41,019 bases of DNA, from the NCBI GenBank assembly GCA_937918935.1, contig CAKZSI010000014.1, positions 1 through 41,019 on the forward strand. The letters are read 5' to 3'. Positions 1 to 41,019 of this stretch are shown here, piece by piece. Both the position numbers and the translations under genes were made by a program. The notes under the pieces are model-generated. The model was not told the origin of the DNA and did not search any database. It saw only the letters and a list, made by a program, of their open reading frames with translations. The DNA comes from an uncultured Chloroflexales bacterium. Lineage in GTDB: Bacteria > Chloroflexota > Chloroflexia > Chloroflexales > Chloroflexaceae. Positions within the stretch are counted from its first letter, which is position 1. Each line of letters opens with the position of its first letter.

Positions 1-126
1 TTTGCACATCTCGACTGCTTGCAGGACGAACTCGAAGCCGTGCTTGCGACCTACACTCCCGAGCGACTGCAATCACTCAGTGGCTACCCCTACCTGGTGC
101 AGACCGAGCTTGCGATGACCTCCTAG
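1..126 (+). CDS. C-terminal tail of an unidentified protein, possibly a transposase (5' end outside window)
   Basis: The first reading frame is open from base 1 to a TAG at 124-126 and gives 41 residues ending in ELAMTS, with an ordinary helix-forming composition (LQDELEAVLATYTPERLQ). The style resembles the end of an IS630-like DDE transposase, but no catalytic residue lies in the visible part, so this is a weak guess. The stop falls almost exactly where the frame of the next, truncated gene begins to read like protein. That fits an element inserted into, or recombined with, the downstream gene. Any other protein tail is equally possible from 41 residues. Confidence 0.35.
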   Translation, partial: FAHLDCLQDELEAVLATYTPERLQSLSGYPYLVQTELAMTS

Positions 127-128
127 GG

Positions 129-824
129 AATTGGTATTACACCTCGCGCCGGCTGCCCTACCCCCTGGTCGAGCAGATCCCCACGGTGCGGATGTTTGCC
201 TATGCCGAACCCGCGCCGGACATCATCACCCAGAAGCCCGCGGAGATCGCGGCCAGCGTCTTCAGTTACTTCAACATCCGCTACCTGATGCTCCACGGCG
301 CTGGTGGCGCCCTGCGTGATGGCTACCTCCAGACGATCGCAGCAGCAGCGGCTGGCGGCGCCAAACCTGAGCGCGAACGCTCCATGCTGGCCTCCTCCGA
401 TACGCGCAGCGCGTCGGGCCTGCTGCGGGCCACGGGGCCGTTTGAGCCGCCGGTAACCGGCTCGGTGCTGGCCTACCGCGTGGTCCCGCCGGACGATCCG
501 CTACCGTTTCTGGGAATCGGCGCCGGTTGGTCACCTCCACGGAAAACGCCTGCGGGCGTGGAGCGGTACATCACCGACGAAGCCGAGGTGCTGATTTACA
601 GCGCCCGCCCGCGGAAGGTGACGCTGGAACTGGACCTGACAAGCCCCGGCGCGGGCGCGCTTGAGGTGCGTGTGAACGGCGCGGATCGCCCGCCGCTGAC
701 GCTACCCGGCGGCAACTCGCGCCAGCGGTTCACCCTGGACATCGAGAGCGGCGCGACCCGGGTGCACCTGCGCCCGTCGGTGGCCGGGGCGCTGGTGGTA
801 CATGGGCTAGGATTAGAAAGCTAA
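129..824 (+). pseudogene. 5'-truncated membrane glycosyltransferase-like gene (C-terminal soluble domain only)
   Basis: From about base 129 the frame reads NWYYTSRRLPYPLVEQIP and continues through VFSYFNIRYLMLH to a stop at 822-824. The first ATG is at 186 and has no convincing ribosome binding site. The pattern 'YTSRR...P..IRYL.LH' followed by a beta-rich C-terminal domain is what I expect at the end of large PMT/ArnT-like or YfhO-like membrane proteins, where it follows a multi-spanning transmembrane region. Here that whole region is missing and is replaced by an unrelated reading frame that stops at 126. I infer a gene remnant cut at its 5' side. The family assignment is by general resemblance only. 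A short soluble protein made from the ATG at 186 (212 residues) cannot be excluded. Confidence 0.5.
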
Positions 825-922
825 TCGCTACCGTCTCAGGGGCGCGGAGGTGTATCATCTCCCCGCATCCCCTGTTGCGGTCGCGGCAGATGTGCGGCAA
901 CTCTCCCAGAGAGCAGGGGCGT

Positions 923-940
923 GGGGACACCGGTTTCCCC
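923..940. repeat. Dispersed purine-rich dyad, copy 1
   Basis: GGGGACACCGGTTTCCCC is a near-palindrome of the type GGGGAAACC.GGTTTCCCC. It recurs between genes at 13877-13895, 18456-18474, 29694-29710 and, more degenerate, at 22325-22343 and 30247-30264. It sits in the spacer between the truncated gene and the Nudix gene. Confidence 0.5.
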
Positions 941-956
941 ACCCTCCGCCCGCCAG

Positions 957-979
957 GCGCCGCGTGACGCACGCGGCGC
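957..979. terminator. Perfect 10-bp hairpin upstream of the Nudix gene
   Basis: GCGCCGCGTG and CACGCGGCGC are exact inverse complements separated by ACG. The stem is almost pure G+C and has no T-tract, so it may be a factor-assisted terminator for the upstream remnant or a REP-like structure. It lies 17 nt downstream of the dispersed dyad at 923-940. Confidence 0.5.
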
Positions 980-1066
980 ACAGAAGGCCGGTTCCCGGGA
1001 GGGCCTGTCCTTCCCAGACCATCCCGTGGGAAGCATACCCGACGACCACGAAAGAGGAAACATAAC

Positions 1067-1609
1067 GTGGAACAATGGGTCGAACGCCATGAGGTATTTC
1101 GGGGTCGCTTCATCACCGTGTTCACCGGCACGGTGATGATCGCCAATGGACAGACAGCCCGGCGGGACGTGATGGAGCATATCGGCGGGGTGGCAGTCGT
1201 GCCGATCCATGCAGACAAGGTGCTGCTGGTGCGGCAGTACCGCATTGCCGCGGGCCGGGAGATGCTGGAATTGCCAGCGGGCCTGTTGCATCCAGGAGAG
1301 GCCCCGGAGGACGCGGCAGCCCGCGAACTGGCCGAAGAAACAGGCTATCGCGCCGGGCAGCTTATTCCACTGGCAAGCTACTATACGTCGCCGGGCTACA
1401 CGAATGAACGCACCCACATCTTTCTGGGCCTTGACCTGACCCCCACCGCTGGAACAGCCGATTGGGACGAACTCTTGCATCCCGAAGAACTGCCCCTGGA
1501 GGGATTACAGCAGGCCCTGCTCGAAGGGTCGTTCAGTGATGGAAAAACGATGATTGGCCTGTCACTGGCGCTGGCCTGGCTGACGCAACACGGCAAGACC
1601 GGGACGTAG
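1067..1609 (+). CDS. Nudix hydrolase, ADP-ribose pyrophosphatase type
   Basis: The product is a 180-residue cytoplasmic enzyme that should hydrolyse a nucleoside diphosphate linked to another group, most likely ADP-ribose or an ADP-sugar, to a nucleoside monophosphate and a phosphorylated moiety. The Nudix box lies at residues 72-94: G72, E78, then RELAEETG at 86-93, with the Mg-binding glutamates E87, E90 and E91. The strand HIGGVAVVPI before it and the motif SPGYTNERTHIF after it are typical of the ADPRase branch. The start is a GTG at 1067, chosen because AAAGAGG precedes it by about 10 nt and HEVFRGRF, the usual ADPRase N-terminus, follows at once. It appears monocistronic. ADP-ribose as substrate is inferred from the family. 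Confidence 0.9.
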   Translation: MEQWVERHEVFRGRFITVFTGTVMIANGQTARRDVMEHIGGVAVVPIHADKVLLVRQYRIAAGREMLELPAGLLHPGEAPEDAAARELAEETGYRAGQLIPLASYYTSPGYTNERTHIFLGLDLTPTAGTADWDELLHPEELPLEGLQQALLEGSFSDGKTMIGLSLALAWLTQHGKTGT

Positions 1610-1773
1610 AGCGCCAGCCGGAGAGGCGACAACACGGCGGCAAGCAGTAAGTCTGCACCTGGCGGCCGCAACCCTGCACCCATCACCCTGACCGGGCACT
1701 CTGAGGTCCAATCCAGACCGTGAGTGTGGTATGTTGTTCTTTAAGCCCCGGCGCAAGCCAGGTACGCCGGTCT

Positions 1774-1791
1774 CCACTCGTATACGAGTGG
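1774..1791. promoter_or_regulatory. 18-bp perfect palindrome, candidate operator
   Basis: CCACTCGTATACGAGTGG is its own reverse complement. It lies about 75 nt upstream of the promoter-like element at 1865 and 143 nt upstream of the anti-sigma-like gene. The central TATA and full symmetry fit a homodimeric repressor or activator site. A cruciform or RNA hairpin is the alternative. Confidence 0.45.
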
Positions 1792-1864
1792 GAGGCCCGC
1801 ACACCTGGACTGTGGGGTGACTCGGGACGTTTTACGCCAGGGCTGATTCTGAATTATGCCTGCC

Positions 1865-1902
1865 GGTATTTTTTCGGACTGCGCGCCCCTCTGTTTGCAT
1901 GA
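1865..1902 (+). promoter_or_regulatory. Shared two-part promoter-like element, copy A (anti-sigma/CHAT)
   Basis: GGTATTTTTT at 1865-1874 is followed by CTCTGTTTGCATGA from 1889, 24 nt from start to start. The two other copies (5613 and 9494) have 23 nt. Its position, 45 nt upstream of the ATG at 1934, and the helix-turn spacing of about 17 nt between GGTATT and CTCTGTT fit a -35/-10 pair of an alternative (ECF-type) sigma factor. This copy is the most divergent in the CACGTGA part. Confidence 0.5.
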
Positions 1903-1933
1903 TAATGACCTGTGCCGTAGCGCGAGGAAAGCT

Positions 1934-2533
1934 ATGCAGCAGATACCCTATGATGTTCTGGTGGACCTGGTTGAAGGGCGCCTCGCGGAGGCTGAGGCCA
2001 CGGCGCTCCGCGCCCGCATCGCCGCGGACCCCTCGGCGCAGGCCGAGGTAGCGGCGCTTACAGAGTTGCTGGCTCTGATGCGCGAGGACGACAGTGTTGA
2101 TGCACCGGAACATGTCATTCAGCGTGCACTCCGTCTGATGCCACGGGCGACGAACCGTCCGGCGGAGACACTGCGCCGGTTCATTGCCAGTCTGATTCAC
2201 GATAGCTGGCGCGCGCCGCAGCTTGCCATGGGTCTGCGCGCAGGCGAACGCTGGCCCCGTTCGCTGTTGCTGCGTGCAGCGGATTGTGAACTGGATTTGC
2301 AGATTACGCCCAGTGGCGAACAGTGGCAACTGGCAGGCCAGGTGCTCGGCCCCGAAGCATCGGGCACGGCCATCCTTAGCGGCCCCGCTGGCAACGTCAC
2401 TGCCCCGCTGAATGACCTGGGAGAGTTTGTCTTTCCACCACTGCAAACGGGCCGCTATACGCTGACGTTGCGACAAGATGACCTGGAGATCAACGTGCCC
2501 GAATTGGAGATCGGGCCAGAGATAGAAGAGTAG
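1934..2533 (+). CDS. Anti-sigma-factor-like protein with C-terminal beta domain, upstream partner of CHAT protease
   Basis: A 199-residue protein. Its N-terminal ~65 residues (YDVLVDLVEGRLAEAEATAL, then ARIAADP) resemble the helical anti-sigma fold found with ECF sigma factors ('L..Y..G.L...E...l...l..dp'), but the usual HxxxCxxC zinc site is absent. There is no transmembrane helix. Residues about 110-195 form an alternating, Gly- and Thr-containing beta-rich stretch (VLGPEASGTAILSGPAGNV; FPPLQTGRYTLTLRQ) like carboxypeptidase-regulatory or SpaA-type beta sandwiches. The start at 1934 is chosen because AGGAAA precedes it and the promoter-like element lies 45 nt upstream. The CHAT gene follows after about 100 nt, so the two are probably co-transcribed. 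The anti-sigma role is inferred, and no sigma factor gene is visible in the window. Confidence 0.55.
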   Translation: MQQIPYDVLVDLVEGRLAEAEATALRARIAADPSAQAEVAALTELLALMREDDSVDAPEHVIQRALRLMPRATNRPAETLRRFIASLIHDSWRAPQLAMGLRAGERWPRSLLLRAADCELDLQITPSGEQWQLAGQVLGPEASGTAILSGPAGNVTAPLNDLGEFVFPPLQTGRYTLTLRQDDLEINVPELEIGPEIEE

Positions 2534-2637
2534 GTCAGCGTCTGGAGCATGGCGACGGCAAGCCTGAGCAAACTGGTCGCCCCGGTTGCTCCAGATAGTT
2601 TCAACCTGGGGGAGAATAACGTCTGACAATACCGGCA

Positions 2638-5484
2638 TTGACGCTTCAGCAAGCAAATGCTCAGCACCTCGCCGAGCGCCTGGCCGGCGCCAGCGGCGAG
2701 GAACGTAACGCGCTGTTCCGCGCGCATGAGGCATTCCTCGACGCATCACTGGCCCACGCCTTGAAGGTGCTCTGCTATGCCACCTGGGCCAGTGACCCGC
2801 CGCGCGCCATTGGCGCCGCGGACGCCCTTGCCGATCTGGCCGCGCTGCGACCAGAGCCTGAAATCTGCGCCCTGGCCGAATGGACCGCCGGCATCGCCGA
2901 CCTGGTGCGAGGCGCTATGGAGACGGCAACTGGTCACCTCGATGCGGCAGCGGCGATGTTCACGCACCTCAATGACCACCACACCGCCACCAGTACCCAG
3001 ATAAGCAAGCTGATCGCCCTGGCTCTACTGGGGCGCTATGCCGAAGCAGTCGCCTGCGGCCTTCAGGCCCGCGACACCTTCCTGGCCCTGGGCGACGAAT
3101 GCGCCGCCGGGAAGGTCGAGCAGAATCTTGGCAATATCGCCTGGCGCCGCGACGATTACCGCGAGGCCGAACAGTTTCACCGGCTGGCACGTGAGCGTTT
3201 TGCCCGCGCCGGCGATGTGGAACTGCTGGTGGCGGCGGAGAATGCCCTGGCAATGGACCTGGCAGCGCAGTTCCGGCTGCATGAAGCTGCCGACCGTTAT
3301 GCCCATGCGCTCAAACGCGCCGAAGAAGCTGGCCTGGAACTGCGCCAGGCGGAAATCGAGGCCAACCTGGGCAATCTGGCCCTGGCGCAGGGCCGCTACG
3401 ATCAAGCCCTGGATTATCTGGAACGCTCGCGCCGGCGCTACGCCGCCCTGGGGATGCCCCACGAGTCGGCCTGTGCCGAACAGGAACTGGCTGAAGCGTA
3501 CCTCGACCTGAACATGGCCCCCGAGGCGGCGGCAATCTACGCCCGGATCACGCCAGTCTTCGCTGCACTGGGGATGCGTGCCGAGCAGGCCTGGGCACTG
3601 GCCCATTATGGGCAGGCCGCGGTGCTGCTCAGCCAGTACGATGACGCGCAGGCGCGCTTTGCCACTGCGCGCCAGTTGTTCCTGGAGGAAGGCAATACCC
3701 TGAGCGCGGCGCTGGTCACGTTGTTCGAGGCCCACCTGGCCTACCGGCGCGGCGAATATGTTGCCAGCCTCGAGCAGGCCAGGTCATGCGCCGCCGTCTT
3801 CGCGAGCGCCGGCAATTACGGGCGCGCCCTGCTGGCGCGCTGGCTGCAAGGCGAAGCCCTGCGCGCGCTAGGGCGCTACCATAAAGCCCGGGCCGTGCTG
3901 CTGGCCGTTGATCACGAAGCCGGGTGGCACAATGTGCCGCAGATCGCGCAACGAGCGCAGGCCAGCCTGGGGCTGCTCGCCGCTGCCACGGGCGATCGGG
4001 CGCAGGCAGAAGCCGCTCTGCGCCGTGCGGTCACCCTGATCGAAACCCTGCGGGCGCCGCTACCCTCCGAAGAACTGCGCACCGCCTTCGTGGCCGATAA
4101 GCTTGGCCCCTATGACGCTCTGATGCGCCTGTACCTTCAGGACACCCCGCCGCGCCCTGGCGAGGCCCTTGCCTGCGCGGAGGGCGCCCGGGCGCGAGCC
4201 CTGGCGGAGGTCATCGGGCGCGCGGTGCAGACCCTGGCCCATCCGCGCGATGCCTTCGAAGCCCGCCTGTTGAGCCAGATGAGCAGACTGCGCGAGGAGT
4301 TGAACTGGCTGTACACGCGCCTCAACCGCCTTGTTGCCACCGACGAGCCTTCACCCTCGTTTCAGGATAACCTCCAGGCCGCAATCCACGCCCGCGAAGT
4401 TGCCATTCTCGACCTTAACCGGCAATTGCACCTCCGGGGTGGAATGGCGCCCGGCGCCGTCGCGCCCTTCGATCTCTCCGCTCTGCAACAGGCCCTCGGC
4501 GCTGATACGGCGCTGGTGGAGTATCATAGTCTCGATGGCCAGATCATCGCCTTCATTGTCACTGATACCACGGTTGAGGCGGTGCAGGAACTTGGCAGCG
4601 AGGGCCAGGTGGAGACCCTGGTGGCCCGGCTCCGCTTCCAGATCGAAGCGCCCCGGCGGGGCATCGCCATCGATTCAGCCCACGGCGAGCAGGCGCTGCG
4701 CCGGGTGCGCCACTATCTCGAACGGCTGCACTGCCTGCTGCTCGCTCCCCTGGAATCCCGCCTGGGCGCACGCCGCCTCGTCATTGCGCCGCACCGGGCC
4801 CTGCACTACGTGCCGTTCCATGCCCTCTACGACGGTACACACTATGTCATTGAGCACCGCGAGGTGTGTACCGTGCCGAGCGCCGCCGTGCTCCAGCACT
4901 GCCTGACCCGCCCGCGACACGCATATGAGCGAGCGGTGCTGGTGGGGTATGCCGACCAGCGCGCTCCCCGCGTGCGCGACGAGGTGCGCTCCCTTGCCCC
5001 CCTCTTCCCACAGAGCGTCGTCCTGCTGGACCACGGGGCCCACAGCGCAGAAGTGCGCCGCCATGCGCCAGATGCCGATGTGCTGCATCTGGCCTGCCAC
5101 GGGGTCTTTCGCCCCGATAACCCGTTGTTCTCGGCCCTGCATCTGGCTGATGGCCGATTTACCACTCGTGACGCCTATGGCCTCACCCTGCAGTGCGAAC
5201 TGGTCACCCTGAGCGCCTGCGAGACGGGGGTGAGCACCATCGCGCCCGGCGATGAATTGATCGGCCTGTCCCGCGGTTTCTTTGCCGCGGGCGCGCCAGG
5301 CCTGCTTGTCAGCCTCTGGACAGTTGATGACGCCAGCACCGCCGACCTGATGCGCCACTTCTACCTCCATCTGCGCATGGGCGGCGCACCCGCCGCCGCC
5401 CTGCGCAGCGCCCAGCGCGCCCTGCTGGCAAGGCGCCCCCATCCGTTCTTCTGGGCAGCCTTTGTCCTGATGGGCCGCTGGTAA
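2638..5484 (+). CDS. TPR-CHAT caspase-like protease
   Basis: A 948-residue protein. Residues from about 20 to 480 are a chain of tetratricopeptide-type helical repeats (AKVEQNLGNIAWRRDDYREA; ANLGNLALAQGRYDQALDYL), a protein-binding scaffold. The C-terminal ~340 residues are a CHAT domain (caspase fold). The catalytic histidine is H821 in HLACHG and the catalytic cysteine C861 in LSACETG, followed by the usual GDELIGLSRGFF and FFWAAFVLMG tail. CHAT proteases cleave partner proteins when the repeats sense a ligand. The substrate here is unknown, but the secreted subtilase gene and the anti-sigma-like gene flanking it are candidates for one pathway. The TTG at 2638 is 23 nt from GGGGGAG (2608-2614). 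An in-frame CTG at 2623 has better spacing (8 nt) and may be the true start. Confidence 0.88.
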   Translation: MTLQQANAQHLAERLAGASGEERNALFRAHEAFLDASLAHALKVLCYATWASDPPRAIGAADALADLAALRPEPEICALAEWTAGIADLVRGAMETATGHLDAAAAMFTHLNDHHTATSTQISKLIALALLGRYAEAVACGLQARDTFLALGDECAAGKVEQNLGNIAWRRDDYREAEQFHRLARERFARAGDVELLVAAENALAMDLAAQFRLHEAADRYAHALKRAEEAGLELRQAEIEANLGNLALAQGRYDQALDYLERSRRRYAALGMPHESACAEQELAEAYLDLNMAPEAAAIYARITPVFAALGMRAEQAWALAHYGQAAVLLSQYDDAQARFATARQLFLEEGNTLSAALVTLFEAHLAYRRGEYVASLEQARSCAAVFASAGNYGRALLARWLQGEALRALGRYHKARAVLLAVDHEAGWHNVPQIAQRAQASLGLLAAATGDRAQAEAALRRAVTLIETLRAPLPSEELRTAFVADKLGPYDALMRLYLQDTPPRPGEALACAEGARARALAEVIGRAVQTLAHPRDAFEARLLSQMSRLREELNWLYTRLNRLVATDEPSPSFQDNLQAAIHAREVAILDLNRQLHLRGGMAPGAVAPFDLSALQQALGADTALVEYHSLDGQIIAFIVTDTTVEAVQELGSEGQVETLVARLRFQIEAPRRGIAIDSAHGEQALRRVRHYLERLHCLLLAPLESRLGARRLVIAPHRALHYVPFHALYDGTHYVIEHREVCTVPSAAVLQHCLTRPRHAYERAVLVGYADQRAPRVRDEVRSLAPLFPQSVVLLDHGAHSAEVRRHAPDADVLHLACHGVFRPDNPLFSALHLADGRFTTRDAYGLTLQCELVTLSACETGVSTIAPGDELIGLSRGFFAAGAPGLLVSLWTVDDASTADLMRHFYLHLRMGGAPAAALRSAQRALLARRPHPFFWAAFVLMGRW

Positions 5485-5540
5485 GACTTTTTCTCTCCCC
5501 TCCTCCCGACCCTCCGCGCCGCAAGGGCAGATCGTTGCAG

Positions 5541-5558
5541 AGGCAGTGGCCGCTGCCT
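5541..5558. terminator. Hairpin downstream of the CHAT gene
   Basis: AGGCAG and CTGCCT pair around a 6-nt loop, 57 nt after the CHAT stop codon. There is no T-tract. This is a weak terminator candidate separating the CHAT gene from the subtilase promoter region. Confidence 0.3.
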
Positions 5559-5612
5559 GCCACAACGACGGGGCAGCCGGCGCAGTACCGTCACCTTCGT
5601 CACAAACATGGA

Positions 5613-5649
5613 GGTATTTTTCCCCTCCCTGCGTGCTCTGTTCACGTGA
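5613..5649 (+). promoter_or_regulatory. Shared two-part promoter-like element, copy B (subtilase)
   Basis: GGTATTTTT at 5613 and CTCTGTTCACGTGAA from 5636 match copy C closely in sequence and exactly in spacing (23 nt start to start). The second half contains the perfect palindrome TTCACGTGAA. The subtilase ATG is 95 nt downstream, so the mRNA would carry a leader of roughly 85 nt. Confidence 0.55.
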
Positions 5650-5730
5650 ATCCCGGATGATGTTGAACCAGACTTGTATGCAAACGCGTGTCGCGTTGCA
5701 AGCAACTTCACGCTCAGAAAGGGAAGGTTT

Positions 5731-7101
5731 ATGCTCGAACCGAAGCGAGCATCGGCCTGGTTGCGCCTCAGCGTTATCGCCCTGGCATTGATCAGCCTGA
5801 TCTGGCCCTCGACCCTGACGGCCCAGACCGGCGCCTCGTCGGACGATACCGCTTATCTGCCCGATGAGATCGTGGTGAAACTGTTCAACGCCGCCGACCT
5901 CCGCGCCGTCGCGCGCGCCAATGGCCTCGACCCCGTGCCGCTGGATCGGTTTGGCTCGCGGCCTATCTTTCGTCTGCGCATCCTCGACGGAACCGATCCG
6001 CGCGTAAAAGCCAATGCCCTGCGCCCGGCCAACGGCTCGGGCGGCGATAGACGGGTGGAATACGCCGAGCCGAACTACCTGGCCGAGGCGCCGGAGGCGC
6101 GCCGCGGGCGTCCTTCCTGGGTCATCGGGGAGAATGTCGGCGGGTACGCGGCCCAGTGGGCGCCGCGGGCCATCAGGCTCGCCGAGGCGCACACTGTCAC
6201 CCGTGGCGCGGGGATGGTTGTCGCCGTGCTTGACACCGGCGTGGACCCGAGTCACCCGGCGCTCAGCGACCGGCTGCTGCCGGGGTTCGACTTTGTGGAT
6301 TTCGACAACGACCCACGTGAAGAAGGGCAGTACGGCATCAACCCGGGTTTTGGCCATGGCACTCACGTGGCCGGGCTGATCGCCCTCAGCGCGCCGGAGG
6401 CTCGGATTCTTCCCGTTCGAGTGCTGGACCCGGACGGCGCCGGGAATATCTGGGTGCTGGCCGAAGGGCTGCTCTATGCGGTCGAGCGGGGCGCCGACGG
6501 CCAACCCCTCAGCGGCGATGAAGCCCGGATCATTAACCTGAGCCTGGGCACGCTGCGCCGAACGAACCTGCTTGACGAGATCGTGGCTGAGGCGAGCTGC
6601 GCGAGCAGGGACGATGATGACGATGATGACGATGACGATGATGACAACCGTTGCGCGCGCACCGGCGGCGCGGTGGTGATCGCAGCGGCAGGCAACGAAG
6701 GGTCAACGCGGCGCTCATATCCAGCCGCCGAGAACGTGGCCGGGCTGCTGGCGGTTGCCGCGAGCGGACAGAATAACCGGCTGGCACCCTTCTCCTCATA
6801 CGGCGACTGGGTAGACATTGCCGCCCCGGGCGCCGAGATCGTCAGCACGGTGCCGGGAGGGGGCTATGGAACGTGGAGCGGCACCTCGATGGCCGCGCCC
6901 CTGGTTGCCGGCGCTGTAGCGCTGCTGCGCGCCGCCGAGCCTGGGCTGCGAGCGCAAGAGGCCGCCTCACGGCTGGTGGCAACCGCGACGCCACTCTGCG
7001 GCAACGGCCCGCCGCGACTCGACGCCGCCGCCGCTCTGGGTCTGGGCGGTTCAACCGGCGTATGCACGGCCCAGATCCCGCTGGTGCGATGGGGAGGATA
7101 A
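5731..7101 (+). CDS. Secreted subtilisin-like serine protease (S8) with poly-aspartate loop
   Basis: A 456-residue preproprotein. Residues 1-33 are a signal peptide (basic LEPKRASAWLR, then a hydrophobic core, possible cleavage after LTA). Residues about 40-110 are an I9-like propeptide (DEIVVKLFNAADL...). The S8 catalytic domain has D168 in VLDTGVDPSHP, H209 in GHGTHVAG, oxyanion N322 in AAGNEG and S386 in SGTSMAAPLVAG, so it should be active outside the membrane. Residues 294-305 are twelve consecutive aspartates encoded by GAC/GAT triplets (6610-6645), flanked by cysteines at 289 and 308. This could be a calcium-binding surface loop closed by a disulfide. The ATG at 5731 is preferred over 5674 because GGGAAGG lies 4-10 nt upstream and the signal peptide begins there. 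It shares the upstream element with the anti-sigma gene and the PIG-L operon. Confidence 0.93.
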   Translation: MLEPKRASAWLRLSVIALALISLIWPSTLTAQTGASSDDTAYLPDEIVVKLFNAADLRAVARANGLDPVPLDRFGSRPIFRLRILDGTDPRVKANALRPANGSGGDRRVEYAEPNYLAEAPEARRGRPSWVIGENVGGYAAQWAPRAIRLAEAHTVTRGAGMVVAVLDTGVDPSHPALSDRLLPGFDFVDFDNDPREEGQYGINPGFGHGTHVAGLIALSAPEARILPVRVLDPDGAGNIWVLAEGLLYAVERGADGQPLSGDEARIINLSLGTLRRTNLLDEIVAEASCASRDDDDDDDDDDDDNRCARTGGAVVIAAAGNEGSTRRSYPAAENVAGLLAVAASGQNNRLAPFSSYGDWVDIAAPGAEIVSTVPGGGYGTWSGTSMAAPLVAGAVALLRAAEPGLRAQEAASRLVATATPLCGNGPPRLDAAAALGLGGSTGVCTAQIPLVRWGG

Positions 7102-7260
7102 CAGGATCGAAGGTTAGCCAGGTCGCGCCATCCTCGGGAGAGATCAGCAAGACTATACTCGCGCGAACTCTTCCTGAGGCCAGGGACGAGGGGAAAGCGA
7201 ATTTGCCCTCCCTTGCCTGACCGCCTTATTAACCCGTCAGAGCTTACAAGGAGTGTCCGT

Positions 7261-7656
7261 ATGAACATCTATCCTATTCAACCCGGCCGCTACAAACGCA
7301 CCTACGCCACCCATCTTGCACCTGAGAGCGCGATAGTCGGATTCACGTCGCCGTCCGCCGCTCCGAGGATCGGTGATCTGCTCGCCGCTGAGGTGATCAG
7401 CGTGGGCAAACATACGATGATCGAGACGGAACACGGGGTGACTATGAACCTCTTTCCCGGCGATCGTCTTATCGGCGCCTTTGGCTACCGCTATGCCACC
7501 GATCAGTACGAAGGCGTCGTTCCGCAAACATGGGGCGAAACGTGCGATCTGTTGTCGGTGGGAGGCGTCTGCGGCGAGGTTCGTTCGGCTCATACTTCGA
7601 TGAGCGCACCCACCCGTCGAAGTCGCCTCTCCGGTTCTCATCGGTGCGGTGATTGA
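7261..7656 (+). CDS. Unidentified protein, probably 3'-truncated by a deletion
   Basis: A 131-residue product from an ATG at 7261 with AAGGAG 8 nt upstream. I do not recognise the family with certainty. It has a compact beta-rich start (MNIYPIQPGRYKRTYATHL; GDLLAAEVISVGKHTMIE; LFPGDRLIGAFGYRYATDQY) and a conserved-looking stretch DLLSVGGVCGEV at about 113-124. After that the sequence degrades into an Arg/Ser-rich tail (TRRSRLSGSHRCGD), which is exactly where the adjoining ABC transporter frame begins to read as protein. The natural reading is an N-terminal domain whose remainder was lost by a deletion joining it to the middle of the next gene. It overlaps that gene's GTG by 8 nt. Confidence 0.55.
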   Translation: MNIYPIQPGRYKRTYATHLAPESAIVGFTSPSAAPRIGDLLAAEVISVGKHTMIETEHGVTMNLFPGDRLIGAFGYRYATDQYEGVVPQTWGETCDLLSVGGVCGEVRSAHTSMSAPTRRSRLSGSHRCGD

Positions 7657-9253
7657 CCAGATCCTCCACCCTTCAGCGGGGGGGACACGGGTGCACGAAG
7701 TGGCGCTGCTGGCGCTGCTTACGGGGATGGCCGTGGTGCGGGGCGCTCTGGTAGCGCGCCAGCACGCGCTCGCCGGGCGGCTGGGGGAACAGACCACGGC
7801 GCGGATGCGTGACCAGCTCTGGGCGCACCTCCAGGCAGTATCGCTGGACTATGTGCGCCGTCGCGGGCCAGGACGCCTCTCACTGCGCTTCGTGGCCGAT
7901 ACGCGGATGGTGCAGCGGCTGGTCACCCATGGAATCGTGCAGTTGAGCCAGGATGCGCTGCTCCTCGTAGCCATTCTGCTTACCATGGCGCTGATCAACT
8001 GGCGCATGGCTTTCGGAGTGGTCGTCATCCTGCCGGCCTACGTAGTACTGTTCCAGCGGCTCAACCCGCCCCTGCGCAAAGCCAGCCGGGCCACGCGCCG
8101 TTCACGTAGTCGTCTGGCGGCCTATCTTAACGACCGGCTGCACGGCATAACGGTCATCAAAGCCTTCGTGCGCCAGCCGCTTGAAGAGTCGCGCCTCACC
8201 CGGCTTACCAGACGCCTGGCCCGCCATGGCAGCCGGCGGGCCAGCCAGGGTGGCCGGCTCCAGGGCTTCGCTGCCGGCGCCGTGGCCCTCAGCGGAGTGA
8301 TCGTGCTGGCCCTGGCGACGGTAGAGATGACCGCGGGGCGCCTCAGCGCTGGCGCCCTGGTGATGTTCTACACCTTGCTGGGACTGGTAACACCCATCTT
8401 TCAGCGTATCGCCACGGCCAACCGCATCTTCCAGGAAGCGTACATCTCCCTGGATCGGCTCCAGGAGACGCTCAAAGTCAAGCCCGAGCGACCGGCCCGC
8501 GACCTGCGCCCGCCCCTGCGCGTCACCGAAGGCGCGTTGAAGGTCGAGGGAGTGGACTATCGCCACCCCGAGCGGGGCGTGATCCTTGAGGGGATAACCT
8601 TGCATGCCAGGCGCGGCGAACTGGTTGCCATTACCGGCCCAAACGGCGCCGGAAAAAGCACGCTGATCGAACTCCTGCTCGGCTTCCGAGTACCGACCGG
8701 AGGACAGATCCTGATTGATGGCCAGAACATATCTTCGGTCGCCCTCGATTCCCTGCGGGCGGCGATCGGTTTCGTGCCCCAGGAGGCCCCCTTACTGGAC
8801 GGTAGCGTGGCCGAGAACATCCTCTACGGGGTGCGCGCGGGCGTTCCCGAAGAGCAGATCCTGCAAGCCGCACAGCTTACCGGCGTTGACGCCCTCGTCG
8901 CCCGGTTGCCGGAGGGCTGGGATACGCCGGTTGGCGCGGGTGGCAGCAGGCTCTCCGGCGGTCAGCGCCAACTGATTGCACTGGCGCGCGCGCTCGCTGC
9001 CGATCCGCCGTTGCTCATTCTTGATGAAGCGAACGCCGCCCTCGATGCCGCTGCCGAGGCCGAGCTTGCCGCCGTCCTGCGGCGGCTTGCAGAGCACAAA
9101 ACCATCATCGCCTCGGCTCACCGGCCAGCAACCCTTATGGCCGCTGACCGGATCTACGTGCTGGCCGAGGGCCGTCTGGCCGAGGCAGGGACCCACCACG
9201 ACTTGCTTGCGGCCGGCAGCGTGTATGCCCGGCTGTTTGAGACCCTGAGATGA
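7649..9253 (+). CDS. ABC exporter, fused membrane and ATPase domains, N-terminally shortened
   Basis: A 534-residue half-transporter that would dimerise in the inner membrane and pump an unknown substrate outward. Residues about 10-300 are an ABC-exporter transmembrane region with coupling segments (TTARMRDQLWAHLQ). The ATPase has Walker A GPNGAGKST near residue 330, Q-loop FVPQEAP, signature LSGGQRQ near 435, Walker B LLILDEANAALD and H-loop SAHRPA near 490. Open frame upstream of the GTG, back to the TGA at 7601, adds AHPPVEVASPVLIGA, which reads as the second half of transmembrane helix 1. Exporters of this class normally have 20-50 residues more at the N-terminus. Those are missing, replaced by the truncated gene before it. 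Whether the shortened protein still works is doubtful. Confidence 0.85.
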   Translation: MIDQILHPSAGGTRVHEVALLALLTGMAVVRGALVARQHALAGRLGEQTTARMRDQLWAHLQAVSLDYVRRRGPGRLSLRFVADTRMVQRLVTHGIVQLSQDALLLVAILLTMALINWRMAFGVVVILPAYVVLFQRLNPPLRKASRATRRSRSRLAAYLNDRLHGITVIKAFVRQPLEESRLTRLTRRLARHGSRRASQGGRLQGFAAGAVALSGVIVLALATVEMTAGRLSAGALVMFYTLLGLVTPIFQRIATANRIFQEAYISLDRLQETLKVKPERPARDLRPPLRVTEGALKVEGVDYRHPERGVILEGITLHARRGELVAITGPNGAGKSTLIELLLGFRVPTGGQILIDGQNISSVALDSLRAAIGFVPQEAPLLDGSVAENILYGVRAGVPEEQILQAAQLTGVDALVARLPEGWDTPVGAGGSRLSGGQRQLIALARALAADPPLLILDEANAALDAAAEAELAAVLRRLAEHKTIIASAHRPATLMAADRIYVLAEGRLAEAGTHHDLLAAGSVYARLFETLR

Positions 9254-9321
9254 ACAACGACTCCGCGCCGGACATGCCGAGAGACCCGGGCCTGAAAGGG
9301 CGTTGCTGGCGGATGGCATAG
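9250..9321 (+). CDS. 23-residue ORF overlapping the ABC transporter stop (possible gene stub)
   Basis: ATGA at 9250-9253 joins an ATG to the ABC transporter TGA, the usual arrangement for translationally coupled genes, often a second ABC half-transporter. The frame ends after 23 residues (MNNDSAPDMPRDPGLKGRCW...). I infer a possible stub of a lost partner gene. A chance overlap is the alternative. Confidence 0.25.
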   Translation: MNNDSAPDMPRDPGLKGRCWRMA

Positions 9322-9567
9322 AACCCGTTTCAGCCTGTACGTTTTATCCGTCCCTGAACGTTCATCCTCGCAGATGCGCCAGGCCGTAAGAAGCTGTGCC
9401 GGAACACCTGTGAGCACCAGGCGCCATCGAGGTCATCCGTGGAGCGCGCCCAGGGTCAGACGAGATGCTTCAGGACCCGATTCAACACACAGAGGTATTT
9501 TTTCTGCGCTCAACGCCTCTGTTCACGTGAGCCGGAGAAAGCCTGCATCTTTGTGAGGAGTCGCATC
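9322..9567. other. Spacer upstream of the PIG-L operon
   Basis: I see no gene after the small ORF. The only clear structure is promoter-like copy C at 9494-9530. The counted gene-free stretch is 314 bases if the 23-residue ORF is discounted. Confidence 0.5.
9494..9530 (+). promoter_or_regulatory. Shared two-part promoter-like element, copy C (PIG-L/GT2 operon)
   Basis: GGTATTTTTT at 9494 and CTCTGTTCACGTGAG from 9517, 23 nt start to start as in copy B. The PIG-L ATG lies 51 nt downstream of CTCTGTT. It is identical to copy B over CTCTGTTCACGTGA although the two flanks differ, which argues for selection rather than a recent duplication. Confidence 0.55.
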
Positions 9568-10515
9568 ATGTGGGAAGCCTGGATTACTACGAACGCCCTG
9601 CACCATCTCCTGGCAAGCATCACCTTCGCTATTATCGGCCTGGTAGTGATAGCGCGACGCCGCGCACTCCGCCGCTCCGTCCGGCACGCGCCGCGGTTAT
9701 TCTGGATTACGGTCGCTCTCTGCGCTCTACTCGCGGCGTGGAACGGGGCGTGCCTGACCGAGATCCTGATGGGTCTGCATGGGCACACGACCCTGATCAG
9801 CGGGCTGTGCGAATGGGCGAATCTCATCACTCTGAGCGGCCTGATCCTGGCGCTGGTCTACAACCGCCTGGTGGTCGAACGCACCAGCCGACCCCGCCGC
9901 ATCCTGGCGATTGGTGCACACCCTGACGATCTCGAACTGGCCTGCGGCGCAACCCTGGCGAAACTGGCCGACGCCGGTCATCAGATTCAGGCCGTGGTGC
10001 TGACCGGCGGCGAACGCGGCGGCAACGCCACCGTGCGCCCGCTGGAAGCGCGGCGCGGCGCACAGTTCCTCGGTTGTAACGCCGTATTTGTGTACGACTT
10101 CGCCGATACACGCCTGCGCGAACAGGCCAATGAGATCCTGAGCGCCATCGAAATGCGCATCCGCGAGTTCAACCCCGATATCATCTTTACCCACTCGGCT
10201 AACGACCAGCACCAGGACCACCAGGCCGTCTACGAGGCCACGCTGCGGGCCGCCCGCAACCATGGCACCATCCTCTGCTATGAAAGCCCCTCCGTAACCT
10301 CGGACTTCAACCCCACCTTTTTCGTGGACATTGGCGACTACGTGGACGTGAAGATCGAGAGCATCCGGCAGCATCGTGATCAACGGCTCAAACCGTATGT
10401 CAGCGCCGAACGGCTGCGGGGCATGGCCCTTTTCCGTGGCGGCCAGGCAAAGACCCGCTATGCCGAAGGCTTTGAAGCCGTGCGTTCGCTCGCCTCGTCA
10501 TTAGGAGACATCTAA
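9568..10515 (+). CDS. Membrane-anchored PIG-L/LmbE family deacetylase
   Basis: A 315-residue protein with three hydrophobic helices at about 14-30, 45-63 and 83-100, followed by a cytoplasm- or surface-facing PIG-L domain. Zinc ligands are H118 and D121 in AHPDD, and H218 in NDQHQDH (H215-H218). These enzymes remove the acetyl group from N-acetylglucosamine-type sugars or related conjugates. The start at 9568 is chosen because GTGAGGAG lies 8 nt upstream. It heads a tight run with an ATP-grasp gene (3-nt gap) and a GT2 gene (1-nt overlap), so it probably de-acetylates a polymer or lipid-linked sugar made by that GT2 enzyme. The membrane anchor is unusual, since most PIG-L proteins are soluble. 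The exact substrate is inferred. Confidence 0.85.
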   Translation: MWEAWITTNALHHLLASITFAIIGLVVIARRRALRRSVRHAPRLFWITVALCALLAAWNGACLTEILMGLHGHTTLISGLCEWANLITLSGLILALVYNRLVVERTSRPRRILAIGAHPDDLELACGATLAKLADAGHQIQAVVLTGGERGGNATVRPLEARRGAQFLGCNAVFVYDFADTRLREQANEILSAIEMRIREFNPDIIFTHSANDQHQDHQAVYEATLRAARNHGTILCYESPSVTSDFNPTFFVDIGDYVDVKIESIRQHRDQRLKPYVSAERLRGMALFRGGQAKTRYAEGFEAVRSLASSLGDI

Positions 10516-10518
10516 CCC

Positions 10519-11376
10519 ATGGCAACGATCCTCGTTACCGGTATCGGCGGCCCGGCAGGGCGCAGTGTGGCACACCTTCTCCTTGCGCGCGGCCACCGTG
10601 TGGTGGGAGTGGACATGCAACCGGCAAACATGCCTGGCATCACCTGCCACACGGTTCCTGCGGCCCTCGACCCGATGTTTCTCCCGGCCCTTGAAAAGCT
10701 CGCCCAGAGCGTGCAGCCCGACCTGGTGATCCCCACCGTGAGCGAGGAACTGCCCATTCTGGCCGCGATTGGTGATGTGTGGAACTTCGGACGTGTGGCG
10801 GTGGGCAACTATCTGGCGGTGGCGCTCTGCAACGACAAGTTCCACACCTGTCTGCACCTGGCCAGCCAGGGCGTGGCCCTGCCACGCTTCGATCTGCCAT
10901 CACGCCTGGACGAAGCCGAGACGGTCGGCGCACGCCTGGGCTGGCCCTGCCTGGGTAAACCGCGGGTGGGCCGCGGCGGGCGCGGGGTGCGCCTGTACCA
11001 GCCGGAAGACTGGCCACCGCCGGAGTCGCTCGAAGATAGAATGATCATCCAGGAGTTTGTGCCGGGGCAGGAATACGCTCCAAATCTGCACCTTGGCCGC
11101 AACGGCGCCACTATCGTGGTGCTGGAGAAAACCAGCCTCCGCGACGGGGTGGTCGGCAACGCCGTAGCCGTGCGCCGGGTCGAAGCCCCTGACGTGGCCG
11201 CCGTGGCTCTGGAGGCCTGCCGCGCCCTGGGATTGCGCGGCGTCGCCGACGTGGATGTGCGCCGGCGCGCCGATGGAACGCCGGTGGTGCTCGAAGTCAA
11301 CGCTCGCTTCGGGGCCAACGTGGGCCAGGCACCCGAGGTGCTCGATGCGCTCCTCAATGAAACAGGACTGGCCTGA
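10519..11376 (+). CDS. ATP-grasp ligase, carbamoyl-phosphate-synthase-like
   Basis: A 285-residue protein that begins with a Rossmann-like pre-ATP-grasp domain (ILVTGIGGPAGRSVAHLLLA, residues 4-23) and continues into an ATP-grasp fold. The signs of the fold are CLGKPRVGRGGRGV for the phosphate-binding loop, MIIQEFVPGQEY for the adenine-binding hinge, and VLEVNARFGAN near the C-terminus for the Mg-binding Glu-Asn pair. Such enzymes form an amide-type bond between a carboxylate and an amine through an acyl-phosphate. Being locked between a deacetylase (3 nt upstream) and a GT2 synthase (TGATG overlap) suggests it decorates the free amine exposed by deacetylation, but that is inference. The substrate cannot be read from sequence. 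Confidence 0.82.
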   Translation: MATILVTGIGGPAGRSVAHLLLARGHRVVGVDMQPANMPGITCHTVPAALDPMFLPALEKLAQSVQPDLVIPTVSEELPILAAIGDVWNFGRVAVGNYLAVALCNDKFHTCLHLASQGVALPRFDLPSRLDEAETVGARLGWPCLGKPRVGRGGRGVRLYQPEDWPPPESLEDRMIIQEFVPGQEYAPNLHLGRNGATIVVLEKTSLRDGVVGNAVAVRRVEAPDVAAVALEACRALGLRGVADVDVRRRADGTPVVLEVNARFGANVGQAPEVLDALLNETGLA

Positions 11377-12599
11377 TGGAACTCTTCGCGGCCCTGTTTG
11401 CGATCAGCAGTCTGATGCTCTACCATGTCGGGCTGCTGACCCTGTTCTACCATCCGCTGGCTCTGTGGTATGAAGCGCGTCGCTTGCTTCCGCGCCGTCA
11501 GCCCCTGTACTGGCGCCGCCAGCCGCTAGTTTCCATCGTTGTGCCAGCCTATAATGAAGGGCCTGTGCTCGACCGATGTATTCGCTCGATCCTGGCCTGC
11601 GCCTACCCCTTCAAAGAACTGATCCTGGTTGATGATGGCTCGACCGACGATACGCTGACAATAATGCGGCGCTACGAGCGCCACCCGCGTGTGAAGGTGA
11701 TCGCCAGGCCCAATGGCGGCAAGGCTTCGGCGTTGAATACCGGGTTGCGCCGCGCGCAGGGCGAGGTGCTCTTCTTCGTGGATGCCGACGGTCTGTTCCG
11801 TGAGGATACCATTGACGCAATGCTTGCGGGCTTCGAGGATACCCGCGTCGGTGCGGTGTGCGGCAATGACGCCCCCGTGAACCTCGACCGTACCCAGACC
11901 CGCCTGCTCTGCCTGTTGAGCCACGTCGGCACCGGCTTCGTCCGGCGCGCGTTGAGCGTCATCAACTGCCTGCCGATTGTGTCAGGTAACATCGGCGCCT
12001 TTCGGCGCGAGGCCCTCGAACAGGCTGGCCCGTTCCGCGAAGGGTGCATCGGCGAGGACCTGGAACTGACCTGGCGCATCCATCGGGCAGGATACCGGGT
12101 GGTGTTCCAGCCACGGGCGCTGGTCTATGCCGAGTCGCCCTCGACTGTGCCGGGGTTGTGGAAGCAACGGGTGCGCTGGGCACGCGGGCTGCTGCAAACT
12201 GCCTGGTTGCACCGTGACATGTTCTTCCGCCCCCGTTACGGGCCGATTGCCTTTTTCCTGCCCCTCAACGTGGTGAGCATGGCCTTCTTCCCGCTGGTGC
12301 AACTCGGCATCCTGGCGCTCTTACCACTGCTGGCGCTCGCTGGCGCGCTGCCGCTCCGTGTTGACCTGCTGGCGTTGATCGGCTGGCTGGGGCTGGGCGT
12401 TGCCTGTTTCACCCTCATTGTGGCGTTGATCCTTGATCGCGCCTGGCGCGATCTGCGCTTCCTGTATGTCGTGCCGCTGTGGATCCCTTACTCAATCTTC
12501 CTGTGCCTGGTGGCCGGGCGGGCGCTCTTCCTGGAGTTGCGGCGCCGGGAGGCGCGCTGGAACAAGCTGCAGCGCACCGGCGTGGTCAGCCGCCGATAA
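11376..12599 (+). CDS. Processive glycosyltransferase family 2 (PgaC/IcaA-like polysaccharide synthase)
   Basis: A 407-residue integral membrane enzyme. One N-terminal helix (residues 1-30) precedes the GT2 catalytic domain with VSIVVPAYNEG, DDGSTDD, the DXD-like FVDADG and GEDLELTWR. It ends in the QxxRW motif (KQRVRWARGLLQ) that marks processive synthases. Three to four C-terminal helices follow. The size and layout match IcaA/PgaC, which polymerise UDP-N-acetylglucosamine and export the chain, so a beta-linked amino-sugar exopolysaccharide is plausible. Coupled to the preceding ATP-grasp gene by TGATG. The linkage and sugar are inferred. Confidence 0.88.
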   Translation: MELFAALFAISSLMLYHVGLLTLFYHPLALWYEARRLLPRRQPLYWRRQPLVSIVVPAYNEGPVLDRCIRSILACAYPFKELILVDDGSTDDTLTIMRRYERHPRVKVIARPNGGKASALNTGLRRAQGEVLFFVDADGLFREDTIDAMLAGFEDTRVGAVCGNDAPVNLDRTQTRLLCLLSHVGTGFVRRALSVINCLPIVSGNIGAFRREALEQAGPFREGCIGEDLELTWRIHRAGYRVVFQPRALVYAESPSTVPGLWKQRVRWARGLLQTAWLHRDMFFRPRYGPIAFFLPLNVVSMAFFPLVQLGILALLPLLALAGALPLRVDLLALIGWLGLGVACFTLIVALILDRAWRDLRFLYVVPLWIPYSIFLCLVAGRALFLELRRREARWNKLQRTGVVSRR

Positions 12600-12711
12600 G
12601 TTATGGGGAACTGGGGAGCAGGGAGCAGGAGAGATGGGGAACAGAGGGCTTCTCCGCTCCCTCTTTCCTACCCTCTAACTCCCGGCCTCCTCACTACCAC
12701 TTTTAGAAGCC

Positions 12712-13857
12712 ATGCATCGTCATGTCAGCACCCTGCTGCTCGGCCTCCTGAGCTTCCTCCTCGCTGCCTGCACCCTGGCGCCGGACGTGTCACTCTCGCC
12801 GAGCGTCGGGTCCGCTGCTTCGGGCGCCGATCCGACACCCACGCCAACACATGAACCAGTACAGGCCATCGCCCTGAGCCACAGCGACTACCTGGCGCAT
12901 CGGGGCAGCCGTGAAGCCTACGCAGCCGTGTTGCGCGCGCGAGGGACAACCATGGTCGGGCTAAATGCCGGACGGCTCGACTGGACCTACTTTCCCTGGC
13001 CGGAGCATCGCGAGCGCTGGTCCGAGGATGTGCGCGTGACCGGGACGGATTTTCTGGCCGAGGAAGCAGCCCTGTTCGGTTCGTGGAGCGAAACGGTGGC
13101 GATTGTGGATGTGTTTGTTGAGCGCTACCTGAACGAGCATCCCGCCGCAGCGGCGCGCTCGGCAAGCGGCCAGCCCGGTCAGTTGCAGGTAAGCACCCAT
13201 GAACTGGTAGATGGACAGTTCGGCGAGGAGATGCTGACGCTGATTGAATACATTGCTGCGACCTATCCGGTTGACGCACTCGCGCTGACGGAGTTGTTCT
13301 ACGACGACTACGGCTTTGGTGAAGATGATCTGGCCGCATATCGGGCCTACACCGGCCAGGATGACTGGCCACGCACCGCCGATGGCGCCATTGACACCGA
13401 CCATCCCTCCATCGGCGACTGGCGCTCCCACGCGCTGAGCCGGTTCATCGCCAGGGCCGCGACGATTGTCCACCGGTATGACAAGGAGCTGTATGTTGAT
13501 GTACGGGTAAGCTGGGGCAACCTGGCTCGCGAGGGGCGGGAGAGCGGGCAGGACTACCAGCGCTTCCTGGCCCACGCCGACCGGCTGATCCTGTGGAACT
13601 ACTTCGGGCTGAGCGGTTACGCCCCCGAGTACAGTGAGGAGATTGCAGCGGCGGTGGCCCCTTATGGCCCCGGGCGCATCATCATCTCGATAGGTCTTTG
13701 GGCCGAGGATGAAACAACCGTCTCGCCGGAGCAGATGGGTCGGGCGCTCCAGGCCATCGAAGGTAGCCCTGTTCCCAATGTCTGGATCACCCCCAGCCAT
13801 ATGCTTGGCGAGAAGCACTGGGAGATTATCGAAGCACGATGGGGTGGTGGTTCATAA
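12712..13857 (+). CDS. Lipoprotein with glycoside-hydrolase-like barrel (PgaB C-domain style)
   Basis: A 381-residue secreted protein. Residues 1-19 form a lipoprotein signal peptide with lipobox LLAAC, so C20 should be lipidated. A Pro/Thr linker (DPTPTPTHEPV) follows. The rest reads as a (beta/alpha)8 barrel with acidic clusters at strand ends (ALTELFYDDYGFGEDDL; LYVDVRVSWGN; RIIISIGLWAEDE), similar in plan to the C-terminal hydrolase/binding domain of PgaB. Its place 112 nt after the GT2 gene makes it a likely surface partner that binds or trims the polysaccharide. No confident enzyme class can be assigned. The 112-nt gap holds purine-rich GGGGAACTGGGGAGCAGGG-type sequence and may allow separate expression. 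Confidence 0.7.
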   Translation: MHRHVSTLLLGLLSFLLAACTLAPDVSLSPSVGSAASGADPTPTPTHEPVQAIALSHSDYLAHRGSREAYAAVLRARGTTMVGLNAGRLDWTYFPWPEHRERWSEDVRVTGTDFLAEEAALFGSWSETVAIVDVFVERYLNEHPAAAARSASGQPGQLQVSTHELVDGQFGEEMLTLIEYIAATYPVDALALTELFYDDYGFGEDDLAAYRAYTGQDDWPRTADGAIDTDHPSIGDWRSHALSRFIARAATIVHRYDKELYVDVRVSWGNLAREGRESGQDYQRFLAHADRLILWNYFGLSGYAPEYSEEIAAAVAPYGPGRIIISIGLWAEDETTVSPEQMGRALQAIEGSPVPNVWITPSHMLGEKHWEIIEARWGGGS

Positions 13858-13876
13858 AGGGGAGAGTGGAGGATGT

Positions 13877-13895
13877 GGGGAAACCCGGTTTCCCC
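13877..13895. terminator. Bidirectional terminator made of the dispersed dyad (copy 2)
   Basis: GGGGAAACCCGGTTTCCCC followed by ATTTT on the + strand forms an 8-bp hairpin 19 nt after the lipoprotein stop codon. It is the most perfect copy of the dispersed intergenic dyad and sits between convergent genes. Confidence 0.6.
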
Positions 13896-13910
13896 ATTTT
13901 CCCGCTGGCA

Positions 13911-13951
13911 GGGCGTCGCACGGGAGGGCAAGGCCATCCTGCGCGACGCCC
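13911..13951 (-). terminator. Hairpin directly after the hypE stop codon
   Basis: GGGCGTCGC (13911-13919) pairs with GCGACGCCC (13943-13951). The stem begins at the base next to the hypE stop codon (13952-13954). It probably ends the leftward hyp operon; it has no T-tract. Confidence 0.45.
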
Positions 13952-15004
13952 TCAGCAGATGCGCGGGAGCTGCTCGCCCACCTGCATGTCCACCACCCGC
14001 GTGCCACCGATGCCCGTGCGGGCCACCACCACCCCCGGATGCTCGGCGGTGACCTCGCCGATGATCGCCGCCCGCGCGCCGAGGGGATGCGCCCGCAGGA
14101 TCGCCAGGGCCCGCTCGGCATCCTCAGGGGCCACCAGGGCCAACAGTTTGCCCTCGTTAGCGATGTAGAGGGGGTCCATGCCCAGGATCTCGCAGGCGGC
14201 CCGCACCGGCCCCGGCACGGGCAACGCGCGCTCGTCCAGGCGCATGCCCACCCTGGAAGCCATGGCGATCTCGTTGAGGCTCGAGGCCACCCCGCCACGG
14301 GTCGGGTCGCGCAGCGCGTGGACGGCGCAACCCGCGTCCAGCAGGGCCGCCACCATGTCGTGGAGCGGCGCGGTGTCCGACTCGATCGCCGCGCCGAACT
14401 CCAGGCCCTCGCGCACGCTGAGGATGGCCACGCCGTGGAGGCCGATCTCGCCACTGATCAGGACCACGTCGCCGGGTCGGGCCAGTTCCGGCCCGACCCG
14501 CACCCCCGGGGGGATCACCCCCAGCCCGGTCGTGCTGACGAACACCCCGTCGCCATGGCCGCGCTCAACCACTTTGGTATCGCCGGTCACCAGGGTGACG
14601 TCGGCCCGGCGCGCCGCCGCGCCCATGGTCTCGGCGATGACGCCGAGCTGGTCGAGGGGCATGCCCTCCTCAACGATGAAGCTGGCCGTCAGATACAGGG
14701 GCCGCGCGCCGCACATGGCCAGGTCGTTGATCGTGCCGTTCACCGCCAGGTGGCCGATGTTGCCGCCGGGAAAGAAGAGCGGGCGCACCACAAAGGCGTC
14801 GGTGGAGAGGGCCAGGCGCGCACCGCCCACCTCGACCACCGCGCCGTCGCCAAGTTGTTCCAGGGCGGCGTTGCGGAACGCTGGCAGAAACAGGTGGCGC
14901 ACCAGGTCCGCCGAGAGCTTGCCACCGCCGCCGTGGCCCATCACGATGGCCGGGTAGTCGCGCAGCGGGAGGGGACAGGTCCAATCCTCGAAGGAGAGGC
15001 TCAT
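13952..15004 (-). CDS. hypE: Hydrogenase maturation protein HypE
   Basis: A 350-residue PurM-like ATPase that converts the carbamoyl group placed on its C-terminal cysteine into a thiocyanate, the cyanide donor for the [NiFe] centre. MGHGGGGK near residue 22 and the glycine- and aspartate-rich [14 protein letters not shown] loop are the ATP-binding features. The C-terminus is LPRIC, the exact tail that carries the cyanide, so the protein should be functional. It is the last gene of the leftward operon and overlaps hypD by ATGA (15001-15004). Usual length for the family is about 330-350. Confidence 0.97.
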
Positions 15005-16116
15005 CGCGCGACCTCCACGTCCCCGGCGGGGATAAAGCGCCCGTACTGGTAGTAGGCGGCGCAGGCGCCCTCACTGGAGACCATGGTGGCGCCCAGGGGG
15101 GTGCGGGGGGTGCATTGCTTGCCGAAGGCGGGGCACTGGTTGGGCTTGAGCAACCCCTGGAGCACCTCGCCGCTGCGACATAGGGGCGACTCGGCAGTGT
15201 TGATGTGACCTACGTCGAAGCGCACCTCGGCGTCGAAGCGCCGGTAACGTTCGCGCAGGCGCCAGCCGCTCTGCGGGATCATGCCGATGCCGCGCCAGGT
15301 CCGGTCGGTGACCTCGAAGACCTGGTCGAGCACGGCCCGGGCGGGCTGGTTGCCCTCGGGGCGCACCGCCCGGGGGTAGGCATTCTCCAGCTCCGCGCGC
15401 CCGGTCTCGAGTTGTGTCACCGCCCGGCGAATGCCCTCCAGAATATCGAGCGGCTCGAAGCCCGTCACCACGATCGGCACGCGGTAGCGTTCGACCAGCG
15501 GCCCGTACTGCCAGGTGCCCATCACACTGCACACGTGACCGGCGGCCAGGAAGGCCTGCACCCGGTTCCTGGGCGACTCCATAATCGCGCTGATCGCCGG
15601 CGGCACCAGCACGTGCGAGACCAGCATCGAAAAGTTGTTCAGCCCCAGCCGTTCGGCCTGCACGACGGCCATGGCGTTGGCGGGCGCGGTGGTCTCGAAG
15701 CCGATGCCAAAGAACACCACTTCGCGGTCGGGGCGCTGCTGGGCCAGCCGCACCGCGTCGAGCGGCGAGTAGACGATCCGCACGTCGCCGCCCATACTCT
15801 TTACCCGGAACAGGTCGCGGTCGCTGCCGGGCACCCGCAGCATATCGCCGAAGGAGCAAAAGGTCACCTCGGGACGGGCGGCGATCGCCAGGGCCCTGTC
15901 AATGATCTCCAGCGGCGTTACGCAGACCGGGCAGCCCGGGCCGTGGATCAGTTCGATCTCCGGCGGGAGCAACTGGTCAATGCCGTTGCGGATGATCGAA
16001 TGGGTCTGCCCGCCACAGACCTCCATGAGCGCCCAGGGCCGGGTAGTGACGCGCCGGATCTCCTCAAACAGCCGGGCTGCCACCTCGGCATCACGAAACT
16101 CATCGAGGTACTTCAC
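15001..16116 (-). CDS. hypD: Hydrogenase maturation protein HypD
   Basis: A 371-residue iron-sulfur protein on which, with HypC, the Fe(CN)2CO unit is assembled. Conserved motifs are present: [21 protein letters not shown] and [11 protein letters not shown]. The C-terminal cysteines ([26 protein letters not shown]) hold the [4Fe-4S] cluster. It starts with GTG (complement of 16114-16116), with GGAGG 8 nt upstream, overlapping the hypC stop as GTGA. Length is normal for the family. Confidence 0.97.
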
Positions 16117-16379
16117 ACCGTTGCCTCCTCATCGTCCTGGCGCAACTCCTCTTCGAGCATGCCCAGTTCGTGAAACAGCGCCAGGGTCTCCTTCGCCGAT
16201 TGCTCATCGAGTTGCGTAATCGCGAAGCCGACGTGGACGATGGTGTAGTCGCCAACCTGAATGTCGGGCAGGTAGCTCAGGCAGACATCCTTGACAATGC
16301 CATCGAAGTCTACCTTGCCCATACGCACGCCGTCAACATCGTTAATGGCAATCACCCTGCCAGGGATGCCCAGACACAT
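16113..16379 (-). CDS. hypC: Hydrogenase maturation chaperone HypC
   Basis: An 88-residue chaperone starting MCLGIPGRV. Removal of Met leaves the N-terminal cysteine that binds the iron fragment together with HypD and delivers it to the hydrogenase large subunit. Two adjacent ATGs exist (16382 and 16379). I choose 16379 because it gives the invariant MC- start and a 6-nt spacing from GGAGG, whereas the first gives only 3 nt. The C-terminal tail is rich in Glu/Asp ([11 protein letters not shown]). Confidence 0.95.
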
Positions 16380-16404
16380 CATTCACCTCCTTGCCTGGCG
16401 CCTT

Positions 16405-16692
16405 TCACAGCGCAACGCGCAGCGCGCCGTCGCGATCGTCCCAGAAGGCGGGCCGCGGCCCTGGCGGTGTACCCGAGGGCAGCAGTTCCCAGATCAGCAC
16501 GCTGCGATCGCCGCGGGCATTGCGCTGCTTGAGCAGCAACCCGCCCGCGCCCGGCCCGCGCGTGGGCAACAGCCAGAGTTCACGGCCCTTCGGCAGAGCC
16601 ACCACCGTGTTGTGCGGAAAGTACCGTTCCGCCACATCCGCGGGCAAATGCAGGTACCCCAGGGAGGTCAGTTCGATGTGGGTGGTTGGCAT
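16405..16692 (-). CDS. Conserved-looking small protein of unknown function inside the hyp operon
   Basis: A 95-residue soluble protein with no recognised domain. It begins MPTTHIELTSLGYLHLP and has a distinctive middle (GRELWLLPTRGPGAGGLLLK) and end (PGPRPAFWDDRDGALRV). It has no cysteine, so it is unlikely to bind iron through thiolates. It lies between hypC (25 nt downstream) and hypB (147 nt upstream), on the same strand. Co-transcription and gene order suggest a role in hydrogenase assembly or regulation. The ATG at 16692 is preferred to 16791, since the extra 33 residues are low-complexity and basic. Confidence 0.65.
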   Translation of the reverse strand: MPTTHIELTSLGYLHLPADVAERYFPHNTVVALPKGRELWLLPTRGPGAGGLLLKQRNARGDRSVLIWELLPSGTPPGPRPAFWDDRDGALRVAL

Positions 16693-16839
16693 ATATGTTG
16701 ACCCTTGATTACAACGAGACGTCGTCGCGGCAGAGATGAGGGGGCGCGCGGTCCTCGCAGGACCTTTTGTTCCGATGCGGCGCGGCGACACCGAGCCGCA
16801 TCGGATGGCAGTTCGGGAGAGATCCTCCCCACACCTGGC

Positions 16840-17505
16840 CTACCTCGCCATCAGCCACGCCAGCCAGGCATCCATACCCGCCCCGGTGCGGGCGGAGGTT
16901 TCAAAAATAGTGATCCCGGGCCGCACCTCCTCGATGTTCCGGCGCGTCAGGGCCAGATCGATCCCGCAGGCCTCGGCCAGGTCGAGCTTGGTGATGATGG
17001 CGACATCGGCGGAGTTGAACAGCACCGGGTACTTCACCGGCTTATCCTCGCCCTCGGTAACTGAAAGCAGCACCACACGCGCCTGTTCGCCCAGGTCGTA
17101 GCCAGAGGGGCACACCAGGTTGCCAACGTTCTCGATGAAGAGATAATCCAGCTCGGCCAGGTTCCAGCCCGCCGCATCCAGGTGCGCGGCGATCATTTCG
17201 GCTTCCAGATGGCACATGTCGCGGGTTTCAATCTGGCGGACCAGGGCGCCGCTGCGTTCCAGGCGCCGGGCGTCATTGTCGGTCGCCAGGTCGCCCACCA
17301 GCGCCGCCGGGCGCCGCCCCGCCCGCACCAGTTCGGCAAGGGTGCGCTCCAGAAGGGCCGTCTTGCCGCTGCCAGGGCTGGAGACGAGGTTGAGCGCCAG
17401 CACCCCGGCGGCCTGAAACCGCTCGCGCAGGCGCGCCGCCAGTTGATCGTTCTTACTGAGCACACCGGTGCGGATCTCCAACAAGCGCGTGGATAGGGTT
17501 GACAT
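16840..17505 (-). CDS. hypB: Hydrogenase nickel-insertion GTPase HypB
   Basis: A 221-residue SIMIBI-class GTPase that inserts nickel with HypA. The P-loop is SSPGSGKT at residues 42-49. C98-H99 and C132 (ENVGNLVCPS) match the metal site of the G domain. KLDLAE is the guanine-specificity motif. The N-terminal CxxCGC nickel motif and the histidine-rich stretch of some HypB proteins are both absent, so nickel storage is not expected. It overlaps hypA by TGATG (17503-17507). Family length without the extension is about 215-220. Confidence 0.96.
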   Translation of the reverse strand: MSTLSTRLLEIRTGVLSKNDQLAARLRERFQAAGVLALNLVSSPGSGKTALLERTLAELVRAGRRPAALVGDLATDNDARRLERSGALVRQIETRDMCHLEAEMIAAHLDAAGWNLAELDYLFIENVGNLVCPSGYDLGEQARVVLLSVTEGEDKPVKYPVLFNSADVAIITKLDLAEACGIDLALTRRNIEEVRPGITIFETSARTGAGMDAWLAWLMAR

Positions 17506-17873
17506 CAGTGTTCCTCCATGGCCGGTTCAGCGTCGGGAACCTCGACCCCGGTCACCTCAAGCTCGCGCCCCTGGCGGATGTGCATACTCGGGGCACCACA
17601 GAGCGGGCAGCGAAAACTGCCCTCCTCCGGCTGCACATCGCGGCCGCAGGGCGTGCAGGTTATGACCAGCGGAACCGTCTCGATCTCCAGCCGCGCCCCT
17701 TCGACCAGTGTGTTCTGGGCCGCGAGCGGGAAGCAGAACTCCAGCGCCTCCCGCACCACGCCGGACATGGCGCCCAGGCGCAGGTGTACCGCGACCACGC
17801 GCTCGGCCCCGGCGCGGCGGGCCGCCTCCTCGACGATTTCGACGAGACTCAGAGCAATAGATAGTTCGTGCAT
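17505..17873 (-). CDS. hypA: Hydrogenase nickel-insertion protein HypA
   Basis: A 122-residue nickel metallochaperone. The N-terminus MHELSIA carries the nickel ligand H2 and E3. The zinc loop has C73, C76, C89 and C92 (CTPC...CPLC). The start at 17873 is required because MHE must be N-terminal; an upstream ATG in frame (17891) would add MVKRRR and destroy the nickel site. It lies 11 nt downstream of the DUF1641 gene and is translationally coupled to hypB. Confidence 0.96.
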   Translation of the reverse strand: MHELSIALSLVEIVEEAARRAGAERVVAVHLRLGAMSGVVREALEFCFPLAAQNTLVEGARLEIETVPLVITCTPCGRDVQPEEGSFRCPLCGAPSMHIRQGRELEVTGVEVPDAEPAMEEH

Positions 17874-17884
17874 GCGGCGTCTCT

Positions 17885-18421
17885 TTACCATTCCAGCGAA
17901 TGCCCGAAACGCTTCCCGAAGGCCACGATGAGCGCCGCGGCCCGCTGCACATCGGGGTCACGCAGCGCGCCGAGCAGGCTGAGCAGGCCCCGCTTCGGCG
18001 GATGGCGGCGCTGCTCTTCGTAGCTGGCCACGAAGGCGTCGCCGGCCTGCCCGACCAGCTTCACCGTCGCCGGCTGGAACACGCCGGAGCTGAGCAAGGC
18101 GTCAAACTCTTGTGAGGCGACGAAGGGCGCCAGACGCTCGATCATCTCGATGAACTTCGGCGCCACGGCCACGAGCCGGGGAAGATAGGGCAGCAACACC
18201 GCCAGCGAGAGCATCTGGGCGATTACTTCGTTGCTTTCGCCGGGAATCGCGCCGCGCACATCGGCGAGACCGGAACGGATATTATCTGTCGAACAAGGCA
18301 GCAGTTCGGCATGGTCGAGCAACTGGTGCAGCGCCTCAACCGTGCGCCGCTCGTTCAGACGATCAAGCAGCGCCTCCAGCGAAGCGCTGCGGGGAGAAGT
18401 GGCGCCATTGCTACTCGTCAT
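17885..18421 (-). CDS. DUF1641 family protein, first gene of the hyp operon
   Basis: A 178-residue protein, mostly helical, without cysteine clusters or transmembrane helices. The C-terminal LLGALRDPDVQRAAALIVAF with a GKRFG tail is the signature of DUF1641, a family of unknown biochemical role often found beside hydrogenase, formate dehydrogenase or sulfide-quinone reductase genes. It is the promoter-proximal gene of the leftward hyp operon, about 200 nt from the predicted transcription start. No strong ribosome binding site precedes the ATG at 18421. A role in hydrogenase assembly or membrane attachment is a guess from context. Confidence 0.8.
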   Translation of the reverse strand: MTSSNGATSPRSASLEALLDRLNERRTVEALHQLLDHAELLPCSTDNIRSGLADVRGAIPGESNEVIAQMLSLAVLLPYLPRLVAVAPKFIEMIERLAPFVASQEFDALLSSGVFQPATVKLVGQAGDAFVASYEEQRRHPPKRGLLSLLGALRDPDVQRAAALIVAFGKRFGHSLEW

Positions 18422-18455
18422 TGGGATGTTCTTTGCTGGTCTCTACTGTGAAGAT

Positions 18456-18474
18456 GAGGAAACCTGGCTTCCTC
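18456..18474. repeat. Dispersed purine-rich dyad, copy 3
   Basis: GAGGAAACCTGGCTTCCTC, a variant of the GGGGAAACCCGGTTTCCCC family with compensating changes in both arms (GAGG/CCTC), which keeps the hairpin. It lies in the hyp operon leader. Confidence 0.45.
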
Positions 18475-18626
18475 GCGCCCAGGCCCGCCGAAGGACATAC
18501 GTTGGGAGAAAACGATGCCCCGGAGGCGCAAGATCCTTCCTCCCAACCAGCACGTCCAGGGTTGGCCCTTGCTGTGCAAGCCCGCAACCTGGGGGGAAGT
18601 ATTCATTGCTCCTGGTGATGTATATC

Positions 18627-18656
18627 ATTCTACCTGAGCGAGGGCCGCCATGTCAA
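18627..18656 (-). promoter_or_regulatory. Sigma70-like promoter of the hyp operon
   Basis: On the minus strand, a perfect -35 TTGACA (complement of 18651-18656) is followed after 18 nt by TAGAAT (complement of 18627-18632), one mismatch from TATAAT. Transcription should start near 18620. Confidence 0.65.
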
Positions 18657-18668
18657 CTGCTTTGACAG

Positions 18669-18684
18669 TGAAAATAATTTTTCA
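18669..18684. promoter_or_regulatory. AT-rich dyad between hyp operon and hypF, candidate regulator site
   Basis: TGAAAATAATTTTTCA is nearly symmetric (arms TGAAAA and TTTTCA) and stands out in a GC-rich region. It is centred about 56 nt upstream of the predicted leftward start, the place for an activator. The regulator is unknown; it does not match FNR (TTGAT-N4-ATCAA). Confidence 0.4.
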
Positions 18685-18917
18685 TTTGCTTTGCATGGGG
18701 CGAACGAGAGCTTGACGGCCCCCATACATAGTCTGTAAACAATCTCTATCGCTACTCCCCGCCCATCACCAACCTCCCCCGCCGGGGAAGGGAGGCCAGC
18801 TTCTCTCCCCAACGGGGGGCTGGCAGGGGGCGGCAAGGCGACGAAACTTACGTTCCAGACTGATACACCCGGCCAAAAAAACCGCACGCCTCCGTCCCAT
18901 CCGCACCATTCGCGTTC

Positions 18918-18923
18918 TATAAT
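18918..18923 (+). promoter_or_regulatory. TATAAT box 6 nt before the hypF ATG (possible leaderless mRNA)
   Basis: A perfect -10 hexamer ends 6 nt before the ATG at 18930. If used, transcription would begin at or next to the start codon. No ribosome binding site precedes this ATG, which fits leaderless translation. No clear -35 is seen 16-18 nt upstream. Confidence 0.45.
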
Positions 18924-18929
18924 CAAACC

Positions 18930-21251
18930 ATGCAGATCGAAGAAGGCGAGCAGGTGGCACGCTGGCGGGTGCTGGCGCGGGGGATCGTGCAGGGGGTCGG
19001 CTTTCGCCCCTTTGTGTTCGGGCTGGCCCACCGGCTGGGGCTGGCGGGTTTCGTGCGCAACGACAGCGCCGGGGTCACAATTGAGATCGAAGGGCCGCTT
19101 GCCAGCCTGGAGCGGTTCGTGGCGGCGCTGCGGGCCGAGGCGCCGCCCCTGGCGCGGATCGAGAGCCTGGAGCGCGCACCGCTGCCGCCCCGCGGAGACA
19201 GCGGCTTCACCATCGTCGCCAGCGCCGCCGCGGCTACCCGGCGCACCCTGATCGCTCCCGACAGCGCCACCTGCGCCGATTGTCTGCGCGAGCTGCGCGA
19301 CCCCGCCGACCGGCGCTATGGTTACCCCTTCATCAACTGCACCAATTGCGGCCCGCGCTTCACCATCGTGCTCGACATCCCCTACGACCGCGACCGCACG
19401 ACTATGCGCCAGTTCACCCTCTGCCCCGCCTGCCGCGCCGAGTACGAGAATCCCCTGGACCGGCGCTTCCACGCCCAGCCCAATGCCTGCCCGGTCTGCG
19501 GGCCGCAGTTGCAGTGGGAGGCGCTGGACGAGAGCTTTGCCGCCGCGGAACTGCCCCCGCTGGAGGCGGCGGCGGCGGCGCTGGCCGCCGGGGCGATTGT
19601 GGCGGTCAAGGGCCTGGGCGGCTACCACCTGGCCTGTGACGCGCTCGATGCCGGCGCCGTCACCCGGCTGCGCCAGCGCAAACAGCGCGAGGCCAGACCC
19701 TTCGCGCTCATGGCCCCCGACCTGGCCACCGTCCGGCGCCTGTGCGCCCTGAGCGCCGACGAGGAGGCGTTGCTCCTCTCCCCGCGCCGCCCGATTGTGC
19801 TCCTCAACCGGCTGCCCGAGGCGGCCGTGGCCCCCGACGTGGCCCCCGGCCACGCCACCCTGGGCCTGATGCTCCCCTACACCCCGCTGCACACCCTGCT
19901 GCTCGACGCCTTCGCCGCCCGGCGCAACCTGGCGCAACCCGCGGTGCTGGTGCTCACCAGCGGCAACCTGAGCGATGAGCCGATCGCCTACCGCGACGAC
20001 GACGCCCGCGCGCGGCTCGGCGCTATCGCCGACGCCATCCTCGGCCACAACCGGCCCATCCACATCCGCTGCGACGACAGCGTCACCCGCGTGGTGGCCG
20101 GCGGCGAGCAACCCCTGCGGCGCTCGCGGGGCTACGTGCCCGAACCGCTGCGCCTCGACCTGGCCGCCCCGCGCCCCATCCTCGCCGTCGGCGCGCACCA
20201 GAAAAACACCTTCTGCCTCTTGCGCGAACACGAGGCCGTCCTCAGCCATCACATCGGCGACCTGGAAAACCTGGAGACCCTGACCTCCTTCCGCGAAGGG
20301 ATTGCCCACTTCGAGCGCCTCTTCGACATCGCGCCGGAGGTGGTGGCCTACGATCTGCACCCGGAGTACCTGGCGACCAAGGAGGCCCTGGCGCTGCCGA
20401 TTGCCACAAAAATTGGCGTGCAGCACCACCACGCCCATATTGCCAGCGTCCTGGCCGAGCACGGGCGCGAGGGACCGGTGATCGGCATCGCCGCCGACGG
20501 CACGGGTTACGGCCCCGACGGGGCGATCTGGGGTGGCGAAGTGCTTCAGGCCACCCTGGCGGAATACACCCGCCTCGGCCACCTGGCCTATGTGCCGCTG
20601 CCCGGCGGCGACGCAGCGGCCCGGCAGCCCTGGCGCATGGCCCTGGCCTACCTGTGGCAGGCCTATGGCCCGGACCTCACAACGCTCGATCTGCCGCTCC
20701 TGAAGGGGCTTGACCCGTTGCGGATGGAGCTTATCAAGCGCATGATCGAACGGGGCCTCAACAGCCCGCCGACCTCGAGCATGGGCCGGCTCTTCGACGC
20801 GGCGGCGGCACTGGCGGGGCTGCACCCCGAGGCGTCCTATGAGGGCCAGGCAGCAATCGCCCTGGAGCAGGCCGCCGAAGCGGTGGAGCGCGGCTACCCC
20901 TTCTCGATCATCCTGGAGGCGCCCTTCCGCCTGGATATGCGCCCGGCCATCCGGGCGCTGGTGGAGGACGTGCGTGCCGGTGTGGGCGTGGAGGTCATCG
21001 CGGGGCGCTTCCATACCACGGTCGCCGCGTGTCTGGCGGCGGCCTGCCGGCTGGCGCGGGAGCGCACCGGTCTAGAGGTCGTGGCGCTGAGCGGCGGCGT
21101 CTTTCAGAACCGGCTGCTGCTGGAGAGCCTGCTGCCCCGTCTCGCCGCCGACGGCTTCGAGACCCTGATCAACCGCCGCGTCCCGCCAAACGACGGCGGC
21201 CTGTCACTTGGCCAGGCGGCCGTGGCCGCGCGCAAGATAGAGACGCATTGA
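18930..21251 (+). CDS. hypF: Carbamoyltransferase HypF
   Basis: A 773-residue enzyme that transfers carbamoyl from carbamoyl phosphate, through carbamoyl-AMP, to the C-terminal cysteine of HypE. The domains are in the usual order. An acylphosphatase domain spans residues ~10-95 (GIVQGVGFRPF). Two zinc fingers at ~110-190 show CADCLREL, NCTNCGPRFT, CPACRAEY and CPVCGPQ. A YrdC domain spans ~200-385 (KGLGGYHLACDA; TSGNLSDEPI). A Kae1-like domain fills the rest (HHHAHIASVLAEH; GIAADGTGYGPDG; ALSGGVFQNRLL). All catalytic motifs look intact. It is transcribed away from the other hyp genes. No hydrogenase structural gene is in the window, so the enzyme served lies elsewhere. Confidence 0.97.
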   Translation: MQIEEGEQVARWRVLARGIVQGVGFRPFVFGLAHRLGLAGFVRNDSAGVTIEIEGPLASLERFVAALRAEAPPLARIESLERAPLPPRGDSGFTIVASAAAATRRTLIAPDSATCADCLRELRDPADRRYGYPFINCTNCGPRFTIVLDIPYDRDRTTMRQFTLCPACRAEYENPLDRRFHAQPNACPVCGPQLQWEALDESFAAAELPPLEAAAAALAAGAIVAVKGLGGYHLACDALDAGAVTRLRQRKQREARPFALMAPDLATVRRLCALSADEEALLLSPRRPIVLLNRLPEAAVAPDVAPGHATLGLMLPYTPLHTLLLDAFAARRNLAQPAVLVLTSGNLSDEPIAYRDDDARARLGAIADAILGHNRPIHIRCDDSVTRVVAGGEQPLRRSRGYVPEPLRLDLAAPRPILAVGAHQKNTFCLLREHEAVLSHHIGDLENLETLTSFREGIAHFERLFDIAPEVVAYDLHPEYLATKEALALPIATKIGVQHHHAHIASVLAEHGREGPVIGIAADGTGYGPDGAIWGGEVLQATLAEYTRLGHLAYVPLPGGDAAARQPWRMALAYLWQAYGPDLTTLDLPLLKGLDPLRMELIKRMIERGLNSPPTSSMGRLFDAAAALAGLHPEASYEGQAAIALEQAAEAVERGYPFSIILEAPFRLDMRPAIRALVEDVRAGVGVEVIAGRFHTTVAACLAAACRLARERTGLEVVALSGGVFQNRLLLESLLPRLAADGFETLINRRVPPNDGGLSLGQAAVAARKIETH

Positions 21252-21340
21252 GAGCAGCATGTCTTTCCGGGAATGTCTCTGATTGGACTACAGGTAAGCC
21301 CGGGGTATTCCACGTTGCAACTTCTGCCCGACCCCGTACC

Positions 21341-22240
21341 CTACCCCTCCCCCATACCCACCTCGACGCCCGCGAGGCGCTCAAGGGCCTTGATCAGGGC
21401 GTGGTTACCTTCCTGGCCCATGCCGGCGGCCTGCAACGCGCGGTAGAGCTGGAAGACCTGCGCCGTTACCAGCATCGGCGCACCGACCTCATCGGCGGCC
21501 TGCAACACCAGGCGCAGGTCCTTCTGCTGGAGGTCAATGGTGAACCCGGGACGCCAGTCGCGGCGGAGGCACTGCGGCGCGCGGTTGGAGAGCATCCAAC
21601 TACCGGCGGCGCCCCCGCTCACCGCCTGCAAGGTCTTCTCCAGGTCCACCCCGCTGGCCCGGGCGAAGACCAGGGCCTCGCTGATCGCCAGCATCGTGCC
21701 GACCACCAGGATCTGGTTGACCAGTTTGACCGTTTGCCCGTCACCGTGGCCGCCGACGTGGGTGATGGTGGCGCCCATGGCCTGGAAGCAGGGCATGGCG
21801 CGGGCCACCTGGTCGGCGGGGCCGCCGATCATGATGCTCAGGGTGCCGCGGGCCGCACCTTCGCTACCGCCGCTCACCGGCGCATCGAGGAAATGCACGC
21901 CCCGTTCGGCCAGAGCGGCGGCGATGGTCTGGGCGCCCTGGGGACTGATCGTGCTCATATCCACCACCAGGGCGCCGGGCGTGGCGCCCTCGATCACGCC
22001 CTGCTCGCCCAGGATCACCTCGACCACGTCGGAGGTGTCGCTGACGCAGGAAAAAATGATCGCGCACTGTGCGCCCAGCTCAGCCGGAGTGGCGGCGCGC
22101 CTGGCCCCGGCGGCCACCAGGGCGTCGGCGCGTTCGGGGGTCCGGTTCCAGACGGTGAGATCAAAGCCGGCCTTGAGCAGATTGGCGGCCATGCCGCTGC
22201 CCATGATACCCAGGCCAATGAAGCCGACCCGCTCGGTCAT
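21341..22240 (-). CDS. 3-hydroxyisobutyrate/beta-hydroxyacid dehydrogenase-like oxidoreductase
   Basis: A 299-residue NAD(P)-dependent dehydrogenase. The N-terminal Rossmann fold begins VGFIGLGIMGSGMAANLLKA (residues 5-24). The substrate-binding motif DAPVSGGSEGAARGTL lies near residue 120. The catalytic lysine is in GDGQTVKLVNQ (about residue 170). GFTIDLQQKDL is the conserved C-terminal helix. The family covers 3-hydroxyisobutyrate dehydrogenase, tartronate semialdehyde reductase and glyoxylate/succinic semialdehyde reductases. The exact substrate cannot be told. The ATG at 22240 is chosen because GGGAG precedes it by 8 nt. It is convergent with hypF. Confidence 0.9.
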   Translation of the reverse strand: MTERVGFIGLGIMGSGMAANLLKAGFDLTVWNRTPERADALVAAGARRAATPAELGAQCAIIFSCVSDTSDVVEVILGEQGVIEGATPGALVVDMSTISPQGAQTIAAALAERGVHFLDAPVSGGSEGAARGTLSIMIGGPADQVARAMPCFQAMGATITHVGGHGDGQTVKLVNQILVVGTMLAISEALVFARASGVDLEKTLQAVSGGAAGSWMLSNRAPQCLRRDWRPGFTIDLQQKDLRLVLQAADEVGAPMLVTAQVFQLYRALQAAGMGQEGNHALIKALERLAGVEVGMGEG

Positions 22241-22360
22241 AGGAGTTTCTCCCTGTTGTTGAGCCTCGCTGCAGAACGGCGCTATTGTACGCGCCGCGCC
22301 CCACACCCGTCAATGCAGTGCGATGGGAAAAGCGGGTTTCTCCTTGCCCCCAACCGCCGT

Positions 22361-22389
22361 TTGCGCCGCTTTCTTATCATTCGTATAAT
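22361..22389 (+). promoter_or_regulatory. Sigma70-like promoter of the histidine kinase gene
   Basis: TTGCGC (22361-22366), a 17-nt spacer and a perfect TATAAT (22384-22389). The start of transcription would fall near 22396, beyond the first two in-frame ATGs (22388, 22391), so translation more likely begins at the ATG at 22427. Confidence 0.6.
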
Positions 22390-22426
22390 GATGTTCAAAC
22401 GACTGGCCACTGATGACCAACCCGGT

Positions 22427-24409
22427 ATGTACGAAGTTGTAACCTCGCAGCCGCCGGATCTGCTGGCGACCGTTCGCGAAACATCGCCGGGGATTGCGGA
22501 ACTGATCGAACAACTGGAACGCGAGAGCAGTCACGACGCGCGCGTCAGCGGGCTGCGGCACATTGGCGCGCTCTGGTACGCGCAGGGCGGCGCCGCCGAG
22601 GTGCTGACCGAGGTGGGCCTGCACCTGGCGGCGCGCCTCAAGCTCTCGCAGGGTCTGGTGGTCAGCGAGTTGCTGCTGGCCTACGGCGCGGCCCAGGAAG
22701 AGCAACGCACCCGCGAGTGGGAAACGCGCCTGCTTGCCCGCGCCACGGAACTGAATGGCCTGCACCGCATTATCTCGGCGGCCAATTCAACCCTCGATCT
22801 CGACACGTCGCTGCAAACCGTCGTGGAGACCGTGGCCCAGGTGGTGGGTGTCGAGGCCTGTTCGGTGTATCTGTACGACAAGCACCGCGATGAACTGGTG
22901 CTGCGAGCAGCCCGGGGCCTCAATCGCGCAGCAATCGGCCAGGTGGTCTCGCACCTGGGGCAGGGGGTGACCGGCTGGGCCGCGCAACTGGGCCACCCCG
23001 TGGCCGTGCGCGATGTGTGGCAGGAACCGCGCTTCAATGCCGAGCCGCAACTGGGAGAGGAGCCGTTTCGCTCGATGCTCGCTGTACCCATCGTGCTCTT
23101 CAATGCCGAGCGCTTCCAGTTCAGCGCCGATAAGCTCCAGGGCGTGATCACCGTGCAGACGATCGGCCCCCGCGAGTTCACCGGCGAGGAGATCTCCTTT
23201 GTCGAGGTGGCCGCCGGCGAACTGGCGTTCTTCATCGCCAATGCTCAGCTCTACCAGCAGACCGATGAGCGCCTGCACCAGAAGCTGCGCGAGTTGACCA
23301 CCCTGCAACAGGTGTCCAAGAGCATCGCCGAGCAGATCGGCCTGCCGGGGGTGCTCTCGCTGATCGTTGAGAAGGCGGTCGAACTGGCCCAGGCCGACCG
23401 GGCGGCGATCTTCCAGATGAGGGACGATGGCCAGTTGCAACTGGTGGCCAGCCACGGCGGCGAGGGCGATGGCGTCCGGGAGTTTATCATCCAGACGGTG
23501 CGCGACAGCCGCCCCCTGGCGGTGATGAATGCCTACCAGGATGCGCGCTTCCCCGAAATGGCCGGCGTCGCCGCCCGCGAGGGCTTCCATTCGCTCTTCT
23601 GTATGCCCCTGCGCGCCCGCGAGCGCACTATTGGCGGGATCTGTCTCTACAAGCGCCAGCCGCACCTGTTCGACTACGAGCAGGTGCGCCTGTTGAGCAC
23701 CTTTGCCGACGAGGCCGCCATCGCCATCGAGAATGCGCGGCTCTACGATGAGAGCCAGCGCGCCCTGGCGATCAAGTCGGCCCTGTTGCAGGAGATGCAC
23801 CATCGCGTGCGCAACAATCTGCAGACGATCTCGGCGCTGCTGGCGATGCAACTGCGCCGCCTGGAGCCGGGAAGCCAGGGGGCCAGGGCCCTCCGCGAGA
23901 GCGCCGCCCGCATCCAGTCCATCGCCGCCATCCACAACCTGCTCTCCCGCGAAGACGTCGGCGCTACTACGGTCAATGCCGTCACCCGCCAGGTGGTCGA
24001 AAGCGCCCAGGCTACGCTGATCAATATGGACGCGCCGGTGCGCTTCGCGGTCATGGGCGATGAGGTGCGCGTCGGCTCGCGCGACGCCACCGTCCTGGCA
24101 CTGGTCATCAACGAACTGATCAGCAATGCCCTTTCCCACGGCCTGGCCGCCGAAGGCGGGCGCATCGAGGTCGAAGCAACGCTGCAGGAGGGCATGGTCA
24201 CGGTCGAGGTGCGCGACGACGGTCCCCGGCACCCGCCGCCCCCCCGCCCGGCCCACAGCAGCGGCCTCGGCCTGCAAATTATCGAGACGCTGGTTCACGA
24301 AGACCTGCACGGCGACTTCCGCCTCGAACGTGACGAGCAGCAGGGGTGGACCCGCGCCCGCGTGCGCTTCCCCCAGCGCATGCTCAGCGACGGCGGCGAT
24401 ATGCTGTGA
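22427..24409 (+). CDS. Soluble GAF-GAF sensor histidine kinase (HisKA_2 family)
   Basis: A 660-residue cytoplasmic sensor kinase. An N-terminal helical region of ~100 residues resembles a dimerising signalling helix (LIEQLERESSHDARVSGLRH). Two GAF domains follow, at about 105-270 (LDLDTSLQTVVETVAQVVG; SVYLYDKHRDELVLRAARG) and 290-435 (ADRAAIFQMRDDGQLQLV). The HisKA_2 dimerisation/phosphoacceptor segment is EMHHRVRNNLQTISALL (about 455-475), with the phosphorylated His in EMHHRV. The ATP-binding domain shows VINELISNALSHGL and SSGLGLQIIETL. There are no transmembrane helices, so the signal is internal or a small diffusible ligand. No response regulator gene is adjacent. The amidase-like gene 15 nt downstream is in the same operon. 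Confidence 0.85.
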   Translation: MYEVVTSQPPDLLATVRETSPGIAELIEQLERESSHDARVSGLRHIGALWYAQGGAAEVLTEVGLHLAARLKLSQGLVVSELLLAYGAAQEEQRTREWETRLLARATELNGLHRIISAANSTLDLDTSLQTVVETVAQVVGVEACSVYLYDKHRDELVLRAARGLNRAAIGQVVSHLGQGVTGWAAQLGHPVAVRDVWQEPRFNAEPQLGEEPFRSMLAVPIVLFNAERFQFSADKLQGVITVQTIGPREFTGEEISFVEVAAGELAFFIANAQLYQQTDERLHQKLRELTTLQQVSKSIAEQIGLPGVLSLIVEKAVELAQADRAAIFQMRDDGQLQLVASHGGEGDGVREFIIQTVRDSRPLAVMNAYQDARFPEMAGVAAREGFHSLFCMPLRARERTIGGICLYKRQPHLFDYEQVRLLSTFADEAAIAIENARLYDESQRALAIKSALLQEMHHRVRNNLQTISALLAMQLRRLEPGSQGARALRESAARIQSIAAIHNLLSREDVGATTVNAVTRQVVESAQATLINMDAPVRFAVMGDEVRVGSRDATVLALVINELISNALSHGLAAEGGRIEVEATLQEGMVTVEVRDDGPRHPPPPRPAHSSGLGLQIIETLVHEDLHGDFRLERDEQQGWTRARVRFPQRMLSDGGDML

Positions 24410-24424
24410 ACCCGAGAAGACCCG

Positions 24425-26392
24425 ATGACGGATTTCCCCACCGAAGGCAGTCCTCCCTTCATCAACCGGCGCCTCAGCATCGAGGAGTGGAAACGCTACG
24501 TCGCCACCTACGACTTTGGGCCCCTCGCACCCAGCCGGCTGGTGCTGCACCACACCTTTCGCCCCGACGAACGCTCGTGGAACGGCCTGACCACCATGCG
24601 CGGGATGCAGCGCTTCTATGCCAGCCAGGGATGGCCGGCGGGACCGCACGTCTTCGTGGCTGCCGACGGGATCTGGCTCGCCACACCGATGCGCGACATC
24701 GGGGTGCACGCCGGCGCCGGCAATGGCTCGCTGGCCCAGGGCTGGTACTCGATCGGCCTGGAAATGGTAGGCTTCTTCGACACCCGCCTGCCCGACGGCG
24801 CCACGTGGCAGCACGCTCTTACGGTGATGGGCGAACTCTCGCGCCGGCTGAGGATCCCGCCACGCGCGCTGATCTCGTTCCACCGCGATTACACCAGCCT
24901 CAAGAGTTGCCCCGGTTGGGCCGTATCCAAAGAGTGGGTCTGGACCCAGGTCGAAGCCTACCTGGCCGGCGTCGCCCCACCCCCGCCGCCGCCCCCGCCG
25001 CCCGGCGGCCTTCCCTCCGATGAGCGTCTGCTCGAAGCGCTCCTCGACCAGAGCTACCGGTGCAAAGCCGGTTCGCAGGGCTACAACCCGGCCTGGGCCT
25101 TTCACCAGTACGCTGTCCAGCAGAGCCTGGGAATGCCCATGGGTCCAGGCGTTATGGAAACGATCGCCGGCAAGCGCATCAACTACCAGCCCTTTGCCCG
25201 TGACACGCTCTTCGTCGAAGCGCCGAACTGGGGTGATGTGCAAACCCTCTCCGCGCTCCTGGGGGGGAGCATTCCACCCGCGGGCCTGGGGCGCGAGTTG
25301 CTTGAACGCACCTACCGGGCCGGCGGCTCACCCTTTCGCCCTGACTGGGCCTTCCACCAGTTCGCAGTCATCAACCGCCTCGGCCCACCAATCGGCACGA
25401 GCGAGATTATCACGGTAGACGGGCAGCCCTGGGCCTACCAGGTCTTTGCCGTTGATACGCTGTACAGTCCCACCTCGAACTACGCCGACGTCCGACTGCT
25501 CAGCCGCCTGGCGCAAGCCGCCGACGGGCCGACGCTACGGCTGCGGGAAGCCTTGCTCGCGGCGACCTACCGCAAGGCGGGCACGACCTATCGCCCCGAC
25601 TGGGCCTTTCACCAGCTCGCCCGCAGCTTCGGCATCGGTTCGCCCCTGTGCGGTTCGCAGCAGGTGCAGATCGAAGGGGCGCCGTTTGCGCTGCAGGTCT
25701 ACGCCCTTGACACCCTGTTCAACCTCGTGCCGAACTGGAGCCAGGTGCGCCGCCTGCGTGATCTGGCGGCGCTCCAGGGTTTGTCGCCGTTGGGGAGCGT
25801 CCGCCGGACCACGGCAGGCCCCCTGGGCGCTTCGCCGACAACCAGCGCCAGTGCGCCGATGGTGATTCCCGGCGATCACGCTCCCCCGTTGACCGACGGG
25901 TTCCACATCGTGCCGTTTACGCCGCCCTCACCGGCGCAAGGACCACGCGGCGGGCAACGCGTGCAGGTGATCGTGCTGCACGCGGTTGCCGGGCCGGTCG
26001 CCACGACCCTGTCGCGGATGACCGACCCGGGAGCGCGGTTCGCGACCCACTACGTTGTGAGCATCGCAGGGGGCATATACCGGCTGGTCGAGGAGAGCCA
26101 GGCCGCGCAGCATGCAGGCGTCGTTGATCTCAATGGTCGGCGGGTCAACGTAGATGTGATCAGTATCGGGATTGCCCTGGAGCGCCCGGCGGGATGGCCG
26201 GCACAGTCCGCCGGCAGCACCGACATGCAGGTACAGGCCCTGCGCTGGCTGCTGAGGAACCTGGGACAGCGTTACCGCCTGGGCGGTGAGACGCTGCTGC
26301 GCTGGGGCAGTCTGGCAGGCAGCAACGAGAGCGTGCGTGACGGGCTGCCGCTGGCGGCGTTGCGCGAGGCGCTTGACCAGCGTGAGGGGTGA
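24425..26392 (+). CDS. Protein with two N-acetylmuramoyl-L-alanine amidase (Amidase_2) domains and three internal repeats
   Basis: A 655-residue protein without signal peptide. The first Amidase_2 domain (about 30-175) keeps the zinc ligands: LHHT, the VHAG segment and FHRDYTSLKSCPG. A run of nine prolines then leads into three ~80-residue repeats (about 200-280, 285-365 and 370-450), each with PAWAFHQ or PDWAFHQ and a DTLF/DTLY motif. A second Amidase_2 domain (about 490-655) has LHAV and QHAG but WGSLAGSNE in place of the third zinc ligand, so it probably binds rather than cuts. Amidase_2 enzymes split the bond between N-acetylmuramate and L-alanine in peptidoglycan. It follows the kinase gene by 15 nt. 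How a protein lacking a signal peptide reaches the wall is unclear. Confidence 0.82.
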   Translation: MTDFPTEGSPPFINRRLSIEEWKRYVATYDFGPLAPSRLVLHHTFRPDERSWNGLTTMRGMQRFYASQGWPAGPHVFVAADGIWLATPMRDIGVHAGAGNGSLAQGWYSIGLEMVGFFDTRLPDGATWQHALTVMGELSRRLRIPPRALISFHRDYTSLKSCPGWAVSKEWVWTQVEAYLAGVAPPPPPPPPPGGLPSDERLLEALLDQSYRCKAGSQGYNPAWAFHQYAVQQSLGMPMGPGVMETIAGKRINYQPFARDTLFVEAPNWGDVQTLSALLGGSIPPAGLGRELLERTYRAGGSPFRPDWAFHQFAVINRLGPPIGTSEIITVDGQPWAYQVFAVDTLYSPTSNYADVRLLSRLAQAADGPTLRLREALLAATYRKAGTTYRPDWAFHQLARSFGIGSPLCGSQQVQIEGAPFALQVYALDTLFNLVPNWSQVRRLRDLAALQGLSPLGSVRRTTAGPLGASPTTSASAPMVIPGDHAPPLTDGFHIVPFTPPSPAQGPRGGQRVQVIVLHAVAGPVATTLSRMTDPGARFATHYVVSIAGGIYRLVEESQAAQHAGVVDLNGRRVNVDVISIGIALERPAGWPAQSAGSTDMQVQALRWLLRNLGQRYRLGGETLLRWGSLAGSNESVRDGLPLAALREALDQREG

Positions 26393-26452
26393 GGGGGATG
26401 CTGGGATTGGGGATTTAGTGGTGCATCCGGCAAGTTCTCGCACGGGAGGGAT

Positions 26453-26473
26453 GGGGAGGGCAAAGCCCTCCCC
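26453..26473. terminator. Perfect 9-bp hairpin downstream of the amidase gene
   Basis: GGGGAGGGC and GCCCTCCCC pair around AAA, 61 nt after the amidase stop. There is no T-tract. It likely ends the kinase-amidase transcript and may also act on the convergent HD gene. Confidence 0.55.
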
Positions 26474-26682
26474 GAAATCCGCTTCCCGGCCCTTTGGTGT
26501 AACGTGACTTGAGGATCGTAGGATCTGGGATTGCTGTGGGTGTTGGGGAGAAGGGGAAAGCGCAGCGCAGCTCCAGACCTTTCCTGGCTCGTGTTGCAGA
26601 AAAGAAGGGACGCAGTAATGCCCAGACAGGCACGTGTGGCGAGGGACCAGGGGCAACACCAGAGGCACCTGAACCGGACCAG

Positions 26683-27216
26683 TCAGGGCGTCAGCGCTTC
26701 GCGGCCCCGGCTGCGCCAGAGGCGCGCGATCAGGCGGCGACGCTGGCGCCGGGCCTTTCGGCTGCGGTAGAACGGATCGCTGGCGCACAATGCACTACGG
26801 ATGCGCAGGCTGCGCCCGGTGAACAACCCGCCCACAAACGCCGACAGGTCGCTCAACGAGGCCATCTTGTCAGCCACCACCAGCACCCAGCCTTCGCGCG
26901 TGGTCGGGCGAGGGCCAAACGGGTACATGTGGCTCACAATGGCCTCGGAGACGGCCTCCGGCTCACCCATCTCGGCGGCGACACGGGCGGCGATCGCCCC
27001 GTGGGTCGTCAGCGTGCCGAGGCGCGAGTCGAGGTCATGCAGCACTGCCGCGCGCACGGCGGTGCGCCGGTCGGCGCCCATCCAGGGGGCGAGCAGGTAG
27101 GAGTAGCGGGCGACGCGGAGCAGATGATCGAACTTCGGAACGCTGTGATGAATATGCTGGCGCGTTTCACTCACACGGGGGTGGGCAAGCAGATCGGCGA
27201 TGATAGACTGGTCCAT
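26683..27216 (-). CDS. HD-domain metal-dependent phosphohydrolase
   Basis: A 177-residue soluble protein of the HD superfamily. H32 or nearby in FDHLLRVARYS, the HD pair in AAVLHDLDS (about residue 60) and the late Asp in VLVVADKMASL (about 115) make up the metal site. The C-terminal 25 residues are very basic (RSRKARRQRRRLIARLW), which may bind nucleic acid. HD proteins hydrolyse phosphate esters of nucleotides or cyclic nucleotides. The substrate is unknown. The gene has a long structured leader with its own promoter (27333-27362). Confidence 0.8.
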   Translation of the reverse strand: MDQSIIADLLAHPRVSETRQHIHHSVPKFDHLLRVARYSYLLAPWMGADRRTAVRAAVLHDLDSRLGTLTTHGAIAARVAAEMGEPEAVSEAIVSHMYPFGPRPTTREGWVLVVADKMASLSDLSAFVGGLFTGRSLRIRSALCASDPFYRSRKARRQRRRLIARLWRSRGREALTP

Positions 27217-27305
27217 TCCTCAACAACCCTCCAGTAACCTCCGGTCTTGCGCAGCCTGTGCAACGCTCGTCACCGAGCGTGTCACGATCGCCGCTGATCG
27301 CGTAT

Positions 27306-27326
27306 GAGCCTGCTGGCGTCAGGCTC
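27306..27326 (-). promoter_or_regulatory. Hairpin at the start of the HD mRNA leader
   Basis: GAGCCTG and CAGGCTC pair around a 7-nt loop. On the minus strand it lies right at the predicted transcript start. A second hairpin lies 40 nt further on. This could be an attenuator or stabilising stem. Confidence 0.4.
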
Positions 27327-27332
27327 TTAGAC

Positions 27333-27362
27333 GTTATACTTCCCGCGGAAGTTGCAGTGCAA
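27333..27362 (-). promoter_or_regulatory. Sigma70-like promoter of the HD gene with palindromic -35
   Basis: On the minus strand TTGCAC (complement of 27357-27362), an 18-nt spacer and TATAAC (complement of 27333-27338). The -35 is embedded in TTGCAGTGCAA, a perfect palindrome about a central G, so a repressor could sit on it. Confidence 0.5.
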
Positions 27363-27522
27363 TTGTACCATAGGTCCTGAATTTCCATAGCCCTGCGCTG
27401 TCAGTACGCCGGAGAGCCGCCACAGGCCGGAGCCCTCTGCCAGAACTCCTACTCCGCCCCCACACGGAGAAGCAACGACAAAGAGGGCTCTGGTGCTCCG
27501 AGCCCCTCACTCCGGCTGGTTG

Positions 27523-28095
27523 CTACGGTTCCGCGGCTCCCCGGGCAACAAACGCCTCCGGATAGTCACGCCAGTAATAGACCACCACCGTCCCCGTGAC
27601 CAGGTCGTGCCACCCCCGGCGCCGATCGTCCACCAGAATGTTCAAAAAGCCGAGGTACAGCGGCAGCGAGGAGAGGGCATAAGCCAGGGCGCGCAGGGCG
27701 GCCCTGCCGGTGCGGAGGGGCCTTCCATCGGCGCGGAGCACGCGCAGGCCGAGCAGGTACTTGCCAATGGTCGCTCCCCCCACGCGCAGGAACACGGTGA
27801 AGTAGAGGAAGGAGAAAAACTGGAGGCTAAAGAAGCTGAACAGCAGGTCACGCACGGGCGTTCGTTCCGTCGTGAGCCAGCCCGGCGCCTCGGTCAGCCA
27901 GCGGAACATCTGATCAATGCCCGACGTGCGCCGGAAAAAGTCGATAAGGAAGGCGCCGATGACCCAGACGCCAAAGATGATCAACAGATCAATCATCATC
28001 GCCACGGCACGGGTAACGAAGCCGGCATAGCCGAGGAAACGTCCGATCCGGGGGGCGCGCGCCCGGCGCCTGCGCAAGGAGGGGGGCGTCATCAT
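27523..28095 (-). CDS. RDD family membrane protein
   Basis: A 190-residue inner-membrane protein with about three to four hydrophobic segments. The RDD signature is spread as usual: an Arg-Asp pair in FVTRAVAMMIDLLI, the second segment GATIGKYLLGLRVLRADGRP, and RRGWHDLVTGTVVVY near the end. Function of the family is unclear (transport or membrane integrity). Of two near ATGs (28101 and 28095) I choose 28095 since GGGAG lies 6 nt upstream of it and directly abuts the other. It follows the 13-residue-repeat gene on the same strand after about 160 nt and may be coexpressed. Confidence 0.88.
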   Translation of the reverse strand: MMTPPSLRRRRARAPRIGRFLGYAGFVTRAVAMMIDLLIIFGVWVIGAFLIDFFRRTSGIDQMFRWLTEAPGWLTTERTPVRDLLFSFFSLQFFSFLYFTVFLRVGGATIGKYLLGLRVLRADGRPLRTGRAALRALAYALSSLPLYLGFLNILVDDRRRGWHDLVTGTVVVYYWRDYPEAFVARGAAEP

Positions 28096-28145
28096 AGGCA
28101 TCTCCCGGTTGTTCGATCAAAGTGGCCCTCGTTGGGCATGAGGTC

Positions 28146-28255
28146 TGTTTCGGACCAGGGCGACCCGGATCGAGCGTTGCTCCACCGTTCCGCACATCCA
28201 GTGTGTGGAGGCATGAAGGCGTAGCGTCACAGCAGGAATGTCCCGGTCCGAAACA
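28146..28255. repeat. 11-bp inverted repeat bounding the spacer after the repeat-protein gene
   Basis: TGTTTCGGACC (28146-28156) and GGTCCGAAACA (28245-28255) are exact inverse complements separated by 88 nt. Further short complementary pieces lie inside (TCCAC / GTGGA). It starts 3 nt after the stop codon of the upstream gene. It may be a large terminator stem or the ends of a small mobile sequence. Confidence 0.45.
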
Positions 28256-28258
28256 TGG

Positions 28259-29584
28259 CTACGAATCAGGAGCCTTGCGCGTCTCCGCGATCAGCAGGCC
28301 GCGCGACTCGGGCGGCAGGGAGGCGCGCGGGGGCCGGCGGAGCACGCGCCGCGCCAGGTTCTCCAGGCCCTGGTCACCCTGGATGGCCAGGCCACGTATA
28401 TCGTTCAGAATGTCGCGGGCCAGTGAACCGCTCTGCGAACGTACCAGCTCGGCCAGGGCCGGGTTCTGCGCGAGCGTTTCGATGGCCTGATCCATGGCCG
28501 CGGTTTCCGTCAGATAGGTGACCGCGTCTTCCGTAGCCGGGGTACGCACAATCTTGCCGATCGCCCGATCCAGGGCCGGGCTCGCGGCCACGCCGTCAAT
28601 CACCGTATCCAGGGCCGGACTGGCGGCGACCCGGGCCACCACCGTGTCCAGGGCCGGACTGGCCGCCACGCGCTCGATGGCCCGTTCGACCACTGGCCCG
28701 GCGACGATGTGCTCGACGGCGTCGTCCATGGCCGGGGAGTGCACGATTGCGCCGAGGGCCTGGGCGACGGCGGGGCGCTCCGCTGCATAGATGATGGCGC
28801 GATGGAGAATGTCCTCCAGGGCCGCCTGGGCGAAGCGCCGGCTGGGTCCTTCCTCAGCCAGGCCCCGCGTGATCCAGCGCCGGGTATCCTCATCGGTCGG
28901 ATCAGCATTGGCCCGGCGGCTCCGGCGCGCACCGAAACGAGGCAGAGGCAGCATCTCGATGACCACCGAAAAAACCGTCCCGAAGAGATAGGCCACCACG
29001 GTGCGCAGCCAGGCGATGGGATTGCCGCGGGGCCGCAGGTGGGCCTCGGCCTCAAAGAGCCAGCCGATCAGCGCGTAGCGGAAGCGCTCCGCGCCCCTCT
29101 CGGCGGCCTGGGAAGAGCCGGTCGCGTCCGAACGGGAGATCCCGGCGGCCGCCTCCCAGGCCCCCGAGCGCGCAGCCAATCCATCGAGGCCCAGCAGCGC
29201 CGCGCCGGTGACGAGCCGCAGCAGCGCCTCGGTCGGTGGAGGGGGCGAAACAGTGGCCGGTTCCGCGGGCGCGCCGCGCTCCTCCGGCGGGACGGGCGCG
29301 CTGGCAGCGGATGCTTCGGCATCGTCGAGACGGATCGTCGGCGGGCTGGCGGGGGGCGCCGGAGCAACCATGCCGGCGGCAGCGGCGGGTTGGGAGGATC
29401 GATAGATCGCGGCCCGTCGCCGTCCGCGGGGGCGCGGGGCGGGCGGCGCAGGCGCGCCGGGTGGCTGCACGGACGCTTCGGTCGAGGCTGTGGCCCCCGG
29501 CGGCGCCTCGGGGGCGGTCGTCTCCAGCCGTTGGAGGGCCTGGTCGAGCTGGCGCAGGGCCTCATCAAAGGAAGGTTTCGACAT
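28259..29584 (-). CDS. Unknown protein with nine contiguous 13-residue repeats
   Basis: A 441-residue protein of no recognised family. The first ~120 residues are Pro/Ala-rich and disordered. Residues 120-220 contain hydrophobic stretches (LLRLVTGAALLGLDGLA; AWLRTVVAYLFGTVF) that may lie in or on the membrane. Residues 267-383 are nine 13-residue units without gaps, with a consensus of the form VAASPALDTVIDR: Pro at position 5 in eight of nine, Asp or Glu at 8 or nearby, hydrophobic at 1, 7, 10 and 11. The regular period predicts stacked short helices. A basic tail follows (RRVLRRPPR). The RDD membrane-protein gene is next downstream. I infer a membrane-linked scaffold; no enzymatic motif is seen. 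Confidence 0.7.
   Translation of the reverse strand: MSKPSFDEALRQLDQALQRLETTAPEAPPGATASTEASVQPPGAPAPPAPRPRGRRRAAIYRSSQPAAAAGMVAPAPPASPPTIRLDDAEASAASAPVPPEERGAPAEPATVSPPPPTEALLRLVTGAALLGLDGLAARSGAWEAAAGISRSDATGSSQAAERGAERFRYALIGWLFEAEAHLRPRGNPIAWLRTVVAYLFGTVFSVVIEMLPLPRFGARRSRRANADPTDEDTRRWITRGLAEEGPSRRFAQAALEDILHRAIIYAAERPAVAQALGAIVHSPAMDDAVEHIVAGPVVERAIERVAASPALDTVVARVAASPALDTVIDGVAASPALDRAIGKIVRTPATEDAVTYLTETAAMDQAIETLAQNPALAELVRSQSGSLARDILNDIRGLAIQGDQGLENLARRVLRRPPRASLPPESRGLLIAETRKAPDS
28436..28786 (-). repeat. Nine 39-bp tandem coding repeats
   Basis: The nine 13-residue units correspond to 351 nt of 39-bp period. The three central units are the most alike at DNA level (TCCAGGGCCGG.CTGGC on the + strand, spaced 39 nt), suggesting recent duplication, while the outer ones have drifted. 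Confidence 0.7.
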
Positions 29585-29925
29585 ATGCTCCTCTGGATCT
29601 CCTCGCGCAACGGCGCGTATCGCCGGCGGACAAGCCCGCCCCCGCTGGAGGGGGCGCAGGCGCGGCCTCTACTGGATCTCCCCCACGGGCGGGGGGAGAC
29701 CCGGTTTCCCGGCATCCCTGCAACTGGCCATATTCGCCACCGGCGCCATTGCTCCCGCGGCTCCTCATTGTAGACGAAGCCGATCCGCTTTGCCCTACCC
29801 GTAAGGACGGAAGACACACGTCGCGCGGGTCGCACAGAATGCGCCACGAAGCGACCATCAAGGGCTTTCCAACCGGGCAGGAGACATTGAGCAAGCCACC
29901 GGCCGATTGTACAACGAGGCAAACG
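29585..29925. other. Intergenic region upstream of the repeat-protein gene
   Basis: I see no gene in these 341 bases. They contain the dispersed dyad copy 4 (29694-29710) and, on the minus strand, a TACAAT (complement of 29767-29772) that could be a -10 for the repeat-protein gene, without a convincing -35. Confidence 0.45.
29694..29710. repeat. Dispersed purine-rich dyad, copy 4
   Basis: GGGAGACCCGGTTTCCC, matching GGGGAAACCCGGTTTCCCC with one arm change. It lies in a gene-free spacer. Confidence 0.4.
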
Positions 29926-30192
29926 ATGCCTGAACCGAACGCGGCCCTGGAACCAATTATCGAGGAACCGGTGCGTCGGATCGTCGCCGTAGTCCAGCCA
30001 AAACGCATCATCCTCTTCGGCTCGGCGGCGCGCGGCCAGACCTACCGCCGGACGCACGATCGTGACGATCTGCTGTACGGCTCCGAGGGCAACGGATGTG
30101 CAGCGGATCGTCCAGAGCCAATCCCCCGCGATCCTCCGCGCACGCTGCGGCAAACCTCAACAGAACCGGGAAAACCGGGGCATCTATGGTAA
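29926..30192 (+). pseudogene. Broken MNT-type nucleotidyltransferase
   Basis: An ATG at 29926 with ACGAGG upstream opens a frame that reads VRRIVAVVQPKRIILFGSAA with RG following, the classic start of minimal nucleotidyltransferases (GSxxRG). The expected SDLDLLV metal-binding segment is then only a distorted HDRDDLLYG, and the rest is a Pro/Arg-rich, out-of-frame-looking tail to the stop at 30190-30192. Intact family members are ~95-130 residues and often pair with a HEPN gene as a toxin-antitoxin module. No HEPN gene is seen. I infer a frameshifted and truncated remnant. The decayed stretch to 30427 holds a 9-bp inverted repeat (30180-30188 / 30233-30241) but no gene. Confidence 0.55.
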
Positions 30193-30427
30193 TGGCCCTC
30201 ATGGGCGCATTTGCGAACCTTGCGTGTGGCATCATAGATGCAAGCAGGGGAACTCCGCTTTCCCGCGGGCGCCTGAACGCCAATGGTAACGGCAACCGGG
30301 TATGCTGGGTGCTGGAACTGGCTCATAGTCCCGAAGAGGGGGAGACATAGAGGAGGCAGCAACTCCTGGCCTCTCACGCATCGCATGGGTTCATTTCAGG
30401 TCGCATTCCGAGCAAGAAGGCATCGTC

Positions 30428-31405
30428 ATGTCTGTCCGGCTTGAACGGATGATCGCCATAGATGCAGCTATTCGCAGCGGTGCGTTTCCTGATGTACGTT
30501 CGTTTATGCAACGTTTTGAAGTAAGCGAACGGACGATCCGGGCCGATCTGGCCTTTCTGCGGGATCGGCTCAATGCTCCATTGGTGTACGACCGGGCACG
30601 ACGAGGGTACCGCTATACGGATCCTACGTGGATGTTGCCGTCATTACTTGTGAGCGAGGGAGAACTGCTGGCGTTTTTTCTCAGCGTCGAAGTGGCACGG
30701 CGGTATCTGGGAACCGCCTTCGAAGCCCCGCTCAGAAAGGCCGTCGAACAACTCGCCAGCGCACTGCCGCATAAATTGCAAGTAGATATGGGTCAACTCG
30801 CCAGGCACTATACCCTGCAAGCAGGCGCGGTTGCCGAAGCGGATCCCCTGCTCCTCTCGATCCTGTTCGAGTGCATCCGTGAATGCTGGTCGCTGGATAT
30901 TCGCTACTTCACTGCCAGCACCGGCGAGCGCAAGCGTCGGGTGATCGATCCCTACCACCTGTTCAATGTGCGTGGCGAATGGCAGGTCGTGGCGTTCGAC
31001 CATCTTCGCGGCCAGTTCCGCCAGTTTGCGGTCATCCGCATCGAAGAGTGGCGTGTGCTGAAGGATCGGCGCTTCACTCGCGATCCCACGTTTTCCGAGC
31101 AAGAGTATCTCCGTACCGGGTTTCTGGCTGAACGGGGCGATACGGCTGAGGAGATTGTGATCTGGTTCGATGCGTATCAGGCCAGCTACATCCGCGGGCG
31201 GGTCTGGCACGTCACCCAGCAGGTAGAGGAACACTCCGATGGATCGTTGACCCTGCGTTTCCAGAGTGGCGCCCTGGGCGAGATCCGGCGCTGGGTGATG
31301 AGTTTCGGACGGCATGCTGTGGTGAAGGCGCCGGAGACCCTGGCTGCTGACCTGGTGGCTGAGTGTGAGGCAACCTCGCAACGGTACCATGGCGCGCATT
31401 CCTGA
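30428..31405 (+). CDS. HTH-WYL transcriptional regulator of the CRISPR-Cas locus
   Basis: A 325-residue regulator. Residues 1-62 are a DeoR-type winged helix (FMQRFEVSERTIRADLAFLR). Residues about 130-210 form the WYL domain (RVIDPYHLFNVRGEWQVVAF, with HLRGQFRQFAVIRI) that senses a nucleic-acid or nucleotide ligand, followed by the WCX extension (EEIVIWFDAYQASYIRGRVW). WYL proteins beside cas genes usually regulate them. The ATG at 30428 has AAGAAGG 8 nt upstream. The gene precedes cas8 by 95 nt; the gap contains a perfect hairpin/operator (31417-31439). Control of the cas operon is inferred from position. Confidence 0.88.
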   Translation: MSVRLERMIAIDAAIRSGAFPDVRSFMQRFEVSERTIRADLAFLRDRLNAPLVYDRARRGYRYTDPTWMLPSLLVSEGELLAFFLSVEVARRYLGTAFEAPLRKAVEQLASALPHKLQVDMGQLARHYTLQAGAVAEADPLLLSILFECIRECWSLDIRYFTASTGERKRRVIDPYHLFNVRGEWQVVAFDHLRGQFRQFAVIRIEEWRVLKDRRFTRDPTFSEQEYLRTGFLAERGDTAEEIVIWFDAYQASYIRGRVWHVTQQVEEHSDGSLTLRFQSGALGEIRRWVMSFGRHAVVKAPETLAADLVAECEATSQRYHGAHS

Positions 31406-31416
31406 ACATCGCTATC

Positions 31417-31439
31417 ACCCTGCAACTATGTTGCAGGGT
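31417..31439. promoter_or_regulatory. Perfect 10-bp inverted repeat between WYL regulator and cas8
   Basis: ACCCTGCAAC and GTTGCAGGGT pair exactly around TAT, starting 12 nt after the regulator stop and ending 62 nt before cas8. No T-tract follows, so an operator for the WYL dimer, or an RNA hairpin that sets the ratio of regulator to cas transcripts, is more likely than a simple terminator. Confidence 0.55.
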
Positions 31440-31500
31440 CGGATGTTAGAGTAGATGAAGAGATTGCCAGTCCAGCTTTTTGACCACGGAGGCTTACCCG

Positions 31501-33096
31501 ATGCTCCAGTTTACCGGCCACCCGTTCGTTGATGTCGGGTTGGCAGCAATAGCGGCCTATGGTGGGAAGAACCGGATCGCCGACCTGGATGCTGCCGATC
31601 TTGACAAGGTTGCCCAGTACATCGAGCAGAATTACGTGCTCCCGCCCCTGCGCGGCCATCTGACAATGGCCTTCACCAGCAATGCATGGTTCGCGCAGGA
31701 CGCCTTTAACCCGGACAAGCCGGGACTGTCGGCGGATCAGCGCGCGGAGCGGAAGAGCAAGCGTGATCAATGGGCTGCGCGCCATCTACGCCAGTGGGCA
31801 ACGTCTGGCGCAACTGCTGGCGCCGAGTCCACGCCTCCGCACCAGGAGGGGGCAACCGCCGGTGCGGAGGGCGATGATCCTGCCGGCGCTACCCGGTCCG
31901 TGTGTGTATTTACTGGTCTACCAGCAGCAGCGCTGGAACTCTCCAACAAACTCGCGCCCGGACGAATCGGGCGGGCGCAGATGCCGCTGTTGCAGGGCGA
32001 CGAGGCGATCAACTTCTTCACCGGCGGCGTACCGGGGTTGCCCATCGCGCCGGAGGCGCTGCTGGCGCTGCAGTTTATGCCCATGGCCTGCGCCAAGGTT
32101 GGAGTCGGGTTACTGGCCGTGCATGCGGATCGTGAACACCTGACCCTGGATTTCGCCCGGTCATTTCTCAACAAGAATCTACGAGATGTCACCAGTCTCC
32201 AGGCGGCAGGTGAGGATAAATTTCCCTCAGCTCCCCGCGCCCTCAAGACGCTGCTGGTTGAGGAGTTGTTGCAGATCGAGCGACACAGGCGCAACGAGGA
32301 GCGTCGCAGTGATCAGGCAGCGTCAATCACCGCCTACAACTTTAACAATGGCAAGGACCCTAAGTTGGAGATCTACCATCTGCCGCTCCAGATCACGCGC
32401 TTCCTGCAGCGTGTCAACACACCGGCCTACCTTCCCATCTGGGAACAGATTGTTGAGCGGGCCTGGCAGCGGATAACGGTCCGATCAGGCAAGAAGGGCG
32501 CTCCAGCCGCAGAGCAGACGCCACGCTTCAATTACCTGTTTGAGGATCTGTTCACACTGCCGCAAGAGGCGCCGCGCTTCGTGCGCCTCTACTTCCTGCG
32601 CGTTCCCCGGCGCGCGCCGTCTGATGAAGATCCCCGGCGGGACTATTCACCCTATCGCGAACGCGACCTGGTCTCCTGGCCGCTGGTTGTGCTGTTTATG
32701 AAGGAGGTGATGAGCATGGATGACGCCCACATTGAGCAGATCCGCATCCTGGGCGACAAACTGGCCGACTACACCCGCCGCCAGGGCGGCAAGCGCTTCT
32801 TTCGGCAGTTTTTCACCGAGCAGAAGACGTACAACTTCTTGAACCTGCTGACCAAGACCAATATCGACTATGTCAGGTTCACCCAGGGGCGCGACGTGCT
32901 GTTCGACCTGGAGGGCTATCTTGCGGTCTTTATGGACGGCACGGAGTTGATGCGCCCAGACTGGCGCCTGGCACGCGACCTAGTGCTGATCCGTATGGTC
33001 GAGCAATTGAAGGACTGGATCGCCGCCAATCCTGACACCCTGCCCGAAGAGGATGTGCAGAGCGATCAGGCAGCGGAAGCCGTACCGGTGGAATGA
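31501..33096 (+). CDS. cas8b: Type I-B Cascade large subunit Cas8b1 (Cst1-like)
   Basis: A 531-residue protein, the large subunit that recognises the PAM in type I-B Cascade. The N-terminus FTGHPFVDVGLAAIAAYGGK and the central RAQMPLLQGDEAINFFTGG with GLPIAPEALLALQFMPM match the Cst1 pattern. Cst1 proteins are defined by two CXXC motifs. This one has only two cysteines in all, in CVFTG (C135) and MACAKV, so the zinc knuckle is lost. In its place lies a low-complexity segment with GATAGAE twice (residues ~105-125). The ATG at 31501 has GGAGG 8 nt upstream and gives the expected N-terminus; an upstream TTG (31480) is rejected. Confidence 0.85.
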   Translation: MLQFTGHPFVDVGLAAIAAYGGKNRIADLDAADLDKVAQYIEQNYVLPPLRGHLTMAFTSNAWFAQDAFNPDKPGLSADQRAERKSKRDQWAARHLRQWATSGATAGAESTPPHQEGATAGAEGDDPAGATRSVCVFTGLPAAALELSNKLAPGRIGRAQMPLLQGDEAINFFTGGVPGLPIAPEALLALQFMPMACAKVGVGLLAVHADREHLTLDFARSFLNKNLRDVTSLQAAGEDKFPSAPRALKTLLVEELLQIERHRRNEERRSDQAASITAYNFNNGKDPKLEIYHLPLQITRFLQRVNTPAYLPIWEQIVERAWQRITVRSGKKGAPAAEQTPRFNYLFEDLFTLPQEAPRFVRLYFLRVPRRAPSDEDPRRDYSPYRERDLVSWPLVVLFMKEVMSMDDAHIEQIRILGDKLADYTRRQGGKRFFRQFFTEQKTYNFLNLLTKTNIDYVRFTQGRDVLFDLEGYLAVFMDGTELMRPDWRLARDLVLIRMVEQLKDWIAANPDTLPEEDVQSDQAAEAVPVE

Positions 33097-33232
33097 AGAC
33101 GCCAATGTTCCCATTCCAGGCTGCCGTTACTCGTCCGGTTCCCCAGGCGCGCAGTCTGGGCGCTGGCGCGTCGTAGAGCGCGTCCAGATGCGCTATGCTC
33201 CATTTGCAATCACTACAGAGGAGGTTATTGCC

Positions 33233-34312
33233 ATGGCCTTCGTCACCGGTCTGCTTTTAATTGACGCGCCAGCGTCGGCACTCAATAATCTCGGCTCGAT
33301 TCCCGGCGAGCGTGAGGACAATACGGTCGGGGTCAAAGTGATCAAGACCAGAGAAGGGTCCTACCCCTACGTCTCGGCGCAGGCATTTCGCTACTGGCTG
33401 CGCACGACGCTGGAAAAGCGCGTACCCGACTGGAAGGCGGCGCCGGTCTATCGCGAAGAAAAGGTGGCCTATACCGATGCCAATCCCATCAGCTACTGGG
33501 ATGACGATCTGTTCGGCTACATGCGCGCGCCCGGGAAGCGTGAAACGGCCAGAGCGCAACGGGCAGCCGACACCAGCCGCACAAATGAGACCGAGACCAC
33601 CGATACAATCACCCGCGCCGCTCCCTTCCGGGCAAGCACCCTGGTCTCAATCGCGCCGGTCTCTCTGACCAGCGACTTCGGCACGATGTCGCGCCATGAG
33701 GGCAACCCGGTACCCCACGAGCATCAGTTTTACCGCACGACCCTCAAAGGGCTGTTCTCACTCGATCTCAGCGCCTGCGGCACCTTCTCGTATCGCAACC
33801 GGACCGGCTTCCGCAACCTGGACGACGTGCGGATCAGGCAGATGCAGGATGTTCCCGGCCACGAGCATCTCGAAGCCGAGAAATCCTACCGCCTGCCGCG
33901 TGAGCAGCGAGTGCGGCGGGTGCAGGCTTTATTTGAGGGTCTGGCCCAGATCGAGGGGGGAGCCAGACAGACCCTCCACTATACCGATGTCAGCCCTGCG
34001 CTGATCTTCGCCGCTATCACCAGGGGCGGCAATCATATCTTTCATCACGCCGTGGGGGCCAATCGGCAGGGACAGCCGGAGATCAAGCTGCCCGCGCTGG
34101 CCGAGGCGTTGAACGTCTACCGCGACACCCTGCTCTCACCGGTCTATGTGGGATGGGTGCAGGGTTATCTCGATGAGGAGCGCGCGAAGTTCGAAGCCTT
34201 TGTGACCCAGCACAACCAGAGCGACGCGCCGATCTTTGAGATCGGTCATCCGCGCAGCGTCCTTCACGCGCTGGTCGAAGCATTTGGCCAACACCCGGAC
34301 TGGCTGGACTAG
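33233..34312 (+). CDS. cas7: Cascade backbone subunit Cas7 (Cst2/DevR family)
   Basis: A 359-residue RAMP-fold protein that polymerises along the crRNA. MAFVTGLLLIDAPASALNN with a LG following and REGSYPYVSAQAFRYWLRTT are the Cst2/DevR signature, and LVSIAPVSLTSDFGTMSR the second conserved block. The ATG at 33233 has GAGGAGG 8 nt upstream; longer in-frame starts (33053) lie in unconserved sequence. A 136-nt gap separates it from cas8 and cas5 follows after 9 nt with its own AGGAGG. It fits type I-B (Tneap) gene order. Confidence 0.93.
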   Translation: MAFVTGLLLIDAPASALNNLGSIPGEREDNTVGVKVIKTREGSYPYVSAQAFRYWLRTTLEKRVPDWKAAPVYREEKVAYTDANPISYWDDDLFGYMRAPGKRETARAQRAADTSRTNETETTDTITRAAPFRASTLVSIAPVSLTSDFGTMSRHEGNPVPHEHQFYRTTLKGLFSLDLSACGTFSYRNRTGFRNLDDVRIRQMQDVPGHEHLEAEKSYRLPREQRVRRVQALFEGLAQIEGGARQTLHYTDVSPALIFAAITRGGNHIFHHAVGANRQGQPEIKLPALAEALNVYRDTLLSPVYVGWVQGYLDEERAKFEAFVTQHNQSDAPIFEIGHPRSVLHALVEAFGQHPDWLD

Positions 34313-34321
34313 GAGGGGCGC

Positions 34322-35065
34322 ATGCAGGTCTTGAAAATCGTGCTCGAAGGGACAACGACGTCCTTTCGCTACCCACACTTCATGCTGAGCATTCAGCCCA
34401 GCTTCCCGTTGCCGCCGCCGGCGACGATCTACGGTCATATTTGCAGCGCCCTGGGGGAGTGGGTGTCTCCCGCTGGTCTCCAGTTCGCCTATCACTTCAG
34501 CGTTGCCGGGGTCGGCGAGGATCTGGAGCACATTCATGTGCTCGAAGCCTCAGGGGGAAAAGTGCCGGGGACACGCCTGCCAAAGGTGCTGGAGGGGGCC
34601 ATCAATCCTTTCAAGCGGCAGGTCCTGCTCCATCCCCGCCTGGTCCTTTATCTCAACCGCCCGGAGTGGATCGAGTCCTTCCGCGCGCCCCGCTACCCGG
34701 TTGTGCTGGGGCGCTCGCAGGATCTTGCCTGCTACACCAGTGTTGAGGTGCTGGAGCTAGAACGGCACGAACAGGTCTACTTCGAGCACACCTTGCTGCC
34801 CTACCGGACCGCCGTTCAGACCTCGGTGGGCATTGTGGCGCTGATGCCGCGCTGGCTCGATTATGGTCGCAACCGTCACCCGACCTTCGCGCGCTACCTG
34901 TTGCTCCAGCAACGCCTGCCCAGCCATGCCTTGAAACAGTTTGGCGAGGACCGGCCCATTTCATACTGGGCAGACCCGACGGCGCCCAGGGTGAACGGCC
35001 TTCGGCTTGGTCTCTGGTTCCACAGCTTCGTTGGGGATGACGATGAAACCATCAATCTGGCCTGA
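34322..35065 (+). CDS. cas5: Cascade subunit Cas5 (Cas5t/I-B type)
   Basis: A 247-residue RAMP-fold subunit that caps the 5' handle of the crRNA. The start MQVLKIVLEGTTTSFRYPHF and the PLPPPATIYGHICSALGEW segment are the Cas5 N-terminal signature, with a second block in YTSVEVLELERHEQVYFEHT. AGGAGG lies 7 nt before the ATG. The last 23 nt overlap cas3, so the two are translationally coupled. Confidence 0.92.
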   Translation: MQVLKIVLEGTTTSFRYPHFMLSIQPSFPLPPPATIYGHICSALGEWVSPAGLQFAYHFSVAGVGEDLEHIHVLEASGGKVPGTRLPKVLEGAINPFKRQVLLHPRLVLYLNRPEWIESFRAPRYPVVLGRSQDLACYTSVEVLELERHEQVYFEHTLLPYRTAVQTSVGIVALMPRWLDYGRNRHPTFARYLLLQQRLPSHALKQFGEDRPISYWADPTAPRVNGLRLGLWFHSFVGDDDETINLA

Positions 35066-37457
35066 TTGGATGGAACACATCAGGGCCAAAAGCGTCGCAT
35101 TCGGCGGAGAGACGCTCGCCGAGCACACGTGGGAGGTGTTAAGGAAACTGGCGGAGCTTCGCGCCCTGCGACCGGCGCTGCCGGCGCTGGCGGATGTTCC
35201 GCGCCTGTGGCACTGCCTGTTCTGGGCCTGCTTCCTGCACGACTTCGGCAAGGCGGCGCGGGGGTTCCAGGCCCGTCTGAACGGCGGCCCGCCGTGGCGC
35301 CACCGGCATGAGGTTCTATCGCTGGCGTTTCTAGACTGGATCACGCCCGATCTGACGGAGGATGAGCAACTATGGGTGCTGGCCGCGATCGCCTCGCATC
35401 ATCGCGATGCCGAAGACATTGCACAGCTCTACCCCGATCTGGACGACGACCCCCTGGCGCCGCTGCTGGCCGAAGTTGACGCGGGCACGGTCTCTGCGCT
35501 CTGGCGCTGGGTACACGAGTGTGCAGCAGCCTGGCGCGACGCCCTGGGATTCGATGCTGGTGAAATAGGGATCATTTCACCACCCCTTCTGGATTCCGCT
35601 GTTGAAATGGTTATGGTACAGGGCGTCCAGCGCACACGAGCGTGGCTGCATCGCTACAGCGACTGGATTGACGATCTGCCGCGAGCGGCGGATCGCGTGC
35701 GCATGCTCGGGGTGATACTGCGCGGCATCACCACCAGCGCCGACCACATGGCCTCGGCCCACCTGGTGCGCGTTCCGCCGCCGGTTCAGGAGTCGTGGGA
35801 GGGCCTGGCCGCGCGCATTCTCGCACCTCTCCGAGCGCACAATCCCTCAATCGAGCCATACGCGCACCAGCGGGAAAGTGCAGCAGCGTCGGGGAGTTCC
35901 GCCTTGCTTATCGCACCCACCGGCAGCGGCAAAACCGAAGCGGCGCTTTACTGGGCGCTCGGCGATGGCAAGACGCCGCTCACGCGCTTATTCTATACGC
36001 TGCCGTACCAGGCAAGCATGAACGCCATGTTCGATAGGCTTCGTGATCGGGATCGCGGGTTTGGCCCGCAGGCGGTTGGTTTACAGCATGGTCGCGCCTT
36101 GCAGGCATTGCATGCCAGGCTGTTGCACAGTGAGGAGGGGGTTGTCTCGGCTGCTGCCGCGGCGCGCTGGGAACGCAACCTCAATACCCTGCACGCTCGT
36201 CCGGTAAAGGTCTTCAGCCCATACCAGATGCTGAAGGCCCTGTTTCAACTTCGCGGCTTCGAGGCCATGCTCACGGATTATGCCGGCGGCGCCTTTGTCC
36301 TTGATGAGATCCATGCCTACGATCCCGAGCGTCTGGCACTGATCCTGGCATTGCTCACCCACCTGCGCCTCTGGTACGGAGCGCGTTTTCTGGTCATGTC
36401 GGCGACTTTTCCTCAGATCATTCGCGAACGGCTGGTCAAAGCCCTTGGCGTCAATCGCATCATTACCGCCAGTCCGGAGCTATATGCGCGCTTCCAGCGC
36501 CACCGGCTCCATATCCTCGCGGGCGAATTAACAATCAATGGGGTTGATCGCATCGTTGAGGATGTTCGCAGTGGTAAACAGGTGCTGGTATGCGCCAATA
36601 CCGTTCGGCGGGCGCAAGAGATGTACAGGGCATTGCGAAATGCTGGTCTGCCAGATGATCATGTACTGTTGCTGCACAGCCGGTACACCTTCGGCGACCG
36701 TAACCATCGCGAGTTACACATCCACGCTCGTTGCGGCGCCGACGTTCCGCTCGACCGGCGCGCGCCTCTCGCGCTGGTCGCCACTCAGGTGGTTGAAGTG
36801 AGCCTGGACATCGATCTTGACACCATCTACAGCGATCCTGCCCCGCTCGAGGCCCTGCTCCAGCGTTTCGGGCGGGTCAATCGCAGGGGACGCAAGGGCA
36901 TCTGCCCCGTTCACGTCTTTTCCGAACCCTCTGATGGCCAGGGAGTGTATGGTCGGCGCGATGACCGCGAGGAGCGGGGACGCATTGTCCGGGTGACGCT
37001 GGACGAACTGGAGCGACACAATAACGCGGTGATTGACGAGGCCGAAACCGGCGTCTGGCTCGACGCGATCTATGCCGATCCCATCCTTCAAGGGCAGTGG
37101 AACGCGGCATACGAGCGCGTTGCCGATCAGGCGGCACTGATCTTGCGGGAGTTGCGACCTTTTACCAGTGATCCCCGACGCGAGGACGATTTTGAGCAAC
37201 TGTTTGATGGGGTTGAAGTGGTCCCACGCTGTTTCGAGCACCAATATCTCAAGCACACCGTTGAAGACGAATTTATCGAAGCGAGCAACTACCTGGTCAG
37301 TATCAGCAAGCAGAAGTTTGCAATCCTGCGCCGGCAGGGGAAGGTACGGCCAGCCGTCAGTGATGGATCCCGCAAAGCGTGGGTCGTGGATCTCGATTAC
37401 GATAGGGAACAGGGTCTCGATTTCGATGCTCCGGCATCCGATCCAGATTGGAGTTAA
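35043..37457 (+). CDS. cas3: CRISPR helicase-nuclease Cas3 (HD + SF2)
   Basis: An 804-residue effector that unwinds and degrades DNA after Cascade binding. The HD nuclease is N-terminal: EHTWEVL, the H66-D67 pair in FLHDFGKA, and SHHRD near 120. The SF2 helicase has Walker A APTGSGKT (K297), DEIH at 421-424, SAT in VMSATFP and the motif VI stretch QRFGRVNRRGR. All key residues are present, so it should be active. The ATG at 35043 is 3 nt beyond GGGGATG and is preferred over 35007 and 35037, since HD homology starts soon after. It overlaps cas5 by 23 nt. Cas3 of I-B systems is ~750-850 residues. Confidence 0.95.
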   Translation: MKPSIWPDWMEHIRAKSVAFGGETLAEHTWEVLRKLAELRALRPALPALADVPRLWHCLFWACFLHDFGKAARGFQARLNGGPPWRHRHEVLSLAFLDWITPDLTEDEQLWVLAAIASHHRDAEDIAQLYPDLDDDPLAPLLAEVDAGTVSALWRWVHECAAAWRDALGFDAGEIGIISPPLLDSAVEMVMVQGVQRTRAWLHRYSDWIDDLPRAADRVRMLGVILRGITTSADHMASAHLVRVPPPVQESWEGLAARILAPLRAHNPSIEPYAHQRESAAASGSSALLIAPTGSGKTEAALYWALGDGKTPLTRLFYTLPYQASMNAMFDRLRDRDRGFGPQAVGLQHGRALQALHARLLHSEEGVVSAAAAARWERNLNTLHARPVKVFSPYQMLKALFQLRGFEAMLTDYAGGAFVLDEIHAYDPERLALILALLTHLRLWYGARFLVMSATFPQIIRERLVKALGVNRIITASPELYARFQRHRLHILAGELTINGVDRIVEDVRSGKQVLVCANTVRRAQEMYRALRNAGLPDDHVLLLHSRYTFGDRNHRELHIHARCGADVPLDRRAPLALVATQVVEVSLDIDLDTIYSDPAPLEALLQRFGRVNRRGRKGICPVHVFSEPSDGQGVYGRRDDREERGRIVRVTLDELERHNNAVIDEAETGVWLDAIYADPILQGQWNAAYERVADQAALILRELRPFTSDPRREDDFEQLFDGVEVVPRCFEHQYLKHTVEDEFIEASNYLVSISKQKFAILRRQGKVRPAVSDGSRKAWVVDLDYDREQGLDFDAPASDPDWS

Positions 37458-37561
37458 ACTGCGCAGTGCAGAGCTATTGGACCGCCGTGCGCACCGGTTC
37501 ATCAGAACCGTCTGGCGCCCCTGCGGCCTGGCCGGTTTGCGCTGTCAGGGAGCCTCACCCA

Positions 37562-38524
37562 ATGAACCTGATTACTCACCATCTGGTGTTTAGCGCTACC
37601 GCGCTGACCCCGGTAGCGCTGGGCGAGCAGAGCGGCTCCGCCATACGCGGCGCCATCGCGGGGGCGCTGTGGGAACGCTTCTGCGTCAATAAAGCCGCGC
37701 CCACCTGCAATGATTGTCCATTGCTCAAGATCTGTCCCGTGGGTGCGCTGCTTGCACCGATGCGCGACGATGAACAGAAGGGCAGCGACCAGCGACCGCG
37801 CCCCTACGTTACCCGACCGCCCCGCGACGGCGCGCGGACGTATGCTCCTGGTGAAACGCTGCATTTCGGGATCGCCCTGTTCGGCTCGGCAACGGCTTTT
37901 TACCCCTACGTGGTGATGGCCGTCCACGAACTCGAGCGTGGCGGTCTGGGCATGCGCCTGCCCAACCTGGGCGGGCGACGCGGCGCCCTTCGTCTCAGTG
38001 CAATCGCCGCGGTGAACCCTCTTACCGGCGACCGGCAGATGCTTTACACCGCAGATAACGGCGTGATCCAGGAACCAGCCCTGCCGATAGGCGCAGCCGA
38101 AGTGCGTGCCTACGCTGCCACGCTGCCGAGCGAGCAGATAACGCTCCGCTTTGAAACACCCCTGCGCCTGATCGAGCAAGATCGTCTGGTTAAGCGCATC
38201 GCGCTACGCCCGTTGATCCAGCGCCTGATGCGCCGTCTCGACGATCTCTGCATCGCCTACGGCGATGGACCGCTCAACCTCGACTTCCGCGCTCTTCTGG
38301 CGATCGCTGAGGGAGTGCAGGTTGTCGAAGATCGCACCCGGTGGGTGGACGTGGTGAGTGTCAGCCATCGCTATGGACGCCGCACCCCCATCGGCGGCCT
38401 GATCGGCAGCGCCACCTTTGCGGGTGATCTAGGCCCGCTGCGCGAACTGCTCGTCTGGGGCAGCCTTATCCATGTAGGGCGCAACTGCGTAAAAGGCGAC
38501 GGGTGGTACCGCGTGCTCGAATAA
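37562..38524 (+). CDS. cas6: CRISPR RNA endoribonuclease Cas6 (Cys-containing RAMP type)
   Basis: A 320-residue RAMP protein that should cut the repeat RNA to mature crRNAs. SAIRGAIAGALWERF is the start of the Cas6 'IRGAL' family, followed by C41, C49, C52 and C58 (ERFC...CNDCPLLKICP), then RPYVTRPP and GLGMRLPNLGGRRGALRLSA, the usual G-rich loop. The C-terminal LGPLRELLVWGSLIHVGRNC is the second RAMP half. The four cysteines probably hold a metal. The ATG at 37562 has GGGAG 8 nt upstream; the 38 residues of open frame before it are not conserved-looking. cas3 ends 104 nt upstream. The catalytic histidine cannot be picked with confidence. Confidence 0.88.
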   Translation: MNLITHHLVFSATALTPVALGEQSGSAIRGAIAGALWERFCVNKAAPTCNDCPLLKICPVGALLAPMRDDEQKGSDQRPRPYVTRPPRDGARTYAPGETLHFGIALFGSATAFYPYVVMAVHELERGGLGMRLPNLGGRRGALRLSAIAAVNPLTGDRQMLYTADNGVIQEPALPIGAAEVRAYAATLPSEQITLRFETPLRLIEQDRLVKRIALRPLIQRLMRRLDDLCIAYGDGPLNLDFRALLAIAEGVQVVEDRTRWVDVVSVSHRYGRRTPIGGLIGSATFAGDLGPLRELLVWGSLIHVGRNCVKGDGWYRVLE

Positions 38525-38532
38525 TTATCCCG

Positions 38533-38552
38533 GGAAGCGTGGTCACGCTTCC
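38533..38552. terminator. Hairpin after cas6
   Basis: GGAAGCGT and ACGCTTCC form an 8-bp stem with a GGTC loop, 8 nt after the cas6 stop codon. No T-tract. It probably separates the interference genes (cas8-cas6) from the adaptation genes (cas1-2-4). Confidence 0.5.
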
Positions 38553-38571
38553 ATCGTTCGATCCAGCACCT

Positions 38572-38584
38572 TAACAATTTGTTA
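38572..38584. promoter_or_regulatory. AT-rich palindrome upstream of cas1
   Basis: TAACAATTTGTTA is perfectly symmetric about its central T, in an AT-rich patch that stands out from its surroundings. It lies 78 nt before the cas1 ATG, between the cas6 hairpin and cas1, so it may control the adaptation genes separately. Confidence 0.4.
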
Positions 38585-38661
38585 CAACTTTACAGCCTGG
38601 CACCTTCCCCCCGGCGCCTGCGTACACTCTGTTCTTGTGCGACCCGGAAAGGTTTCGAACC

Positions 38662-39675
38662 ATGCATCTCTTCATCCAGGAAAAAGGGGCCTTCATCGCC
38701 AAACATCAGGGCCGTTTGCGCGTACTGAAGGACAACGAACGGCTCCAGGAAGTGCCACTCCTACACCTACAACAGGTTATTGTCAGCGGCGGCGGCATCA
38801 GCATCAGCAGCGATGCCATCCGAGCATGCGCAGAGGAAGGCATCCCGATCCACTTTCTCAGCTTCAGCGGCACACCGCACGCCAGTCTTTACAGCGCCGG
38901 ACTTACGGGGACCGTACTCACCCGCCGGGCACAGTTACGGGCCTACGATGGCCCGGCAGGCGTCCACCTGGCGCGCGCCTTCACGCAGGGCAAGCTCCAG
39001 AACCAGGCCAACTTATTGCGGTACATCGCCAAGTATCGGAAAGAGACGAATCCTGAACTCCATACGCACCTTACCAGTGTTGCAACGGAAGTCGCCGACA
39101 GTCTTCATGCGGTACGCCATGCTATAGGTGAGACCGTTGACGACCTCCGTGATACGCTGCTGGGTATCGAAGGGCGCTACGCCGCTCGCTACTGGGGAGC
39201 GCTGGCACTCCTGGTTCCAGACTCTCTGGGGTGGTCAGGGCGTGAAACCCGCGGTGCGCAGGATCCATTCAATCAGGCTCTCAACTATGGCTACGGCATT
39301 CTCTATAAGCAGATCGAATACGCGATTGTTCTGGCAGGATTGGATCCGTATGCCGGGCTATTGCATGCCGATCGTCCAGGGAAGCCCAGCCTGGTGCTCG
39401 ATCTGATCGAAGAGTTTCGTCAAGCCGTGGTAGATCGCACGCTCCTCGGGCAGGTCAACCGCGGCTGGACAATCGGACAGGACGCGGAGGGATTACTGGA
39501 TGAAACGACCCGGAAACGAATTGTCGAAAAAGTGCTTGAACGGCTCGAATCAACCGAAGCCTATGAAGGCAAGCGGCAACCATTGCGTCACATTGTCCAG
39601 TGTCAGGCCCGCCACATCGCCACCTTCGTGCGTGGTGAGCGATCGGCGTATACGCCATTTGTGATGGGGTGGTGA
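38662..39675 (+). CDS. cas1: CRISPR integrase Cas1
   Basis: A 337-residue integrase that joins new spacers into the array with Cas2. Catalytic residues fit the family: E170 in LLGIEGRYAARYW, H235 in LLHADRPGKP and D247 (with E250 nearby) in VLDLIEEFR. The N-terminal beta domain (LFIQEKGAFIAKHQGRLRV) is intact. The ATG at 38662 has GGAAAGG 9 nt upstream. cas2 begins 3 nt after the stop. Its own upstream region carries a palindrome and terminator, hinting at a separate promoter. Confidence 0.97.
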   Translation: MHLFIQEKGAFIAKHQGRLRVLKDNERLQEVPLLHLQQVIVSGGGISISSDAIRACAEEGIPIHFLSFSGTPHASLYSAGLTGTVLTRRAQLRAYDGPAGVHLARAFTQGKLQNQANLLRYIAKYRKETNPELHTHLTSVATEVADSLHAVRHAIGETVDDLRDTLLGIEGRYAARYWGALALLVPDSLGWSGRETRGAQDPFNQALNYGYGILYKQIEYAIVLAGLDPYAGLLHADRPGKPSLVLDLIEEFRQAVVDRTLLGQVNRGWTIGQDAEGLLDETTRKRIVEKVLERLESTEAYEGKRQPLRHIVQCQARHIATFVRGERSAYTPFVMGW

Positions 39676-39678
39676 CCA

Positions 39679-39948
39679 ATGCAGTGTCTGGTGATTTACG
39701 ACATTCCTCATGACGGAACGCGGCAGAAAGTTGCCGATGCCTGTCTGGACTACGGGTTGCAGCGGTTACAGTACAGCGCCTTTGCCGGTAATCTCAGTCG
39801 CGCCCACCAGCGGGCGTTGTTTCAAGAAATTGCGCGGCGGGTGCGACGGCGCGCCGCCAACGTCCAGCTCTTCCCACTAGACGAACAAAGCTGGCAGGCA
39901 CGGCGCGTACTGCAGCAGGAGGATGCTGATGGACCCACTGACGCTTGA
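39679..39948 (+). CDS. cas2: CRISPR adaptation protein Cas2
   Basis: An 89-residue ferredoxin-fold protein that bridges two Cas1 dimers in the integration complex. It opens MQCLVIYDIPHDGTRQK with the conserved D8 at the end of the first strand, and has YGLQRLQYSAFAG for the second helix-strand. Normal length for the family is 85-100. It is 3 nt from cas1 and overlaps cas4 by 20 nt. Confidence 0.96.
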   Translation: MQCLVIYDIPHDGTRQKVADACLDYGLQRLQYSAFAGNLSRAHQRALFQEIARRVRRRAANVQLFPLDEQSWQARRVLQQEDADGPTDA

Positions 39949-40528
39949 AGTGACCGACCTGCGGCAATGGCGCATGTGCGCGCGTGTCGTCTGGTATCGC
40001 CACTGTCTTCCGGCAGTGCGTCCGATTACCGATCTGATGCTTCACGGCAAAGAGCATCATCGTCAGGAAGAAGGACGCGAAGAGCGCCGTTCCCTTCGAA
40101 CCTATGGTCTAAGCGTTGGTGAACGTCACTTTAACCTGTCATTCTTCTCGGAGCACCTGGGGCTGCGAGGCCGCACCGACCTGGCCATTGCCGTACCGGA
40201 TCGAAACAGTCCGAATGCGGAGGCGGTAGTGGTGGAGTACAAGGATACGGAACAGCGGATCGGCCCACACATCAAGCTCCAGGTAGCAGCATATGCATTG
40301 CTCCTGGAAGAGCAATGGGGATTGCCCGTCCGTACCGGATGGGTCTACCAGATCCCCATACGCCGCGCGGAGCGGATCGCCATCACAGCCGCCCTTCGGC
40401 GGCAGGTTACCGACACGGTTACAGCGATTCAGGCGGCGATCAACAGCGAAGCTATGCCAGCGCCGCCATCTGATCGAGGGCTATGCGTCAACTGCGAATT
40501 CCGGCGGTTCTGTAATGACGTGGTCTAA
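39929..40528 (+). CDS. cas4: CRISPR adaptation nuclease Cas4
   Basis: A 199-residue RecB-like nuclease that trims spacer precursors and helps choose the PAM. C17 (RQWRMCARVVW) and the C-terminal cysteines in LCVNCEFRRFC make up the iron-sulfur site. GRTDLAIAV and VVVEYKDTEQ supply the RecB D...ExK metal site, and IKLQVAAYALLLEEQ the QxxxY motif. The ATG at 39929 is chosen because AGGAGG directly abuts the alternative ATG (39923) but is 6 nt from this one. It overlaps cas2 by 20 nt. It is the last cas gene before the array. Confidence 0.94.
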   Translation: MDPLTLEVTDLRQWRMCARVVWYRHCLPAVRPITDLMLHGKEHHRQEEGREERRSLRTYGLSVGERHFNLSFFSEHLGLRGRTDLAIAVPDRNSPNAEAVVVEYKDTEQRIGPHIKLQVAAYALLLEEQWGLPVRTGWVYQIPIRRAERIAITAALRRQVTDTVTAIQAAINSEAMPAPPSDRGLCVNCEFRRFCNDVV

Positions 40529-40560
40529 CCCGATGTGACACACGTCCTTAGCTTATCGAA

Positions 40561-40595
40561 GGGGCGAAGGAACTCTTGAGCATCTCCTTCGCCCC
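40561..40595. terminator. 11-bp hairpin after cas4
   Basis: GGGGCGAAGGA and TCCTTCGCCCC pair exactly around a 13-nt loop, 32 nt after the cas4 stop. It is the strongest hairpin near the cas operon and most likely ends its transcript before the leader. There is no T-tract. Confidence 0.6.
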
Positions 40596-40813
40596 GCCCT
40601 TGCCAGGGCATACGCAGGGTGCGCCGCCATCAAACCCGGCAGCGGGCCTTTTGACGCCACGGTTCGCAACTCAACCCATAATGCAGGCAAGGGGAGCGTT
40701 CTCCACCAGAAATTGTCGGCATATTACAGAGCCGATCCGGCGTTCCAAAGCGATAGTGGAGCATTCGCAACTTTACACCATTTTAGCACAGATATTGAGT
40801 TGCGACAGCAGAC

Positions 40814-40842
40814 TTGCAGCGCGAGGTCCACAGGTGTACAAT
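40814..40842 (+). promoter_or_regulatory. Leader promoter of the CRISPR array
   Basis: TTGCAG, a 17-nt spacer and TACAAT. Transcription would start near 40849, about 75 nt before the first repeat, reading into the array on the + strand. Confidence 0.6.
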
Positions 40843-40922
40843 AAACACGTACAACGTTCCAGGAGGGGCGGGAAGAGAGCTTTGAGTGTCAACATAGCCC
40901 TATGCTTGCCGTTGAAGGGCGG

Positions 40923-41019
40923 GTTTCAACCACATCGGCTCACGGTAGAGCACTGAAACAGCAGGCAATATCGTGGGCGTCAATCGGGCGAAGGTGTTTC
41001 AACCACATCGGCTCACGGT
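40923..41019 (+). CRISPR. Start of a CRISPR array (first repeat, first spacer, partial second repeat)
   Basis: Repeat 1 spans 40923-40959 (37 nt): it begins GTTTCAACCACATCGG and ends in CTGAAAC, with GTTTCA/TGAAAC at the two ends. Spacer 1 is 40960-40995 (36 nt). The second repeat starts at 40996 and matches 24 of 24 bases before the window ends. The last 8 bases, ACTGAAAC, resemble the usual ATTGAAAC crRNA handle, so the array is read on the + strand, away from the leader. The exact 3' end of the repeat rests on one copy. The interior of the repeat has little self-pairing. Confidence 0.93.

Follow-up and report, generated by a model that had tools for sequence, protein, structure and literature searches.

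Three copies of a two-part element, each a short distance before a start codon, stand upstream of genes for an anti-sigma-like protein with a CHAT protease, a subtilase and a polysaccharide-type operon, and raise the question of what reads them and what the genes behind them do together. The copies lie in the first quarter of a 41,019-nucleotide stretch of DNA, the window of this analysis. All three are on the forward strand and have the form GGTATTTTT-N-CTCTGTTYRCRTGA, which gave 0 matches in 100 dinucleotide shuffles. Their second halves begin at 1889, 5636 and 9517, which gives start-to-start spacings of 24, 23 and 23 nt, and from there to the ATG is 45 nt (ATG 1934), 95 nt (ATG 5731) and 51 nt (ATG 9568); copies, spacings and the distance of 45-95 nt to a start codon are thus as originally predicted. 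Judged from sequence, the three elements are very probably ECF sigma promoters, and we are strongly confident that they serve the ECF sigma factor encoded at G000:C2:76951-77559. The features of the window that bear on this reading are as follows.

186-824, forward strand: the C-terminal portion of a membrane protein; its N-terminal portion closes contig C2, beside the sigma gene
1067-1609, forward strand: Nudix hydrolase, collinear with G002, which helps to place the sigma contig upstream of the window
1865-1902, forward strand: putative promoter element 1, with a spacer of 16 between GTATTTT and CTCTGT, before the anti-sigma and CHAT genes
1934-2533, forward strand: probable anti-sigma factor, with a four-helix N-terminal domain and a beta-sandwich C-terminal domain, zinc ligands absent
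2638-5484, forward strand: TPR-CHAT caspase-like protease, in which His825 and Cys865 (P0002 numbering) are the same in all 19 aligned sequences
5613-5649, forward strand: putative promoter element 2, spacer 15, before the subtilase gene
5731-7101, forward strand: subtilase (S8) with a fervidolysin-like prodomain, its N-terminus reading as a signal peptide (by eye)
7261-7656, forward strand: DUF1611-like gene, truncated here; its counterparts in G051 and G060 encode about 370 aa and are preceded by the element (exact in G060, one mismatch in G051)
7649-9253, forward strand: ABC exporter without the N-terminal membrane part; in G051 and G060 it is linked to the sigma cassette
9494-9530, forward strand: putative promoter element 3, spacer 15, before the PIG-L/polysaccharide-type operon
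9568-10515, forward strand: first gene of the polysaccharide-type operon, a PIG-L-type deacetylase whose N-terminal part shows hydrophobic segments by eye
10519-11376, forward strand: ATP-grasp protein
11376-12599, forward strand: family 2 glycosyltransferase
12712-13857, forward strand: GHL10-like protein (Pfam match below cut-off)

The candidate cognate sigma gene lies at the end of contig C2, which was placed just upstream of the window by way of an intact gene in a relative; the gene therefore probably adjoins the window, and we infer that its product recognises the elements. A sigma gene within the window was rejected, all 15 region-2 matches of a genome-wide family search falling outside contig C14. 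Orthologues of sigma and anti-sigma are confined to one shared set of 14 genomes out of 61 when the thresholds are anti-sigma E<=3e-17 and sigma E<=1e-34, values set after the gap in the lists had been seen; at E<=0.001, anti-sigma matches occur in 18 of the 61 and sigma matches, mostly other ECFs, in all 61. The two genes are adjacent in most relatives. The sigma alignment (A1, 13 rows) does not include the partial or distant sigma copies of L117, L120 and L124, and 10 of 300 sampled genomes from the phylum of G061 hold a sigma match at E<=1e-30. An ECF sigma factor that controls its own partner genes, as first proposed, is backed by this co-occurrence, by the presumed neighbouring gene and by conservation of the element. 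Whether the motif precedes an ECF sigma gene has a divided answer: it is absent upstream of the sigma gene in the bacterium's own genome, and it stands before a DUF1611–ABC–sigma line in G060 (exact) and G051 (one mismatch).

The usual cassette comprises sigma, anti-sigma, TPR-CHAT protease and subtilase. Among 80 sigma loci, some cut by contig ends, 77 have an anti-sigma match, 65 a CHAT match and 51 an S8 match, and the full order on one strand is found in 41. These loci are the best 80 of at least 560 confirmed stretches, and the counts therefore apply to the closest relatives alone; since the loci overlap the 61 genomes and include the near-duplicates L193 and L194, the entries are not independent.

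The 199-residue protein encoded at 1934-2533 is very likely an anti-sigma factor. Its N-terminal helical anti-sigma domain is indicated by a profile match to RsiW (E=1.5e-6), by the four helices of an AlphaFold model (pLDDT 91.1) and by the best Foldseek match, a weak one to ChrR (E=3.2e-3, TM 0.25). VIA also ranks ChrR first (Z 8.0, rmsd 11.9 A), with a Z that is not decisive for helices. An NCBIfam anti-sigma model matches the protein below its cut-off (E=1.9e-5, 24.8 of 100 bits) and, at E<=0.01, matches 22 of 68 family members. Together with the shared distribution of the sigma orthologues, these resemblances back the original description of this target as anti-sigma-like. ChrR is soluble and has a second beta domain, and RsiW has a membrane segment. 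The window protein resembles RsiW in its N-terminal domain by profile and differs from it in having no visible membrane segment; its best, weak fold match is ChrR, with the best VIA alignment spanning residues 1-71 only, and unlike either it has no zinc ligands. The zinc motif H-x3-C-x2-C (the ZAS-type criterion) is absent from it, H-x3/4-C-x2-C is kept in 27 of the 68 family members, and zf-HC2 is found in 13. The first helices of the domain are apparently missing, by eye, in relatives titled Betaproteobacteria or Burkholderiales.

The beta part was matched by NOMO2 (E=7.4e-5) in the profile search, and CarboxypepD_reg is found at E<=0.01 in 11 of 68 relatives (E=0.093 for the window protein); because the VIA list for this domain holds many unrelated beta-sandwich folds, no family is named. 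The same profile search weakly matched PDB 8rot, a 'CHAT domain-containing protein' (E=0.074). A coil at residues 91-108 and its edge carry R102 and R109, invariant in 68 of 68 sequences (alignment A3: 67 of 72 anti-sigma rows plus P0001, leaving out the near-duplicate L194 and L221, L239, L246 and L255, which have a weak or odd N-terminus). This region is a candidate recognition or cleavage site. The two arginines may instead be structural, since the loop is no better conserved than the beta domain (mean conservation 0.45 and 0.48; helical domain 0.37) and four other invariant residues sit in strands.

These parts can be joined into one mechanism. A single ECF sigma factor, whose gene probably lies just ahead of the window, would read all three elements and would be held by the anti-sigma protein (1934-2533). 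The TPR part of the CHAT protease would sense a cytoplasmic signal, and the activated enzyme would probably cut the anti-sigma protein, freeing sigma to transcribe the anti-sigma and CHAT genes (feedback), the secreted subtilase and the envelope- or exopolysaccharide-type operon. What comparison supports is the element with its conservation, the pairing of sigma with anti-sigma, the domain assigned to the anti-sigma protein and the intactness of the CHAT dyad. We infer that CHAT cleaves the anti-sigma protein, and likewise the nature of the signal and of the physiological output. The explanation as a whole (sigma promoters, anti-sigma, release by CHAT cleavage, three outputs) seems moderately probable, and for the step in which CHAT frees sigma by cutting its inhibitor the chances appear about even.

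With the same sigma factor and promoters, the anti-sigma protein could itself be the sensor, its beta-sandwich binding a ligand and releasing sigma, with CHAT and subtilase as effectors and not activators. Three observations suit this arrangement: a protein of two domains whose best fold match is ChrR, a C-terminal domain conserved more than the helical one (0.48 versus 0.37), and CHAT and subtilase genes that lie behind the promoters as targets. It is nevertheless rather unlikely: in most of the 80 loci the CHAT gene follows the anti-sigma gene, and the pairing of a protease with an anti-sigma protein fits the proteolytic release described, in the part of the source available, for Csx29 and Csx30 (PMC10028731). 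Release by CHAT cleavage is kept as the preferred reading.

That the elements are promoters is indicated by their distribution. In the bacterium's own genome (4,602,940 bases), a looser form finds the same 3 sites alone (backward control 0), not the hundreds of random hits that the original prediction named as a refutation. Its statement that there is no other copy thus holds for the whole genome and fails for related genomes, which have more. A genome scan with 2 mismatches and a fixed 15-nt spacer, which cannot detect element 1 (spacer 16), gave 2 added sites against 5 control hits; the extra sites are therefore at chance level, and further targets elsewhere in this genome were rejected. The scan of relatives proposed at the outset covered 61 genomes, the bacterium's own among them, and gave 37 matches (backward control 2), which are spread over 13 genomes; 3 of the 37 are the window's own. 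In other genomes, the shared element, GTATTTT-N15-CTCTGT, precedes orthologues of each of the three targets. The counterpart of element 1 lies between the sigma and anti-sigma genes in many relatives, that of element 2 precedes the S8 gene in 22 of 51, and that of element 3 precedes the orthologous operon in G056 and G060. That the element also precedes orthologues in other families, and in loci whose titles name other phyla, backs the reading of the halves as a -35/-10 pair. The element is present and a sigma orthologue was not found in G020 (71% complete), G029 and G056; the sigma gene is present and the exact element was not found in G003, G013, G032 and G045, of which G003 and G045 hold one-mismatch forms.

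A relaxed element occurs near the sigma stop codon in 45 of 74 loci and was not found there in 29, compared with 2 of 14,800 shuffles, which kept 2-base blocks and not full dinucleotide counts. The 74 were picked by sigma protein similarity alone, are titled Chloroflexota, Acidobacteriota or Proteobacteria, and are those with sigma then anti-sigma on the same strand among 79 phylum-sorted loci (L264, outside the three groups, was left out). Start regions of anti-sigma and S8 genes (each taken from 350 bases ahead of the frame's stop-to-stop start to 260 bases past it; 80 kb in all) hold 62 matches, and 21 lie outside them in the 1.0-Mb set read on both strands; the reversed control gave 0.

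A bipartite site for an activator or repressor would also have two conserved halves, which could form an operator, and a palindrome, TCACGTGA, was seen by eye inside two of the three window copies. This alternative is improbable, however, given that the halves are not inverted copies of one another, that the spacer is 15 nt in 34 and 16 nt in 3 of the 37 sites (only these two lengths being allowed), which fits a -35/-10 pair, that TCACGTGA was seen in none of the 37 sites except the two in the window, and that the DNA-binding protein consistently linked to the element is an ECF sigma factor. A chance or copied repeat without function, suggested by three copies alone in the genome, all within 8 kb, is very improbable, as spacers and flanks differ among the copies and the element is kept at matching positions in other genomes; this reading was rejected on the shuffle, backward and reversed controls, which are near zero.

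Among described systems, the closest published context is ECF54, by a likeness drawn from the gene neighbourhood as given in the part of the review seen (PMC8999054). There, an ECF sigma factor (the model being from Geodermatophilus) neighbours CHAT, subtilase and 'carboxypeptidase' domain proteins, works without an anti-sigma factor and is proposed to be under proteolytic control. An ECF sigma gene with CHAT and subtilase genes is common to both; unlike in ECF54, the protein with weak carboxypeptidase-regulatory similarity is here itself anti-sigma-like. The core gene set resembles this context, so the regulon, for which the original prediction knew of no described counterpart with these three outputs, is not wholly undescribed. 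A second comparison is Csx29–Csx30–CASP-sigma of type III-E CRISPR, where, in the part of the paper available, a TPR-CHAT protease, an inhibitor, an ECF sigma factor and target promoters share one locus (PMC10028731), a layout that the genes here parallel. The CHAT His/Cys dyad is present, and Csx29 chains are among the solved structures matching the CHAT part, whereas the match to the Csx29 model (E=2.8e-12) stays below the model's cut-off at 46.3 of 300 bits. Among the window genes examined, none is Cas7-11 or another CRISPR component, and the putative inhibitor has 199 residues against the 565 given for Csx30.

It is conceivable, though held tentatively, that the cassette is a widespread, CRISPR-independent relative of Csx29–Csx30–CASP-sigma, in which TPR-CHAT would cut a ChrR/RsiW-type anti-sigma protein at a conserved arginine loop and so release the ECF sigma factor, which would fire a promoter preserved across several phyla, yielding a secreted protease and surface polysaccharide. 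If so, the CRISPR version would be a late recruitment of an older CHAT/anti-sigma/sigma module. For a gene set in loci titled as at least three phyla, the locus supplies a concrete promoter, a sigma and an anti-sigma factor, and a candidate protease, where the available part of the review speaks of ECF control by proteolysis without an anti-sigma factor (PMC8999054). It provides a handle on the role of TPR-CHAT proteins in Chloroflexota, Acidobacteriota and Rubrivivax-like bacteria and on a possible origin of the CRISPR protease arm, and poses a testable question, namely whether caspase-like CHAT proteases also work as sigma switches where no CRISPR system is involved.

In the main text of a conflict-system paper (PMC7159879), as far as it was available, neither 'CHAT' nor 'sigma' appears as a whole word. 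A known defence system was rejected: PADLOC recognised none of anti-sigma, CHAT and sigma, and S8 matched a generic subtilase model. A plasmid search gave no match with the L203 anti-sigma protein and 4 records with sigma: two have neither neighbour, that of Miltoncostaea has S8 only, and that of Nonomuraea (Actinomycetota) has S8-like, sigma and anti-sigma-like genes, with a CHAT gene nearby on the other strand.

The three two-part elements (GTATTTT-N15/16-CTCTGT), proposed as -35/-10 promoters of one ECF sigma factor, are present as first described, and 100 dinucleotide shuffles gave 0 matches. Each precedes a start codon in the same orientation:

1865-1902, plus strand: first element
1934-2533, plus strand: anti-sigma gene
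2638-5484, plus strand: TPR + CHAT gene (Pfam)
5613-5649, plus strand: second element
5731-7101, plus strand: subtilase (S8) gene (Pfam)
9494-9530, plus strand: third element
9568-10515, plus strand: PIG-L deacetylase gene (Pfam), opening a polysaccharide-type operon and followed by ATP-grasp and then family 2 glycosyltransferase genes (Pfam)

The original observation of no further copy in the window extends to the 4.6-Mb genome, in which only these three were found and the backward control gave none. Because allowing two mismatches at 15-nt spacing adds 2 sites vs 5 control matches, the regulon in this genome appears limited to three promoters inside 8 kb.

By sequence comparison, the element is real, conserved, and functional-looking. 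Among 61 genomes (this one included), GTATTTT-N15/16-CTCTGTW has 37 copies in 13 genomes, and the backward control 2. Orthologues of the sigma and anti-sigma co-occur in the same 14 of the 61 genomes, at thresholds chosen after the lists were inspected, and 10 of these 14 carry the element (Fisher p 2.5e-6, kinship ignored). The sigma occurs without the exact element in G003, G013, G032, and G045 (with one-mismatch forms in G003 and G045), and the element occurs where a sigma orthologue was not found in G020 (71% complete), G029, and G056. The orthologous PIG-L operon is preceded by the element in G056 and G060; genes 3' of the element in relatives also include ones for DUF1611-like, glycosyltransferase-like, glycerate-kinase-like, and secreted-looking proteins (all names except DUF1611 were read by eye from the sequences). 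Copies are also found in series: three in tandem precede one anti-sigma gene in G006 (L115, 3118-3266; the third has one mismatch), and two with an identical spacer occur in G017 (L117, 9883-9972).

A scan with the sigma alignment, in which the motif played no part, yielded 80 named loci, the best 80 of at least 560. Among these best 80, 77 have an anti-sigma match, 65 a CHAT match, and 51 an S8 match; the complete order sigma, anti-sigma, CHAT, S8 on one strand is found in 41, and contig ends shorten some others. Around the anti-sigma and S8 starts of this set, GTATTT-N16/17-C[TA]CTGT has 62 matches in 80 kb of windows, vs 21 in the remainder of 1.0 Mb, both strands (reversed control, 0), and it lies in the start window of 38/76 anti-sigma and 22/51 S8 genes. 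Within 300 bases around the sigma stop, the relaxed element occurs in 15 of 23 Chloroflexota-titled loci (1/4,600 shuffles), 14 of 26 Acidobacteriota-titled loci (1/5,200), and 16 of 25 Proteobacteria-titled loci (0/5,000), phylum labels being taken from record titles, some of them doubtful. In Acidobacteriota-titled loci the second half is often CACTGT, not CTCTGT (L196, L200, L204, L213, L215, L218), a difference that possibly reflects co-variation of sigma and promoter. The Rubrobacter-titled L203 (G061) is probably from a Chloroflexota genome, because a search of that record's phylum gave a sigma match at a contig number and coordinates identical to Chloroploca's. On a Miltoncostaea plasmid (L277), a related ECF sigma lies directly 5' of an S8 peptidase, and an anti-sigma or CHAT match was not found within 8 kb of it.

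The genome has 15 region-2 sigma matches, of which the one at 76951-77559 of another contig, C2, is nearest to the relatives' sigmas directly 5' of anti-sigma genes. This gene ends about 380 bases from the end of C2, and the gene after it extends past the contig end. In G002, one gene for a 787-residue membrane protein holds both the C2-end peptide and the window-start peptide, and the next gene is the Nudix gene also present in the window; therefore, the sigma gene most likely lies a few kilobases 5' of the window. Several contigs elsewhere in this genome also end in the sequence of window bases 1 to about 124, which resembles a mobile-element terminus; such an element would have interrupted the gene for the membrane protein and broken the assembly there.

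Comparison gives good support to both the promoter and the anti-sigma assignments. No Pfam family matches the 1934-2533 protein at E<=0.001, and an NCBI anti-sigma model matches residues 13-85 (E=1.9e-5; 24.8 bits, below the 100-bit cut-off) and, at E<=0.01, 22 of 68 family members. In the PDB, the 68-row family profile has RsiW as a match (E=1.5e-6) and DdvA as a weak one (E=0.009); NOMO2 is matched by the beta part of the profile (E=7.4e-5). The predicted structure comprises four helices and a beta-sandwich (pLDDT 91.1, pTM 0.64). ChrR is the top Foldseek match (E=3.2e-3, prob 0.99, low TM) and also stands first in VIA, a second structure-comparison list (Z 8.0, residues 1-71, but rmsd 11.9 Å). 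The zinc motif H-x3/4-C-x2-C lies within the first 60 residues of 27/68 members and is absent from the window protein; zf-HC2 scores in 13/68, and the first helices are seemingly missing in members from Burkholderiales-titled loci (alignment, by eye).

For the CHAT part, matches were obtained to the Csx29 model (E=2.8e-12, well short of the 300-bit cut-off) and to solved Csx29 chains, and all 19 of 19 aligned proteins share His825 and Cys865. In type III-E systems, as described in PMC10028731, Csx30 blocks CASP-sigma until Csx29 cleaves Csx30, and CASP-sigma has predicted target promoters within its own locus. The same logic is proposed here, but without a CRISPR guide: the simplest reading, and a strong hypothesis, is that CHAT would cut the anti-sigma and that this cleavage would free the sigma. 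A natural first candidate cut region would be anti-sigma loop 91-108 with Arg102 and Arg109, which lie in the loop and at its edge and are invariant in 68/68 members; four further residues are also invariant, and the loop overall is conserved no better than the beta domain. The rival reading makes the anti-sigma a ligand switch and CHAT an output.

The nearest literature found among open-licence papers for the whole cassette or its promoter is the ECF54 context, a sigma group with CHAT, subtilase, and "carboxypeptidase" neighbours according to a review (PMC8999054), which describes the group as acting with no anti-sigma factor and under proposed proteolytic control. That "carboxypeptidase" may be this anti-sigma, because a carboxypeptidase-regulatory domain scores in 11/68 family members. 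A Nonomuraea locus groups S8-like, sigma, anti-sigma-like, and CHAT genes, consistent with a link between the ECF54 context and this cassette.

Relative to G051 and G060, the stretch between the subtilase gene and the third element (7261-9253) carries a DUF1611-like gene without the P-loop half and an ABC exporter without the first membrane part; a single internal deletion looks to have joined the two remnants. After the polysaccharide-type operon, on the opposite strand, stands a gene for the hydrogenase maturation factor HypE (13952-15004, minus strand; 439 bits, cut-off 252), where a cluster of hydrogenase genes may begin.
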